Assembly: GCA_021818865.1 (NCBI GenBank)
Contig: JAKASX010000011.1
Location: forward strand, 1-57,673
DNA: 57,673 bases
Source of the DNA: Acidobacteriota bacterium
GTDB lineage: Bacteria; Acidobacteriota; Terriglobia; Acidiferrales; UBA7541
Reading direction: 5' to 3'
Of the stretch, positions 1 through 57,673 are shown one piece after another (position 1 is the first letter of the stretch; the number at the start of each line of letters is the position of its first letter). The notes under the pieces are model-generated. The model was given only the letters and a program-made list of their open reading frames with translations, had not been told where the DNA came from and ran no database searches. Position numbers and translations under genes: made by a program.

Positions 1-370
1 CGATCCTTTCGCCGAAAATTTCCCGCCCACCAATCAGGATTATCTCGACGCCGCCGTTCTGCCGCAGTGGAAGCGCGAGCTGCCGCATTACGTCAATTCG
101 AAGGGCGAACTCGTCGTTCCGCCCGGGGAATATTTCGTGATGGGCGACAATCGCGACCACAGCTGGGACAGCCGCTACTGGGGTTTCGTCCCGCGCGACG
201 CCATCGTGGGCCGTCCGGTAATCATTTACTGGTCGCTACGCGAGCCCGCCCAGGACGAGTTCTCCACCAGCACGCAGCCGTCCGGCAACTGGCTCTTCAG
301 CGCGTTCGATACGCTCATCCACGCTCCTTTTGATACTCGCTGGAGCCGCACGTTCAAGGAAGTCCATTAG
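1..370 (+). CDS. lepB: Signal peptidase I, C-terminal part (5' end outside window)
   Basis: Type I signal peptidases are membrane serine proteases that cut signal peptides from secreted proteins at the outer face of the inner membrane. The reading frame is open from the first base and ends with TAG at 368-370. Visible is the conserved box with MGDNRDHSWDSRYWG followed by FVPRDAIVGRP, the diagnostic C-terminal signature of the family. The catalytic Ser and Lys lie upstream and are not in the window. About 122 residues are present. A short spacer separates it from the AsmA-like gene downstream, so cotranscription is possible. Confidence 0.93.
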   Translation, partial: DPFAENFPPTNQDYLDAAVLPQWKRELPHYVNSKGELVVPPGEYFVMGDNRDHSWDSRYWGFVPRDAIVGRPVIIYWSLREPAQDEFSTSTQPSGNWLFSAFDTLIHAPFDTRWSRTFKEVH

Positions 371-434
371 CGGCGCCCGTTCCGTTTTTCGCGTTCTTCC
401 CTTCGATGCACCCATCTGTCAGAATCCCTCTGCG

Positions 435-2987
435 ATGAAACGCTTGCGAAAATGGCTGATCGGCCTCGCGGCCGCGTTCGCGCTGATTCTGGCCGCTGAT
501 TTCGTCGGCTCGCTCGTGGTCCGCAGCCGCCCGGTCAGCCGCGCCATCACCGCGCGGTTGCGCGCCGCCTTCGGCCGCCCCGTCGAGGTCGGCGGCTACG
601 GTTTCAGCCTGTGGCAGGGCCCGCGCATCGAGGCCGATTCCGTCACGGTCGCCGAGGACCCGCGCTTCGGCAACGAATACTTCCTTCGCGCCGTCTCGCT
701 CACCGTCGGCTTGCGCTGGCGCTCGCTGCTTCGCGGCCGCGTCGAATTCGGCTCCTTCTCGCTGTCTCAGCCGAGCCTGAACGTGGTTGACGTCGGCGGC
801 CGTTGGAATCTCACCGATTGGCTCCCGCCCGCATCGCCGAGCGGCCCGGGCTCGGGCGCCCGCGTCGAAACGCCGCGTCTCTATCGCATTGAAATCCACA
901 ACGGCCGTATCGATTTCAAGCACGGCGTGGATAAATTGCCGTTCGCGCTCGTGGACGTCGAGGGCAGCGTTGACGAGCGCGCTCCCGGCCGCTGGACGCT
1001 TTCCCTCGCCGCCCAACCCATGCGCGTTGCCGTCAATCTCCAGGACGCCGGCACGCTTCATCTCGACGGCGAAGTCGGTGGCACCAGTGCGCGCCTGCGT
1101 CCGGCGCGGCTCGAACTCCGTTGGGACCGCGCTTCGCTTTCTGACGTTCTTCGTCTCGCCTTCGGCTACGATTACGGCGTTCGCGGCAGCCAGAATCTCG
1201 ACCTTCGCGCTTCGAGCGACGGCGGCCAGTGGCATTTTCATCTCGTCGCTCGCGAAACCGGCGTGCATAGCTGGTATTTCGCCGCCGAACCTTCCAATCC
1301 ACTCGTCAACGTTCGACTCGCCGGCGCCTGGTCGCCCGGGGAAGGGAAGCTCCTGATTTCGAGCGGCGGCATTTCCGCGCCCGCCTCCCGCGTGACGCTC
1401 TCAGGCCATCTCGCCTGGCCCGTTTCCGGCGCTTCGTCCGCGCTCCCTCCCGGCCACACTCCGGTCGTCGCTCTCAAGCTGCAAACGGCGGGTATCGGTT
1501 TTTCCGATCTCCTCAACTGGTATAGCGGTTTCCATTCCGGGATTTCTCCGTCGCTTCGCGCCACCGGCTGGATTTCCGGCTCGATGAATCTCGCTGGCTG
1601 GCCGCCGCGCGTTTCCGATGCCGCGTTCGATGCCTCCGGCTTTCGCCTTTCCGGCGGCGGCCTCGTCGAGCCCATCGCGCTCGCCGCGGCCCATCTGCAA
1701 ATTTCCGGTGCGAAAGCCTCGCTCGCGCTTCCGCGCCTTGATTTCGGGCCGCGCGCAGGTTCCTTCACGATCTCCGCGCAGGCGCGGCATGGCCGCGCGT
1801 GGCGCTATACCCTGAAAGCGGCCGGCGATTCGCCTCATCTCGGCGCGCTCGTTGCCGCTCTCGATCGCCTCGGCGCTTCGCCGCCCGGTTTCTGGCGTGA
1901 ATTCGGCGGAAATGGCGCTCTGGACCTCGAATGGACCGGCGTGCTTCATCCCTGGCAAAGCCGCGTCCGCGCTTCGCTCGATCTGCGCGATGCCGTCTGG
2001 CACGAGCAATCGCTTCCCGCGCGCGCCCTGCTCGCGCAGGCGCATGTTGAATGGAATCCCAGCCTATTGAAAATCGACATCGGCCGCGCTTCCGCGCTCG
2101 GCGCCCAGTGGCGCGGCTGGCTCGAACGCACCCCGCCCGATGGCCCTTGGCGTTTCCTGCTCGCCGCCAGCGAACTCAACGCTCGCGCCCTCGCCGCTCG
2201 TCTAAGTCCCGTCCCGCAGCGACCCAGCCTGCTCGAACGCATTTTCGGCTTCGGCCACGCCGCCGGTTCGCCTCCGCTGTGGCCCGCGTCGCTCGACGCT
2301 TCCGGCTCGCTGAGCGTCGGCCGCGTGCTCGCCCCTCCCCTCGTTTTCCGCAACCTTCGCGGCCGGCTTGCCATCCATCAGGGAACGCTCGCGCTGCGCG
2401 GCGCCGAAGCTTCTTTCTATGACGGCGCGGCGCGTGGCGCCCTTGCGCTCGCCGTCGAAAAACACGTTCCCGTCTGGCGTCTCGATGCTTCCTTCGCCGG
2501 AGTGAATCTCGCGCAAATGTCACAAGCCATCCAGGGTCCACAAGGCCGTTTCAGCGGTTCGGCGGGCGCCGACGTCTCTCTCACCGCCCGCGGAGCGACT
2601 TCCGTCTCGCTTCTCGATTCTCTTTCCGGCTCCGCAAACGTTTCGATTCGACACGCGAGCGATCACCAGGTGGATTGGCTCTCGACGCTTGCCGCCGGCC
2701 ACGCCGTTCGCGGCCGCAGCGCTTTTTCGCGTCTTTCCGCCGTCCTCCATCTCGACTCCGGCAAACTCACGTTTCGCGATCTGCGCCTCGTCGCCGCTCG
2801 CCAGAGACTCGCCGCCTCCGGCACGCTCGATCTGGCGCATGGCGCAACGCTCGCCCTCCAAGCTCGTCTTTCTCCGCGCGCGCGCGCCGCTTCCGCTCGC
2901 CTGTACGAAGTCACCGGCAGCGCCTCCAGTCCCACAGCGCGCCGCACCACAACCCCAGCCGCCGCGCGCAAACCCCCTAAGCTCTGA
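435..2987 (+). CDS. AsmA-like outer-membrane-assembly family protein
   Basis: About 850 residues. I start it at the ATG at 435, giving MKRLRKWLIGLAAAFALILA, a positively charged start followed by one membrane anchor; the frame is open further upstream but lacks a comparable start. After the anchor comes an AsmA-type N-terminus (residues about 30-110: promiscuous beta-rich sequence with ARLRAAFGRPVEVGGYGFSL), then a long periplasmic beta-rich body and a C-terminal AsmA_2-like region (LSGSANVSIRHA, LRLVAARQRLAASGTLDLAHG). AsmA/TamB-like proteins are thought to help lipid transport or outer-membrane assembly. The exact role here is inferred only from family resemblance. Confidence 0.8.
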   Translation: MKRLRKWLIGLAAAFALILAADFVGSLVVRSRPVSRAITARLRAAFGRPVEVGGYGFSLWQGPRIEADSVTVAEDPRFGNEYFLRAVSLTVGLRWRSLLRGRVEFGSFSLSQPSLNVVDVGGRWNLTDWLPPASPSGPGSGARVETPRLYRIEIHNGRIDFKHGVDKLPFALVDVEGSVDERAPGRWTLSLAAQPMRVAVNLQDAGTLHLDGEVGGTSARLRPARLELRWDRASLSDVLRLAFGYDYGVRGSQNLDLRASSDGGQWHFHLVARETGVHSWYFAAEPSNPLVNVRLAGAWSPGEGKLLISSGGISAPASRVTLSGHLAWPVSGASSALPPGHTPVVALKLQTAGIGFSDLLNWYSGFHSGISPSLRATGWISGSMNLAGWPPRVSDAAFDASGFRLSGGGLVEPIALAAAHLQISGAKASLALPRLDFGPRAGSFTISAQARHGRAWRYTLKAAGDSPHLGALVAALDRLGASPPGFWREFGGNGALDLEWTGVLHPWQSRVRASLDLRDAVWHEQSLPARALLAQAHVEWNPSLLKIDIGRASALGAQWRGWLERTPPDGPWRFLLAASELNARALAARLSPVPQRPSLLERIFGFGHAAGSPPLWPASLDASGSLSVGRVLAPPLVFRNLRGRLAIHQGTLALRGAEASFYDGAARGALALAVEKHVPVWRLDASFAGVNLAQMSQAIQGPQGRFSGSAGADVSLTARGATSVSLLDSLSGSANVSIRHASDHQVDWLSTLAAGHAVRGRSAFSRLSAVLHLDSGKLTFRDLRLVAARQRLAASGTLDLAHGATLALQARLSPRARAASARLYEVTGSASSPTARRTTTPAAARKPPKL

Positions 2988-3106
2988 TTCCGTTCCAACG
3001 CGATTTTCCGTTGCGCGGCACGGGCGTCAGGCGACAGAGGCAACCCGCCTCTGTACTCGGCAATCGGTGGCACAAGCATCCTGAGCTTGTGTGGCAACTC
3101 GAGATC

Positions 3107-3236
3107 GCTGCCCTCAGCGGCTTCCCGACAAAGGGCGTCGGGACGCAAACAACGCGAAAGCCGCACTGACGTCCAGGCACTTATGGCACGGCCGAGGCCG
3201 TGCCCTTCGGAAAAACCTGCTTGGCACACAAACTCA
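3107..3236. repeat. Dispersed nested palindromic repeat, family A copy 1
   Basis: Intergenic sequence sharing long identical blocks with 18004-18102 and 41699-41861. It starts GCTGCCCTCAGCGGC, contains an inner hairpin TCCCGAC/GTCGGGA, closes with GCCGCA, and is followed by a second palindrome GGCACGGCCGAGGCCGTGCC. Compared with the copy at 18004 it carries about 34 extra bases inside the first palindrome. It fills most of the 314-base gap between the AsmA-like gene and the next one. Confidence 0.85.
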
Positions 3237-3301
3237 TCCTGCTTGTGGCCTTTGCCCGTCGAGTTTGCCCTTCATTCCTCCAGGTGCTAGCGTCAAATCC
3301 G

Positions 3302-4300
3302 ATGCGACTCGGCTTCCCCAAAGCGCCTCAGACCATCCTTTTCGCCGCGCTTTTCCTCTCGCCCGCCGCCGCACTTCGCGCTGCCGCGCCTGGCGCGCGC
3401 TTGCGCCCTCAAACTTTCGTTCCCGGCGAATCCGTTCGTTATCGTCTCGAATATTCCAGCCGCATCGTCACGCATTCCGTCGGCCCGATTTACACGCCGG
3501 AATCGGCTCACGAGCTCGATCTCTCGCTCGACGCCTCGCTTCAGCTCGACGTTCTGGCCGTCGAGCGCCTTCCCGGCCCCGGTCGCCGCACGCTCACCCG
3601 CCTGCGCGTCACCTACGAACGCTCCGACGCCAGCGTCGAAACGGATTCCTACGATCCCGGCGCTCAGGCGCTCGAAAAGCAGTACCGTTCTCTCCAGGGA
3701 CGTTCCTTCACGTTTGCGATTGGCCCGAGTGGCCGCGTTCGCGACGTCACGGGTCTCGACCGTATCGCTCCCGATCCCCGCGCTCGCGCCGCGATTCGCG
3801 ATTGGCTGCGCACGCTCGCCCTCCCTGTCGGCCTTTGGAACAAAGGAATGAAGCCGGGGAAAAAATGGGTGAAAGAAGTTCCTCTCGAGGGCGCCCCGCT
3901 CGCCGGCCTCTACTGGCGCGCCGTTTCCCGCTATCGCGATAACGAAGCGTGTCCGCCCGCGCCCGGTGCTCCCGCCTCGATCTCCCGCGAAACCTGCGCT
4001 TCCATCTCGACCACGCTCGAAACGCGCCGCCACGGCTCGCGCCGCGATTCCACTCCGCAGGAATATCTCCGTCAGGGTCTGCGTACCAGTGGCCGCTGGA
4101 ACGCCCAAGCTGATAGCCTCAGCTACGTCTCGCTCTCCACCGGCCTCGTCACTTCCAGCACCACCACCGAATCCGACCAAATGGATTTCACCGTCACCTC
4201 CCAGCTCAGCGGGAGCAGCCTCCGCTACGCCGGCCAGGTGCAAAGCACTTCCCAACTCACCCTCGTCTCGCTAAAACTCCCCGCCGTGCCGCCGCGCTAA
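3302..4300 (+). CDS. Secreted protein of unknown function
   Basis: 332 residues starting at ATG 3302, which gives MRLGFPKAPQTILFAALFLS, a clear signal peptide ending near AAALRAAAPG. An upstream in-frame ATG at 3200 lies inside the repeat and is unlikely. The mature part begins with LRPQTFVPGESVRYRLEYSS and is beta-rich, with a recurrent pattern of surface Thr/Ser and YRLEY/RVTYER strands. Near the end is SYVSLSTGLVTSSTTTESDQMDF, like lipid-binding or outer-surface beta proteins. I recognise no named family. Probably periplasmic or outer-membrane associated. Confidence 0.7.
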   Translation: MRLGFPKAPQTILFAALFLSPAAALRAAAPGARLRPQTFVPGESVRYRLEYSSRIVTHSVGPIYTPESAHELDLSLDASLQLDVLAVERLPGPGRRTLTRLRVTYERSDASVETDSYDPGAQALEKQYRSLQGRSFTFAIGPSGRVRDVTGLDRIAPDPRARAAIRDWLRTLALPVGLWNKGMKPGKKWVKEVPLEGAPLAGLYWRAVSRYRDNEACPPAPGAPASISRETCASISTTLETRRHGSRRDSTPQEYLRQGLRTSGRWNAQADSLSYVSLSTGLVTSSTTTESDQMDFTVTSQLSGSSLRYAGQVQSTSQLTLVSLKLPAVPPR

Positions 4301-4334
4301 AAATGCTGGAGCGCGCGGCAGAGGACTTGTACCT

Positions 4335-4375
4335 GGTCATCCCGAAGAGCGAGGCGAGGAGGGATCTGCTGTTCC
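4335..4375. repeat. Dispersed intergenic repeat, GTCAT...GAAGCGAGGGATCTGC type
   Basis: The segment GGTCATCCCGAAGAGCGAGG and the following AGGAGGGATCTGCTG resemble the element at 43657-43684 (GTCATTCTGAGCGAAGGATC). Such units are widespread between genes of Acidobacteriota and related phyla. Function unknown. Confidence 0.5.
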
Positions 4376-4450
4376 GAATGGTATCGAAGAGGCGAAGTCC
4401 TACCGAGCTCTATCTAACGTGACCGCAACTGCGCGCTACGCGATCGAGGC

Positions 4451-4500
4451 AAAACAGACGTTCGCCGGCCCGCACGCGAGGTTGTGCGCGGGCCGGCGAA
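4451..4500 (-). terminator. Probable terminator of the BNR-repeat gene
   Basis: Read on the minus strand, a near-perfect GC-rich stem (TTCGCCGGCCCGCGCAC pairing with GCGTGCGGGCCGGCGAA) with a short loop lies 17 bases after the stop codon at 4517 and is followed by CGTCTGTTTTG. The T tract is interrupted, so this is a good hairpin with a modest tail. Confidence 0.65.
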
Positions 4501-4516
4501 GCTTTCCACGAATCAA

Positions 4517-7500
4517 TCAGAGTGCTTTGTTACCTTCGGCGATTGCCGCGTCGAGTTTCTGCTCTCCCGCCTCCGCTTTCCGGTCGAGGTAGTCGAACAC
4601 AGCCTGTTGCGCCGGAGTCGGCGCGACGTAGGCGAGCCCGATATCCGCCCCCAAATATGCCAAATGGCTGCGGAGTTTCGTTTCGAAGACCAGGGTGCCT
4701 TCACTCGATTTTGTCTTGAGCTGCACTAGGTCCCCGATCTCGCGGTTCAGCGCGGCAAGTGCCGCAGATTGCGGCGATCCCGCTTGATGGCTGGCCGCGA
4801 CGGCTTCGAGTTTGTCGCGCACCTCGATCGCCTGATTCAGCTTCTTATTGAGCGTATCGAGGGTGCTGCGAACCTTGAGCAGCAGATCGAGCCGCGCTTC
4901 GAGTTCCTCCGGCGTCGCGTTCAGCCGCGGATCGAGCGTGACCTGGAAACTCTGCCGCTCGGTCTTTCCGCCGTAGTCGAGCACCGCCGTGTACGTTCCC
5001 GGCACCACTTCCGGTCCCACCACGGTGTCTTCTTCGCCGCCCGCCGGCACCGGAGGCTCGAATCCTTTCACCTCCGTCGCGTCCGGGTAACGCAAATCCC
5101 ACTGGAACCGGTTCATCCCCGGCTTGATGCCCGTGCGTTTCACTGCGTAGGCCTGGGCGACTTCGGTGGGAATGAACGCCGTTCCTTCCATGCTCGGCAT
5201 TTTCATCTTTTTCGCCAGGTGCAGGTGGAACGTGCGGATCAGCTGTCCCGCGGCGTTCTGGAATTCGAGCGTCACGGGCGTCTGTCCGTTGTAATCGGCC
5301 GGAATGTTGAAGAACACCGTCGCGCCAAAGGCCGGGTTCTGTCCGGCATTCGGGACGTGGAACCCTCCGCTCGTCCCTCCGTACGCGTGGCTTTCCCACG
5401 CACGTTCCGGCGCGAAGAGGTACGGGCTGTCGCTCGCGACGTCCGGATCCTTCGTCAGTTGTTCGAGCAGGCTGAGGTTATCGAGCGCCCACAACGCGCG
5501 TCCGTGCGTCGCGATCGCCACTTCTCCTTGCTGTGTGTCGATCTGGACGTCGCGCACCTGCGCCGTCGGCAGATTCAGGGTGAGCGGCAGCCATTGCGCG
5601 CCGCCGTCGAGCGAGACGTAAATCGTGTTTTTCGCGCCGAGGAACAGCAGATTCGCGTCGTTCGGGTCCTGCCGGATGTCGAAAACGTAGGTGGTTTCTG
5701 GCAACCCGTTCGTGATTTCGGTCCACGTTTTGCCGTAATCGGTGGTCTTGAAGACGTAGGGATGGAAATCGTCCCACATGTATCGCCGCGCGGTCAGATA
5801 CGCGGTGCCCGCGTCGACGTAGGACGGCTCGATCGAGCTGACCCACGACCATTCGGGCAAAGCCGCCGGCCGCGCTGCCTGCCACGTCTTGCCGCCGTTG
5901 GTCGTCACGTGCACCAGCCCGTCGTCCGATCCCGCCCAGATGACGTTGCCGTCGCGCGGGGAAACCGCCAGGGCGGAAATCCCGGGATAAATTTCGGCGC
6001 CGGAGGCGTCCAAAGTGATCGGTCCGCCACTCGGGAGTTCCGTTGCCGGATCGTTTCGCGTCAGGTCGGGGCTGATTTCCTTCCACGTTCTTCCGTAATC
6101 GAGGCTTTCGAGCACGTACTGCGCTCCGATCAGCAGCTCTTTCGGATTCACCGGCGAGAAGAGGATCGGGTGCGTCCAGCCGAACCGGTATTTCAGCTGA
6201 TTCGAGGCCGCGCCCTCCTGGTAATTCGGCCACGGGCTGATGCCTTCCCACTGCCCGGTGGGCTCGTCGTAGCGCATGAAGATGCTGAAATAGCCGCTGC
6301 CGTAGGTGATATTCGGATTATCCGGTTGCGGCACCACGTACGTGCATTCGCCGTACGCCGCCCGCTTCCACGCGCCGGGTGGAATCGAGCCGCCGGGAAA
6401 CGCGCTCGCCGCGTACGACGATCCTTCGTCCTGCTGCGCGCCGTAAACGTTGTAGGGGAAATTGTTGCTGATATTGATGTGGTAGAACTGGCCGGTCGGC
6501 TGGTTGTGCTCGGTGCTCCACGTCTTGCCGGCGTCGGTCGAAACCGTCGCGCCGCCGTCGTTGCCTTCGAGCAGAATCTTCGTGTTGTTCGGATTGATCC
6601 AGACGATGTGGTTGTCGCCGTGCGGCGTGTGCAGTTTCTTCCATTCTTTTCCGCCGTCGTGCGAAACCCACAGCGCGTCCACTTGCGGCGCGTACGCGGT
6701 GTTCGGATCCTTCGGATCGGCGTAAATCGCGGTGTAATAGAACGCGCGTTGGCGGAACGCCCAGTCCTTGTTCACCCGCGTCCAGCTCCCGCCGCCGTCG
6801 TTCGACCGGAAGATGCCGCCGTGATGCGCCTGCACGATCGCGTACACCACGTTCGGGTCCGATCCCGCCACGCTCACGCCGATGCGCCCCAGCACCCCGG
6901 TGGGAAATCCCGGCGTGCGGCTGATGTTCGTCCAGTGCGCGCCGCCGTCGGTCGATTTGTAAAGTCCGCTGCCTGGTCCGCCGCTCGTAAGCGCCCACGG
7001 CATGCGCTGCGCCTGCCACATCGCCGCGTAAAGCACTTGCGGATTCGACGGATCCATCACCAGATCGATCGCGCCGGTTTTGTCGTTCACGAACAGAATT
7101 TTCCGCCACGTTGCGCCGCCGTCGGTGGTTTCGAAGACGCCGCGGTCGGGATCGGGCACGAAAACGTGGCCCATCGACGATACGTAGACGATCTCCGGAT
7201 TCCGCGGATCGACCGCGATCGCGCTGATCGTGTGCGTATCTTTCAGCCCGATGGATTTCCACGTTTTTCCGCCGTCGGTGGATTTATACATCCCGTCGCC
7301 GGGAATCATGTCGTTGCGGATGTCGCTTTCGCCGCTGCCCACGTAGATGATTTTCGGATTCGATGGCGCCACGGCGATCGCGCCGATGCTCGGGCTATCG
7401 CTCGGATATTTTCCGTCGGAAATATTCACCCATTTGATGCCGTAATCCGTGCTTTTCCAGATGCCGCCGCCCGTCGAGCCCATGTAGAAGAGGTTCGGCT

Positions 7501-7717
7501 CGCTCGCGACGCCCGATACCGCGACCACGCGCCCGCCGACGTACGGCCCGAGCAGCCGCCAATGCAGTTTGCTCATCAACGTTTCTTGCGAAACCTGTCC
7601 GGGGTCCGCGCCGGTCGCCGCCGTCAGCAGGAGCATCGCGCCCGCCAGCGCCGCCGCGGCCAGCAAGGCCTTCCCTCGCCGCGCTACCTTCGCCCTTTGC
7701 TTTTCTGAAATTTGCAT
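4517..7717 (-). CDS. Secreted BNR/sortilin-like multi-bladed propeller protein
   Basis: 1066 residues with a signal peptide (positively charged MQISEKQRAKVARRGK followed by a hydrophobic run to about residue 36). The body holds about eleven BNR/Asp-box motifs of the form S/T-x-D-x-G-x-x-W, for example STDYGIKW, STDGGKTW, TTDGGATW, SNDGGGSW, SHDGGKEW, SLDYGRTW and SLDGGAQW, consistent with one or two VPS10/sortilin-like or xyloglucanase-like beta-propellers in residues about 50-740. The C-terminal 300 residues hold a beta domain (PVTLEFQNAAGQLIRTFH) and a helical tail (LDLLLKVRSTLDTLNKKLN). Proteins of this layout are common in Acidobacteriota and Bacteroidota and usually annotated as glycosyl hydrolase or sialidase-like. 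Enzymatic activity is not evident from sequence. Probably exported and surface-located. Confidence 0.85.
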   Translation of the reverse strand: MQISEKQRAKVARRGKALLAAAALAGAMLLLTAATGADPGQVSQETLMSKLHWRLLGPYVGGRVVAVSGVASEPNLFYMGSTGGGIWKSTDYGIKWVNISDGKYPSDSPSIGAIAVAPSNPKIIYVGSGESDIRNDMIPGDGMYKSTDGGKTWKSIGLKDTHTISAIAVDPRNPEIVYVSSMGHVFVPDPDRGVFETTDGGATWRKILFVNDKTGAIDLVMDPSNPQVLYAAMWQAQRMPWALTSGGPGSGLYKSTDGGAHWTNISRTPGFPTGVLGRIGVSVAGSDPNVVYAIVQAHHGGIFRSNDGGGSWTRVNKDWAFRQRAFYYTAIYADPKDPNTAYAPQVDALWVSHDGGKEWKKLHTPHGDNHIVWINPNNTKILLEGNDGGATVSTDAGKTWSTEHNQPTGQFYHINISNNFPYNVYGAQQDEGSSYAASAFPGGSIPPGAWKRAAYGECTYVVPQPDNPNITYGSGYFSIFMRYDEPTGQWEGISPWPNYQEGAASNQLKYRFGWTHPILFSPVNPKELLIGAQYVLESLDYGRTWKEISPDLTRNDPATELPSGGPITLDASGAEIYPGISALAVSPRDGNVIWAGSDDGLVHVTTNGGKTWQAARPAALPEWSWVSSIEPSYVDAGTAYLTARRYMWDDFHPYVFKTTDYGKTWTEITNGLPETTYVFDIRQDPNDANLLFLGAKNTIYVSLDGGAQWLPLTLNLPTAQVRDVQIDTQQGEVAIATHGRALWALDNLSLLEQLTKDPDVASDSPYLFAPERAWESHAYGGTSGGFHVPNAGQNPAFGATVFFNIPADYNGQTPVTLEFQNAAGQLIRTFHLHLAKKMKMPSMEGTAFIPTEVAQAYAVKRTGIKPGMNRFQWDLRYPDATEVKGFEPPVPAGGEEDTVVGPEVVPGTYTAVLDYGGKTERQSFQVTLDPRLNATPEELEARLDLLLKVRSTLDTLNKKLNQAIEVRDKLEAVAASHQAGSPQSAALAALNREIGDLVQLKTKSSEGTLVFETKLRSHLAYLGADIGLAYVAPTPAQQAVFDYLDRKAEAGEQKLDAAIAEGNKAL

Positions 7718-8575
7718 GTTGCGTCAACCCTCCGCGCCAAAATCTATGCGCCCAGCCCCTCCGGGTCAAGCCCAAATCCTCGTGTGTAGCGCGGGCTTCC
7801 TGACGGCGTGTTTCGCCCGCCATCTCGCCCGGGCCCGCGACGAGCGAGGGAGGAAGAGCGTTTCGGATTGGCTGCGGCAGGGTGACACACGCGGTCGAGC
7901 AAAAAAGTCCGTAGGTGGTTTTGTTTCAGCAGGATAATTTTTGCAGGGTGTCATTTTTTGGGCCTCTTTTGCGTGGGCGACGGCGACCGAGTTGGGGGTT
8001 ACGGCCCTCTTCGGACGGGCGATCTGCATTCCTCTCCATGCAAGGCTCGGCATGTGACGCTTCCTCCTCCGTGCGGGCAGACGGCCGCTTTTTTTCTGCA
8101 CGCGGCGGTATTTTCGCGCGATGAGAGTGCGAGCGCGAGGGGTGATTCTACGTAACGCGGCGAGAAGCCATTCAGGATGGTCGCCCGCGGCAGGGCATTT
8201 TGGCAGGGTTCGGTCCTGTGGCGTGCGAGTGGCCCGTTCTCATTTTGGAGCAGCGGTGTTTGAGCGATTGCAGCCCCAGGGTTGGAGAAAGAAAGTCCGA
8301 GGGCTCCGCTTCGTGTGTTTGAGTCCGGTGAGGTGTGGCCTGGTCGCGGGCCCGAAGAACTGGCGCTCTGGCAGGGACGCGGAGACGTGTTGATCGAGAT
8401 AAATCCCGTCGTGTGACCTTCGCCTCAACGAGCGGACATGCAAAGGGCGAAGGCCCCACGCTCGCAACGCGAGCGTCGGGCGCCCGTAAAAGCAAGGTCG
8501 CGAGCCCGGGCCGCTCGCCTGCGCGTCAGCGAACGCAGCGCGGGACGAGAAAAAACATAATCAGCTGCACGCGCT
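7718..8575. other. 858-base stretch without a recognisable gene
   Basis: Short open frames occur on both strands, but none has a good ribosome site, a recognisable domain or plausible composition. The stretch has a locally lower G+C part (about 7900-8110) and a GC-rich part with short palindromes such as CGCTCGCAACGCGAGCG near 8459. No tRNA-like or known ncRNA fold was found by eye. Confidence 0.5.
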
Positions 8576-8926
8576 TCATTTTTCTAGCGGAGCAAATTGT
8601 CGAGGATCAAAAATTGTCTGGATGGAAGTTATCTTGCCGTCTTTGACCTGATACCAGGAGCAGAAGAAAGCGGAGACTTTCGGCGTAATGAAATCATAGA
8701 GCAGACATACATCGTTTCCGTCCACGAATATTTTCTTGATGGCATACTTGCCGCTCTGCTGCTTCATCATCCCGATGAACTCTTCCGGACTGCGGAACGC
8801 CTCGCCCGCAGGCCCCTTGATGAAGACGCTATCGCTGAGATATGTCCTTACAGCCTCGAAGTTCCTGCTATCCATGGCCTGGATATACGACAGCACGACA
8901 TCACGGGGGTTGTTCGTTTCATCCAT
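8576..8926 (-). CDS. SnoaL/NTF2-like small protein
   Basis: 116 residues if started at the ATG at 8926 (MDETNNPRDVVLSYIQAMDS); a start 15 codons upstream is possible. The pattern is that of NTF2-like alpha+beta barrel proteins: an N-terminal helix with VVLSYIQAMDSRNFEAVRTYL, then SPEEFIGMM and alternating strands ending in YQVKDGKITSIQTIFDPRQF. Members act as ketosteroid isomerase-like enzymes or ligand-binding proteins; the substrate cannot be deduced. It stands alone, divergent from uvrB. Confidence 0.75.
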   Translation of the reverse strand: MDETNNPRDVVLSYIQAMDSRNFEAVRTYLSDSVFIKGPAGEAFRSPEEFIGMMKQQSGKYAIKKIFVDGNDVCLLYDFITPKVSAFFCSWYQVKDGKITSIQTIFDPRQFAPLEK

Positions 8927-9073
8927 TCGGACACCAACCGATCCCGCCCCGGCTTGGGCGGCGGAACGCAATCAGACCGAGGATTATTAACTTTGCACGA
9001 GTTTGGTGTCAATCGGAGCTTTCAGTACCGGCTTTCCGGGCTGTCCGCCGACGCGCCGTATGGCACGACCCCG

Positions 9074-9079
9074 TATAAT
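9074..9079 (+). promoter_or_regulatory. -10 element (TATAAT) upstream of uvrB
   Basis: A perfect TATAAT lies 48 bases before the uvrB start. No convincing -35 hexamer stands 17 bases upstream. No LexA-type box was recognised. Confidence 0.5.
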
Positions 9080-9126
9080 GTAAATTTGGCCGAGACCGCT
9101 CAATTCGCTCCGACGCCAGTGGCCCG

Positions 9127-11247
9127 ATGAATTTCGAACTTTCCAGCGCGTTTTCGCCCCGCGGCGATCAACCGGAAGCGATCGAGCAGCTATCGCAGGG
9201 GATAGCAGCGGGATTGCCGCACCAGGTGCTGCTCGGCGTCACCGGTTCGGGCAAAACGTTCACCATGGCCAAGGTGATCGAGCGCGCAAACCGGCCGACG
9301 CTCGTTCTCGCGCACAACAAAACGCTCGCCGCGCAGCTCTATCACGAATTCCGGTCGTTTTTCCCGCGGAACGCCGTGGAATATTTCGTCAGCTATTACG
9401 ATTACTATCAGCCCGAAGCCTACATCGCCTCCAGCGACACCTACATCGAAAAGGAAGCGACGATCAACGACGAGCTCGATAAGCTTCGCTTGAGCGCCAC
9501 GCGGTCCCTCTTCGAGCGCCGCGACGTCGTTATCGTCGCATCCGTTTCCTGCATTTACGCCCTCGGCGATCCCGAGGAGTATTTCGCCATGCTCCTCACG
9601 CTCGATAAAGCGCAGGGGCTGGCGCGCGAATCTCTGCTCCGTAAACTCGTCGAGCTGCAATACGATCGTTCCGAGGATCTCCGCCGCGGCACTTTCCGCG
9701 TTCGCGGGGATCAGATCGAAATCTATCCCTCCTACGAAGACGTCGCGTATCGCCTGGAACTCTGGGGCGACCGCATCGAGCGCATCCGCCCGATGGACCC
9801 GCTCACCGGGCAGATCGTCGGCTCAGCCGAGCCTTCGCGGCTCACGCTCTATCCCAAATCGCATTACGTCATGCCGCCCGACCGCCGCGAGCGCGCCATT
9901 CAGGGCATTTTGCAGGAACTCGATTGGTGGCGCGGGGAACTCGAGCGGCAGGGAAAGATCGTGGAAGCCCAGCGGGTGTGGCAGCGGACGCGATTCGACA
10001 TCGAAATGATTCGCTCGATCGGCTATTGCCACGGCATCGAAAATTACGCGCGGCACATGTCCGGCCGTCTGCCCGGCGAAGCACCCGCGACGCTGTTCGA
10101 TTATTTTCCGTCCGATTTCCTGCTTTTCATCGACGAATCCCACCAAACCGTTCCGCAGCTCCACGCGATGTATCACGGCGATCGCTCGCGCAAGGAAACC
10201 CTGGTCGAATACGGTTTCCGTCTTCCTTCCGCGCTCGATAATCGCCCACTCACGTTCGAGGAGTTCGAGCACCGCGTCCACCAGGCGGTCTACGTTTCGG
10301 CCACGCCCGGCCCCTACGAACTCGAAAAAACGCAAGGCGCTTTCGCCGAGCAGGTGGTTCGTCCGACCGGCCTGCTCGATCCGGAAATCGAAGTGCGGCC
10401 CGTGCGCGGGCAGGTGGATGATCTCCTGGAGCAGATCCGCTTGCGCGCCGAGCGGAAACAGCGCGTCCTGGTGACCACGCTGACCAAACGCATGGCCGAG
10501 GATCTGGCAGAATATTTCACCGAAGTGGGCGTCCGCTGCCGTTACTTGCATTCGGAAATCGATACGCTCGAGCGCGTCCGCATCCTGCGCAATCTTCGCC
10601 GCGGTGCTTTCGACGTCCTCATCGGCATCAATCTGCTTCGCGAGGGCCTCGATCTGCCCGAAGTCTCCCTGGTCGCCATTCTCGACGCCGATAAGGAGGG
10701 CTATCTGCGCAGCGCAACCTCGCTCATCCAGACGATCGGCCGCTGCGCACGCCATCTGGACGCCCGCGCCATTCTTTACGCCGATCGCATCACCCGCTCC
10801 ATGCAGGAAGCGATGGACGAAACCTCGCGCCGGCGCATGAAGCAGCTCGCCTACAACCAGGAACACGGCATCACGCCCCGGTCCGTCGTCAAGGCGGTGG
10901 ATATGGAACTCGCCGCGATCGTCGAAGCCGATTACGTGCAGATCGCCGCCGATGATTCTCTGGTGGATGAATTTTCGACCGACGCCGAATTGCGCCAGGC
11001 CATCGCTTCGCTCGAGGAAAAAATGCGCGAAGCCGCCAAACAGTTCGAATTCGAGCGGGCGGCCCAGATCCGCGACCGCGTCCGCGCGCTCAAACAGCGC
11101 GTAATCGAATTGCCGGCAACGGGTTCCGGCTTCTCGACCGCTTCTATCCCCGCTCCGTCGCCGGAGTCCGCTCCCGAGGCCGTTGCGCCCGCGAACGCCG
11201 CGTCCTCATCCGCGCGCCGCCCGCATCCCCGCCGATCTCGGCCGTGA
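9127..11247 (+). CDS. uvrB: Excinuclease ABC subunit B
   Basis: 706 residues, usual length. UvrB is the damage-verifying helicase-like subunit of nucleotide excision repair, loading UvrC after UvrA2B scanning. Seen in order: Walker [13 protein letters not shown] near residue 40, the beta-hairpin [20 protein letters not shown], helicase motif [13 protein letters not shown], motif [27 protein letters not shown] in two pieces, motif VI in variant form ([19 protein letters not shown], where most UvrBs have GRAARN), and a C-terminal UVR domain ([21 protein letters not shown]) followed by a low-complexity Ala/Ser/Pro tail. ATG at 9127. It is monocistronic, with the toxin-antitoxin pair downstream. 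Confidence 0.98.
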
Positions 11248-11284
11248 ACGCCGTTCCCCGTCCCATCCCTCCGAACGGCAGCGG

Positions 11285-11315
11285 TATAGTGGAGGCGAAC
11301 TGATTAATTGGTTCG
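11285..11315 (+). promoter_or_regulatory. Promoter and palindromic operator of the Phd/PIN module
   Basis: TATAGT at 11285-11290 could be a -10 element. Directly downstream, 11296-11315 is an imperfect 20-base palindrome, CGAAC-TGATTAATTG-GTTCG, just before the ribosome site AAGGAG. Antitoxins of this type normally repress their own operon by binding such a palindrome; binding here is inferred. Confidence 0.5.
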
Positions 11316-11337
11316 CGCACGAGCAAGGAGATTTCGC

Positions 11338-11637
11338 ATGCCGAGCGCAAAGGCTGTGACCAGAATCGTTCCCGCCCTGACCGCCCGCACGCAATTCGGT
11401 CAGATCTTGAAAAGAGTCAGAACGAATCGCGAGCGGTTTGTCGTGGATCGGCGTGGCGAACCCCAGGCGGTAATCATGGGCGTCGAAGACTACCTGAGAA
11501 ATTTTGTGAAACGCCCGGCCGCTTTGAACCGGATCAGGCAGGAGGCCAAGGTGAAGCGCCTCGACCGGTTATCCTTGCGGGAAATTAACCTCGAAATTAC
11601 CGGGTATCGCCGGAAGCGGCGCCGTGCACGCGGTTAG
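11338..11637 (+). CDS. Type II antitoxin, Phd/YefM-like
   Basis: 99 residues from ATG 11338, preceded by AAGGAG at a 7-base spacing. The sequence TRIVPALTARTQFGQILKRV followed by RFVVDRRGEPQAVIMGVEDY matches the Phd/YefM fold: a beta-alpha DNA-binding N-terminus, the DRRGEPQAVIMG strand pair and a basic C-terminal tail. Such antitoxins bind and silence the partner toxin and autorepress the operon. The downstream PIN gene begins inside this gene (14-base overlap), which supports translational coupling. Confidence 0.85.
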   Translation: MPSAKAVTRIVPALTARTQFGQILKRVRTNRERFVVDRRGEPQAVIMGVEDYLRNFVKRPAALNRIRQEAKVKRLDRLSLREINLEITGYRRKRRRARG

Positions 11638-12043
11638 CGCCGTCCTCGACACCGACGTCATTATCTCGGCCCATCTCAAACCGGAAGGCCGCGAAGCGCT
11701 CATTCTCGACCTTGCGCTATGCCGGCGTTTCGGCCTCGCTGTCTCCGAGCCGCTTCTCGAAGAATACGAAGGTGTGCTGCGCTGCCCGCGCTTCGGCTTC
11801 GATCCTCGGGATGTCGCGCGCTCGCTTCGTGCCATCCGCCGCGTTGCGGTGCTCTTTCACCCTCGGGAACTTCTGAAGGTTACTCGCGACCCGGACGACA
11901 ACATGATCCTCGAGTGCGCAGTGGAAGCGGGAGCGGAATTCGTCGTCACCGGCAACACGCGCCACTTTCCCAGCCGGTTGCGAAGCCTGCAAATCCTGGC
12001 GCCGCGTCACTTCCTCATCGTTCTCGCCGCTCGTCTGGAGTAG
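11624..12043 (+). CDS. PIN-domain toxin (COG1569-type)
   Basis: 139 residues from a GTG start inside the antitoxin frame. PIN toxins are Mg2+-dependent RNases. Acidic residues expected for the active site are visible in VLDTDVIISAHLK, in SEPLLEEYEGVLRC, and in TRDPDDNMILECAVEAGAEF with the downstream VVTGNTRHF motif typical of the 'putative toxin-antitoxin system toxin component, PIN family' group. It pairs with the Phd-like antitoxin, a combination found in many genomes. Cellular target unknown. Confidence 0.88.
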   Translation: MHAVSAVLDTDVIISAHLKPEGREALILDLALCRRFGLAVSEPLLEEYEGVLRCPRFGFDPRDVARSLRAIRRVAVLFHPRELLKVTRDPDDNMILECAVEAGAEFVVTGNTRHFPSRLRSLQILAPRHFLIVLAARLE

Positions 12044-12063
12044 CGCCTTGCCCGGGTCGCCGA

Positions 12064-12116
12064 GCCTGGGTAACGCCGAGCTTTAGCGCGGCTAGCATCG
12101 CTGCTCGTTACCAGGC
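12064..12116. repeat. Intergenic inverted repeat with CTTTAGCGCGGC core
   Basis: GCCTGGGTAACG at one end pairs with CGTTACCAGGC at the other, enclosing GCCGAGCTTTAGCGCGGC. The core resembles the GGGCTTTAGC unit near 51120 and the GGGCTGAAGCCCGG unit at 49633. It lies between the convergent PIN toxin and bacterioferritin genes and may also act as a bidirectional terminator. Confidence 0.55.
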
Positions 12117-12125
12117 TGTCGGCGT

Positions 12126-12605
12126 CTAATCTTCTTCTTCGCTGATCTGCTGGCTCAAATAGCGCTCGTAGCCCAGTTCCTTCATCTGATGCACCTGCGC
12201 TTCGAGCCAATCCACGTGCCCTTCTTCGTCTTTCAGCAGGCGTTCGAAAAGTTCCCGGCTCGCATTGTCGCCTTCCTGGCGCGCCAGTTCCGCCGAGCGG
12301 TTGTACAGGGCCACGGCGCTGACTTCCAGCTTCAAATCGCTTTCCAGCTGTTCCTTCACGTTCTTCCCGACGGTCAGTTGCAGCGGCTTCGTCAGGTTCG
12401 GCGCGCCATCCAGGAACAGAATCCTCTCGATGAGCGCCTCGGCGTGTTTCATTTCGCCGATCGACTGCTTTTTGATGAACTCGCCCAGCCGGTTGTAATG
12501 CCAGTTCTCGCACATTTCCGAGTGGAGAATGTACTGGCTGATCGCCACGAGTTCCTCATGCAGCGCCTCGTTGAGCGCCTCGATCACCTTCGCGTTGCCT
12601 TTCAT
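12126..12605 (-). CDS. bfr: Bacterioferritin
   Basis: 159 residues from ATG 12605, which is preceded by GGGAGG at 9 bases; a start 12 codons upstream is disfavoured. Bacterioferritin is a 24-mer iron store with haem. All di-iron ferroxidase ligands are in place by counting: Glu18, Glu51, His54, Glu94, Glu127 and His130, and Met52, the haem axial ligand, is present in GEMKHAE. This is a full, canonical Bfr rather than a Dps or plain ferritin. No bfd-like ferredoxin gene is next to it. Confidence 0.97.
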   Translation of the reverse strand: MKGNAKVIEALNEALHEELVAISQYILHSEMCENWHYNRLGEFIKKQSIGEMKHAEALIERILFLDGAPNLTKPLQLTVGKNVKEQLESDLKLEVSAVALYNRSAELARQEGDNASRELFERLLKDEEGHVDWLEAQVHQMKELGYERYLSQQISEEED

Positions 12606-12663
12606 TTTTGGAAAGCCTCCCTTCCTCTCGAAATCGTGCATCCCACCCTCAACCGCCTGACTC

Positions 12664-15081
12664 TCACTCCCGATCCAGCACGCTGCGCACTTTCCGCGCC
12701 AGATTTTGCCACGTATACGGCTTTTCGAGGAACGATCGCTCGATCGCCTCCTGATCCTCGTCCCGCAGGATCGTACCCGAGTAGCCGGACGTGTACAGCA
12801 CTTTCAGCGTGGGCTGCGCCGAGACCAGACGTTCCGCCAGTTCGCGCCCGTTCATTCCCGGCATCACCAGGTCGGTGAGCAGCAGGTCGATTCGACCGCC
12901 GTGCTTCTCAGCTGCTTCCATCGCCTCTTTCGCGTCGCCGGCCGCCAGCACGGTGTAGCCGATTCGTTTCAAAAATTCCGTCGTCACGCGGCGCAGCAAT
13001 CCGGAATCCTCCACGAGCAACACCGTCTCTTTTCCTCGGGGCAATTCCTCTTCCACTTCGCGCGCTTCCCCGCCTTCCTGGGAAATTTCCGCCACCGGCA
13101 GGTAAATCTTGAAAACAGTTCCGTGTCCCGGCTCGCTGTAGACCCACACGCCTCCGCCGATCGCCCGCACCACGCCGTAGACCGTCGCCAGACCCATCCC
13201 GGTTCCTTTGCCCATCTCCTTGGTGGTGAAAAACGGCTCGAAAATCCGCGAAAGCGTTTCCGCCGCCATCCCCGGCCCGTTGTCGGCCACCGACAGCAGC
13301 ACGTAGCGTCCCGGATGCAGTCCCGGATGGCTTGCTTCGCACGATTCGTCGAGCGTCTTGTTTGCCGTTTCGATCCGCACGCGCCCGCCCTGGGGCATGG
13401 CGTCGCGCGCGTTCACCACCAGATTCAGAATGAGTTGCAGCAGATGGCTGGGATCGGCGCGTATCGCTGACAGGTCGGGAGCCAGCACCGCGTGCAAAAC
13501 GATCTGCGGTCCGGCGAGCCTTCGCAGCAGGTTCTGAAAACCGTTGATCACCGCGTTCAGGTTCACCACCCGCGCGTCCACCGGCTGTTGCCGGCTGAAA
13601 ATCAGCAGTTGCCGCGTCAGCGCCGCCGCCCGTTCGCTGGCTTCCTTGATCTCCTCAATCGCCGCCCGCTGTTCCTTGCTCAACCCCTTTTCCGCCAGCG
13701 CCAGTTCCGCGTCGCCCAGCACCACGCCGAGCAGGTTGTTGAAATCGTGCGCGATTCCGCCCGCCAATCGCCCGATCGCCTCCATTTTCTGCGATTGCCA
13801 CAATTGGCGTTGCAGCCGTTTCCGTTCGCTGATATCGCGCGCGATCGTCGCGGCACCCACGGTCTCTCCATCGGGTCCGCGCACCGGGAAAATCGAAAGC
13901 GAAATCTCCACTTCCCGCCCGTCCTTGTGCCGGCGCGTCGTTTCGAACGTTCCGACTCGTTCGCTGCGGCGGATTCGTTCGAGGAGTTGCGCCGCTTCCT
14001 CTTGCCGGCTATCCGGCGCCAGCATTCTGGCGTGCTGCCCCAGCACCTCCGCCGCGGAATACCCGTAAATCCGCTCCGCGCCCGCGTTCCAACTGGTGAC
14101 GGTGCCATCGAGCGTCAATCCGATGATCCCCTCTTCCGAGGATTCCACGATCGCCGCCAGTTGCCGCATCGCCGCTTCCGATCGCCGCCGCTCGGTCACG
14201 TCTTCGCCCGAGCTCAGCGTTCCCAGCACCACGCCGCTCTCGTCGCGAATCATCTGATTGCGCCACGCGATGAGCCGCTCCTCGCCGCCGCGCGTCAGCA
14301 CCGGCTGCTCCGCCGATTCCACGTTTCTCCCGGAAACGATATTCTCGAAAAGGTACTTCACGCCGTTCCGGTATCGGACCGGCAGGCACGTCTCGAACCA
14401 ATCCTTGCCCACCAGTTCGTCTTCCTGGTAGCCCAGCGTTTCGAGCCCCTTCCGGTTGATCAGCGTCACGCGCCCGCCGCGGTCGAGCGCCACCAAAATC
14501 ACGCCGGCGATGTCGAGATAGCTGCGCGCGCGGTCCCGTTCCCGCGCCAGTTCCACCTGCGCCTGCTTCCGGTCGCCGATTTCCGATTCCAGCGCCCGAA
14601 TCGCTTTCGCCAGCGCCTCGGTCCGTTCCTCCACGCGCGATTCCAGCTCTTCTTTCGCGTTCCGCAGCTCCTCTTCCAGCCGCTTTCGCCCGCTGATGTC
14701 GCGAATCGTGCTGAGCACCTGCAGCCCTTCCGACGCGCGGATGGGGCTCAAGCTGATTTCCACCGGAAACTCGCTGCCATCTTTCCGCCGCGCTCTCAAT
14801 GCCAGGCCTTCGCCCATCGGCCGCACCCGCGGCCGCGCCGCGAAGTCCATCCGGCGGTCTACGTGCGTCCGGCGCATGCCCTCCGGCACCAGAATTTCCA
14901 CCGGTTGCCCCAGGAGTTCCTCGCGCCGATAGCCGAACAGGCTCTCCGTCTGCCCGTTAATCAGCAGGATCTCTCCCGTCTCGTCCGTAACGACGATCGC
15001 GTCTGGCGCCGATTCGAAGAGCGCGCGGAAACGGTCATCCATGAAACTGGGCACCGGCGGTTTCTCCTTCGCCTTTGCCAA
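12664..15081 (-). CDS. Hybrid sensor histidine kinase with three PAS domains and receiver
   Basis: 805 residues, no membrane segment, so cytoplasmic. Order: PAS 1 (about 15-130, [20 protein letters not shown]), coiled coil (about 130-185), PAS 2 (about 185-305), PAS 3 (about 305-430, [17 protein letters not shown]), HisKA-type dimerisation domain with phospho-acceptor His in [12 protein letters not shown], HATPase (N box [11 protein letters not shown] boxes VADNGPGMA and [13 protein letters not shown]), and a C-terminal receiver whose Asp at about 737 sits in [13 protein letters not shown]. The AHDFNN variant of the H box is typical of PAS hybrid kinases. No response regulator with an output domain lies nearby, so the pathway cannot be read from context. 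Confidence 0.94.
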
Positions 15082-15499
15082 TTTGACTGGGAGCGGGGAA
15101 CGGCATCGTCAAAATGGGCACTAAGGTCGCGTGACCCGAGTGTATTGGCTGATTCCGCCGGCGTCAACGGCTCCGGTCTCGCCCGGCGGAGGGCTGAAGG
15201 GAGATAACCGCTTCGTCACAAGCGCCGCCGGTCCCTGATCTTTTCTCCGTCTGGGGGAAGGGATTTTCACGATGGAGTCGTTCGACCATTGGGACGTGGG
15301 TGGGGAGAGCGTCCATTAGCCTGCTCGACCTGTACCCTACCTAAAACCTCCAAACGATCGTTTTCTGTTTCCAAAGCCGAGGCGAGCGAGCCAGGAAGCG
15401 TGCTGTACCCGCATTCGGGCACGGGCGTGACAGTGGCCCTTGCCGGCGCGGGCATTACAAGCGTGCCGTGTAGGCGGCCTGTGTCCAAGGAGGGGGACG
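15082..15499. other. Gene-free leader region between the histidine kinase and Flp pilin genes
   Basis: 418 bases between divergent genes. No convincing coding frame or known RNA. It must hold both promoters, but no strong -10/-35 pair was identified. Confidence 0.5.
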
Positions 15500-15649
15500 A
15501 TGAAAAACAAGTTCCGCCGGTTGTGGAAAGACGAATCCGGGGAAGACCTGATTGAGTATTCGCTCCTGGTGGTACTGATTGCGCTGATTGCTGTGTCGGC
15601 GGTGGCAATTGTGGGGTTGGCTGTATCGGACGCCTTCGCCAGTTTTTGA
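15500..15649 (+). CDS. Flp/Fap-type pilin
   Basis: 49 residues from ATG 15500, preceded by a strong AAGGAGGGGG ribosome site. The peptide MKNKFRRLWKDESGEDLIEY, then a hydrophobic helix LLVVLIALIAVSAVAIVGLA, matches the Flp pilin family: a basic leader, Gly-Glu processing site region (SGEDLIEY with the conserved Glu and Tyr), and a single alpha-helix. Flp pilins are processed by a TadV-type peptidase and assembled by a Tad secretion system. No tad genes lie near, so it is an orphan pilin in this window. Confidence 0.92.
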   Translation: MKNKFRRLWKDESGEDLIEYSLLVVLIALIAVSAVAIVGLAVSDAFASF

Positions 15650-15768
15650 AAACGGGAGGACACGGCTTTTCGAAGGCTCGGGCAAGGGAAGCCTGATCGG
15701 TCGGCGCGCGGGCGGGCGTTCTGATTTCGAGGTTGATACCGGAGCGCCGGGAACCGGGCGGGAATTGG

Positions 15769-16926
15769 CTAGACCGAGCCGCGCTTCAGCTCGTCGAGCG
15801 GATAAAAGGTATCGCGCCAGACGATCCCGCCACGCCAGAGCGTCACCACCATGGACCGGATGGCGATCCATGCAAAGACAAGCGCCCCAAACGGATGCGC
15901 CAGCCCGTATAGCGGCGATTCCGCGCCCGAGCCGCGGAGCACGGCGATATTGAACAGAATCGCTCCCGCCGACGCCGCAACCGCCAGCCAGAACGCCAGT
16001 CCGTGCGTGAACGCGAGCGCGAGGAAGGGAACCACGCTCAAAATCATCACCGCCAAGAACGTTCCCACCGCTTTCCAGACGTGGAAACTCATTCCCGCGA
16101 ACATATTCTTGGTGAGCCCACGGGTGATATTTCCCAAACCCTCCTGCCAGCGAATGTGCAGGAAATCCCCACTAATTCCGACGCTCGATCGGTACCCGGC
16201 GCGTTTCACCATTTTCCCCAGTTTCATGTCGTCCACGACTTCCATCGCCAGCCGCTTGTGTCCGCCCGCCGCTTCGTACGCCGACCGCCGCACCAGCTGA
16301 AACGCGCCGATGCCCATATAGCTTCCCGCCGCCGGCTTGTCCACCAGCCACGGCCGTATGCCGAGCAGAAACGCGAGCGCGATGTAGCTGAGCGCCGCGT
16401 GCTCCCAGAATCCGCGCATGTCGAGCGTGGCGATGAGCGTCAGGTGGTCGAGTTTGCGCTCGCGCACCAGCCGCAGCGCCCGCGAAACCGTTTCGGGATG
16501 GAATCGCACGTCGGCGTCGGTGAAGAGCAGCCATTCGCCCTGCGATTTTTCGTAAGCCATTTCGAGCGCGTGCGGCTTGCCCATCCATCCCGCCGGCAAT
16601 TCGCGCACGTGTACCACGCGCAGCCCCGGATTTCGCGCAGCGAAATCGTCCAGAATCGCTCCCGTCGCGTCCTGCGAGCGGTCGTCCACGGCGATCACTT
16701 CATGCGGCACGCCCGTTTGCCCGAGCATCGTCGGCAGGGCTTCGGGCAGCTTTTCCGCCTCGTCCCGCGCCGCCACCAGCACCGACACCATTGGCGTTTT
16801 CTCGCCGGTTTCCGGCGCGTAGTCGCCCAGCCGGGGAATTTCCCGGATGCGAAGCTGGCAATAGCCGCCGTAAAAAATCCAGAATCCGGCGACCACCCCC
16901 AGCAGGATGGTCCAGAACAAGTTCAC
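15769..16926 (-). CDS. Membrane-bound family 2 glycosyltransferase
   Basis: 385 residues. One N-terminal membrane helix (about 4-22), a GT-A domain in residues about 45-280 and three C-terminal helices (about 285-365). Family marks: VSVLVAARDEAEKLPEAL, VDDRSQDAT, the DADV metal-binding motif in WLLFTDADVRF, and IRWQEG, a QxxRW-like motif. The arrangement resembles HpnB/CrtQ-like transferases acting on lipid-linked or isoprenoid acceptors, but no hopanoid or carotenoid genes are adjacent and the acceptor is unknown. It is divergent from the DUF2520 gene with only 44 bases between starts. Confidence 0.88.
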   Translation of the reverse strand: MNLFWTILLGVVAGFWIFYGGYCQLRIREIPRLGDYAPETGEKTPMVSVLVAARDEAEKLPEALPTMLGQTGVPHEVIAVDDRSQDATGAILDDFAARNPGLRVVHVRELPAGWMGKPHALEMAYEKSQGEWLLFTDADVRFHPETVSRALRLVRERKLDHLTLIATLDMRGFWEHAALSYIALAFLLGIRPWLVDKPAAGSYMGIGAFQLVRRSAYEAAGGHKRLAMEVVDDMKLGKMVKRAGYRSSVGISGDFLHIRWQEGLGNITRGLTKNMFAGMSFHVWKAVGTFLAVMILSVVPFLALAFTHGLAFWLAVAASAGAILFNIAVLRGSGAESPLYGLAHPFGALVFAWIAIRSMVVTLWRGGIVWRDTFYPLDELKRGSV

Positions 16927-16970
16927 GCGAAGTTTTGAAAGCGGCCGAAGCGAGTTATGCTACCACAGCC

Positions 16971-17798
16971 ATGAAGAGGACGCTGGCAATCGTCGGGGCC
17001 GGGCGAGTCGGCCGGGCGCTCGGCCGCCGCCTCGCCGAGCGCGGCTGGGCCGTCGGCGCCGTCGTCGCTCGTTCGCAATCATCTGCCCGCGCCGCCGTTC
17101 GCGCCATCGGAGCGGGCACGCCGTACCGCACGCTCGTTCCCGAAATCCTGCGCGCGCGTCTGATTCTCCTCGCCGTTCCCGACGACGCCATCCCGTCCGT
17201 CGCGCGGCGTCTCGCCAAACTTGCCTCGCGGGAAAATCTCGCCGGCCGCGTGGTGCTCCACACCAGCGGGGCCGTGCCCAGCGCCGCGCTCGCTCCGTTG
17301 GCTTCGCGTGGCGCTTCCGTCGCCTCCATGCATCCCTTGCAAACCTTCGCGCCCGGCGTCCGCTCGCGCCTCGCCGGCGTCACGTTTGCCATCGAAGGCC
17401 AACCCTCCGCCTGCCGTCTGGCTCGCCGTTTGGCGCGCGAGCTCGGCGCGAAACCCGTCCTCATCCATCCCGAAGCGAAAGCGCTTTATCATGCCGCAGG
17501 CGCATTCGCCTCGCCGCATCTTTTGGCCGCGCTAGCCGCCGGCGGGGCCATGCTTGAAAAAGCGGGTTTCCGCGAGCGCGACGCGCGAGCCGCGCTGCTT
17601 CGCCTCGCACGCCAGACGCTCGAAAATTACGAGCGTCTCGGCGCCCGCCGCTCCTGGACCGGTCCCGTCTCCCGCGGCGACCGCTCCACCATCCGCCGCC
17701 ACGAAGCCGCGCTCAAAAAACTCCGCGCCGAATTCCGCGCCGCCTATCGCGCCCTCACCAATCTTCAGCTACGCCTCCTCCGCACCCCATCCAGTTAG
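16971..17798 (+). CDS. Rossmann-like plus DUF2520 domain protein
   Basis: 275 residues from ATG 16971. An N-terminal nucleotide-binding fold with AIVGAGRVGRALGRRLAERG (GxGxxG), then the strand LILLAVPDDAIPSVARRL, HTSGAVPSAAL and SMHPLQTFA, the signature of the 'Rossmann-like/DUF2520' family related to ketopantoate reductase-type and pyrroline-5-carboxylate reductase-like proteins. The C-terminal helical DUF2520 part contains KALYHAAGAFASPHLLAAL. Function not established; in some genomes it neighbours pantothenate genes, but not here. Confidence 0.87.
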   Translation: MKRTLAIVGAGRVGRALGRRLAERGWAVGAVVARSQSSARAAVRAIGAGTPYRTLVPEILRARLILLAVPDDAIPSVARRLAKLASRENLAGRVVLHTSGAVPSAALAPLASRGASVASMHPLQTFAPGVRSRLAGVTFAIEGQPSACRLARRLARELGAKPVLIHPEAKALYHAAGAFASPHLLAALAAGGAMLEKAGFRERDARAALLRLARQTLENYERLGARRSWTGPVSRGDRSTIRRHEAALKKLRAEFRAAYRALTNLQLRLLRTPSS

Positions 17799-17822
17799 CC
17801 AGCGGCTGTCTTCCACATTCCC

Positions 17823-17896
17823 TACTGCCCGTGGCAGGGGTGAGTCCCGCAGGGGCAACCGGGACGCGCAACCCGCGTTTCAAACCCGCCCCTACG
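17823..17896. repeat. GGGGCGGGTTT-type palindromic repeat, degenerate copy
   Basis: Contains GTGGCAGGGGTGAGTCCCGC, GGGGCAACCGGGACGCGCAA and CCCGCGTTTCAAACCCGCCCCTACGG in overlapping order, the last matching the elements at 33896, 33964 and 34071. Confidence 0.6.
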
Positions 17897-18003
17897 GCTT
17901 TCCGCGCTTCGTGGCACCGGCCATCAACCAAACGGCAGCAGTAGGAAAATGCGGCGGCAGCGGCGGTGGCACCGGTTTCAGGGCTAGTGTGACAATTCGC
18001 AAG

Positions 18004-18102
18004 TGCTGCCCTCAGCGGCTGAAGCCGCATTGGTGTGTGAGCGTTTGCGGCACGGCTGAAGCCGTGCCCTTCCGAAAAACCTGGCTGCCACACAGACTCT
18101 TC
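18004..18102. repeat. Dispersed nested palindromic repeat, family A copy 2 (short form)
   Basis: The simplest form of the family: palindrome 1 GCGGCTGAAGCCGC and palindrome 2 GGCACGGCTGAAGCCGTGCC, followed by CTTCCGAAAAACCTGGCTG and CACACAGACTCTTC. It lacks the inserted inner hairpins of the copies at 3107 and 41699. It lies in the 469-base gap before the M16 peptidase pair. Confidence 0.88.
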
Positions 18103-18267
18103 AGCCGGCGCTCGCATGTGGTCCACGTCCCTTTTTTGCCGCCCGGGAGGGGCGGTTTTCAAGTCCACCCCGGTTCTTTCGCATTCCACATCTCTTTTGC
18201 CAATGTTCGCTCCGATTGCATCGCTGCTGTTACACTTCGCTTTCTGATTCCGCACCAGGAGGCGCAT

Positions 18268-19575
18268 TTGAGTTCGCTCGGCATTCCTGTCGAATCGCGC
18301 ACGCTCCCGAACGGCCTGCGCGTGGTCGTTTCTCCCAATCGTTCCGCGCCGGTCGTGACGGTTGGCGTCTATTACCGCATCGGTTTCCGGCTCGAACCCG
18401 AGGGCCGGAGCGGTTTCGCGCATCTTTTCGAGCACATGATGTTTCAAGGTTCCGAGCACGCCGGCAAAATGGTGCACATTCGCCTGATCAACGCCTCCGG
18501 CGGCGTCCTCAACGGCTCGACCGCCTACGATTACACCAACTATTACGAATCGGTCCCGTCGAACGCCCTCGAACGCGTCCTGTGGCTCGAAGCCGACCGG
18601 ATGCGCGCGCTCAACGTGAGCCAGGAAAATCTGGAAAATCAGCGCGACGTCGTAAAAGAAGAAGTCCGCGTCAACGTCTTCAATGAGCCCTACGGCGGTT
18701 TTCCCTGGCTCGATCTTCCTCCCATCGCCTATCGCCGTTGGCCCAACGCCCACAATTTCTACGGCGATTTCGCCGATCTCGACGCCGCCAGCCTCGCCGA
18801 CGTTCGCCAGTTCTTCCTCACCTACTACACGCCGCGCAACGCCGCTCTCGTCATCGTCGGCGACGTCGCTCCCGCCGAAGCCTTCGCTCTCGCCGAGCGC
18901 CACTTCGCGCCGATTCCCGCCGGGCCCGAACCGCCGCGCGCCGACGTTTCCGAACCCCCTCCCGGCGAGGAGCGCCGCGGCGTCGTCGAGGAGAAATTCG
19001 GCAATCTCGGCGGCATCGCCATCGGCTACCACCTGCCCGAGCGTCGCAGCCCCGATTGGTGCGCCTTCGCGCTCGCCGATCGCATCCTCCACGAAGGCCG
19101 CGCCGGCCGGCTCTATCGCGAACTCGTGCTCGAAAAGGAAATCGCCGTCGAAGTCGAGGGCGGCATCCACTACGCCGCCGGCGACCTGTTCGATTACAGC
19201 GGTCCCATGCTCATGACCACCCGCCTGCTTCATCGCCCCGACGTCGCGCCCGCCGCCGTCATCGAAGCCTACGGCCGCGTCCTCGCCGAATTGTGCGAAA
19301 AAGCGCCGGAGAGCGCCGAACTCGAACAGGTGCAGGCGAAACTCAAATCCGATTTCTATTCCGCGCTCGATGGCGCGCGTTACATTCCCCGCTTCGGCCT
19401 GATGCACTGGCTCGCCTGCTTCTCGCTCTTCGACGGCGATCCCGGCCTCGTCAACACGATCCTCGACGAATTCTCCGGCATCCCGCCGGAGCGCGTCCGC
19501 GAAGTCGCCGAGCGCTACCTGCGCAACGAAAACCGCGCCATCGTCGAGCGCCGTCCCGTCCGAGGTGAAAAGTGA
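18268..19575 (+). CDS. M16 family zinc metallopeptidase, catalytic member
   Basis: About 435 residues. I choose TTG at 18268, because CAGGAGG lies just upstream and the encoded SSLGIPVESRTLPNGLRVVV is the normal family N-terminus; the frame stays open upstream through the repeat. The inverted zinc motif HxxEH is present in FAHLFEHMMFQGSEH, with the downstream Glu in NQRDVVKEEVR. No signal peptide is visible from this start, so a cytoplasmic or periplasmic location is open. It overlaps the next gene by four bases (GTGA). M16 enzymes often work as an active/inactive pair, as seen here. Confidence 0.9.
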   Translation: MSSLGIPVESRTLPNGLRVVVSPNRSAPVVTVGVYYRIGFRLEPEGRSGFAHLFEHMMFQGSEHAGKMVHIRLINASGGVLNGSTAYDYTNYYESVPSNALERVLWLEADRMRALNVSQENLENQRDVVKEEVRVNVFNEPYGGFPWLDLPPIAYRRWPNAHNFYGDFADLDAASLADVRQFFLTYYTPRNAALVIVGDVAPAEAFALAERHFAPIPAGPEPPRADVSEPPPGEERRGVVEEKFGNLGGIAIGYHLPERRSPDWCAFALADRILHEGRAGRLYRELVLEKEIAVEVEGGIHYAAGDLFDYSGPMLMTTRLLHRPDVAPAAVIEAYGRVLAELCEKAPESAELEQVQAKLKSDFYSALDGARYIPRFGLMHWLACFSLFDGDPGLVNTILDEFSGIPPERVREVAERYLRNENRAIVERRPVRGEK

Positions 19576-20945
19576 ACGCGCCCGAAACGTCCAATTCCTC
19601 TCTGGTTCCCGCGCTCGGCGCCGAGCGTCCCGTCGTCTGGCCCGCGCGGCACGTCCACCATCTATCGAACGGCCTCCAGGTCGTCTTGGTCGAAGCCCAC
19701 GGCGTCCCGCGCCTCACTCTCGAGCTGCTCGTTCGCAGCGGCAACGCCTGCACGGCTCTCTCGAATCCCGGCCTCGCCGAAATGACGGCCACCGTCGTTC
19801 GCACCGGCACGGCTCACCGTTCCCGGCGCCAGATTGAAGAGGATTTGCGCCGCATCGGCGGCGCGGTTTCCACCGGCGCCGGCGCCGATTCCAGCACGCT
19901 CGCCGCCGATGCGCTCGCCGAATCCGCGAAACCCCTCGTCGATCTCGTCGCCGAAATCGCCCGGGAAGCCGTTTTTCCCGCCGGGGAATTCGAACGCGAG
20001 CGACGCCAGGCTATCGAAGCGCTTCGCCTGGAGCGCGTCACGCCCGGTTTCCTCGCCGGAGAACGCGTCCGCCGCCAGCTTTTCGCCAATCATCCCTACG
20101 CCGTCGTTTCCCCCTCCATCGAGCAGGTCGAAGCGTATCGCCTCGAGGATCTGCGCGCGTTCTACGCGCGCCATTGGTCCGCCGCGAATTCGCTCCTCGT
20201 CGCCGTCGGCGATTTTTCGGCCGCGCGCCTGCTCGCCGAAATCGAGCGCGCCTTTGGCGCCTGGCCCTCCGGCGAAATTCCCACGTTCGACGATCCGGCA
20301 ATCGAGGCTTCGCGCGGCCGCCGCGTCCATCTGGTGCATTTGCCGGGCACGAATCAGGCTCGCGTCGTCATCGCCAATCCGGCCATCACGCGGCGCCATC
20401 CCGATTGGATTCGCCTCGGCGTCGCCAACGCGATTTTCGGCGGCGCGTTCCATTCGCGTCTCGTCGCCAATATCCGAGAGCAAAAGGGCTACACCTACAG
20501 CCCCTCGAGCGCCGTCCACGCCCTCCGCCGCCGCGGCTGGTTCGCCACGCAAGCCGCCGTCCGCAACGAAGTCGTCGGCCCGGCGCTCGCCGAAATGTTT
20601 TACGAACTCGACCGCATGCGCACGCTCCCCGTCGCCGCCGACGAACTTGCCGAAATCCAGAATTATCTCGCCGGCGTTTTCTCGCTCGGCGTCGCGACGC
20701 AAGACGGCCTGCGCGGCCAACTCGCGAACCTCTATTTGAACGAATTGCCCGAGGATTATCTCGAAACCTATCGCCAGCGCGTTCGCGGCGTCACCGCCTC
20801 GGACGTCCTCGAAGCCGCCAGAAAGTGGATGGATTCGCCGAACGCGCTCGTCGTCGTCGTTGGCGATCGCGAACACGTCGCCACGCAAGCCGCGCTTTTC
20901 GGCGAAGTCACGCTGTGGGACGCGTCTGGCAACCGCATCGGTTGA
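19572..20945 (+). CDS. M16 peptidase-like protein lacking the zinc motif
   Basis: 457 residues from a GTG start overlapping the previous stop. The family layout is kept (LSNGLQVVLVEAHGVPRLTLEL, GLAEMTATVVRTGTAHRSRRQ, IREQKGYTYSPSSAVHAL, the R-Y pair region in the C-terminal half), but the position of HxxEH reads GLAEM, so the zinc ligands are gone. In bacterial M16B pairs, the inactive partner completes the peptide-binding chamber of the active one. The tight coupling to the active gene supports a heterodimer; that is inference. Confidence 0.9.
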   Translation: MNAPETSNSSLVPALGAERPVVWPARHVHHLSNGLQVVLVEAHGVPRLTLELLVRSGNACTALSNPGLAEMTATVVRTGTAHRSRRQIEEDLRRIGGAVSTGAGADSSTLAADALAESAKPLVDLVAEIAREAVFPAGEFERERRQAIEALRLERVTPGFLAGERVRRQLFANHPYAVVSPSIEQVEAYRLEDLRAFYARHWSAANSLLVAVGDFSAARLLAEIERAFGAWPSGEIPTFDDPAIEASRGRRVHLVHLPGTNQARVVIANPAITRRHPDWIRLGVANAIFGGAFHSRLVANIREQKGYTYSPSSAVHALRRRGWFATQAAVRNEVVGPALAEMFYELDRMRTLPVAADELAEIQNYLAGVFSLGVATQDGLRGQLANLYLNELPEDYLETYRQRVRGVTASDVLEAARKWMDSPNALVVVVGDREHVATQAALFGEVTLWDASGNRIG

Positions 20946-21015
20946 CGAGGTGCTGCGTTGGAATCGCGCCGCCGTTTCCCGCGAGCGGCGCTAAAATACG
21001 CGTGGAGGTTCAGCG

Positions 21016-21348
21016 ATGCCAATCGTCGCGCGAAATCGGATGCGAGGCTACGCCGCGGCCTTCGCCCTGACGTTTCTGTTCGCCGTCGCGGCCGCAGCCA
21101 AGCCCAAGCCGCGAAGACCGATCGATCTGAATACAGCCACGCTCGATCAGCTCGAGGAACTTCCCGGCATCGGTCCGAAAATGGCCCAGCGCATCCTCGA
21201 TTTTCGTGAAAAAAGCGGTCCGTTCGAGCGCGTCACCGATCTTCGCGCCGTCCGCGGCATCGGCCGCAAGCGCTTCGAAAAAATCCGCCCCTACGTCACC
21301 GTCGGCTCGCCGCGCGATTCCTCGGCCGCGAAATCGTCTCACCGCTAG
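21016..21348 (+). CDS. ComEA-like helix-hairpin-helix protein
   Basis: 110 residues with a GGAGG site before ATG 21016. An N-terminal hydrophobic segment (AAAFALTFLFAVAAAA) serves as signal peptide or anchor, followed by a double HhH module: LNTATLDQLEELPGIGPKMA and LRAVRGIGRKRFEKIRPYVTV. This is the DNA-binding module of ComEA, which binds incoming DNA during natural transformation. No other competence genes are nearby, so a role in DNA uptake is plausible but not shown. Confidence 0.9.
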   Translation: MPIVARNRMRGYAAAFALTFLFAVAAAAKPKPRRPIDLNTATLDQLEELPGIGPKMAQRILDFREKSGPFERVTDLRAVRGIGRKRFEKIRPYVTVGSPRDSSAAKSSHR

Positions 21349-21400
21349 CCGCGCTTCCCGTTCACTCCTGCGCGGCAGCGGCCTCATCCGCGCCCCTCGC

Positions 21401-23056
21401 CTATTTCTTCCGCCCAAGCAGTTCCAACAACTTTTTTCCTTTCGGCGACCCCACTCCCGTGCACGGGTTCCATCCGGGTCCCGCGCGATAACGTCCGTTC
21501 GTCCCTTTGCAGATGGCCCGCACCGCGCGCTGGAACGGTCGCGTGTAGAAAAAAGGACTCAAAAATCCCGCCGGTTTTCCCATCTTTTGATTGATCCGCG
21601 CCACCAGTCCCGCCCACAGCGGCGCCGCTGCGCTCGTGCCTCCCATGGGAATCACGCGGCTCCCGCTCAAAATGGCATATCCGCCAGCGAGGTCCGCTTT
21701 CGCCGCCACGTCCGGCACGCCGCGGCCGCGCTTTTTCCCTTTCGCCTTTTCGATGGGTTTCTTCTGCCACGACGGTTGCTCGAAAAACGCGCTGTATCCG
21801 CCCGAACTGGACATCGGCATCCCGCCGAACGTCTCGTTCCAGACGGTTTCCTCCGTTTTCCGGCTTTCGATGCGCAGGTGCGTTCCTCCGCAAGCCAGCA
21901 CGTACGGGCTCGATGCCGGGAAATTCACTTCTGTTTTTCCGGAATCGCCCGACGAAACGCAAACCGTCACGCCGCACAGCGCGGCGATCTGGTAGCACCG
22001 GTTCATCACCCGCAGCACCTGCGGCGGAATCGAGCTCTCCGGCGCGCCCCAGCTGCACGAAATCACCGAAGGGGGTCGCGGCGTTCGCGCCAACGCGTGC
22101 GTCGTCGCCAGGAATCGTCCCCGCTCCGTATTCGGCGAAAAATAGGCGATGATGTCCGCGCCCGGCGCGAACGACCCCACCAGTTCCACATCCATCGTCG
22201 CCTCGATCGTCCAGATGGTTTTGCGCCCCATCTGTTCCGTCTCGTCGTGCAGAAAACTGTTGTGTTCCAGCGCGTCGGCCAGCCGCGCCAGTTCGCGTTT
22301 CGCCACCGGCTCGTTTTTCCCTCCGCCCAGTTCCTCCACGCTCACCCGCGGCCGCTTCCCGCCGCGCCGCGCGAAATACGTCTCCAAATCCGAGCGATAA
22401 AACCCTCCGCCCAGGCAAATCACCGCGACCGTCTGTCCCCGTCCGTCCGCGTGTTCGGGAAATTCGTACACCTTCGCCACGTCGTGCGGATGCGTGGCCC
22501 TGACCATCCCCGTCGTCCCGTGCCGCGCGAAGAGCGGGCGATTGCTCAGCCCCAGAACCCCTTCGATGACGCTCGCCAGATGCCGCGGGATCGCCACCGG
22601 ATTATCGTGGCTGTGGTATCGCCCCATCGGCCCGTCGTAGTGCGCGAACTTCACGCCGAAGGCCCCCGCCAGTTCGTCGAACGTTCCCGCGAGCGCCACC
22701 GACCGCCTGCGCCGGCTCGTTTCCACCACCGTCAATCCCTCGCTCTCGTAATACGCCGCAACGCTCTCGATATCCACGCGGCTCGCCGCGTAGCGCCGGT
22801 CGAATTCCCTCCGGTCCGGCACGTGGCGCCGCGCCGGCGGCTTGAAGGCGATTTTTTCGATCCCCTCCAGAATTCCGGCCTCGCCCTCTCGCGGTCTCAC
22901 CACCACCGTCACGTGCCGGCGCCGGTGGGGATGCTCCGGCTGGAAACGATTCGATTTCCGCACCACTCCCAGGGGCAGGTGCACCGGCTCGCTTCCCGCC
23001 AGGTCCACGCGATTTCGCGCGGAGCTTCCACGATGTTGCTGCTTCGTTGCGGACAC
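21401..23056 (-). CDS. Sedolisin (S53) family serine-carboxyl protease
   Basis: About 551 residues from a GTG at 23056, chosen because GGGAGG lies 10 bases upstream and the frame above it is basic, low-quality sequence; a longer frame runs to 23398. The N-terminal half is the pro-domain (VTVVVRPREGEAGILEGIEK, AGAFGVKFAHYDGPMGRYHS). Catalytic features: Glu and Asp in TIEATMDVELVGSFAPGAD, the oxyanion Asp in CVSSGDSGKTEV, and Ser in PMGGTSAAAPLWAGLVA, where the usual SGTS is GGTS. Calcium-site residues appear in GVPDVAAKAD. Sedolisins such as kumamolisin act at acidic pH. It lacks an obvious signal peptide from this start. Confidence 0.88.
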   Translation of the reverse strand: MSATKQQHRGSSARNRVDLAGSEPVHLPLGVVRKSNRFQPEHPHRRRHVTVVVRPREGEAGILEGIEKIAFKPPARRHVPDRREFDRRYAASRVDIESVAAYYESEGLTVVETSRRRRSVALAGTFDELAGAFGVKFAHYDGPMGRYHSHDNPVAIPRHLASVIEGVLGLSNRPLFARHGTTGMVRATHPHDVAKVYEFPEHADGRGQTVAVICLGGGFYRSDLETYFARRGGKRPRVSVEELGGGKNEPVAKRELARLADALEHNSFLHDETEQMGRKTIWTIEATMDVELVGSFAPGADIIAYFSPNTERGRFLATTHALARTPRPPSVISCSWGAPESSIPPQVLRVMNRCYQIAALCGVTVCVSSGDSGKTEVNFPASSPYVLACGGTHLRIESRKTEETVWNETFGGMPMSSSGGYSAFFEQPSWQKKPIEKAKGKKRGRGVPDVAAKADLAGGYAILSGSRVIPMGGTSAAAPLWAGLVARINQKMGKPAGFLSPFFYTRPFQRAVRAICKGTNGRYRAGPGWNPCTGVGSPKGKKLLELLGRKK

Positions 23057-23259
23057 AGGACGATTTCCTCCCGTTCGGCTGCTTCGAATTCCCCGCAGGC
23101 GTTTCGGTGAAAGGAGCATGCCGCCTCGTCGCCGGAATTGCAAGTCCATCCTCGTTGCGCGGCCTGGCGCGCTTGCGTTCGCGCGAAAAAACGCGCGAAA
23201 CGCGGGGCGTTCCTCGCGCCGCATTTCGTTCGCGTCGCGCCCGAAAACCGCCGCGGGGC

Positions 23260-23288
23260 TTGCGACCCTCCCCCGACTCGTGTAGCAT
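23260..23288 (+). promoter_or_regulatory. Candidate promoter of the Nif11/YcaO/TfuA operon
   Basis: TTGCGA at 23260-23265 and TAGCAT at 23283-23288 are separated by 17 bases and end 36 bases before the precursor start. This is a moderate match to a housekeeping promoter; the transcription start is not known. Confidence 0.45.
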
Positions 23289-23324
23289 GGCCGCCTGAGC
23301 TTCCCCAAGGCAAAAGGAGAAACC

Positions 23325-23561
23325 ATGTCGGCTGCGGACGCAAAGAAGTTCATGGCCCAGGTCAAAAAGGATCCCGTCCTTCGCAAGAAGCTCGTCAAGG
23401 AATCGCACGCTGCGATGGACCGCGCGGTGAAGATCGCTCGGAAACACGGCTACAAGCTCACCAAGGAAGACTTTCACAAGCATTTGAAGAAGCAGTGGGC
23501 GGCGAAAAAGCCGGCGTCTTCTCAAAAAGCGGATGCCTTCACTTGCGTTGCTATGGTCTGA
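23325..23561 (+). CDS. Nif11-type RiPP precursor peptide (candidate)
   Basis: 78 residues, ATG 23325 behind a strong AAAGGAG site at 5 bases. Residues 1-53 fit the Nif11 leader pattern: MSAADAKKFMAQVKKDPVLR, an Ala/Lys-rich helix, then ARKHGYKLTKEDF, the conserved aromatic turn that ends a Nif11 domain. The tail, residues about 61-78, is different: KKPASSQKADAFTCVAMV, with one Cys (74) and no Gly-Gly site. Nif11 leaders guide modifying enzymes to a C-terminal core. It is the first gene of an operon with YcaO and TfuA, so I read it as their substrate. The cleavage site and final product are unknown. Confidence 0.8.
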   Translation: MSAADAKKFMAQVKKDPVLRKKLVKESHAAMDRAVKIARKHGYKLTKEDFHKHLKKQWAAKKPASSQKADAFTCVAMV

Positions 23562-23567
23562 GGTTTA

Positions 23568-23587
23568 GCCCCGGACAGGTTCCGGGC
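23568..23587 (+). promoter_or_regulatory. Hairpin between precursor and kinase genes
   Basis: GCCCCGGA pairs with TCCGGGC around the loop CAGGT, with one bulged C, seven bases after the precursor stop. There is no T run, so it is not a full terminator; it may protect or attenuate the transcript, giving more precursor than enzyme mRNA. Inference only. Confidence 0.4.
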
Positions 23588-23598
23588 ATATTCCCAAG

Positions 23599-25851
23599 GT
23601 GACCACGGAAAAGAATCAACGGTACCGCGTGCTGAAAAAACTCGGCAGCGGAGGCATGGGTGACGTTTGCCTCGCCGAGGATCTCATCCTCGAACGCAAA
23701 GTCGCCCTCAAGTTCCTTTCCAAAGCCACCAGCAGCGATCCTGCCGCACGCCGCCGCTTTCTCCGGGAAGCCAAGGCCGCGGCCGCCATCGACCACCCCT
23801 ACATCTGCAAGGTCTACGAAGCCGGCGAAATGAATGGCGAGCTGTTCATCGCCATGGAATACATCGAGGGCGAGGATCTCTACGCCCTGCTTCGCCGCGG
23901 GCGTCTGCCCATCGAGGAAGCCCTGCGCATCGGCACCGAAATCATCGAAGGCCTCGCCCGCGCCCACGAAGGCAAGGTCGTGCATCGCGACCTGAAACCC
24001 TCCAACGTCATGCTCACTCGCGACGGCCACGTGAAAATCGTCGATTTCGGCCTCGCCCGCAGGCTCTCCACCGAGGAATCTCCAACCCTCAGCGGCCCCA
24101 GCCTCACCCAGGCCGGCGCGATGGTCGGCACGATCGTCTACATGTCTCCCGAACAGCTCCGCGGCGAGCCGGCCGACGAACGCAGCGACGTCTTCTCCCT
24201 CGGCCTGATCCTCTACGAAATGCTCGCCGGCAGGCATCCGCTGCTGCGCAAAACCTACGTTGCCACGGCAACCGCCATCCTGCGCGAGGACCCTCCGCCG
24301 CTTTCCGAATTCCTGGAAGGCTGTCCGGAATGGGTCGAACAGCTCGTCATGCGGATGCTCGCACGCGAGCCGGCCGATCGTTTCGCTTCCGCCGCGGAAG
24401 TCATCCGCGAGCTGCGCGAATATCGCAGCGGCATTCGCGTCTCGGTCGCCCCGCGCAGCGGCTCCTCCGCCCCGGCCATCGCCGTGCTTCCGTTCGTCAA
24501 TCGCAGCCGCGACGAGGAATTTGATTATTTCGTCGAGGGCATGACCGACGAAATCAACGCGCGCATCTCCAAAATCGCCGGCCTCAAGGTCATTTCCCGC
24601 GGCTCCGCCATGCGCTTCAAGGGTTCCGAAAAAAACCTCCAGGAAATCGGCCAGGAACTCGGAGTCGCCTTCCTCGTCGAAGGCAGCGTTCAGCATTTCG
24701 GCTCGCGCGTCCGCGTCATCGCCGGCCTGGTCGAGGTCGAAACCAACAGCCAGGTCTGGGCCGAAACCTACGATCACGACCTAAAGGACATTTTCCAGAT
24801 TCAGACCGACGTTTCCCGCAACATCGCCGTCGCCATCCGCGGCCGTTTTTCCGGCGTCACCGGCTCCGCCAGCACCATCCCCGAGCAGCCGCAGAACATG
24901 GTCGCCTACGAATTTCATCTGCGCGGCGCGTATTTCATGAACAAATGGACTCCCGGCGCCGTCCGCCAGGCCATCGAATATTTCGGAAAGGCCATTGCCG
25001 CCGATCCCAATTACGCGCCCAGCCAGGCAGGTCTGGCCACCTGTTACGGCAGGGCCTCGCTCCTCGGTTTCCTCCCGGCCGCGGAAATCGCTTCCGAAGG
25101 CGCCAAGGCACGCGCCGCGGCGCAGCGCGCTCTCGAACTCAATCTCAACCTCCCGGAAGCGCACGTCGGCAAAGCCGTCGTCGCGCTGGGATTCGACTGG
25201 GACTGGCGCACGGCCGAAGCGGCCCTCGATCGCGCCCTCGAGCTCAATCCGAACCTCGCCGACGCCCACATGCTGCTCGGCTGGCTGCTCAGCTCGCAGG
25301 GCCGCTTCGACGAAGCCCGCCCGCACGCCGAACGCGCCGTTGAGCTCAGCCCGCTCGATCCCGGCTACCTCACTCAACTGGGTTGGGAAATTCTGCATAG
25401 CGAAGGGCCCACTGAAGCCGCCGAGCAAAAGCTGCGCCAGGCGCTCGAAATAGAGCCGAACTTCCTTACGGCCAAGATGAATTTGGCCAAGCTCTACACC
25501 GACCGTGGGGAAGTGGAAAAAGGACTTGCGCTTTACGAGGGCAGCATATGGAGCAGGCCGCAACTTGCCTCGGTCTACGCCGCGGCCGGCCGTACGGAGA
25601 TCGCGCGAAAGATTCTGCAGGAAATCACGGCGCCCGAGGAGGTAGACCGGCATTCGCCTTTCGATCTCGCCCGGCTTTACCTCTCGCTCGGCGACGAAGA
25701 AAACGGTTTCGAGTGGCTCGAGAAGGCCTGCCAGATGCACGACAGTCACATGTTTTACATCAACGTGATGTTCAACAGTTCGCCGATTCTGCGGAAACAC
25801 CTTTCCAATCCCCGCTACCTCTCCATCCTTCATCGCATAGGGTTGTCGTGA
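23599..25851 (+). CDS. Ser/Thr protein kinase with TolB-like region and TPRs
   Basis: 750 residues from GTG 23599, 37 bases after the precursor gene. Kinase domain, residues about 8-275: Gly loop LGSGGMGDV, Lys38 in VALKFL, HRD in VHRDLKPSNVML (Asp131), DFG in VDFGLA (Asp149), and GTIVYMSPEQL. Residues about 295-410 form a TolB/CsgG-like alpha-beta module (IAVLPFVNRSRDEEFDYFVE, GVAFLVEGSVQ), and about 430-740 hold TPR repeats (ALELNPNLADAHMLLGWLLS, ALEIEPNFLTAKMNLAKLY). No membrane helix is seen, so cytoplasmic. This architecture is common in Acidobacteriota, but here the gene sits inside a RiPP operon, overlapping ycaO by four bases. Its role there (regulator or adaptor) is unknown. Confidence 0.93.
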   Translation: MTTEKNQRYRVLKKLGSGGMGDVCLAEDLILERKVALKFLSKATSSDPAARRRFLREAKAAAAIDHPYICKVYEAGEMNGELFIAMEYIEGEDLYALLRRGRLPIEEALRIGTEIIEGLARAHEGKVVHRDLKPSNVMLTRDGHVKIVDFGLARRLSTEESPTLSGPSLTQAGAMVGTIVYMSPEQLRGEPADERSDVFSLGLILYEMLAGRHPLLRKTYVATATAILREDPPPLSEFLEGCPEWVEQLVMRMLAREPADRFASAAEVIRELREYRSGIRVSVAPRSGSSAPAIAVLPFVNRSRDEEFDYFVEGMTDEINARISKIAGLKVISRGSAMRFKGSEKNLQEIGQELGVAFLVEGSVQHFGSRVRVIAGLVEVETNSQVWAETYDHDLKDIFQIQTDVSRNIAVAIRGRFSGVTGSASTIPEQPQNMVAYEFHLRGAYFMNKWTPGAVRQAIEYFGKAIAADPNYAPSQAGLATCYGRASLLGFLPAAEIASEGAKARAAAQRALELNLNLPEAHVGKAVVALGFDWDWRTAEAALDRALELNPNLADAHMLLGWLLSSQGRFDEARPHAERAVELSPLDPGYLTQLGWEILHSEGPTEAAEQKLRQALEIEPNFLTAKMNLAKLYTDRGEVEKGLALYEGSIWSRPQLASVYAAAGRTEIARKILQEITAPEEVDRHSPFDLARLYLSLGDEENGFEWLEKACQMHDSHMFYINVMFNSSPILRKHLSNPRYLSILHRIGLS

Positions 25852-27152
25852 CCCGGCGCCCGCATCCTCGGCGGGCGGCGAGCGGTTGGCCAGGATGGCA
25901 GGCGCTTGCTTGGGCGCTCGATCCCGCCGCCGATCCCGGCCGCAAACGTTTTTTCCGCGGCACACATCGCCTTCGTTCTCCCGCCGAAACCCTCGCTCGC
26001 CTGCGTCCTCTCGCGCCGCAGATGGGCGTCACGCGCGTCGCCAATATCACCGGTCTGGATCGCATCGGCATTCCCACCGCCGTCGCCTGCCGGCCGGTGT
26101 CGCGCGCCCTCGCCGTTTCCCAGGGCAAGGGCCTCGATCTCGACCAGGCGCGCGCCGGCGCCATCATGGAATCGCTCGAATCCTTCCACGCCGAGCGCAT
26201 CGCCCTCCCGCTCCTGTTCGGCAGCCTCGCCGATCTGCGCTCGACGCACCGTCTCGCCGAGGTCGATCGCCTCCCGCTCGTGAAGTCCACGGTCTTCCAC
26301 TCGCATCTGCCGATTCTCTGGGTCGAAGGCTACGATCTGCTCCAGCGAGAACCGGCCTGGGCGCCGTACGAAATGGTGACGCTCAATTTCACCTTGCCCT
26401 CTCCGCCGGGCTCGGGCTGCTTTCAAAGCACTTCGAATGGTCTCGCATCCGGCAATCATGTGCTCGAGGCCGCAAGCCACGCCATCTGCGAAGTCGTCGA
26501 GCGCGACGCTCTCGCCCTCTGGGAACAGCATCCCGAATCCTGGCGCCGCTCGCGCCGCGTGGATCTCTCCACGGTGGACGATCCCGCCTGCCGCGACTTG
26601 CTCGACCGCTACGCCCGGGCCGGCATAGACGTCGTTGCCTGGGACGCGACGTCCGACGTCGGCATCGCCGTCTTCCATTGCATAATTGCCGAGCGCTCGC
26701 CCGATCCCTTGCATTTCTTCTACGCCGCGCGCGGTTCCGGCTGCCATCCGGCGCGCGGCGTCGCGTTTTCCCGCGCGCTCACCGAAGCGGCGCAATCCCG
26801 CGTCACCTACATCTCCGGTTCGCGCGACAACGTCTACCGCGAGGATTACGAACGCGCTCACGATTCCGAGCAGATTCGTTCCCGCCAGCTGGCCTGGCAA
26901 AGCCAGCCCGCTCGCCGCCGTTTCCGCCAGACTCCCGATCGCCTCTCGCTCACACTTCGCCAGGATCTCCTTTGGGAACTCGAACGCCTCCGCGCCGTCG
27001 GCGTCGAAAGCGTCATCGCCTTCGATCTTTCCCTCCCACCGTGGGACATTCCCGTCGTTCGCGTCGTCATCCCCGGTCTTGAGGGCGTTGTGGATACAAT
27101 CAGCTACGCTCCCGGCGCGCGCGCGCAATCCCTCCGCGGACACCGCCGATGA
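25848..27152 (+). CDS. YcaO-domain enzyme (putative thioamide or azoline synthase)
   Basis: 434 residues from a GTG at 25848 overlapping the kinase stop (GTGA). YcaO enzymes use ATP to activate backbone amides of a precursor peptide; with TfuA they exchange oxygen for sulfur to make thioamides, without TfuA they commonly make azolines. ATP-site motifs are visible: GAIMESLESFHAER (Glu108, 111, 116), EAASHAICEVVERDALALWE (Glu207, 215, 218), and ALTEAAQSRVTYISGSRDN. The end reads LPPWDIPVVRVVIPGLEG, with the Trp-Pro region typical of TfuA-linked YcaOs. A separate E1-like partner is absent. It lies next to a Nif11 precursor and TfuA, so a sulfur-inserting modification of that peptide is the best reading. 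Confidence 0.93.
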   Translation: MTRRPHPRRAASGWPGWQALAWALDPAADPGRKRFFRGTHRLRSPAETLARLRPLAPQMGVTRVANITGLDRIGIPTAVACRPVSRALAVSQGKGLDLDQARAGAIMESLESFHAERIALPLLFGSLADLRSTHRLAEVDRLPLVKSTVFHSHLPILWVEGYDLLQREPAWAPYEMVTLNFTLPSPPGSGCFQSTSNGLASGNHVLEAASHAICEVVERDALALWEQHPESWRRSRRVDLSTVDDPACRDLLDRYARAGIDVVAWDATSDVGIAVFHCIIAERSPDPLHFFYAARGSGCHPARGVAFSRALTEAAQSRVTYISGSRDNVYREDYERAHDSEQIRSRQLAWQSQPARRRFRQTPDRLSLTLRQDLLWELERLRAVGVESVIAFDLSLPPWDIPVVRVVIPGLEGVVDTISYAPGARAQSLRGHRR

Positions 27153-28501
27153 CCGTCTTCATTTTCACCGGTCCCACGCTCCCGCCCGCCGACGCCCGCG
27201 GCGAACTCGACGCCGTTTACTTGCCGCCCGCGTCCCAAGGTGATGTTTACCGCGCCGCGCTCGCTCGCCCTCGCGCGATCGGCCTCATCGACGGTTTTTT
27301 CGACTACGTTCCCTCCGTCTGGCACAAGGAAATCCTCTGGGCGATGTCTCGCGGCGTGGCCGTTTTCGGCAGCGCCAGCATGGGCGCGTTGCGCGCGGCC
27401 GAACTCGCGCCGTTTGGCATGCGCGGCGTCGGCAAGATTTTCCAGGCCTACCGCTCGGGCGCGATCGAAGACGACGACGAAGTCGCCTTGCTCCACGGCC
27501 CTGCCGAAACCGGTTTCCGTCCCACGTCGGAAGCCATGGTGAATATCCGCCCGACGCTCCAACGCGCCCAGTCCCGGCGCGTGATTTCACGAAAAACGCG
27601 GCTCAAGCTCGAATCGCTTGCCAAGGGTCTTTTCTATCCCGAGCGCACTTACCCGGCCATCCTCGACCTCGCCGCGCGCCGCGGCCTTCCCGCCCGCGAA
27701 CTCGAAAAATTGCGCGCGTGGCTTCCCTCAGGCTGCGTGGACCAGAAACGCGCGGACGCCGTCGCCATGCTCCGCGCCATGCGCGAATTCCTCGCGTCGC
27801 GCCGTGCGCCTGCTGGCCCGCGCCATCCTTTCGAGCACACGAAATTCTGGGATCGCCTGGTTCGCTCGGCCGGCGCGCTCCACGCCGTCGAAAATGGCGC
27901 TCGCGAAATGGTTCCCTTCGAATCCGTTCTCGACGAGCTTCGCCTTGAGCCCGATACGTTTCTCGAAATGCATCGGGAGGGCCTGCTGCGCCAGTTGATC
28001 CTCGCGGAAGCGCGCCGCCACGGCTACGCTCCCGCTCCCGCCGCATGCGCCCGCACCGCGCGCTTCTTCCGCCGCCTCTATCGCATCGAACGCCGCGCCG
28101 CCTTCGATCGCTGGCTCGCCCAGCGTGGTCTCACCGCCCGGCGCTTCGATGAATGGATGGCTGAAGAAGCGCTCATTCGCGCCGTCGGCCCGGAATTGTG
28201 GCTCGACGTTCGCCGAGGCCTTCCCGAACTCTTGCGTTTCACCCCGTTTTATCCCCGCCTGCTAAACCGCGCCCGCGAAAAACAGCTCGCGCTCTCTCGC
28301 GCCGGCCTTGACGCGGCCGATCCCGCCGCCGAGCCCGACGCCCTCTGGCGTTCGTTTCTCGAGGAAGCAAGCGCCGACGACCATCCTTTTGAAAGCGAAA
28401 GCGTCCTTCAGAAGATTTCCCCCGAGGAAAGTGAATCGCTTCTTCGCGCTCGCGCCCGCGAGCACCGTTTCCGCCGCCTGCGAAAATCCCGCCGCCCGTA
28501 G
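27149..28501 (+). CDS. TfuA-like protein with C-terminal extension
   Basis: 450 residues, ATG overlapping the ycaO stop (ATGA). Residues about 1-215 match the TfuA core: VFIFTGPTLPPADAR at the start, AIGLIDGFFDYVPSVWHKEI, FGSASMGALRAAELAPFGM and GKIFQAYRSGAIEDDDEVA. TfuA partners of YcaO proteins are needed for peptide thioamidation. After it comes a 230-residue Arg/Ala-rich helical region (about 220-450), including RIERRAAFDRWLAQRGL and FDEWMAEEALIRAV, that is longer than the stand-alone TfuA proteins I know. It may bind the leader or the kinase, but this is a guess. Confidence 0.92.
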   Translation: MTVFIFTGPTLPPADARGELDAVYLPPASQGDVYRAALARPRAIGLIDGFFDYVPSVWHKEILWAMSRGVAVFGSASMGALRAAELAPFGMRGVGKIFQAYRSGAIEDDDEVALLHGPAETGFRPTSEAMVNIRPTLQRAQSRRVISRKTRLKLESLAKGLFYPERTYPAILDLAARRGLPARELEKLRAWLPSGCVDQKRADAVAMLRAMREFLASRRAPAGPRHPFEHTKFWDRLVRSAGALHAVENGAREMVPFESVLDELRLEPDTFLEMHREGLLRQLILAEARRHGYAPAPAACARTARFFRRLYRIERRAAFDRWLAQRGLTARRFDEWMAEEALIRAVGPELWLDVRRGLPELLRFTPFYPRLLNRAREKQLALSRAGLDAADPAAEPDALWRSFLEEASADDHPFESESVLQKISPEESESLLRARAREHRFRRLRKSRRP

Positions 28502-28778
28502 CCCGCGTTTTGTTCGAATGGATTTCGCCGTCGGCCGCCGTTCGTCAGGCAATCACAAAAGACCTATCTCTTTGGTTCGTCTAGCTGTGTTCTGCGTCAT
28601 GGTATACGGTTTTTGACTGAATTTGGCAGCATCCGGACCCAAGTTGGACCTAACATTTTTTGCCGCAACCGGGCAGACGGTAGGCAGGCGCAAGATTAAC
28701 CCCGGTGCAGGCCGGAATCGCAATTTCCGCGCCCGCAGGTCGGGAGACTGGTATCATGGTGCAAGCGGAGCCAAGGCG
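28502..28778. other. Gap between tfuA and toxin-antitoxin module, composition shift
   Basis: 277 bases with lower G+C than the flanking RiPP operon. No supported gene. A second, RiPP-like small frame was looked for and not found. It marks the start of the island-like patch. Confidence 0.4.
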
Positions 28779-29030
28779 ATGAAAATCGATTTGACCCCTG
28801 AGCAGGAAGAAATCGTAAAAGGGGAACTGAAATCCGGCCATTTCCGCACCGCTGCGGAGGTCATTGGCGAGGCCCTGCAAGCTTTGCGCGAAAAGGAGCA
28901 GCCTGCCAAGCCCAGTAACGGCGCCCAGCGCGAAGCCGTCCGCGAAATGCTGGAATTTGTCGAAAAGAACCGCGTGCGTCTTGAAGGCATCACGGTTAAG
29001 GAGTTGATCCACGAGGGCCACCGTCTTTGA
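28779..29030 (+). CDS. Antitoxin-like protein, ribbon-helix-helix (ParD-type)
   Basis: 83 residues from ATG 28779. The N-terminus MKIDLTPEQEEIVKGELKSG followed by HFRTAAEVIGEALQALREKE is the ribbon-helix-helix pattern of ParD/CopG antitoxins, where the first strand binds DNA. The acidic tail (EMLEFVEKNRVRLEGITVKE) is the likely toxin-binding part. The next gene, a PIN-domain toxin, starts in its stop codon (TTGA), forming an operon. Confidence 0.82.
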   Translation: MKIDLTPEQEEIVKGELKSGHFRTAAEVIGEALQALREKEQPAKPSNGAQREAVREMLEFVEKNRVRLEGITVKELIHEGHRL

Positions 29031-29443
29031 GCGATTTTGTCCTGGACGCCTCTCTTACGCTCCAGTGGTTCCTTGAAGACGAAGCCGGTCGGGAGTACAG
29101 CTTAGCCGTCCTTGCGAGCCTCTCCGAAAAGCGTGCCCTTGTCCCCCTCCTGTGGTTCTATGAAGTTGGCAACGGCCTTCTGATGGCCCATCGCCGCAAG
29201 AGAATTTCTTCAGACCAGATGGGCGGTTTCCTCGCGCGTCTCGCAGCTCTTCCCATTGACGCGGCGAGGGAGACTGCGACTGAGATTCTCGAACTGCCTT
29301 CCCTGGCGCGGTCCCACAACCTCACGAACTACGACGCCGCATACCTCGCGCTTGCAATTCGCTCCCGCCTTCCCTTGGCAACAACGGACAGCCTGCTCCG
29401 AAAGGCATCCGCTGTTGCTGGCGTGGCGATTGTGACAGCATAG
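29027..29443 (+). CDS. PIN-domain toxin (VapC-like)
   Basis: 138 residues from TTG 29027, overlapping the antitoxin stop by four bases. Typical VapC RNase layout: DFVLDASLTLQWFLEDE at the N-terminus (Asp), PLLWFYEVGNGLL (Glu), LTNYDAAYLALAIRSRLPLA (Asp) and TTDSLLRKA (Asp). These four acidic residues form the Mg2+ site. The VapC class cleaves tRNA or rRNA; target unknown. This is the second antitoxin/PIN module in the window, with an RHH rather than a Phd antitoxin. Confidence 0.9.
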   Translation: MSDFVLDASLTLQWFLEDEAGREYSLAVLASLSEKRALVPLLWFYEVGNGLLMAHRRKRISSDQMGGFLARLAALPIDAARETATEILELPSLARSHNLTNYDAAYLALAIRSRLPLATTDSLLRKASAVAGVAIVTA

Positions 29444-29481
29444 GAACCCGCAGGTGTCTTCCGGCATGGGCGAAGATCTCC

Positions 29482-29811
29482 TTACGAACGCCGCCACTCA
29501 CCGCTCCGTGGGGTTCCATGGTGCTTTATTAGTCCCGCCCCCTTGGCATAGCGGATCGCCCAACGGACATCGTTTTTGTACCTCGGCTCGTTGGGAAGAT
29601 CGCCGCGGTTAGCAGCTTCCCTCAGTACTTGAAAGAGGGCGACCACTTTGGGGTCAGAATTACCAGGGAAGGTTTGGGTCTGGAGGATATTTCTCACCTC
29701 CGTATACAGGTCTGAAACGGTGAACATGGTCCCGGGCGGCTTCTGCTCGATGAGCATAACAACAATCGATTGAAGGATCGTTTTGTTGCTAGCACGTTGT
29801 TTCCTCGTCAT
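29482..29811 (-). CDS. Hypothetical protein, possible winged helix
   Basis: 109 residues from ATG 29811 with GAGGAGGG three bases upstream of the start; a longer frame to 29955 lacks such a site. The sequence begins MTRKQRASNKTILQSIVVML and contains PGTMFTVSDLYTEVRNILQ and FQVLREAANRGDLPNEPRYKNDVRWAIRYAKG in adjoining parts, suggestive of a helix-turn-helix/wing DNA-binding fold like the N-terminal domain of some restriction-related proteins (Mrr_N). Ends with LIKHHGTPRSGEWRRS. Family not recognised with certainty. It lies in the low-G+C, island-like patch. Confidence 0.65.
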   Translation of the reverse strand: MTRKQRASNKTILQSIVVMLIEQKPPGTMFTVSDLYTEVRNILQTQTFPGNSDPKVVALFQVLREAANRGDLPNEPRYKNDVRWAIRYAKGAGLIKHHGTPRSGEWRRS

Positions 29812-29962
29812 GTGCCCTCCTCTCGCCGCCCGCTCTGGGAGGCTTGCCCCTGTCATGGGCTCTATACCAGCATCACTTCGCGGTCTGAGATTTTCGTCCC
29901 GCTCAATGCCTAAGAACCGCTGAGGCCGGTTTCGTTCCGACTTCTGCCGTTGCATTCGAATT

Positions 29963-30571
29963 TCACCAATGTCGGCGAGCCTGTAACCACTTGCGGAACC
30001 GTCTGAGCAGAACTTTCACGTCCAAGCTAATCCCGTGAAAGTTTGGCTTTACGGAGAGGATCTCCTCTGCGGGACGAGGCATAGAGGCTTGCGACTCGGT
30101 TCCGTGTGCAAGGGGCGAATAAAGCGGGCACCCGGAAAAATGCAGCGGGAGAACGTGCGCCCAAGTCCATCTCCAATCTTCGGGCCCCGCCCCACGCCTC
30201 CCGAGAGAATGGTGAGCGTTGTCTCGGTCTGTCTCATCAGAGTAGGCGCATAGCTCTGCCGCGAAAAGGCCAAACCGCTCGAATGAAACTTCTGGGCAGA
30301 AATTCCTAAGATGCTGCGGCCCGCTGGCCCACCCCATAATCGCGGAAGCCTGTTCCCCGGTCACAGGCCATAAATCAGAGGCGCTCCACTTCTTCAACAG
30401 GCCATCGTCTTCCACCGGCACTATCGCCGTGCTGCCGTCCTTCGACAGTAACGACAGACTTTGATAGAACCGAGGGCACCGATGGACACTGGCGAATGGG
30501 CAACGTGGGGGCATCCCTTTCGCCGCGCTCACGCCCGTGTACCAATCCAGAGAGGGATTACTGTTGATCAC
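29963..30571 (-). CDS. Conserved hypothetical protein
   Basis: 202 residues. N-terminal MINSNPSLDWYTGVSAAKGM and then PPRCPFASVHRCPRFYQSLS are strikingly conserved-looking, with three cysteines (C24, C32 and one in NFCPEV). I remember similar 'ASVHRCPRYYQSL' hypothetical proteins in various bacteria, but not a function. The middle part GEQASAIMGWASGPQHLRNF and the Trp-rich EDWRWTWAH are unusual. No signal peptide or membrane helix. Lies in the island-like patch between the winged-helix-like gene and the HtrA-like gene. Confidence 0.65.
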   Translation of the reverse strand: MINSNPSLDWYTGVSAAKGMPPRCPFASVHRCPRFYQSLSLLSKDGSTAIVPVEDDGLLKKWSASDLWPVTGEQASAIMGWASGPQHLRNFCPEVSFERFGLFAAELCAYSDETDRDNAHHSLGRRGAGPEDWRWTWAHVLPLHFSGCPLYSPLAHGTESQASMPRPAEEILSVKPNFHGISLDVKVLLRRFRKWLQARRHW

Positions 30572-30616
30572 GAGTCGCCTCTGAAACCAGGCTCGTTTGA
30601 TCAGTGATTCGCGACT

Positions 30617-31795
30617 TCATCCCAGCACATATCCGATTTGCCCTGCAGCAAACGCCAATCCTGCTGTTGAGTGTCGAAGTAGGTCCGGTAGTCGAGGCGA
30701 ACGACGGATCCATTTACCCGGTAGTGGTAGCGATAGCGGGTAGTGAAAGAAAGTGGCAAAAAGTCGGGGGGCGGAGGACGCCTGACCCTCTGTTCGCAAA
30801 TACAGCGACACCCCGTGGTAAACCGAGAATTCGACGACTCCTTCAAACGGAGCCACGAGGGAATCGCTGGCCTTTACGTCGAACCGCACATCGGTAGCTG
30901 GATCCCAATGGACACGCGAGTAATGCGGCTTTTTCTCTTTAGTGGGGATGATCATGCTGTAACCCTTGCAGGCACGTATCTCGCCCGCAATCTTGCTCAT
31001 CGCTTCCACTGCAACCTGCGCGGCATCGGCGGCTGGCGTGCTGCCTGAACTCCTGCTTTCACCCTGCTCACCGTTGCCGGAGGCCCGCGATGGCAGTGCG
31101 GAGATTGGCTCTTCCGTGGACTGGCTAAGCAAGGGCTTGGCGTAATTGATCGGGACGGCGAAGTTGAGGTTTTGGCCGGATTCGAGGGTCGATACGACGA
31201 CGCCGATCACCTCACCGCTCGTGTTGAAAACAGGACTTCCGCTGCTCCCCTCCGAAATGGGCGCTGAAATCTGGAACAGCTTTCGGCCGTCCACCTCCCG
31301 GATCCCGCTCAGCAGTCCGTTTGAAACTGTCTGTTCCAGGCCTTCGGGGTTGCCAATCACAACAATCTGCTCGCCTATCTGGGCTCGGTCGGAATCTCCT
31401 AACCTGACCGACTTTTTTCCGCTAGTCCCGACCTGCAAAACCACCAGATCATTGTGCATGTCAAACCCCGTCGCTTTCTTAGCCCAAACCACGCCTTTGC
31501 TCCCCGGGATTTCCACGCCGACCAAATCCGTCCCTTCGACCACATGGTAGTTGGTCACCAATAGGCCCGTAGAACCCACAAAGAAGCCGGTTCCCAGCCG
31601 CAGGGAGGTGTTTCCCGCTGCGACAATCACCGCTACGGAGCCGCGGTTCTCATCCAGGATCTCGGACGCTGGCTTAGCCGGTGTGACTGACGCGCCCTGG
31701 AGATTCGGGGTTGGTGCGGGAGATGGCTTTGCCACCTGCTGGGCCCACGCTGCCATGGGTACCAGAAGGAGCGCGGCCAGAAGGTACGCTCTCAT
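30617..31795 (-). CDS. HtrA-like secreted trypsin-family protease, frameshifted at the C-terminus
   Basis: From ATG 31795, behind GGAGGAG, the protein starts with a signal peptide MRAYLLAALLLVPMAAWAQ. The trypsin-like domain has His84 (TNYHVVEG), Asp116 (HNDLVVLQ) and Ser185 (SEGSSGSPVF), the complete triad of S1C peptidases; no PDZ domain follows. The C-terminal part (after about residue 290) is a domain unknown to me. At a G6 tract (30766-30771) the frame appears to shift: the other frame continues sensibly with PLSFTTRYRYHYRVNGS and ends at 30601 (CWDEVANH), whereas the annotated frame turns into LLRHSTAG-type noise. So this is either a sequencing slip or a fresh pseudogene. Confidence 0.78.
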   Translation of the reverse strand: MRAYLLAALLLVPMAAWAQQVAKPSPAPTPNLQGASVTPAKPASEILDENRGSVAVIVAAGNTSLRLGTGFFVGSTGLLVTNYHVVEGTDLVGVEIPGSKGVVWAKKATGFDMHNDLVVLQVGTSGKKSVRLGDSDRAQIGEQIVVIGNPEGLEQTVSNGLLSGIREVDGRKLFQISAPISEGSSGSPVFNTSGEVIGVVVSTLESGQNLNFAVPINYAKPLLSQSTEEPISALPSRASGNGEQGESRSSGSTPAADAAQVAVEAMSKIAGEIRACKGYSMIIPTKEKKPHYSRVHWDPATDVRFDVKASDSLVAPFEGVVEFSVYHGVSLYLRTEGQASSAPRLFATFFHYPLSLPLPGKWIRRSPRLPDLLRHSTAGLAFAAGQIGYVLG

Positions 31796-31928
31796 CGGAC
31801 TCCTCCATCCGTCGCCGCTCAATGATATCCCCTCATCGCATGTGTGTCATCAGCAGCGCGACCCCCGCCAGGATGGGCTTGGCGATGGCGGCATTCGACG
31901 CGAAAATCAAGGGAAGGGGACAGCGCAA

Positions 31929-31988
31929 GGGGTGAAAACTAGAACGCCCACTGCTTTCACTCCATTGGGTGGTCTTAGTTTTCACCCC
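31929..31988. repeat. 60-base inverted repeat, hairpin or MITE-like remnant
   Basis: GGGGTGAAAACTA at 31929-31941 is mirrored exactly by TAGTTTTCACCCC at 31976-31988, with partly complementary bases further in. The T-rich arm would act as a terminator stem, or the element may be a terminal-repeat remnant. Confidence 0.65.
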
Positions 31989-32280
31989 AGCGTCTGATAC
32001 AAGCCGAGGTAGCCGAAGATCATGCCAACGGCGAAGCTCGAAAAGTGACCGCGACCACGAACCCCCGGTTTGGGCGAGAGCACCCGTTATGAAAAGGGTC
32101 GCTTTCGCCCAAACCGGTCCTCGTCATGCGCCGCGTAGTCGGCGCATGGCTGGCGGGGTACGTCTGGCTACCTGAAAATTCCAATCGTCAGCTTCCTCGT
32201 TCGAGGAAACTTCAACTTTTCGCGAGTACTTTTTCTTTGAGCAATTTCGCTCGGTCGGCGGCTATTAGTTACATAGGGGC

Positions 32281-32409
32281 AAAGCGTCATCCCACCAGCG
32301 CATTGTGCGCGTCTACCCCGCACCCGCGATCACGCACGAGATTTATTTGCACGCGATGCCGGTAGAGCAGCGCCGCTCGCTGGAAGGCGTCGAGAGGCTT
32401 GCATTTTAG
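32281..32409 (+). pseudogene. C-terminal remnant of a tyrosine-type site-specific integrase
   Basis: In one frame the DNA reads VYPAPAITHEIYLHAMPVEQ and then RRSLEGVERLAF before TAG at 32407-32409. This is the typical tail of a phage-type integrase (EIYLHAIPEEQRRAVE pattern; the Tyr in IYLHA aligns with the catalytic Tyr). Upstream the frame meets a stop at 32266 and no catalytic Arg/His box is found, so only about 43 codons survive. Supports an eroded island. Confidence 0.6.
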
Positions 32410-32599
32410 GCCCAAATAAGCGCAAGTTTTGCGTCCGGCGCAGAGACCGACAGTGGCAGCGAATTGAAAATTCAGGAGTTAGTGGTCAGGGCGCGGGGAT
32501 TTGGGCTCCGGAGCTGCTGCGCCCGAGGGCGACGAATGGCGAGACGTAGGACGCTCCGCGCAAGAGGTAGAAATTCCACGCTGTAAAATTCGGGAATTT

Positions 32600-33784
32600 T
32601 CAGAGGATTTGGTGCGTGGTCTTCGGAGGTTTCGCCGTAATGCTTTTCTGTTCCGCGATCCGCAAACCGTAGGCTTCGAGCGCGACCACTTTGCGCGGAT
32701 GGTTCGTCAGCACCCTCACCACGCGCAAGCCAAGATCGATCAGAATCTGCGCGCCGATGCCGCTTTCCCGCTGCACCAGCCGCTGCCGGCTCAAATCGCT
32801 ATCGAGCTGCCCGCGCCGGTGGTACGCGATGGACGGCAGTTCGTTCGGCTGGAACGGATTCGATTCCACCTGGAATCCGCGTCCGGTGTGATGCAGGTAC
32901 AAAAACGCGCCGCGCCCTTCCGTCGCGATCGCTTCGAGCGACCGCTCGATGATTTCCCGGCAATCGCACGCGGTGGAGGAAAAAACGTCTCCCGTCAGGC
33001 AATGCGAATGCACGCGGACCAGCGGCGGCGGGCCGTCCTCGAGCGATCCCTTCACCAGAGCCACGTGCAGCTCGCGATCGATCGCGCTCTTGTAGGCGAT
33101 CATCCGGAATTCGCCGTAGCGCGTCGGCAGCATCGTTTCCGCCATGCGGTGCACGAACCGCTCGTGCTGCATGCGGTAGCGGATCACGTCGGCCACGGTG
33201 ACCAGCTTCACGCCGTACCGCTCGCAAAATTCCGCCAGTTGCGGCAGGCGGGCCATCGTGCCGTCGTCATTCATGATTTCGCAGATCACGGCCGCCGGCG
33301 CGAGCCCCGCGATCCTCGCCAGATCCACCGAAGCTTCCGTCTGCCCCGCGCGCACCAGCACGCCGCCACGCCGCGCCCGCAGCGGAAAAACGTGTCCCGG
33401 CCGCGCCAAATCTTCCGGCCGCGTCGCCGGATCGATCGCCGTCAGAATCGTCGTCGCGCGGTCGGCCGCGCTGATTCCGGTCGTCACGCCGCGCCGCGCG
33501 TCCACCGATTCGCAAAACGCCGTGCCAAGCGCCGCCGTGTTCCGCGGCGACATCGGCGTCAGGCTCAGTTCGTCGCAGCGCTCTTCGCTCAGCGCCAGGC
33601 AGATCAGACCGCGGCCATATTTCGCCATGAAATTCACCGCTTCGGGGGTGATTTTTTCCGCCGCCAGCGCCAGGTCGCCTTCGTTCTCGCGGTCTTCGTC
33701 GTCCACCAGGACCACCATCCGTCCGCCCCGTATTTCCTCGGCGGCTTCCTCGACGGGAACGAAATGTCGGTTGCGTTCGTTCAT
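32600..33784 (-). CDS. ribBA: RibBA-type protein: DHBP synthase fused to divergent GTP cyclohydrolase II
   Basis: 394 residues. N-terminal DHBP synthase (1-200) makes 3,4-dihydroxy-2-butanone 4-phosphate from ribulose 5-phosphate for riboflavin: [46 protein letters not shown] are intact. The C-terminal GTP cyclohydrolase II half keeps the zinc cysteines ([10 protein letters not shown]...ACDC) and [13 protein letters not shown] / LTNHPRKV, but the usual catalytic block RGIGLxxKxxAYxLQ is replaced by a sequence beginning [19 protein letters not shown]. The second activity is therefore doubtful. Start ATG 33784. Possible N-terminal choice is unambiguous. Confidence 0.92.
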
Positions 33785-33895
33785 GGCTAAAATCGTTTGG
33801 CCGTTGCGCCTCTACCGATGATAGCGCAGAAGCGCGCTTGGGGCAGGCCGGCGCGTCCTTCCCGTTAAATTCCTGCGAAAAACCTTCGGAAAATT

Positions 33896-33924
33896 GTAGG
33901 GGCGGGTTTGGAACTTGCCCCTAC
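33896..33924. repeat. GTAGGGGC palindromic repeat, copy 1
   Basis: Begins GTAGGGGCGGGTTTGG and ends AACTTGCCCCTAC; imperfect palindrome with both GTAGGGGC/GCCCCTAC ends. First of three in the 350-base gap between ribBA and groL, which contains no gene. Confidence 0.75.
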
Positions 33925-33963
33925 GGCAAATCGAATTGGCTCGCAGTCGGCTATCGGTTGTTG

Positions 33964-33991
33964 GTAGGGGCACGTTGCAACGTGCCCCTAC
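33964..33991. repeat. GTAGGGGC palindromic repeat, copy 2
   Basis: GTAGGGGCACGTTGCAACGT continuing with GCCCCTAC is a perfect 28-base palindrome; the central ACGTTGCAACGT differs from the other copies while the ends are the same. Confidence 0.85.
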
Positions 33992-34070
33992 GCGTGGGCG
34001 CGGCATCGGCGTGATTTGTGCGTTCGGAAACGGCCCTAAATTCGAGGGGCGAAACCACCCCCAAAATCGA

Positions 34071-34096
34071 AGGGGCGGGTTTGAAACCCGCCCCTG
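34071..34096. repeat. GGGGCGGGTTT palindromic repeat, copy 3
   Basis: GGGGCGGGTTTGAAACCCGC and then CCCTGC. Near-perfect palindrome. It lies just beyond the groL stop, on the downstream side, so it could act as a transcript end. Confidence 0.8.
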
Positions 34097-34134
34097 CGAC
34101 CACGTCAATTTGTCTCGCGATACCGCCGCGAGGT

Positions 34135-35808
<1,674 letters not shown>

Positions 35809-36129
35809 TTACTTCGTGGCCGCCTTCGCGGCGCCGCCGATCTTCGCGAGAATCTCTTCCTCGCGGAGGATCAGATATTCCTCGTCTTCGATCTTGATTT
35901 CGCTTCCGCTGTACTTTCCGAACAGCACCCGGTCGCCCGCCGCGACGTCCAGCGGAATCCGGTTGCCCTTGTCGGTCATTTTGCCCGCGCCGACCGCGAT
36001 CACTTCGCCCTCTTGCGGTTTTTCCTTGGCCGTATCGGGGATGATGATGCCGCCCCGCACGGTCTCTTTTTCCTCGATCCGCTTGACGAGCACACGGTCG
36101 TGCAAGGGAGTCACTTGCACACCAGCCAT
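35809..36129 (-). CDS. groS: Co-chaperonin GroES (10 kDa)
   Basis: 106 residues from ATG 36129, preceded by GGGAGGAAG, giving [20 protein letters not shown]; a start 19 codons further up is rejected. Mobile loop [20 protein letters not shown] and [20 protein letters not shown] are typical, as is [13 protein letters not shown] near the end. Slightly longer than usual by an alanine-rich tail (GGAAKAATK). Forms the lid of GroEL. Confidence 0.98.
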
Positions 36130-36179
36130 AGCACTTCCTCCCGGTTCTTTAGTTTTGGGAATCAGGGAAGAGCCAGTTC

Positions 36180-36206
36180 TTAGCACTCCTCCCGAAAGAC
36201 TGCTAA
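36180..36206 (-). promoter_or_regulatory. CIRCE operator of groES-groEL
   Basis: TTAGCACTC - nine bases - GACTGCTAA: the CIRCE consensus is TTAGCACTC-N9-GAGTGCTAA, so there is one mismatch. HrcA is the known repressor of CIRCE; its gene is not in the window. It overlaps the -10 region of the promoter. Confidence 0.93.
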
Positions 36207-36232
36207 TACACCATTTGGCCGGTTACTGTCAA
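36203..36232 (-). promoter_or_regulatory. groES-groEL promoter
   Basis: On the minus strand TTGACA (36232-36227) and TATTAG (36208-36203) are 18 bases apart. It is a strong housekeeping-type promoter, and its -10 overlaps CIRCE, so HrcA binding would block polymerase. Confidence 0.8.
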
Positions 36233-36394
36233 GTTAAAAAAGTGAGTAACTCCCACTCAATCCTTGTACAACTCGTTATATATGTTAACGATGCACTGAT
36301 TTTTGACGGCTGTTCTTTCTATGAAAATACGCCTTTCCATCCGCAGGCTTTCCCGATTCGTCGCAACCACTGCCCTCGGTTTACAATCTCTCCC

Positions 36395-37024
36395 ATGTCT
36401 TCCGAGCCGCGCCCGCGACCGCCCCTCACCTCCGCCTTCGTGCTCGCCGGTGGTCTGAGTTCCCGCATGGGCTCGAACAAAGCGCTTCTCGAATTCGCGG
36501 GCGAGCCGCTTGTCGCTCGGCAGATTCGCGTGCTCCGCGAAGCCGGTTTCAGCCCCACGATCCTCGGGCAGGCCGCGCTCTATGAAAGATTCGGTGCGCC
36601 CGTTTTGCCGGACGACGTGCCCGGCCTCGGCCCTCTGGGCGGCATGGTCACCACGCTCGCTCATTCCGCGAGCGATTGGAATCTGATCGTCGCCGTGGAT
36701 TTGCCCTATTTGACGCCGCAATGGCTCCGGGCGCTCGCGAGCCGCGCGGTTGCATCCGATTCCGCCGATGTCATCGTTCCGCGCAGCGATCGTGGCCTCG
36801 AGCCGCTTTCCGCTGTTTACCATCGCCGGGCGCTTCCCGTCCTTCGCTCAGCGCTCGCTGCGGGCGTCCGCAAAGTCACCGACGCCCTGGCCCATCCGCC
36901 GGGCTGCCGGCTGCTCGAAATCTCACCTGAAGAGTGGAACCGCATTGCGGGCGAGCCACTCCTGTTCGAGAATATCAACACGATGGCCGACTACCAGAAA
37001 GCCGTCTCCGGCGGTCGCTCTTGA
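36395..37024 (+). CDS. mobA: Molybdenum cofactor guanylyltransferase
   Basis: 209 residues from ATG 36395. MobA attaches GMP to Mo-molybdopterin to give the bis-MGD or MGD cofactor. The nucleotide-binding start is visible: FVLAGGLSSRMGSNKALLEF, followed by PDDVPGLGPLGGM and AVDLPYLTPQWLRAL, the family's metal/base motifs, and ending NINTMADY. The upstream frame is open but without a ribosome site. It overlaps the MlaF-type ATPase gene by four bases (TTGA). No molybdoenzyme gene is nearby. Confidence 0.93.
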   Translation: MSSEPRPRPPLTSAFVLAGGLSSRMGSNKALLEFAGEPLVARQIRVLREAGFSPTILGQAALYERFGAPVLPDDVPGLGPLGGMVTTLAHSASDWNLIVAVDLPYLTPQWLRALASRAVASDSADVIVPRSDRGLEPLSAVYHRRALPVLRSALAAGVRKVTDALAHPPGCRLLEISPEEWNRIAGEPLLFENINTMADYQKAVSGGRS

Positions 37025-37782
37025 GCGAGCACTATTTCGAGTTCCGCGACGTCACCAGGTCGTTCGATGACCACGTGGTCCTCGACCGCGTCAGCTTCTA
37101 CGTCGATCCCGGCGAAACGGCGGTGATTCTGGGCCGCAGCGGCGTGGGAAAATCCGTCACGCTCAAGCACATCCTCGGTTTCCTCTCGCCCGATTCCGGC
37201 CGCGTGATCGTCGCCGGTAAGGACGTCACCGATTGGAGCGAAGAGGAGTTTTCCGCCATTCGCCAGCGCGTCACCATGGTTTTCCAGTCCGGCGCGCTGT
37301 TCGATTCGCTCACCGTGCGCGAAAACGTCGCCTTTCCGCTCGAAAGCCGCGAGCCGGTTCGCGATGCCATCCCGATTCGCGTCCAGGCCCTGCTCGAAAT
37401 GCTCGAAGTCGCCGACGTCGCCGATAAGCTCCCCTCCGAGCTGAGCACCGGGATGAAGCGTTCGGTGGCCATCGCCCGCGCCCTCGCCCAGGACCCCGAA
37501 GCGATCCTCTACGACGAGCCGACCACGATGGTGGATCCCATCATGGCCGGTCACATCGGCGATCTGATTTTGAAACTCAAGCAACTTTTCCACTCCACGT
37601 CGATCGTCGTCACGCACGATACGCACCTCGCACGCAAGCTGGCCGACCGCGTGATTTTCCTTCACGAAGGCAGAGTGCGTTTCTTCGGCCCCTGGTCCGG
37701 CTTCGAATCGTCGGACGACCCTACGATCAAGCATTTCCGCCTGGAAGACGAACTGATCCCCGCGCTCGACATCATCGAATAG
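37021..37782 (+). CDS. ABC transporter ATPase, MlaF-type
   Basis: 253 residues from TTG 37021. Walker A LGRSGVGKSVT (about 38-47), Q-loop MVFQSGALFDSLTV, signature LSTGMKRSVAIARAL (LSTGM in place of LSGGM/Q, as in many Mla/Ttg2 ATPases) and Walker B ILYDEPTTMVDPI. The last part VTHDTHLARKLADRVIFLHE is standard. MlaF proteins energise lipid or solvent transport across the envelope with MlaE/MlaD; no such genes follow, so partners must be elsewhere. Coupled to mobA by a four-base overlap. Confidence 0.9.
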   Translation: MSEHYFEFRDVTRSFDDHVVLDRVSFYVDPGETAVILGRSGVGKSVTLKHILGFLSPDSGRVIVAGKDVTDWSEEEFSAIRQRVTMVFQSGALFDSLTVRENVAFPLESREPVRDAIPIRVQALLEMLEVADVADKLPSELSTGMKRSVAIARALAQDPEAILYDEPTTMVDPIMAGHIGDLILKLKQLFHSTSIVVTHDTHLARKLADRVIFLHEGRVRFFGPWSGFESSDDPTIKHFRLEDELIPALDIIE

Positions 37783-37821
37783 TTTTTCGCTTCGTCGGCT
37801 GCGCGGACGCGTCCGCGGCCG

Positions 37822-38973
37822 TCAGCGAATCTTGCGCTGGGACATTTCGCCGAGCGCCGCGAGCCCGAACCGTGGCTCCGGCTCCGCGCTTTCCATCACC
37901 AGCCGCGTCACGTATCGTCCCATCGCCGGCCCGTGTTTGAATCCGTGGCCCGACCCTCCGCCGACCATCCACACGTTTCGAAGCGACGGGTGCCGATCGA
38001 TCAGGAAATCGCCGCTCGGCGTATTTTCATACTGACAAACGCGCGATTCAACCATCGGTGCGTGCGCCAAATCCGGCAGAATGCGAGCCAGCGCCGCTCG
38101 CGCTGCGCCCAGCGCTTCGAGCGTCGCCATCCGTTCCGCGCCGTCCGGGTCGTGTGCCGGCCCATGCCGATCCGAAGCGATTTTCACGCCGCGCCCTTCG
38201 ATATCCGGAAATCCGTAAAATTCATCGTCGAGCCGATACCAGATGGGCAAAAGCGGCATGGAAAATCTCGCGTCTCCCGCCGGCGCGCCAAAGAAAAAGG
38301 CTTCCTGCCGCGTCGCGAATATCCGTGCGCCAATTGCCCGCGGAAACAGTTTCCCCATCCACGCACCGCACGCGAAAACGTACTGTTCCGCGCTGACCCG
38401 CGCGCCGTCGCCGAGCGCGATTTCGTCCAGCCAGATTGCGTCTTCGTTCGGCGGTTCCACGCGCGCTTGCCGGTACGTCCCTCCGCGGCGCTCGAATTCG
38501 GCGACCACCGCCTGCACGGCCCTCCGCGCCGCAATCCCTCCGCTTTGCGGCTCGAAAATCCCGTCTTCATCGGATTCCAGCCGCATCTGCGGCCAGCGCT
38601 GCTGAATCTGGCTTCGCGTCAGCCATTCGTGCGCCACGCCCGCGCGCTTCAGCGTTTCGAGGGTCGTTTTCGCGCGGGGATGGTCCGCGCGCGCGATCCA
38701 CAGCACGCCCGCGGGAAAAAATAGCGGCTGATTCGTTTGGCGGAAAAATTCCTGCCACGCCGCAAGCGATTCCATCGCCCATCGCGTATAAATTTCATCC
38801 GCTCCGTATCCCGCGCGAATGATGCGCGTCTCGCCGCCCGAACTCGATCGGCTGCTCGCCGGTCCGTACGCGTCCACCAGCAGAACGCGGGCTCCGCGCT
38901 CTTCGAGGCGCAGCGCCGTCCACGCCCCGAATACCCCCGCTCCAATCACCACCACGTCGTAGCTTCGGCCCAT
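37822..38973 (-). CDS. Sarcosine oxidase / N-methyl-tryptophan oxidase-like flavoenzyme
   Basis: 383 residues from ATG 38973, with AAGGAG five bases upstream. FAD-binding DAO fold: VVVIGAGVFGAWTALRLEER at the N-terminus. Cys313 in RVCQYENTPSGDFLIDRHP aligns with the covalent-flavin cysteine of monomeric sarcosine oxidase, and GGGSGHGFKHGPAMG is the C-terminal FAD-contact motif. Members oxidise N-methyl amino acids and make H2O2; the actual substrate is not knowable here. An upstream frame to 39285 runs through repeats and is rejected. Confidence 0.92.
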   Translation of the reverse strand: MGRSYDVVVIGAGVFGAWTALRLEERGARVLLVDAYGPASSRSSSGGETRIIRAGYGADEIYTRWAMESLAAWQEFFRQTNQPLFFPAGVLWIARADHPRAKTTLETLKRAGVAHEWLTRSQIQQRWPQMRLESDEDGIFEPQSGGIAARRAVQAVVAEFERRGGTYRQARVEPPNEDAIWLDEIALGDGARVSAEQYVFACGAWMGKLFPRAIGARIFATRQEAFFFGAPAGDARFSMPLLPIWYRLDDEFYGFPDIEGRGVKIASDRHGPAHDPDGAERMATLEALGAARAALARILPDLAHAPMVESRVCQYENTPSGDFLIDRHPSLRNVWMVGGGSGHGFKHGPAMGRYVTRLVMESAEPEPRFGLAALGEMSQRKIR

Positions 38974-39039
38974 TCTCGCTCCTTCGTGCCGCGATTCTAT
39001 CAGCATCGCAGCGAGCTCCGGCATCCCTGCTGGGTAGTA

Positions 39040-39155
39040 AGCCACTTTGGCTCGTTGTTCAGCCTCGATGCAGGGCCGCGTGATGGAAGGCCATGAACTG
39101 GTGGATGTTGGAGTGGCGCACAGGCATGGGTGCCTGTGCCACTGCCAAAGTGGCT
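39040..39155. repeat. Composite inverted repeat upstream of the acyl-CoA cluster
   Basis: AGCCACTTTGG at 39040-39050 pairs with CCAAAGTGGCT at 39145-39155, enclosing an inner palindrome (39112-39143) AGTGGCGCACAGGC...GCCTGTGCCACT. The inner unit resembles 49736-49768 (TGGCACGGGCATC...CCTGTGTCGCAC). Fills most of the 293-base gap before 39267. Confidence 0.7.
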
Positions 39156-39266
39156 CACTGCCCCCGGGAACGCGGTTGACACCGCACCGCTCGGGTACCA
39201 GAATGCCTCCTCGGACGCACGCGAAATCCGGCAAACGCCGGCAAACGCCCTGAAAACGGAGGCCCG

Positions 39267-40082
39267 ATGGCCGCAACGCAACCATCCGATCCCAACCCGC
39301 GGCAACTGCTCCGCTATCGCGTGGAGCAGGGAATCGCCATCCTCGAAATGGACGATCCGCCCGCCAACACCTACACCTACGCGATGATGCGCCAGCTCGA
39401 CGAAGCGATCCTGCGCGCGCGCATGGATTCCGCCGTCCACGTCCTCGTCTTGCGCGGCGCGGGCGAAAAATTCTTTTCCGCCGGCGCGAATATCCAGATG
39501 CTTTCCGAGTCCGATCCCGACTTTAAATACTATTTCTGCCTCCACGCCAACGAAACGCTGAATCGCCTGGAGGAAACGCCCAAGCTTGTCATCGCCGCGC
39601 TCAACGGCCACGCCGTGGGCGGCGGCCTGGAAATCGCGCTCGCCTGCGATATCCGCCTCGGCCGCAAGAACGCCGGCAAAATCGGCTTGCCCGAAGTGAA
39701 TCTGGGAGTTCTTCCCGGCACCGGCGGCACGCAGCGCTTGAGCCGCCTGGTCGGCCGCGCTCGCGCGTTCGAGATGATGGCCGCGGGCGCCACGTTCGAT
39801 TTCGAGCAGGCCGTGGATCTCGGCCTGATTCACCACGTCTTCGATTCCGATACGTTCTGGGAAGACGTTCTCGCTTACGCCCGGCGCTTCTGCCCGCCCA
39901 ACAAAGCCGCCGGCGCCGTGGGCCGGATCAAGCGTTCCTGCATCGCCGGCTGCGAAATGGGATTCAAGGAAGCGCTCGGCCTGGAACGCGAACTCCAGCA
40001 GCTTCTTTTCACCAGCGAAGACGCGAAGGAAGGCATGGCCGCCTACCTGCAAAAGCGCAAACCGGAATTCCGCGGCCGGTGA
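39267..40082 (+). CDS. Enoyl-CoA hydratase/isomerase family protein
   Basis: 271 residues from ATG 39267 behind GGAGG. Crotonase fold with oxyanion motif GAGEKFFSAGANI, both hydratase glutamates (GHAVGGGLEIALACDI and GLPEVNLG), and LPGTGGTQRLSRLVG. Therefore a catalytically complete enoyl-CoA hydratase. Its stop overlaps the next gene (GTGA), in an operon with a CoA-transferase subunit and a second crotonase. This set suggests breakdown of an aromatic, alicyclic or branched acid. Confidence 0.92.
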   Translation: MAATQPSDPNPRQLLRYRVEQGIAILEMDDPPANTYTYAMMRQLDEAILRARMDSAVHVLVLRGAGEKFFSAGANIQMLSESDPDFKYYFCLHANETLNRLEETPKLVIAALNGHAVGGGLEIALACDIRLGRKNAGKIGLPEVNLGVLPGTGGTQRLSRLVGRARAFEMMAAGATFDFEQAVDLGLIHHVFDSDTFWEDVLAYARRFCPPNKAAGAVGRIKRSCIAGCEMGFKEALGLERELQQLLFTSEDAKEGMAAYLQKRKPEFRGR

Positions 40083-40879
40083 CCGTCCCGGCCCATTCGC
40101 GCGAAACTCCCTCCGCCCGCGACTATTCGCTCGGCGAACTCATGGTCGCCGCCGCCGCGCGCGAAATCGGCGATGGCGAATGGGTTTTCGTCGGCATGCG
40201 CCTGCCGCTGCTCGCGTTTCTCGTCGCCAAGCGCGTCCACGCCCCGCGCGCCGTCGGCCTCTACGAAAATGGAGTCATTCGCGAAGATCCGGCTCCCGAA
40301 ACGCTTTTCACCATGGCCGATCCGCCGAATCAGCGCGGAGCGACGTTCTGCGGCCAGATGGCCGACGTAATGAGCCTGCTTCAGCAAGGCCGCGTTGCCG
40401 TCGGTTTTCTCGGCGCGGCCGAGGTGGATCGCCATGGCAATCTGAATTCCACCTGGGGCAGCCGCGATGAGCGCGCCGTGCGTCTTCCGGGTTCCGGTGG
40501 CGCGGGCGATATCGCGTGTCTCGCGCGCCGCACCGTCGCGCTGATGGCGCATCAGCCGCATCGCCTGGTCGAGCGCGTCCGCTACGTCACTTCGCCGGGC
40601 TACGGCGATGGCGCGGATTGGCGCAAACGAGTCGGCCTGCGCGCGGGCTCGGGACCCTCCGCCATTCTCACCACGCTGGCCGTGCTCCGTTTCGACGATT
40701 CCGGCGAGGCCTATCTCGCGTCAGTCCATCCGGGCGTCACAGTCGAGGAAGTTTTGCGCAACACCGGCTGGAATCTTCGCGTTGCCGCGGACGTCTCCGA
40801 AACGCCCGCGCCGAGGGCGGCCGAACTTGCCGTCATTCGTGAATTCGATCCCAATGGTTTCTGGACGAGGCAGCCATGA
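40079..40879 (+). CDS. Class I CoA-transferase subunit B (GctB-like)
   Basis: 266 residues from GTG 40079. Resembles the beta subunit of glutaconate-type CoA-transferases and of IpdB: YSLGELMVAAAAREIGDGEW at the start, RAVGLYENGVI (the Glu at the position of the catalytic Glu), NLNSTWG, and the GSGGAGD glycine loop. It moves CoA between acyl groups via a glutamyl-CoA intermediate if the Glu is functional. The A subunit is not adjacent; a matching A-type gene lies at 42689, beyond another crotonase and a convergent gene. Confidence 0.88.
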   Translation: MTVPAHSRETPSARDYSLGELMVAAAAREIGDGEWVFVGMRLPLLAFLVAKRVHAPRAVGLYENGVIREDPAPETLFTMADPPNQRGATFCGQMADVMSLLQQGRVAVGFLGAAEVDRHGNLNSTWGSRDERAVRLPGSGGAGDIACLARRTVALMAHQPHRLVERVRYVTSPGYGDGADWRKRVGLRAGSGPSAILTTLAVLRFDDSGEAYLASVHPGVTVEEVLRNTGWNLRVAADVSETPAPRAAELAVIREFDPNGFWTRQP

Positions 40880-41640
40880 GCGATCGCACCATCGAAATTC
40901 GCAGCGAAAAAAACGCGGCCTGGATTCAGCTCAATCGCCCTCCGCTCAACATCCTCAATATCGTGATGATGCGCGAACTCGCCGAAGCCATCGGCTCGGC
41001 CGCCGCCCATCACGACGTTCTAGTTTTCCATGGCGCGGGCCCGAAAGGTTTTTCCGCCGGCGCCGACGTCGGCGATCACGCGCCCGATCGCGTCGCTGAA
41101 ATGCTCGACGCGTTTCACACCGTTTTCCGCCGCCTCTGGCGCTCCGATTGCCTCACCATCGCCGCGGTCCACGGTTGGTGCCTTGGCGGAGGCTGCGAAC
41201 TCGCCATCTTCTGCGATTTCGTCGTTGCAGCGGAATCGGCGGTTTTCGGCCAGCCGGAAATCAAGCTGGGCGCCGTGCCGCCGGTCGCCATGGTTTTGCT
41301 TCCCCGGCTCGTCGGGCCGCGCGCCGCGTGGGACATGATTCTCACCGGCCGCAACGTTCCCGCCGCGGAAGCCGACGATTTGGGTCTCGTCACCCGGCTC
41401 GTTCCCGAGGAGGGCCTCGATCAGGGCGCTCGTTCGCTGGTTGATGAACTCTCGGCGCTCAGCCCCGTCGTTCGCAAACTCGCGCGAAACGAACTCCGCC
41501 ATCGCATCGGCCTCGATTTCGAGCGCGAACTCGACGACGTCGAAGCCTTTTATCTCGAGCATCTCGCGCGCACGCACGACGCCGCCGAAGGCATTCGCGC
41601 CTTCCTCGAAAAACGCGCGCCCGTCTGGTCCGGCCATTAG
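40876..41640 (+). CDS. Crotonase family protein, cyclohexadiene-carbonyl-CoA hydratase-like
   Basis: 254 residues, ATG overlapping the previous stop (ATGA). Both catalytic glutamates are present: WCLGGGCELAIFCDF and FGQPEIKLGAVPP, but the usual GGTQRL after the second is replaced by VAMVLLPRLVG. Together with AGADVGDHAPDRVAEMLDAF this is closest to cyclohexa-1,5-diene-1-carbonyl-CoA hydratases (Dch/BamR). If so, the cluster may handle benzoyl-CoA-type products, but no reductase gene is seen. Substrate unproven. Confidence 0.85.
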   Translation: MSDRTIEIRSEKNAAWIQLNRPPLNILNIVMMRELAEAIGSAAAHHDVLVFHGAGPKGFSAGADVGDHAPDRVAEMLDAFHTVFRRLWRSDCLTIAAVHGWCLGGGCELAIFCDFVVAAESAVFGQPEIKLGAVPPVAMVLLPRLVGPRAAWDMILTGRNVPAAEADDLGLVTRLVPEEGLDQGARSLVDELSALSPVVRKLARNELRHRIGLDFERELDDVEAFYLEHLARTHDAAEGIRAFLEKRAPVWSGH

Positions 41641-41698
41641 CGTTGCGGCTCGGGCAGTGGTGGCGCCGGATTCGGAGTTTGTGTGAGGACTTGCTAGC

Positions 41699-41861
41699 GC
41701 TGCCCTCAGCGGCTTCCCGACAAAGGGCGTCGGGACGCAAACAACGCGAAAGCCGCATTTATATGCAGGCGCTTGCGGCACGGCTCCCGCCTACGCGGAG
41801 GCTTCGGCGGGCCGGGAAGGCCGTGCCCTTCCGTAAGACCTGGTTGCCACACAGGCTCTTC
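41699..41861. repeat. Dispersed nested palindromic repeat, family A copy 3 (long form)
   Basis: Same outline as 18004-18102, but with an inner hairpin inside palindrome 1 (TCCCGAC/GTCGGGA, identical to the one at 3107) and another inside palindrome 2 (CCCGCC...GGCGGG). So both palindromes have been interrupted by smaller palindromes. It occupies most of the 269-base gap before the DUF6125 gene. Confidence 0.88.
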
Positions 41862-41909
41862 AATTGGTGCGGCGCATGCGCTTCCGCAGAGCTGATCCTC
41901 CCGCCGCGT

Positions 41910-42449
41910 TCACGCCTGCTTCTGTTTCGTTTCTCCGCCATCTTCCATCGTGAATTCCCACGCGCAATACGCGCCCTCCGGCGCTTCCGGTGGGCAATGA
42001 ATGCATCGCGTGCGAATCCGCGGATCGATCGTTTTGGCAAACGTCGAAAATTCCACCACTCCGACGTCCCGGCACGGAAAATCGGCCAATCCCTTCCGTC
42101 TGCGCGTTTCCTGCACGCGGCACACGTCCATGAAAAATCGCAATTGGCGGCCTTCCTGCGCCCATTCCATGTGTTGCGCGTTCACCAGGCTGTACATCCT
42201 CAACCCCAGCGCCTTTTCGAGCGCCACGAGCCCTCCGCCCGCCGCGACTCCGAACGTCGCCATGATTCTCCGCGCTTCCGCTTCGGCAAACCGCTCCCAC
42301 GCCCGCGCGTCCAGCTCCATCGCCGTTTCCATTCCCAGCCGCTCTTCCGCGGCCAGGAACCAGCAACCGTCGTGCGCGAGCCAGTTCTTGGCAAACATTT
42401 CGAGCGCCTTCAGCAGTTCGTCCCGGCTCATTTGCTCGTAAGGATTCAT
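41910..42449 (-). CDS. DUF6125 family protein
   Basis: 179 residues. MSRDELLKALEMFAKNWLAH then DGCWFLAAEERLGMETAMEL is the DUF6125 signature; a helical N-terminus is followed by a segment with four Cys (RTRCIHCPPEAPEGAYCAW and FMDVCRV) that could bind metal, and similar proteins are annotated as cytosolic or amino-thiazoline hydrolase-like. No proven function. It is convergent to the CoA cluster and separates the two halves of the CoA-transferase. Confidence 0.78.
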   Translation of the reverse strand: MNPYEQMSRDELLKALEMFAKNWLAHDGCWFLAAEERLGMETAMELDARAWERFAEAEARRIMATFGVAAGGGLVALEKALGLRMYSLVNAQHMEWAQEGRQLRFFMDVCRVQETRRRKGLADFPCRDVGVVEFSTFAKTIDPRIRTRCIHCPPEAPEGAYCAWEFTMEDGGETKQKQA

Positions 42450-42688
42450 CGCATGCTCCCAACCGGCGAAAACGCAAAATCATCCACCGCGCACCGTTCT
42501 TTTCAGTCTAACCGCTTTTCGTCATCGCGCGCGGTGGCGTGCCGCACACTTTGCCGTTACATGTTTCCCGATTTTTCCCCGTTCTCGCATCGCGCCCGGG
42601 CCCCGCGCATTGTAAATTAGGTTCCCGTCCGGCGAGGGCTGGAAAGCAATTTATGCTTGCCAAGGGAACGAAGCACCAGAACACAAAA

Positions 42689-43612
42689 ATGACTCACTCT
42701 TCGAAACTCATCTCGCTGTCCGAGGCCGTCGCGCTTCACGTTCCCTCCGGCGCGTCCATTCTGATGGGCGCGGCGATGGAACAGATGATCCCGTTTTCCG
42801 CCGGGCACGAGATCATTCGCCAGAATCGGCGCGATCTCACGCTCATCGGCCCGATTTCCGACGTTCTTTTCGATCAGCTCATTGGAGCGGGCGCGGTCGT
42901 TCGCGTCCAGGCCGCCTGGGTCGGCAACGTTTCCGCCGGCGTGGCCTACAATCTCCGCCGCGCCATGGAACAGGGAACTCCTCGCCCGGTCGAATTCACC
43001 GACTACACGAATTTCACCCTCGCCCTGGCTCTCCACGCCGCCGCGCTCGGCGTTCCATTTCTTCCCACGCGTTCCACGCTCGGCAGCGACGTTCTCGCGC
43101 GGAATCCGAATCTCGTCGAATTTCGCTCGCCGGTCAGCGAAGAAACGCTCGTTGCCGTTCGCGCGCTCGCACCCGACGTCGCCATCCTCCACGTTCAGCG
43201 AGCGGACGACCATGGCAACGCGCACGTTTGGGGCGGACTCGGTGTCGCGATAGACGGCGCGCGCGCCGCGAAAAAAGTGATCGTCGTCGCCGAGGAAATC
43301 GTCGCGCCGGAAGTCATCGCGTCCGATCCGAATCGCACGCTGATTCCCGAGATTCTGGTCGAAGCGGTGGTTCACGATCCCTGGGGCGCGCATCCTTCGC
43401 CCGTGCAGGGCTATTACGGCCGCGATCACAAATTTTTCACCGAATATCACGACCGCAGCCGCCGCGCCGAGGATTTCGAAACGTGGCTCGGCGAATATGT
43501 TCTGAGTGTGAAAGATCGCGCGGAATATATGAGGAAGCTAGGCGACGAGCGCCGGCACGCTCTCGAAGTCAAAGAGCACGCCCCGACAATCCCCGCCGAT
43601 TTCGGCTACTGA
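42689..43612 (+). CDS. Class I CoA-transferase subunit A (GctA-like)
   Basis: 307 residues from ATG 42689 (an in-frame ATG at 42653 is equally possible). LISLSEAVALHVPSGASILM begins the family fold; also LTLIGPISDVLFDQLIGAG, VQAAWVGNVSAGVAYNLRRA and HVQRADDHGNAHVWG. Its mate should be the GctB-like gene at 40079. Separated from it by 1.8 kb, probably by insertion or inversion. Acts in CoA transfer for acid activation or ring hydrolysis. Confidence 0.88.
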   Translation: MTHSSKLISLSEAVALHVPSGASILMGAAMEQMIPFSAGHEIIRQNRRDLTLIGPISDVLFDQLIGAGAVVRVQAAWVGNVSAGVAYNLRRAMEQGTPRPVEFTDYTNFTLALALHAAALGVPFLPTRSTLGSDVLARNPNLVEFRSPVSEETLVAVRALAPDVAILHVQRADDHGNAHVWGGLGVAIDGARAAKKVIVVAEEIVAPEVIASDPNRTLIPEILVEAVVHDPWGAHPSPVQGYYGRDHKFFTEYHDRSRRAEDFETWLGEYVLSVKDRAEYMRKLGDERRHALEVKEHAPTIPADFGY

Positions 43613-43656
43613 CCCTCCCCACGCGGTGTCACGTCGCTCGAGCCCAAAGAAGAACC

Positions 43657-43684
43657 GTCATTCTGAGCGAAGGATCTGCTTTTG
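43657..43684. repeat. Dispersed GTCATTCTGAGCGAAGGATC element
   Basis: GTCATTCTGAGCGAAGGATC followed by TGCTTTT; matches the degenerate copy at 4335-4375. Found immediately downstream of the CoA-transferase A gene. Confidence 0.55.
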
Positions 43685-43708
43685 CATGCAAGGCCGGCCG
43701 CGCTCCAT

Positions 43709-44242
43709 CTACAAAATGTCCCGCAAACTCGTCTCCGCGCGCCCGAGCAGCAAATTCCGCGCATCCACAATCGCCCGAAATCTCTCTGGATCGCCGCCAA
43801 CATCCGGATGATGCTTCCGCGCGGCCTTTCGAAACGCCGATTCGATTTCATCATTCGAAGATCCCGGCTCGATCTCTAGCAGGCGCAGCGCTCTGGTTCG
43901 CAAGTCTTCCTGCCCGCGACGGTCGCTCTGCGCGTTCCGTCGAGTTTTCCGCTGCCGCGCTCCGCGCGCGGCTTCGCGCAACCCCTCCAGAATCTCAGGT
44001 TGCAGGCCATGCTCGGAAACGTATTGCTCTAGCGCCACGAGCAAATCCGCCAGCGAAACCGTGCGGAAATCCGGCGACCCGCGCAGAATGTCCGTCCACC
44101 GCACCGAGCTCAGATCGAGCGTGTCGCCCAGGCAAACCGAATATTCAACGGATTTCCATCCGCGTCCGCCGCTCCCGCCGCTTTCGGCTACGCACAGGTA
44201 GAAAAACTTGTGTCCTGCGATTTCTTTCGTCTTCACATACAT
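43709..44242 (-). CDS. J-domain protein
   Basis: 177 residues. C-terminal J domain (about 115-175): TRALRLLEIEPGSSNDEIES, then AFRKAARKHHPDVGGDPERF with the HPD triplet needed to stimulate DnaK. The N-terminal part (MYVKTKEIAGHKFFYLCVAE) has strands of unknown type, similar in flavour to N-termini of some transposases, but with no transposase core. It lacks the G/F and zinc domains of true DnaJ. It is probably a co-chaperone adaptor. Confidence 0.85.
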   Translation of the reverse strand: MYVKTKEIAGHKFFYLCVAESGGSGGRGWKSVEYSVCLGDTLDLSSVRWTDILRGSPDFRTVSLADLLVALEQYVSEHGLQPEILEGLREAARGARQRKTRRNAQSDRRGQEDLRTRALRLLEIEPGSSNDEIESAFRKAARKHHPDVGGDPERFRAIVDARNLLLGRAETSLRDIL

Positions 44243-44435
44243 CGTTAATCAGCCGCCGTCGCGGGCCGGTAACCCGCTCCCACGCGTTTCCGGACGCGCC
44301 CTTGCCGTGTGCCAGACCGTCCCGCACGCCCGGAAAGCCACGTCGCGCCTATTTCATCCTGAGTCTTCGCCGCTGCCCGTCGTGGGAACCATGTCTGGGA
44401 GGGGCCAGGCTGCGGGGGGCGTGGCGCGTCCGGGG

Positions 44436-45647
44436 TCAATGGCGGAAGGTGTTGGCCGGCGGAAGCGCATAGACTTTCAGAGCGCTGTCAGACTCGATTG
44501 CAAGAAGAGTCCCGTCCGGTGATAGGGCCGTCCGGTTCTCGTGAATTACCCAGGGCGTCCACGGCGATGTGCCTTTGACTTTTACGGTGTAGATTGCACG
44601 GAGGCACGGAATGCTGTACACGACCACTCGATCGTTTGACCCGAATGCGTACATGTCCAGGGCCTCAATGGTCAAGCCTCTTCGTCTGTTCTCCATAACG
44701 GCGAACCTGTCGCCGCGGCTCGACGCGACAAGCTCGCCGAAAGACCGGTTCTTTGGGAGGCTGACATCGAGGAGGGGCGTACCCTCGGGCGTGGTAATGA
44801 CCATCTTTCTCCCTGCTTCGAGCACCAGGGTGTTGTCGTTGGCGACGTTTGTCACTAGACGCATGGGACCGAGCATCTCGGTGTCCAAGCCGAGGGGCCG
44901 ATGGGGTTTGCAGGCCCCGCCGATGGGACGAATGCAGGGCTGGGGCGGTACCCCCCAAGTCTCGACTAACCAGCGGTCAGCGACACCGTAAAACGTTAGG
45001 GACCCTCCCTCCGTCCACGACGCGGTGACGGCGAGGGTGTTTGTGTCGACCAGTTCAACCCGATCGAGCCCTCGCTGACTGTAAGAAATGAGGAGCGTCT
45101 GTCTGGTCGGTGAGATTCCGATGTGCAACGACGTGAGAGAATCTGGGGTCGGCAGATCTTGCTCTCGGAGCACCGCGAGGCTAGGCGAGAACAAGCCGAG
45201 CTTTCCTCCCGCGCATGTGAGAAACTTCCCTCCGCCGATGCCAAAGAAACAAACAGGAAGTGACTGAGTTGGCCACGCATGGAGAGCCAGCTTCCGGCCG
45301 GTCCTTGCGTCGAGTATTAGAACGTGCAGGTGCGCCGGCTCGGGCTGGGGAAAACCCGCATACTTTTTCTGAGCGGCTGTCGGAGGGCCGTCGTACGTTA
45401 GCCAGGCCCAAGCCAGCCGATCGTTTGCAGTGAAGTCGAGCGCGTAAAATCTCGGGCGGTAGCTGTTTGACTGGCGAACTTGCTCGTAGCCGAACCTATG
45501 CAGATCCATTTCCCAAAGCGGATGCGCCTTGTCGGGCTTCGGTTGAGAGGCTTGCGTTCGCGCTTCCCCAGACGCCAGGACCGCTGCGCCCGCCACGGTC
45601 AGAGCCAGCAGCCTCCGGATTTTCGTCCCCAACACCCGGCCGCTCAT
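44436..45647 (-). CDS. Secreted protein with beta-propeller-like repeats, unknown function
   Basis: 403 residues if started at ATG 45647 (MSGRVLGTKIRRLLALTVAG); a longer start at 45707 is possible. Signal peptide ends near SGEARTQA. The mature part has strand motifs like ALDFTANDRLAWAWLTYDG, LHVLILDARTGRKLALHAWP and TALSPDGTLLAIESDSALKV, which look like WD40/YVTN-type blades. I recognise similar secreted acidobacterial proteins, but no function. Extracytoplasmic location is inferred. Confidence 0.75.
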   Translation of the reverse strand: MSGRVLGTKIRRLLALTVAGAAVLASGEARTQASQPKPDKAHPLWEMDLHRFGYEQVRQSNSYRPRFYALDFTANDRLAWAWLTYDGPPTAAQKKYAGFPQPEPAHLHVLILDARTGRKLALHAWPTQSLPVCFFGIGGGKFLTCAGGKLGLFSPSLAVLREQDLPTPDSLTSLHIGISPTRQTLLISYSQRGLDRVELVDTNTLAVTASWTEGGSLTFYGVADRWLVETWGVPPQPCIRPIGGACKPHRPLGLDTEMLGPMRLVTNVANDNTLVLEAGRKMVITTPEGTPLLDVSLPKNRSFGELVASSRGDRFAVMENRRRGLTIEALDMYAFGSNDRVVVYSIPCLRAIYTVKVKGTSPWTPWVIHENRTALSPDGTLLAIESDSALKVYALPPANTFRH

Positions 45648-45807
45648 CTGCGTCCCCGCTCGCTGGGTCGTCCCGGGACCCGGGTTGCAGAATTGTACAT
45701 TAGACACGTCTGCCTAGGCATCTCGACCGCTCCCCCGGCCCCCTTTTCCGAAGAGTCGGCTAGGCGCTGCGGTTTCCGCAGCGTCCACTCCAACGCGCTT
45801 GGCCAGG

Positions 45808-47298
45808 TCACGACACCCCCATTTTATCCGGAGTTTCCGGCGGTGCCTCGAAATCCGGCGAGCTTTCGAATCCGTTGCGCTCGGCGCGCGTCAGCAGGCT
45901 CACGGCAATCACGACGGCGAAATTCAGGCAGAGCGCGACGAATCCCGCGTTCAATCCGGCGATAGGGTCCCTGCCGCTCAGGACCAGAAGCGTCACTGCG
46001 CCCACGCCCGCGATCATCCCGCTCCAAACGGCGGCGCGCGTCACGCGCTTCCAATAAAGGCCCAGAATCACGCCGGGGAAAAATTGCGTGATGCCGTCGT
46101 AGCCGAGCAGCAAGAGTCCAACAATGCTCTTCGCTCCGAGGATGGCGAAAAGCACCGCAACGCCGGTCATCACGCCGACCATCAGCTTTGCCATGCGCGC
46201 CACTGACGGTTCGCTCATCGCGGGCGTGAAAATCGGCCGAAAGAAATTTTTCGCAAAGAGCGTGGCCGCGGCGAGAATCAGCATCGCAGCCGGCACCATC
46301 GCCGTCAGCGCGCCCGCTCCGCCGACGACGCCCAGAAACCATGCCGGAAACGTTCGCCGGGTCATCGTCAGCAGCGACAGGTCACCGTCGTGCAAACCGG
46401 GCACGATCAGCAGCGCGGCAAATCCGGCAAAAAGCACCAGCGGGTAGGTGATCGTGTAAAGCGGCATGAAGACGGCGTTCCGGCGCACGACGTCGCTGGT
46501 TTTCGCGGTGAACGATGCGGCAAACAGGTGCGGCCACATGAACGCGCCGAGGGCGTTCAGGAAGACGGTGGAAACAAACCAACTCCGGCCCAGATTCGCC
46601 GTATTTCCCGGCAAGACCAATTGCTTCGGATGGGCCTTCGCGAGCGCCGCAAACATCGGCCCGATCCCGTGGAAGTAGACGTAGGGAACGCCGATGCCGA
46701 TAACGGCTACCACCCCGAGCAGCAACGCGTCTTTCAGAATGCTCATCCACGCCACCGCGCGGATTCCGCTCGTATAAACAAACGCCGCGACTGCCGCGGC
46801 CGCCAGCAGCATCGCCCATGTTTTTCCGACGCCGCCGAAACTCGCCACGCGCACGATGTCCCCGAGTCCCGTCAGTTGCAAATCCACATACGGCACCAGG
46901 AACACCACGCCCACTAGCGCCACGAATGCGCCGAGCCGCTTGCTCGCGTAGCGCTTCTCGAAAAAATCGGATTCCGTTTGCAATTTGTGCGCCCGGCCGA
47001 GTTCCCAAAGTTGCGGCAGGAAAAAATAGGACGCCACGTATCCGAGCGACATGTAGCCCATGATGTAAAACGCCGGCGCGCCCCGCGAATACGCCCATCC
47101 GCTCGCGCCGAGCAGCGTGAACGTCGTATAGCCTTCGCCGGCCATCAGCAGCCAGACGAGCAGCGTGCCGAATCCGCGCCCGGCCACCGTCCACTGCTCG
47201 AGATCCATTTTCCGCCGCAAGCCGGCGTAGAAGCCCATCGCCACGCCCACGCCGACCACGCCAATCATTACGGCCAGCGCGATCGCGGAAGCGCTCAT
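45808..47298 (-). CDS. Sodium/solute symporter (SSS family)
   Basis: 496 residues with about 13 membrane segments. MSASAIALAVMIGVVGVGVA begins the first; LEQWTVAGRGFGTLLVWLLM and GEGYTTFTLLGASGWAYSRG are the conserved early SSS motifs, and GYDGITQFFPGVILGLYWKR lies in a late helix. The DUF3311 partner just upstream suggests the monocarboxylate/acetate-type (MctP) branch, which usually has such a small protein. Import of an organic acid with Na+ is the likely job. Confidence 0.9.
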   Translation of the reverse strand: MSASAIALAVMIGVVGVGVAMGFYAGLRRKMDLEQWTVAGRGFGTLLVWLLMAGEGYTTFTLLGASGWAYSRGAPAFYIMGYMSLGYVASYFFLPQLWELGRAHKLQTESDFFEKRYASKRLGAFVALVGVVFLVPYVDLQLTGLGDIVRVASFGGVGKTWAMLLAAAAVAAFVYTSGIRAVAWMSILKDALLLGVVAVIGIGVPYVYFHGIGPMFAALAKAHPKQLVLPGNTANLGRSWFVSTVFLNALGAFMWPHLFAASFTAKTSDVVRRNAVFMPLYTITYPLVLFAGFAALLIVPGLHDGDLSLLTMTRRTFPAWFLGVVGGAGALTAMVPAAMLILAAATLFAKNFFRPIFTPAMSEPSVARMAKLMVGVMTGVAVLFAILGAKSIVGLLLLGYDGITQFFPGVILGLYWKRVTRAAVWSGMIAGVGAVTLLVLSGRDPIAGLNAGFVALCLNFAVVIAVSLLTRAERNGFESSPDFEAPPETPDKMGVS

Positions 47299-47555
47299 CG
47301 CGAATCGCCTTTCGTGGTATTCGCCTCAGCCGGTTCCGCTTTCCGGTCTCGCGTGTAGACCAACCACATGCACAGCGTTGTCAGTGGAATCCACAGAATC
47401 AGCCAAAACAAATTGAAGGGAATTCCCAACACGACGGGATGGATTCGGTTCCACAGCGGCACCGTGAAACAGAGCGCAAGAAAAGGGACGACGGCCAGCA
47501 GCAGCGCGCCCAGCGTCGGCCTTCGCAGCAGTTCGCTTTTGCGCGCGTTATTCAC
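47295..47555 (-). CDS. DUF3311 small membrane protein
   Basis: 86 residues with two membrane segments (about 15-34 and 44-66): LGALLLAVVPFLALCFTVPL and FNLFWLILWIPLTTLCMWLV. The W-NRIHPVVLGIPFNLFW pattern is DUF3311, known to be encoded next to SSS symporters. Its stop overlaps the symporter start by four bases, so the two are translated together, most likely as a membrane complex. Confidence 0.92.
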   Translation of the reverse strand: MNNARKSELLRRPTLGALLLAVVPFLALCFTVPLWNRIHPVVLGIPFNLFWLILWIPLTTLCMWLVYTRDRKAEPAEANTTKGDSR

Positions 47556-47633
47556 GTTGTCCGTTTCGACGCGGCAAGCCGCACCGCCGACATCGGCCGA
47601 CGGCCACGCCCAACGTCCGGGGCGCGCATCATA

Positions 47634-49007
47634 TCAATTGTCAGGGAAGTAGGGAAGCCGGCGCGGCTCGGCCAGCCGCGCCGCGACCGGGCTCGAAAGC
47701 AGACCGAGCAGATCGCGCTTGACCCATCGCCGCGAAGTGAACTTGCGCACCACGCGCGGCATCCAATCGGCGCCGTAACAAAGCTCGAAACCTTCTTTCA
47801 GCAGCGACTCCAGAACGCCCGGCGCGCAGTGCGGATGATTCCAGACCAGGTGCTTCGTGTCGAATTGTCCCCAATCGTTTTGCGCGATGCCGTGGGCCGT
47901 TTCCACTTCCGACCACATCGCCGTGCGGGGGTGCGGCGTGACGATGGTAATTTGCGTCACGTCCAACCGCATCGAAGCCAGCGTTCGCAGGTCTTCCCGG
48001 ATCGCTTCCGGCGTTTCCGTGGGGAATCCGATGATGTAATAGCCATGCGCGTAGAGGCCGCAGCGGTTCAGCCGTTCGGCCAGTTCGCGCGAAGCATCCA
48101 CTTTTTCGTTTTTCCGGATCTGTTTCAGCACGTCCTGATGAAAACTCTCGATGCCAAACAGCGCGCCTTCCATCCCCAACTCCATCCAGCGATCGAAATT
48201 GCGCAGAAACAGGTCCACGCGCGACTGCACCAGCCAGCGAATCCGGTAACGAGCTAGCAATTCGATCACCGCTTCGGCGTGTTGCGGCAGATTGCCGAAA
48301 TTTTCGTCGAGGATGAGGACGTATTGTACGCCGTGCGAAGCGTAGAACTGGATCGCGCGCTCGATCGCCTCGAGCGGAATCGCCCGCGGCCGCGGCGCGA
48401 ACGCCGTCGTCTGGCAGAACGTGCACTGGAAGCTGCAGCCGCGCGCGGTGAAAAGAATTCCCACGGGAAACGGCCATCCTCCCGGCAGCCGGAATTCGCT
48501 GACGAGCGGCGGATGCCGAATGAACTCGATTCGCTTGCCCAGAAGCTGCGCCACGTCCTCTTCGGCGTAGCTCGTAAAAACCTTGTCGAAATCCGTCTGC
48601 ACCGCGGGCGTCAGCGCGCCGTAATTTCCCGCCCAAAGCTGCCGCACTCCCGCGCGCCGCGCGTCTTCCGCCATTTGCAGGATGCGCGGCGTCTCTTCGA
48701 GATAAAACGAGAACCCGACCGCGTCCCAGCCTTCTTCGAGCACGCGCGAAAACTCCGCTCGCGTCGGATATTCCAAAATTCGCAATTCCGGCAGATTCTG
48801 CCGCAAAAATCGCAGCCCGAACGAAATCCGCCGCGGCATCCGGAAACGCCAACGGAAATTTTCCGGCGCGTTTTCGCGGTAGTAGTCGTAGAGCCCTGGC
48901 TCGCGCGATACGGTGGTCAGCAGAATTTTCGCGGACGTCTTCTTGGCGCCGAGATGTGGGATTGGTGCGGATTCGATGGTTGCGCGTACGGTATCGGGCT
49001 GCGCCAT
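47634..49007 (-). CDS. B12-binding-type radical SAM protein
   Basis: 457 residues from ATG 49007 behind GGGGGAGA. Residues about 25-165 form a cobalamin-binding-like Rossmann domain (AVGFSFYLEETPRILQMAED, AGNYGALTPAV), then the radical SAM core with the Cys191-x3-Cys195-x2-Cys198 motif in ARGCSFQCTFCQT, and YYIIGFPTETPEAIREDL. The layout is that of methyltransferase/hopanoid-type or anaerobic cyclase-type B12 radical SAM enzymes. Substrate unknown. Near the symporter but in a separate unit, probably not cotranscribed. Confidence 0.88.
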   Translation of the reverse strand: MAQPDTVRATIESAPIPHLGAKKTSAKILLTTVSREPGLYDYYRENAPENFRWRFRMPRRISFGLRFLRQNLPELRILEYPTRAEFSRVLEEGWDAVGFSFYLEETPRILQMAEDARRAGVRQLWAGNYGALTPAVQTDFDKVFTSYAEEDVAQLLGKRIEFIRHPPLVSEFRLPGGWPFPVGILFTARGCSFQCTFCQTTAFAPRPRAIPLEAIERAIQFYASHGVQYVLILDENFGNLPQHAEAVIELLARYRIRWLVQSRVDLFLRNFDRWMELGMEGALFGIESFHQDVLKQIRKNEKVDASRELAERLNRCGLYAHGYYIIGFPTETPEAIREDLRTLASMRLDVTQITIVTPHPRTAMWSEVETAHGIAQNDWGQFDTKHLVWNHPHCAPGVLESLLKEGFELCYGADWMPRVVRKFTSRRWVKRDLLGLLSSPVAARLAEPRRLPYFPDN

Positions 49008-49273
49008 GCGGGTATCTCTCCCCCTTTTGAATTCCTCACGGACGCCCACCCCTACAGCCGTTCCATGCAGCGCGCTTCCCCCACGCAACGAAGAGAAACC
49101 GGAGCGGCTGGGAAACTCCGCCGCGGTTTCATAAACGCCTCCCCGTTACTTGCCGGTAGATTAACACTTTCGCGCGCTTGGCGTACCCCTCTTCCTTTCT
49201 GGCCGGCCATCGGGCAGTAACATACAATGTCTGCCGGTCAGCCGGTTCTGTTTTGGGGGAGAGCGCAAACGAA

Positions 49274-49600
49274 ATGAGTTACGATCTGCAAATTGATCCG
49301 CAGGAAGTGAAGGAAAAACTCGATCGGGGCGAATCGCTCGTTCTGCTCGACGTGCGCGAGCCGTGGGAACACGAAATCTGCCGCATCGCGGGTTCGGTCC
49401 TCGTTCCGATGGCCGTTCTGCCTTCGCGCCTCGATTGGCTCGAGGAAAAGCAGAACGTGGTCGTCTATTGCCACATGGGCATGCGCAGCCTGAACGCCGC
49501 TGCGTGGCTGCGCGAACAGGGAGTCGCAGGCGCGCGTTCTCTTGCCGGCGGCATCGCGCGCTGGACGGACGAAATTGATTCGTCGCTCGCGCGTTACTAG
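49274..49600 (+). CDS. Rhodanese-like sulfurtransferase domain protein
   Basis: 108 residues from ATG 49274. Single rhodanese domain: SLVLLDVREPWEHEICRIAG with the substrate-like motif and the active-site loop VVVYCHMGMRSLNAAAWL, where Cys is the persulfide-carrying residue, then GARSLAGGIARWTDEID. It can carry sulfur or act as phosphatase-like redox sensor. It lies upstream of the ArsC-like selenoprotein, in the same direction; linkage is not proven. Confidence 0.93.
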   Translation: MSYDLQIDPQEVKEKLDRGESLVLLDVREPWEHEICRIAGSVLVPMAVLPSRLDWLEEKQNVVVYCHMGMRSLNAAAWLREQGVAGARSLAGGIARWTDEIDSSLARY

Positions 49601-49632
49601 CGTAATGAGTCGCAAATATGTTTACGCTGCCT

Positions 49633-49650
49633 GCCGGGCTGAAGCCCGGC
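49633..49650. repeat. GCCGGGCTGAAGCCCGGC palindrome
   Basis: Perfect 18-base palindrome 33 bases after the rhodanese stop. Same core (GGGCT-GAAG-CC) as the family A palindromes. May act as terminator stem or repeat unit. Confidence 0.8.
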
Positions 49651-49735
49651 GCTACATATGATTCGCTCCATCGGCAGCGTCAACATTTCCAAGACGCAGG
49701 AGACTAGCTCTGCGGGGCGGCGGCACGGAGTTGGC

Positions 49736-49768
49736 GGTGGCACGGGCATCTTGCCTGTGTCGCACTGC
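49736..49768. repeat. TGGCACGGGCA inverted repeat
   Basis: GGTGGCACGGGCATCTTGCC then TGTGTCGCACTG, an imperfect palindrome similar to the inner palindrome at 39112-39143. Confidence 0.6.
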
Positions 49769-49842
49769 TGGGCGGCCTGGCGGCTGCGTGTCGCTGAGCT
49801 TGATCCCGGCTCGGCCCAAGATCCTGTTGGGGGACGCGTCCA

Positions 49843-50193
49843 ATGCCGAAAATGAAATTGAAAATGTACCTGAAGCCCACTTGAACCTCCTGCCGCAAAG
49901 CAAGAGGTCTCTTGCAAAAAACGCATTCGGAACTGGACCTGCGCGATCTCGGCAAGCAGCCGCTCAGCGAAGCCGAACTCGACGCGCTCATCGGCGAGCG
50001 GGATTATCGCCTGTTTCTCAACGCGAAAAACGAACTCTATCGCGAGCGCAACATGAAGCAGAATCCGCCCTCGAGGTCAGAAGCCATTCGCCTGATAGCG
50101 AAGCATCCGAATCTGATTCGCCGGCCCATCGTCATTGCGGGGAAACGCATCGTTATCGGTTACGATGAGGAGGCGCTCGCTTCGCTCAAATAA
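49843..50193 (+). CDS. ArsC/Spx-family selenoprotein, TGA at 49882-49884 read as selenocysteine
   Basis: 116 residues if the in-frame TGA is translated. From ATG 49843 (behind GGGGGA) the frame reads MPKMKLKMYLKPT-[TGA]-TSCRKARGLLQ and on without a break to TAA at 50193. The family start is KPTCxxC; here the first Cys codon is TGA and the second (C17) remains, giving U-T-S-C. The rest is a good ArsC/YffB-type thioredoxin fold: LSEAELDALIGERDYRLFLN, SRSEAIRLIAKHPNLIRRPI, VIGYDEEALASL. Sec-containing ArsC-like proteins have been reported in bacteria. A caller that ignores Sec would start at TTG 49912 and lose the active site. Reduction of a thiol, arsenate or other oxyanion is possible; substrate unknown. 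Confidence 0.85.
49885..49920 (+). promoter_or_regulatory. Bacterial SECIS element
   Basis: Directly downstream of the TGA. The stem GCAAG (49900-49904) pairs with CTTGC (49911-49915) around the loop AGGTCT; the inner A-T closes it further. E. coli fdhF has a loop AGGUCU too, with its GG at +19/+20 from the UGA; here GG is at +22/+23. A lower alternative pairing ACCTC/GAGGT is present. The match of loop, distance and stem is strong for SelB recognition. Confidence 0.8.
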
Positions 50194-50237
50194 TCGCGCG
50201 AGCGCCGGGGCAGGGAAGCGGGAGACAGCGACGGAAC

Positions 50238-51086
50238 ATGCCGGTCATCGACATTCACGTTCACATTCAGCCGCTCGAAATGTTCAAGCCGCAGAATCTC
50301 GCGCTCATTCAGCGCGGCCGCAAGGATTACGCCCGCGTCGTCGAATTCTCGCAAAATCCCGTCGCGTTCCTGAAATTCATGGACGAAGTCGGCGTCGAAC
50401 GCGCCGGACTGATCAATTACGTCAGCCCGGACATCATCGGTTTCACCGCCGAAGTGAACGATTGGGTCGCGCGCTACGCTTCGGCCGATCCCAGGCGCCT
50501 GATCGCGTTCGGCTCGGTGCATCCACGCTTCATCGAAGACGCCGCTCGCGAAGTCGAGCGCCTCGCCAATCTCGGCATTCGCGGCCTGAAACTCCATCCC
50601 TCGCATCAGGTCGTCGCGCCCAACGCCTATCGCGAAGGAATGGCCAAGCTCGGCGCGATCTACGAACGCGCGCAATCGCTTGGTCTGCCCGTGATGATTC
50701 ACACCGGCACTTCCATTTTTCCCGGCGCGCGCAATCTCTACGCCCAGCCCATGCTCGTCGACGATGTCGCCATCGATTTTCCCGATCTCACGATCCTGCT
50801 CGCTCACGGCGGCCGCCCGCTGTGGATGAACGAAGCGTTTTTCCTCGTTCGCCGCCATCCCAACGTGTTTTTGGAGCTTTCCGGCATTCCGCCGCAGCGC
50901 CTGATGGAATATTTTCCGCGGCTCGAGGAAGTTGCCGACAAATCCATTTTCGGCACCGATTGGCCCGGTCCCGGCGTCCCGGAAATCGCCGGCAACATCC
51001 GTAAATTTCAAGCGCTGCCGATTTCGGCCGAGGCTCAGGGTAAGATTTTGTACGACAACGCCGCTCGCCTGTTCCCGTCGCGCTGA
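50238..51086 (+). CDS. Amidohydrolase family metal-dependent hydrolase (amidohydrolase-2 type)
   Basis: 282 residues. TIM barrel with the metal-binding HxH in VIDIHVHIQP, His in LKLHPSHQV, HTGTSIFPGA and LLAHGGRPLW, and the final Asp in IFGTDWPGPGV. These are the ligands of the amidohydrolase-2/ACMSD-like group, which decarboxylate or hydrolyse aromatic or dicarboxylic acids. Between the selenoprotein gene and the 3-hydroxyacyl-CoA dehydrogenase gene; a role in aromatic acid metabolism is possible. Confidence 0.9.
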   Translation: MPVIDIHVHIQPLEMFKPQNLALIQRGRKDYARVVEFSQNPVAFLKFMDEVGVERAGLINYVSPDIIGFTAEVNDWVARYASADPRRLIAFGSVHPRFIEDAAREVERLANLGIRGLKLHPSHQVVAPNAYREGMAKLGAIYERAQSLGLPVMIHTGTSIFPGARNLYAQPMLVDDVAIDFPDLTILLAHGGRPLWMNEAFFLVRRHPNVFLELSGIPPQRLMEYFPRLEEVADKSIFGTDWPGPGVPEIAGNIRKFQALPISAEAQGKILYDNAARLFPSR

Positions 51087-51087
51087 G

Positions 51088-51136
51088 GGGTGGCACAAGC
51101 GTCCTGCGTGTGTAGCGCCGGGCTTTAGCGTGGCAA
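51088..51136. repeat. GGGCTTTAGC-type intergenic repeat
   Basis: GGTGGCACAAGCGTCCTGCG then TAGCGCCGGGCTTTAGCGTG; similar to the elements at 12064 and 49633. Confidence 0.55.
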
Positions 51137-51200
51137 GGTATTTTGTGTTGGAACGACTTGCGCGGCGCTCCGCGCGCCGTAGCAGTGAAAGGACGATCGC

Positions 51201-52067
51201 ATGCCCGTGAAAACAATCGCCGTCATCGGCGCCGGCACGATGGGCCGCGGCATCGCTTACGTTTCCGCGCTCGGCGGCTACGACACGATTCTCGAGGACG
51301 TTCGCCCGGAAATTCTGACCGAAGCGACGTCCTGGATTCGCCGCGCCTTCGAAGAAGGCGTCCAGCGCGGTAAAGTTTCCGCCGCCGACGCCCAATCCGC
51401 GCTTGGCCGCCTCCGCACGGCTGCCCGCGTCGAAGAGGCCGCGGACGCCGATCTCATCATCGAAGCCGCGCCCGAGGATATCGAGCTGAAAATCGAGCTG
51501 TTCGGCATCTTCGATAAATTCACGCGCGCCGAAACGATTCTCGCCACCAACACCTCTTCGCTTTCCATCACGGAAATGGCCGCCATCACCCAGCGCCCCG
51601 AGCTCTGCGTCGGCATGCACTTTTTCAATCCCGTGCCGAAAATGAAGCTGCTCGAGCTGGTCCGCGCGCTCGAAACGTCCGACGCAACCCTCGCCGCCTG
51701 CCGCGAAGTCGGCATCCGCATGGGCAAGGAGGTGGTTACCGTGCGCGAATCGCCGGGCTTTATCACCAGCCGCGTCAACGCGCTCATCGGCAACGAAGCT
51801 TTCGCCATGCTCGAAGCCGGGATCGCCTCGGCCGAAGACATCGACAAAGCCCTCAAGCTCGGCCTGAACCATCCGATGGGTCCATTCGAGCTCGTGGATC
51901 TCGTCGGGCTCGACGTTCGCCTGAGCATCCTTGAATATCTGCATCGCACGCTCGGCGAAAAATACCGTCCCTCGCCGCTGCTGCGCCAATACGTGAACGC
52001 GGGGCGACTGGGCCGCAAAGCCGGCCGCGGCGTCTACGACTATCGCGAATCGAAGCCCAAATCCTGA
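51201..52067 (+). CDS. 3-hydroxyacyl-CoA dehydrogenase (3-hydroxybutyryl-CoA type)
   Basis: 288 residues from ATG 51201. NAD-binding VIGAGTMGRGIAYVSALGG, catalytic His in GMHFFNPVPKMKLLELV, Ser in ATNTSSLSITEMA, and the C-terminal HCDH domain (GFITSRVNALIGNEAFAMLE, DLVGLDVRLSILEYLH). Oxidises 3-hydroxyacyl-CoA to 3-ketoacyl-CoA, or makes 3-hydroxybutyryl-CoA in the reverse direction. Fits with the crotonases at 39.2-41.6 kb, though 10 kb away. Confidence 0.95.
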   Translation: MPVKTIAVIGAGTMGRGIAYVSALGGYDTILEDVRPEILTEATSWIRRAFEEGVQRGKVSAADAQSALGRLRTAARVEEAADADLIIEAAPEDIELKIELFGIFDKFTRAETILATNTSSLSITEMAAITQRPELCVGMHFFNPVPKMKLLELVRALETSDATLAACREVGIRMGKEVVTVRESPGFITSRVNALIGNEAFAMLEAGIASAEDIDKALKLGLNHPMGPFELVDLVGLDVRLSILEYLHRTLGEKYRPSPLLRQYVNAGRLGRKAGRGVYDYRESKPKS

Positions 52068-52149
52068 CGCGCGGCCAACTGGCAGACGCATCCGCCCGTA
52101 CAAGCTCGTCTGGCCCCACCCTGCCGGGCCCTCGTACAATTGCCTCACG

Positions 52150-52680
52150 ATGAAACTCGCGGGCAAAATCCGCTTCGTTCAGGGCGACATCACCGACATG
52201 GACGTCGACGCGATCGTCAACGCCGCGAACAACGACCTCGTTCTCGGCGCGGGCGTGGCCGGCGCGATTCGACGCAAGGGAGGGGAAAAGATCCAGCAGG
52301 AATGCGACCGGATCGGCGCGATTCCCATCGGCACCGCCGCGATCACCACCGGCGGAAAGCTGAAAGCGCGCTGGGTGATTCACGCCGCCAGCATGGAACT
52401 CGGCGCGGCGACCACCCCCGACGCCCTGCGCGGTTCCACGCTCCATTCGCTTCATCTGGCGCGGCAAAAAGGCCTGAAGACCATCGCCTTTCCCGCCATT
52501 GGCGCCGGGATCGGCGGCTTCCCGCTCCGCGAATGCGCCGAAATCATGCTCCGCGCCGTCGCCGAGGATCTCCGCCAGCCCGGTTCTCTGGAAACGGTCT
52601 ATTTCGTCCTCTTCGACCGTCCCGCGTTCGATGCATTCACTGCCGTTTGGGAAAAAATGAAGGAGGAAGACGGCGCGTAA
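52150..52680 (+). CDS. Macro-domain protein (ADP-ribose related)
   Basis: 176 residues. MKLAGKIRFVQGDITDMDVD and VNAANNDLVLGAGVAGAIRR give the ADP-ribose-binding loops; the second loop is AFPAIGAGIGGFPLRECAEI. Likely an O-acetyl-ADP-ribose deacetylase or ADP-ribosyl-hydrolase, related to YmdB, in the cytoplasm. Start ATG 52150, without a strong ribosome site. No ADP-ribosyltransferase gene is adjacent. Confidence 0.94.
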   Translation: MKLAGKIRFVQGDITDMDVDAIVNAANNDLVLGAGVAGAIRRKGGEKIQQECDRIGAIPIGTAAITTGGKLKARWVIHAASMELGAATTPDALRGSTLHSLHLARQKGLKTIAFPAIGAGIGGFPLRECAEIMLRAVAEDLRQPGSLETVYFVLFDRPAFDAFTAVWEKMKEEDGA

Positions 52681-52754
52681 GCTCTAGGCGCTCGGAACTC
52701 GCCCGCGCCGCCCGGAGCAATACGCCCGCAAGCACTCCGCAATCGCGCCGTGCT

Positions 52755-54059
52755 TCAGTCGGTGCCGGAACCCGCCTGCATGCGCGCCTGCAGGAACTCC
52801 CCAGGCAGCGCGACCAGCGTCGAACGACCCAGATCTTCTCCAGAGCCGTTCGGGGCTGCGCTGCGGGAATGGCACTCGCTCGACGCGTGGCGCCGCTCCT
52901 CGTTCCCGGCCGCGACTTGTCGGCCACGGCTCGGCGTTCCGGCCGCATCCCATTCACCGGCCAGAGGTTCCATCCGCAAACCGAGCGTGCGTTCGAGTTC
53001 CCTCACGTCGCCGCGCTGCTCCCGGGAGAACAGTGTGGTCGCCACGCCCATGCGTCCCGCGCGTCCGGTGCGGCCGACGCGATGAATGAAATTTTCCGCC
53101 ACGTCCGGCAAATCGTAGTTGATCACGTGCGCCACGTCGTCCACGTGGACCCCGCGCGCGGCCACATCTGTCGCCACCAGAATCCGGTAGCGCCCCTCCT
53201 GAAATCCGGCCAGCGCCGAATTCCGCTGCGCCTGCGTGCGGTCGCCGTGGATTCTCTCGGCGGAAAATCCCTCGCGATTCAGTCTTTTCGCCAGACGTTC
53301 CGCGCCTCGCCGCGTTCTGGTGAAAACCAGGCAGCGTCCGCTTTCCTTCGCCAGCAACTGTCCGAGCACTTCCGGTTTGCGGTCCGCGGCGATTTCGCAC
53401 GCCCGCACGCGGACGTTTTCCGAAGGTTTCAGCGTCGAGCCGAGCGCCACGCGCACCGGTTTCCTCAGATAATCATTCACCAGATGCGCCACTGACGCTT
53501 CCATCGTCGCCGAAAAGCACAGCGTTTGCCGTTCGCGCGGCGTCGCCGCAACGATCCGCCGGATCGACGGAAGAAAGCCCATATCCAGCATCCGATCGGC
53601 TTCGTCGAGCACCAGGATTTTCAAATCGCGAAGCCGCACGAGGCCTCGCGCCAGGAAATCCTCCAGGCGCCCCGGCGTCGCGATCGCGACGCGCGCTCCG
53701 CGCCGCAGCGCGGCAATCTGTGCCCCTTCGGCCATTCCGCCCACAACGAGCGCCGCCGGCCCGAGTTTCCTGCCGCGCGGAATTTCGAAATCCTCGGCCA
53801 CCTGCATCGCCAGTTCCCGCGTGGGGACCAGCACCATCGCGGCGATTCCGTTCCCCGGATGCCGCAGCAGGTGCTCGACGATCGGCAGCAGAAACGCCAG
53901 CGTTTTGCCGGTTCCGGTTTGCGCCGTCCCGAGCACGTCCTTGCCTTCGATCGCAGGCCCAATCGCTGCGGCCTGCACCGGCGTGGGCGTCCTAAATCCG
54001 GCCGACGCGAGCCGCTCCTGCGTGTAAGGAGATAGCGGTAATTCAGAAAACGTTTGCAT
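52755..54059 (-). CDS. DEAD-box ATP-dependent RNA helicase
   Basis: 434 residues from ATG 54059, giving MQTFSELPLSPYTQERLASA. Motifs in order: Q-motif region TPVQAAAIG, Walker A AQTGTGKTLAFLLP, PTRELAMQ, DEAD in VLDEADRMLDMGF, SAT in CFSATM, LVATDVAARGVHVDDVAHVINYD and HRVGRTGRAG. The C-terminal tail is short and basic. RhlE-like. It may help ribosome assembly or mRNA turnover at stress. Confidence 0.96.
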   Translation of the reverse strand: MQTFSELPLSPYTQERLASAGFRTPTPVQAAAIGPAIEGKDVLGTAQTGTGKTLAFLLPIVEHLLRHPGNGIAAMVLVPTRELAMQVAEDFEIPRGRKLGPAALVVGGMAEGAQIAALRRGARVAIATPGRLEDFLARGLVRLRDLKILVLDEADRMLDMGFLPSIRRIVAATPRERQTLCFSATMEASVAHLVNDYLRKPVRVALGSTLKPSENVRVRACEIAADRKPEVLGQLLAKESGRCLVFTRTRRGAERLAKRLNREGFSAERIHGDRTQAQRNSALAGFQEGRYRILVATDVAARGVHVDDVAHVINYDLPDVAENFIHRVGRTGRAGRMGVATTLFSREQRGDVRELERTLGLRMEPLAGEWDAAGTPSRGRQVAAGNEERRHASSECHSRSAAPNGSGEDLGRSTLVALPGEFLQARMQAGSGTD

Positions 54060-54313
54060 ATTCTTGGTTCTTCTTCTCTCTGGCCGGCGCGGTCGTTTGC
54101 CGCGCGCACGCAAATTTCCCGCGCACGCGTTAGCGCCGAAAAGCCGGCTTGAATTCAATCTTTCACTGCGAAGACATGCGGAGGGAAAACAAGGCGGGAG
54201 TTCTGAAATCAGCTAACGAACCAGATCAACCACGCAGCGCAACCGCTCATCTAGCGCACCTACACTATACCACATCGCACCCCGCGCCCGAAGCGATTTA
54301 CCCGCTCCAGCGG

Positions 54314-56410
54314 CTAACTGCTTGGCGACGTCTCCGGAGGGTTCGAATACGGTTTTTGCATGTATTCGCGGGCCTGGTCGATCGCGCCGGCCGTATTGTC
54401 CTTGGTATCGATCGCGCGCTGGTATTCATTGAGCGCGCGTTCGCGCTGGCCGATCAAGTCGTAGATCTTGCCCAGGTACACGTGCGACCACACGACGATC
54501 CATTTCGAGTTGGGATCGATCACTCCGTCGAGCGCGTCGCGAAACGAATTCGCCGCCGCTTGGTAATTCTTCTCGTAAAACATCGCTTCGCCCATGCGGA
54601 ATAGCGCCAGCGAGTTCCGGTGCTGAATGTCGAGCGCCCTCTGGTATTGCTGCACCGCGTCGAAAAACTGGCCCCGCTCCGCCAGCGCCTCGCCCTGTAA
54701 AATCATCGCCTTCACGCGCAGATCGGGAGTGGATTTCAGAATGTTGTCGTTCGGATCGAGGATGATTCCGTTCGATTTCGGCTCGCCGAACGTGTCGATC
54801 GTGAATTCCGACTTGTCGCCGATCACCTGCACCGTTTTCGTCACCGGATTGCCTTCCGTTTCCACTTTCACTGCGATCGGCATGTTCAGCGTGGTCAGGT
54901 TCTGTTCGATTTTCCCGACAACCTTGAACCCTTTCGCCGTCCGGTAAACGATGTAATCCAGGTGAAATTCCGGAATCCCCGTCGAATTCACCCATTGCGA
55001 GAAAAACGCGAGCGCATTGAGCTGCGGTTGCTCGGCCGCCTTGGCCGCCGGCAGCGACGCCAGCTTTTGTTGCGTCATCGCCTCGAAATCGGCCAGCGTC
55101 ACCGTTTTTCCCTGATATTTCCCGTAAAACTCGCGCAGCAGCGCGGAAAACGCCGCATCGCCCATCGACGTCCGGAGCATGTGAAAGACCATCGCGCCCT
55201 TGTCCCGCACGATGGATTGGTACGCCGTCGTGTACGGATCGAGCCGCCATGCGTCCCGGATCGAAGCGACTTTCTCGTCCATCAGGGCGCCCACGGCAAA
55301 TTCATCCACCGTCTGCCGGAATGCCGCTTCGCCCCGCGCGTGCAGAATGTAGAGCGCCTGGCTGTAGCGCGAAAGCCCGTCCGAAAGCCACACGTCGGCC
55401 GACGACGCCGGCCGCACCGTTTCGCCCCAAAAGAGGTGCGCCACCAGCCGCGCCAGCAAGTCTTCCGGGGGTTTCTCGCTCCAACGCCGCTGGCTCAGCA
55501 TCAGCAATCCCGACGCAAACACGGAGTTCATCGGCGCCACCGACGGCAGTTGCGCCAGGGTGATGTTCCGCACCGGCAGCGGGCCGAACGCGCTCGAATA
55601 AAAATCGATGATTCTGGAGATCGCCTCCGCGTACGGCTGGGCCGTCTTCTTGTCGCTCGGCTGCGTGTACACCGAAAACGACAATCCGCCCTGATTCACC
55701 GGGGTCAACTCCAGCGCCCCGGCGATATACGTTCCTGGATCGCCCGGCTTGTCCGCCGTAAAGGTGTAGCGCAGCCACTGCTCGGTTCCCACGGGTTTGG
55801 CGCCCTGCGGTTCGGCCACCATATCCGGGGCCGGGCTGCTTCCCGCTCCGACCACCGCGTAATTTGGTGGCACGGTCAGGTGAATCGTCGCCGTATAGCG
55901 CTGCCCCAGGTACGCCACCAGCGGAAACCACCGTGCTGCCAGCAGCAGATAGGCTCGATTCTTCCCGATATACGCCAGCCGCACGCCCGGCGACGGGCTT
56001 CCCGTCACGCCCGATAGCGGCCCGCTATAGGCGAAAGTCAGCGTCAGCTGCTGTCCCGGCGAGACCGTGTTCGGCAACGTCACCACAACGCCCAGCGGCG
56101 TGTCCGTCCGTTGGAACACCAGCGATTGCTCGCCCTCCATCACCGTATCGATTCTCAGATTCGGGTTCAGTTCCACGTTCACGTCGTGCGTTGGCCGGTC
56201 GGCCACCAGCGTGACCTGCGCTTTGGCCATCAGCGTCTGATTGCCGGGGCTCAGGACCGCGTCGATTTCGTAGTGCGTCGCGTGGAAATCCGGCCGCGGC
56301 GGCGGCTGCTGAGCGTAAAGCGCCGCGGCGCACAAGAGCGCCCCGAGAATCGCCAGTCCCTGCGCCGTTTTGCGAAGCCAAAAGGATGTTTTCAAGGAGT
56401 TTTTCATCAT
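54314..56410 (-). CDS. M1-like (gluzincin) peptidase fold protein, catalytically degenerate, with TPR tail
   Basis: 698 residues from ATG 56410 (or 56407). Signal peptide FWLRKTAQGLAILGALLCAA ending near ALYAQQP, then a beta domain (about 40-260), a gluzincin-like domain where the expected HExxHxWxG reads LVAHLFWGETVRP and the expected WLNEG reads WLSDGLSRYS, so zinc-binding His/Glu residues are lost. The end (about 590-680) holds TPRs: AVQQYQRALDIQHRNSLALF and ALNEYQRAIDTKD. Probably exported; a scaffold or inhibitor rather than a protease. Confidence 0.85.
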   Translation of the reverse strand: MMKNSLKTSFWLRKTAQGLAILGALLCAAALYAQQPPPRPDFHATHYEIDAVLSPGNQTLMAKAQVTLVADRPTHDVNVELNPNLRIDTVMEGEQSLVFQRTDTPLGVVVTLPNTVSPGQQLTLTFAYSGPLSGVTGSPSPGVRLAYIGKNRAYLLLAARWFPLVAYLGQRYTATIHLTVPPNYAVVGAGSSPAPDMVAEPQGAKPVGTEQWLRYTFTADKPGDPGTYIAGALELTPVNQGGLSFSVYTQPSDKKTAQPYAEAISRIIDFYSSAFGPLPVRNITLAQLPSVAPMNSVFASGLLMLSQRRWSEKPPEDLLARLVAHLFWGETVRPASSADVWLSDGLSRYSQALYILHARGEAAFRQTVDEFAVGALMDEKVASIRDAWRLDPYTTAYQSIVRDKGAMVFHMLRTSMGDAAFSALLREFYGKYQGKTVTLADFEAMTQQKLASLPAAKAAEQPQLNALAFFSQWVNSTGIPEFHLDYIVYRTAKGFKVVGKIEQNLTTLNMPIAVKVETEGNPVTKTVQVIGDKSEFTIDTFGEPKSNGIILDPNDNILKSTPDLRVKAMILQGEALAERGQFFDAVQQYQRALDIQHRNSLALFRMGEAMFYEKNYQAAANSFRDALDGVIDPNSKWIVVWSHVYLGKIYDLIGQRERALNEYQRAIDTKDNTAGAIDQAREYMQKPYSNPPETSPSS

Positions 56411-56516
56411 CGTGGCTCTAAGATACCAGATTACACCCGCAGAGTTGTCTCGCACGTCTTCGCTCCCATCCCCGCGCCCCGGCGCTTCTGCGCCGTCTCC
56501 CGCCGTAAATTCCCGT

Positions 56517-57673
56517 CTATAGCATTGCGGCAATAATCTGCGCCGCGCGCCCGATCGCGCCCGCCGCGCTCGGGCTTGCCAACCGCAACCGCACTTCGGC
56601 CAAGTCCCGCCGCATCCGGTCGCGCTCTTCGGGGCTTTCCAGCAACCGCCGCGTTTCCGCCGCCAGGCGTTCCGCCGTGAAATCCTCCTGCACCAGTTCG
56701 GGGACCGCGCGCCGGCCGAGCAGCAAATTGACCATGCTGTAATGCGGCGTGCGCACCAGCCGCCGCAAAACCATCGCCGAAACCGACGACACGCGATACA
56801 CCACCACCATCGGCGTCTCGAGCAGGGCGGTTTCCACCGTCGCCGTCCCGCTCGAAACGATCGCGCAATCGGCTGCCGCCACGGCTTCGTGCGTTGCGTT
56901 CTCGATGACGCTCACCTTCGGCGCGTTCCGCAGGATCGGCTCGAAATCCCTTGCGCCAAGTCCCGGCGCCGCAGGCAGAATCGCCTGAGGCGCGGTGCGT
57001 GCGTCCGCCGATAGCATCCTTAGCGCTTCGACCATCCCCGGCAGATTGTGCTTCACTTCCGATTTGCGGCTGCCCGGCAGCAGCGCCAGGATCGGTTTTC
57101 GCGGAAACAACATCCATTTCAGGCAAAATTCCTCGCGCGACGTCCGCGCCCGGACCGTTTCCGCCAGCGGATGCCCCACGAACTCCACCGGCACGCCGGC
57201 GTCACGATAGAACTTCTCCTCGAACGGAAAAATCACGATCATTTTCTTCACCAGCTCGCGAATCTGCCTTACGCGTCCCGTTCGCCACGCCCACACCTGC
57301 GGGCTGATGAAATAGACGATGGGAATGCCCAGCCGCTTCAGCCGTTTTCCCAGCCGCAGATGAAAATCCGGCGCATCCACCAGAACCGCCAGGCACGGCT
57401 GCCGCCGCTCGGCTTCTTTGGTCAGCCGTCCCATCAGCTGCCAGGCCCGCGGCAGGAGCGTCAGCGCCTCCGACAGCCCAATCACATGAATTTCCGCCGC
57501 GTCCCCCACGAGTTCCACGCCCGCTTCGCGCATCACCTCGGTTCCGAGGCCAAAACAATCCGCTCCCGTTCGGTCGCGAAGCGCGCGCGCCAGTTGCGCC
57601 GCATACATCGCGCCCGAAGGATCTGCGGAGGAAATGAGGATGCGCGGCGCGTTCGCCGCTCGTTGTGCGGTCG
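56517..57673 (-). CDS. lpxB: Lipid-A-disaccharide synthase (5' end outside window)
   Basis: LpxB joins UDP-2,3-diacylglucosamine and lipid X to make the lipid A disaccharide at the inner face of the inner membrane. The frame runs off the window: RILISSADPSGAMYAAQLAR precedes the first internal ATG and is the family N-terminus, so the ATG at 57608 is not the true start. Typical motifs: FISPQVWAWRTGRVRQI, IFPFEEKFYRDAGVPVEFVG, LALLPGSRKSEVKHNLP, SSGTATVETALLETPMVVVY and PELVQEDFTAERLA. At least 385 residues are present. Confidence 0.95.
   Translation of the reverse strand, partial: TAQRAANAPRILISSADPSGAMYAAQLARALRDRTGADCFGLGTEVMREAGVELVGDAAEIHVIGLSEALTLLPRAWQLMGRLTKEAERRQPCLAVLVDAPDFHLRLGKRLKRLGIPIVYFISPQVWAWRTGRVRQIRELVKKMIVIFPFEEKFYRDAGVPVEFVGHPLAETVRARTSREEFCLKWMLFPRKPILALLPGSRKSEVKHNLPGMVEALRMLSADARTAPQAILPAAPGLGARDFEPILRNAPKVSVIENATHEAVAAADCAIVSSGTATVETALLETPMVVVYRVSSVSAMVLRRLVRTPHYSMVNLLLGRRAVPELVQEDFTAERLAAETRRLLESPEERDRMRRDLAEVRLRLASPSAAGAIGRAAQIIAAML

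Follow-up and report, generated by a model that had tools for sequence, protein, structure and literature searches.

Gene Content of the Locus

The window, i.e., the whole stretch of acidobacterial DNA that was analyzed (57,673 nt), carries a short gene for a candidate selenoprotein of the ArsC/Spx type, which lies between genes for a rhodanese-domain protein and an amidohydrolase (Table 1). Its frame (49843-50190, followed by the TAA at 50191-50193) is interrupted by a single internal stop, the TGA at 49882-49884, and the motif KPT-TGA-TSCRKA, pointed out in a preliminary description of this DNA, indeed lies within one open frame. The readthrough product begins MPKMKLKMYLKPT-U-TSCRKARGLLQKTHSELDLRDL, where U, followed by TSCRKARGLLQ, heads the active-site motif (KPT-U-TSC-RKA), and its N-terminus is kept in near relatives. 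Pfam ArsC (PF03960) matches the product across the TGA (residues 9-112, E 5.6e-19, 68.7 bits compared with a gathering threshold of 24), and the frame and the protein identity are conserved on either side, in line with the family pattern previously noted on both flanks.

Table 1. Features of the candidate selenoprotein locus (positions are those of the window).
Feature	Position	Strand	Remarks
Rhodanese-domain gene, upstream	49178..49600	+	Pfam Rhodanese, E 6.3e-17; catalytic loop CHMGMRS; possible functional partner
ArsC/Spx-like candidate selenoprotein gene	49843..50193	+	116 residues, ATG start, TAA stop; Pfam ArsC
In-frame TGA, predicted selenocysteine codon (residue 14)	49882..49884	+	TGA in 62/105 distinct homologues, TGC or TGT in 43
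TGC, presumed resolving Cys17 of U-x-x-C	49891..49893	+	C17 invariant in alignment A2
Predicted bacterial SECIS hairpin	49900..49915	+	Stem GCAAG/CTTGC, apical AGGTCT; conserved in TGA forms, covariation, compensated versions
Amidohydrolase (Amidohydro_2) gene, 44 nt downstream	50238..51086	+	Pfam; also downstream in several relatives

In the list of open reading frames the gene appears, as had been anticipated, only as a 93-aa fragment initiated at a TTG (49912-50193) that is devoid of the active site. Standard gene calling would produce the same truncation, with removal of the active site, throughout an acidobacterial lineage most members of which are uncultured. The fragment is the one observation that would fit a genuine stop at the TGA, whether by pseudogene formation, sequencing error or translation of a short ORF from the downstream TTG at 49912, and its lack of an active site already speaks against that explanation, as does the conservation of frame and protein identity on both sides of the codon.

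Exchange of TGA and Cysteine Codons among Homologues

The codon at the aligned column was read in all fetched loci that cover it. Among 105 distinct homologues there were 62 with TGA and 43 with TGC or TGT, and none with any other codon or another stop, so that the Cys of the Cys-containing forms aligns to the TGA, as proposed earlier. Numerous independent assemblies, from many families of the phylum, contain the TGA, and the nearest relatives, of the same genus and with 90% and 74% identity, keep it as well. As the column always holds TGA or Cys, and the nearest relatives also have TGA, both sequencing error and pseudogene formation are excluded. With the hairpin conservation described below, and with only Cys forms in those genomes that lack selA, a true stop is extremely improbable; it was rejected, along with its variants, on grounds of conservation.

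A homologue is present in 69 of 95 genomes of the order, and the family extends across the phylum. Within the order, selA was missing from none of the 42 genomes with a TGA form and from 7 of the 26 with a Cys form (Fisher p = 0.0007, uncorrected for relatedness, and with five of the seven belonging to one genus); all genomes of the order without selA have Cys forms only. Several Cys genomes retain selA, which indicates that Sec can be lost while the machinery stays. A tree was computed from which the columns of the motif and the hairpin had been removed. In it the Sec and Cys forms are interleaved and require at least eight changes, with many forks unresolved, and the strongly supported branches alone force only two. 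The family offers a clean set of natural Sec/Cys exchanges, linked in part to the loss of SelA and accompanied by an unusually clear SECIS, and lends itself well to studying when selenium is retained and when it is dropped.

Selenocysteine Decoding Genes

The preliminary description had made its interpretation dependent on selA, selB, selC and selD in the same genome, and all four were found in the host assembly (3.97 Mb, 95% complete). SelA, SelB and SelD scored 568.9, 377.7 and 140.5 bits, respectively, and a tRNA-Sec was detected at 67.4 bits, above the Rfam cut-off, for which ARAGORN gave the anticodon TCA. Given selA, selB, tRNA-Sec and selD, the host genome is a Sec-decoder. The selD gene (G000 contig C116:2-301, minus strand, locus L013) is truncated by the contig end. 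It has an in-frame TGA of its own (KAAG-U-AAKLSP), after which comes a strong hairpin whose apex has a G-U close by, and is itself an apparent selenoprotein gene.

The Predicted SECIS Hairpin

The hairpin GCAAG-AGGTCT-CTTGC begins 15 nt after the TGA. When the T of the TGA is counted as base 1, the GG of the loop occupies bases 25-26, i.e., +22/+23 after the codon, exactly as the preliminary description had placed it, and the G-U occupies bases 26-27. A published model of bacterial SECIS elements specifies a small apical loop with G in the first two positions, a distance of 16-37 nt from the UGA, a stem of 4-16 bp and a minimum free energy of <= -7.5 kcal/mol (PMC13188914). The geometry here agrees with it (6-bp stem, loop GGTC, distance 21); the local hairpin energy, -7.3 kcal/mol, falls just short of the published -7.5, and longer windows give a competing fold.

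Folding of the region had been suggested as a check; isolated segments of 63 or 39 nt prefer another structure. The competing minimum-energy fold pairs bases 2-12 with bases 19-30. It was rejected, and the local hairpin preferred, because its covariation is no better than that of shuffled letters and it uses bases that would be inside the ribosome at the UGA. The predicted SECIS is thus identified by conservation and covariation, not by minimum energy. Paired bases fill 92.9% of the stem cells of alignment A1, above all 500 shuffles, and the covariation score of the stem likewise exceeded every shuffle.

The first set of homologues included 47 TGA forms, of which 31 have the exact 16-mer, GCAAGAGGTCTCTTGC, and eight more differ from it by one base; it is in none of the 28 Cys forms. 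Most of the exceptions retain a hairpin, and several are compensated: the G23-C30 pair becomes A-U in four TGA forms, as in GCAAAAGGTCTTTTGC, and in versions such as CCAGGAGTTTCCTGG the A22-U31 pair is swapped for other pairs (C-G in three), so that the earlier reading of the AGGUCU loop and its stem as a SECIS is upheld by compensatory changes. In one genus the stem is longer and displaced by one base. Of the 62 TGA forms of the larger set, 56 have G-U at bases 26-27, as do 2 of 43 Cys forms, and the remaining six TGA forms have it displaced by one or four bases. Local folding energies average -8.2 kcal/mol in TGA forms and -1.5 kcal/mol in Cys forms. A scan with generic bacterial-SECIS rules was unspecific (26 of 43 Cys forms also passed) and was kept out of the evidence because it does not separate the two forms. 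The distant TGA forms L116 (G136) and L118 (G380), of family f29, have the same GGTC apical loop four bases nearer to the TGA, and SECIS spacing therefore varies within one protein family.

The codons of the hairpin are atypical, being rare in the host genome yet fixed here: AGA accounts for 1 of 139 Arg codons in six genes of the window, yet is used in 43 of the 62 TGA forms. With 62 homologues sharing the TGA column and such genome-rare codons fixed in the hairpin, the joint occurrence of TGA, motif and hairpin is far beyond what chance would give, in line with the original argument. The Sec machinery, the Cys/TGA column and the conserved hairpin all support the original reading of an ArsC/Spx-like selenoprotein, and the product is almost certainly a selenoprotein with a thioredoxin fold of the ArsC/Spx branch. 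We infer that selenocysteine is inserted at the TGA: at the UGA, SelB carrying Sec-tRNA-Sec would recognize the apical G-U of the hairpin, which starts 15 nt downstream, and by binding there would deliver selenocysteine in place of termination.

Protein Family and Predicted Function

The AlphaFold2 model of the product (mean pLDDT 91.4) aligns along its entire length with both ArsC and Spx entries, most of them giving Z 14-17, with the two groups tied. Alignment A2 shows no variation at C17, R94 and P95, nor, apart from the U/C exchange, at position 14. In the model, Sec14 sits just before the first helix and Cys17 one turn later. The product is probably a thiol/selenol oxidoreductase that uses this pair. 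Sec14 would most likely be the attacking selenol, acting on an oxidized or persulfidated substrate, and Cys17 would resolve the intermediate by forming a selenenylsulfide, to be reduced in turn by a thiol system of the cell.

Two more specific functions were considered. Spx and Spx/MgsR are the top-ranking NCBIfam models for the product, among proteins of solved structure Spx is nearest in sequence (E 6e-15), and the stretch TSCRKAR is held in common, all of which would suit a selenium-containing Spx-type regulator, with U-x-x-C as a redox switch for binding the C-terminal domain of the RNA polymerase alpha subunit. We regard such a regulator as unlikely, since the product falls below the cut-offs of all Spx models (Spx/MgsR TIGR01617, 65.1 vs 75.05; NF002459, 67.7 vs 123), although the broad TIGR01617 is passed by three of seven relatives (two of them distant TGA forms, the third a Cys form); moreover, ArsC and Spx entries tie by structure, the neighboring genes encode enzymes and a rhodanese, and it is in Firmicutes that Spx is established.

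A selenium-containing arsenate reductase is quite improbable. Membership of the Pfam ArsC family agrees with this function, as does the invariant pair R94-P95, the position of which we take to be that of the oxyanion-binding Arg of ArsC, but the score against the glutaredoxin-type arsenate reductase model TIGR00014 is 50.4 where the cut-off is 106.05, the motif is U-x-x-C rather than a single catalytic Cys, and no arsenic resistance genes were recognized in the gene neighborhood, which also counts against it. The product likewise misses the cut-off of NF041106 (ArsC_rel_Se_1; 34.6 vs 85), as do seven relatives at 28-44.2 bits. As the Spx, Spx/MgsR, arsenate reductase and NF041106 cut-offs are all missed, and given the scores of the relatives, the oxidoreductase proposed here is placed in a separate ArsC/Spx-like subfamily.

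Gene Neighborhood

Upstream of the TGA form, the neighbor seen most often is a rhodanese whose catalytic loop is intact (relatives L017-L052). Among loci with enough flanking sequence, a single-domain rhodanese with an intact CHxGxRS loop lies just upstream in 21 of 44 TGA loci versus 1 of 21 Cys loci, a contrast that partly reflects lineage because many of the Cys loci are distant; it is absent from about half of the TGA loci. In the window, the listed TTG start of the rhodanese gene is probably too far upstream. The association might point, at rather low probability, to sulfane sulfur or a persulfide as substrate, or to a redox pathway that both proteins share. Between the rhodanese and selenoprotein genes is a palindrome-bearing sequence, GCCGGGCTGAAGCCCGGCGCTAC (49630-49665), which resembles a dispersed intergenic repeat.

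The amidohydrolase gene is probably co-transcribed with the selenoprotein gene. Downstream genes are variable among the loci and include the amidohydrolase (by Pfam) and, by eye, a 3-hydroxyacyl-CoA dehydrogenase, a macrodomain protein and a 2Fe-2S molybdenum-hydroxylase subunit. A setting resembling acyl-CoA or aromatic degradation is frequent (L126-L130; 50238-52680 in the window), with members, named mostly by eye, that are CoA-transferase-like, enoyl-CoA-hydratase-like and 3-hydroxyacyl-CoA-dehydrogenase-like, together with the amidohydrolase and macrodomain proteins. These surroundings favor a redox enzyme over a regulator.

Comparison with Known Systems

Arsenate reductase selenoproteins were reported in a 2005 survey of the Sargasso Sea (PMC1088965), and a 2008 marine survey by Zhang and Gladyshev described ArsC selenoproteins of type 1 (UxxS) and type 2 (cd03032, UxxC), the latter, 'Arsenate reductase 2', comprising 42 marine GOS sequences (PMC2398784). 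Compared by description, the GOS Arsenate reductase 2 proteins share with the present family the ArsC/Spx-type domain, the UxxC motif and the existence of Cys homologues; they come from marine metagenomes, whereas the family described here belongs to a widespread acidobacterial lineage, with a SECIS that hardly varies and, in many loci, a neighboring rhodanese gene. The ArsC family (seleno)protein model NF041106, given as UxxC in a 2026 review (PMC13188914), has in common the ArsC domain and U/C at the active site, and the acidobacterial proteins differ in scoring below its cut-off, hence their separate subfamily. A literature search of partial coverage found no description of the acidobacterial ArsC lineage or of Spx selenoproteins. 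ArsC-family UxxC selenoproteins are thus a kind already known, and knowledge of selenocysteine decoding is unchanged, while there appears to be no earlier account of this subfamily, of how widely it is spread or of its very regular SECIS. A broader proposal, which we consider doubtful as a whole, is that of a distinct, phylum-wide acidobacterial subfamily that would form a persulfide-handling redox pair with the rhodanese, would have exchanged Sec and Cys many times (at least eight), and in which the SECIS would fix the residues KARGLL.

Spx and MgsR (PDB 1z3e and 7f75) share the fold (Z about 15), a redox motif and 30-32% identity with the acidobacterial protein, in which Sec would replace the first Cys and the cut-offs of the corresponding models are missed. 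The SECIS of E. coli fdhF has an apical AGGUCU loop, in which G-U is recognized by SelB, and a bulged U. The same loop with its G-U is found at the present locus, but three bases farther from the UGA, and on a short, perfect stem that lacks the bulged U of fdhF.
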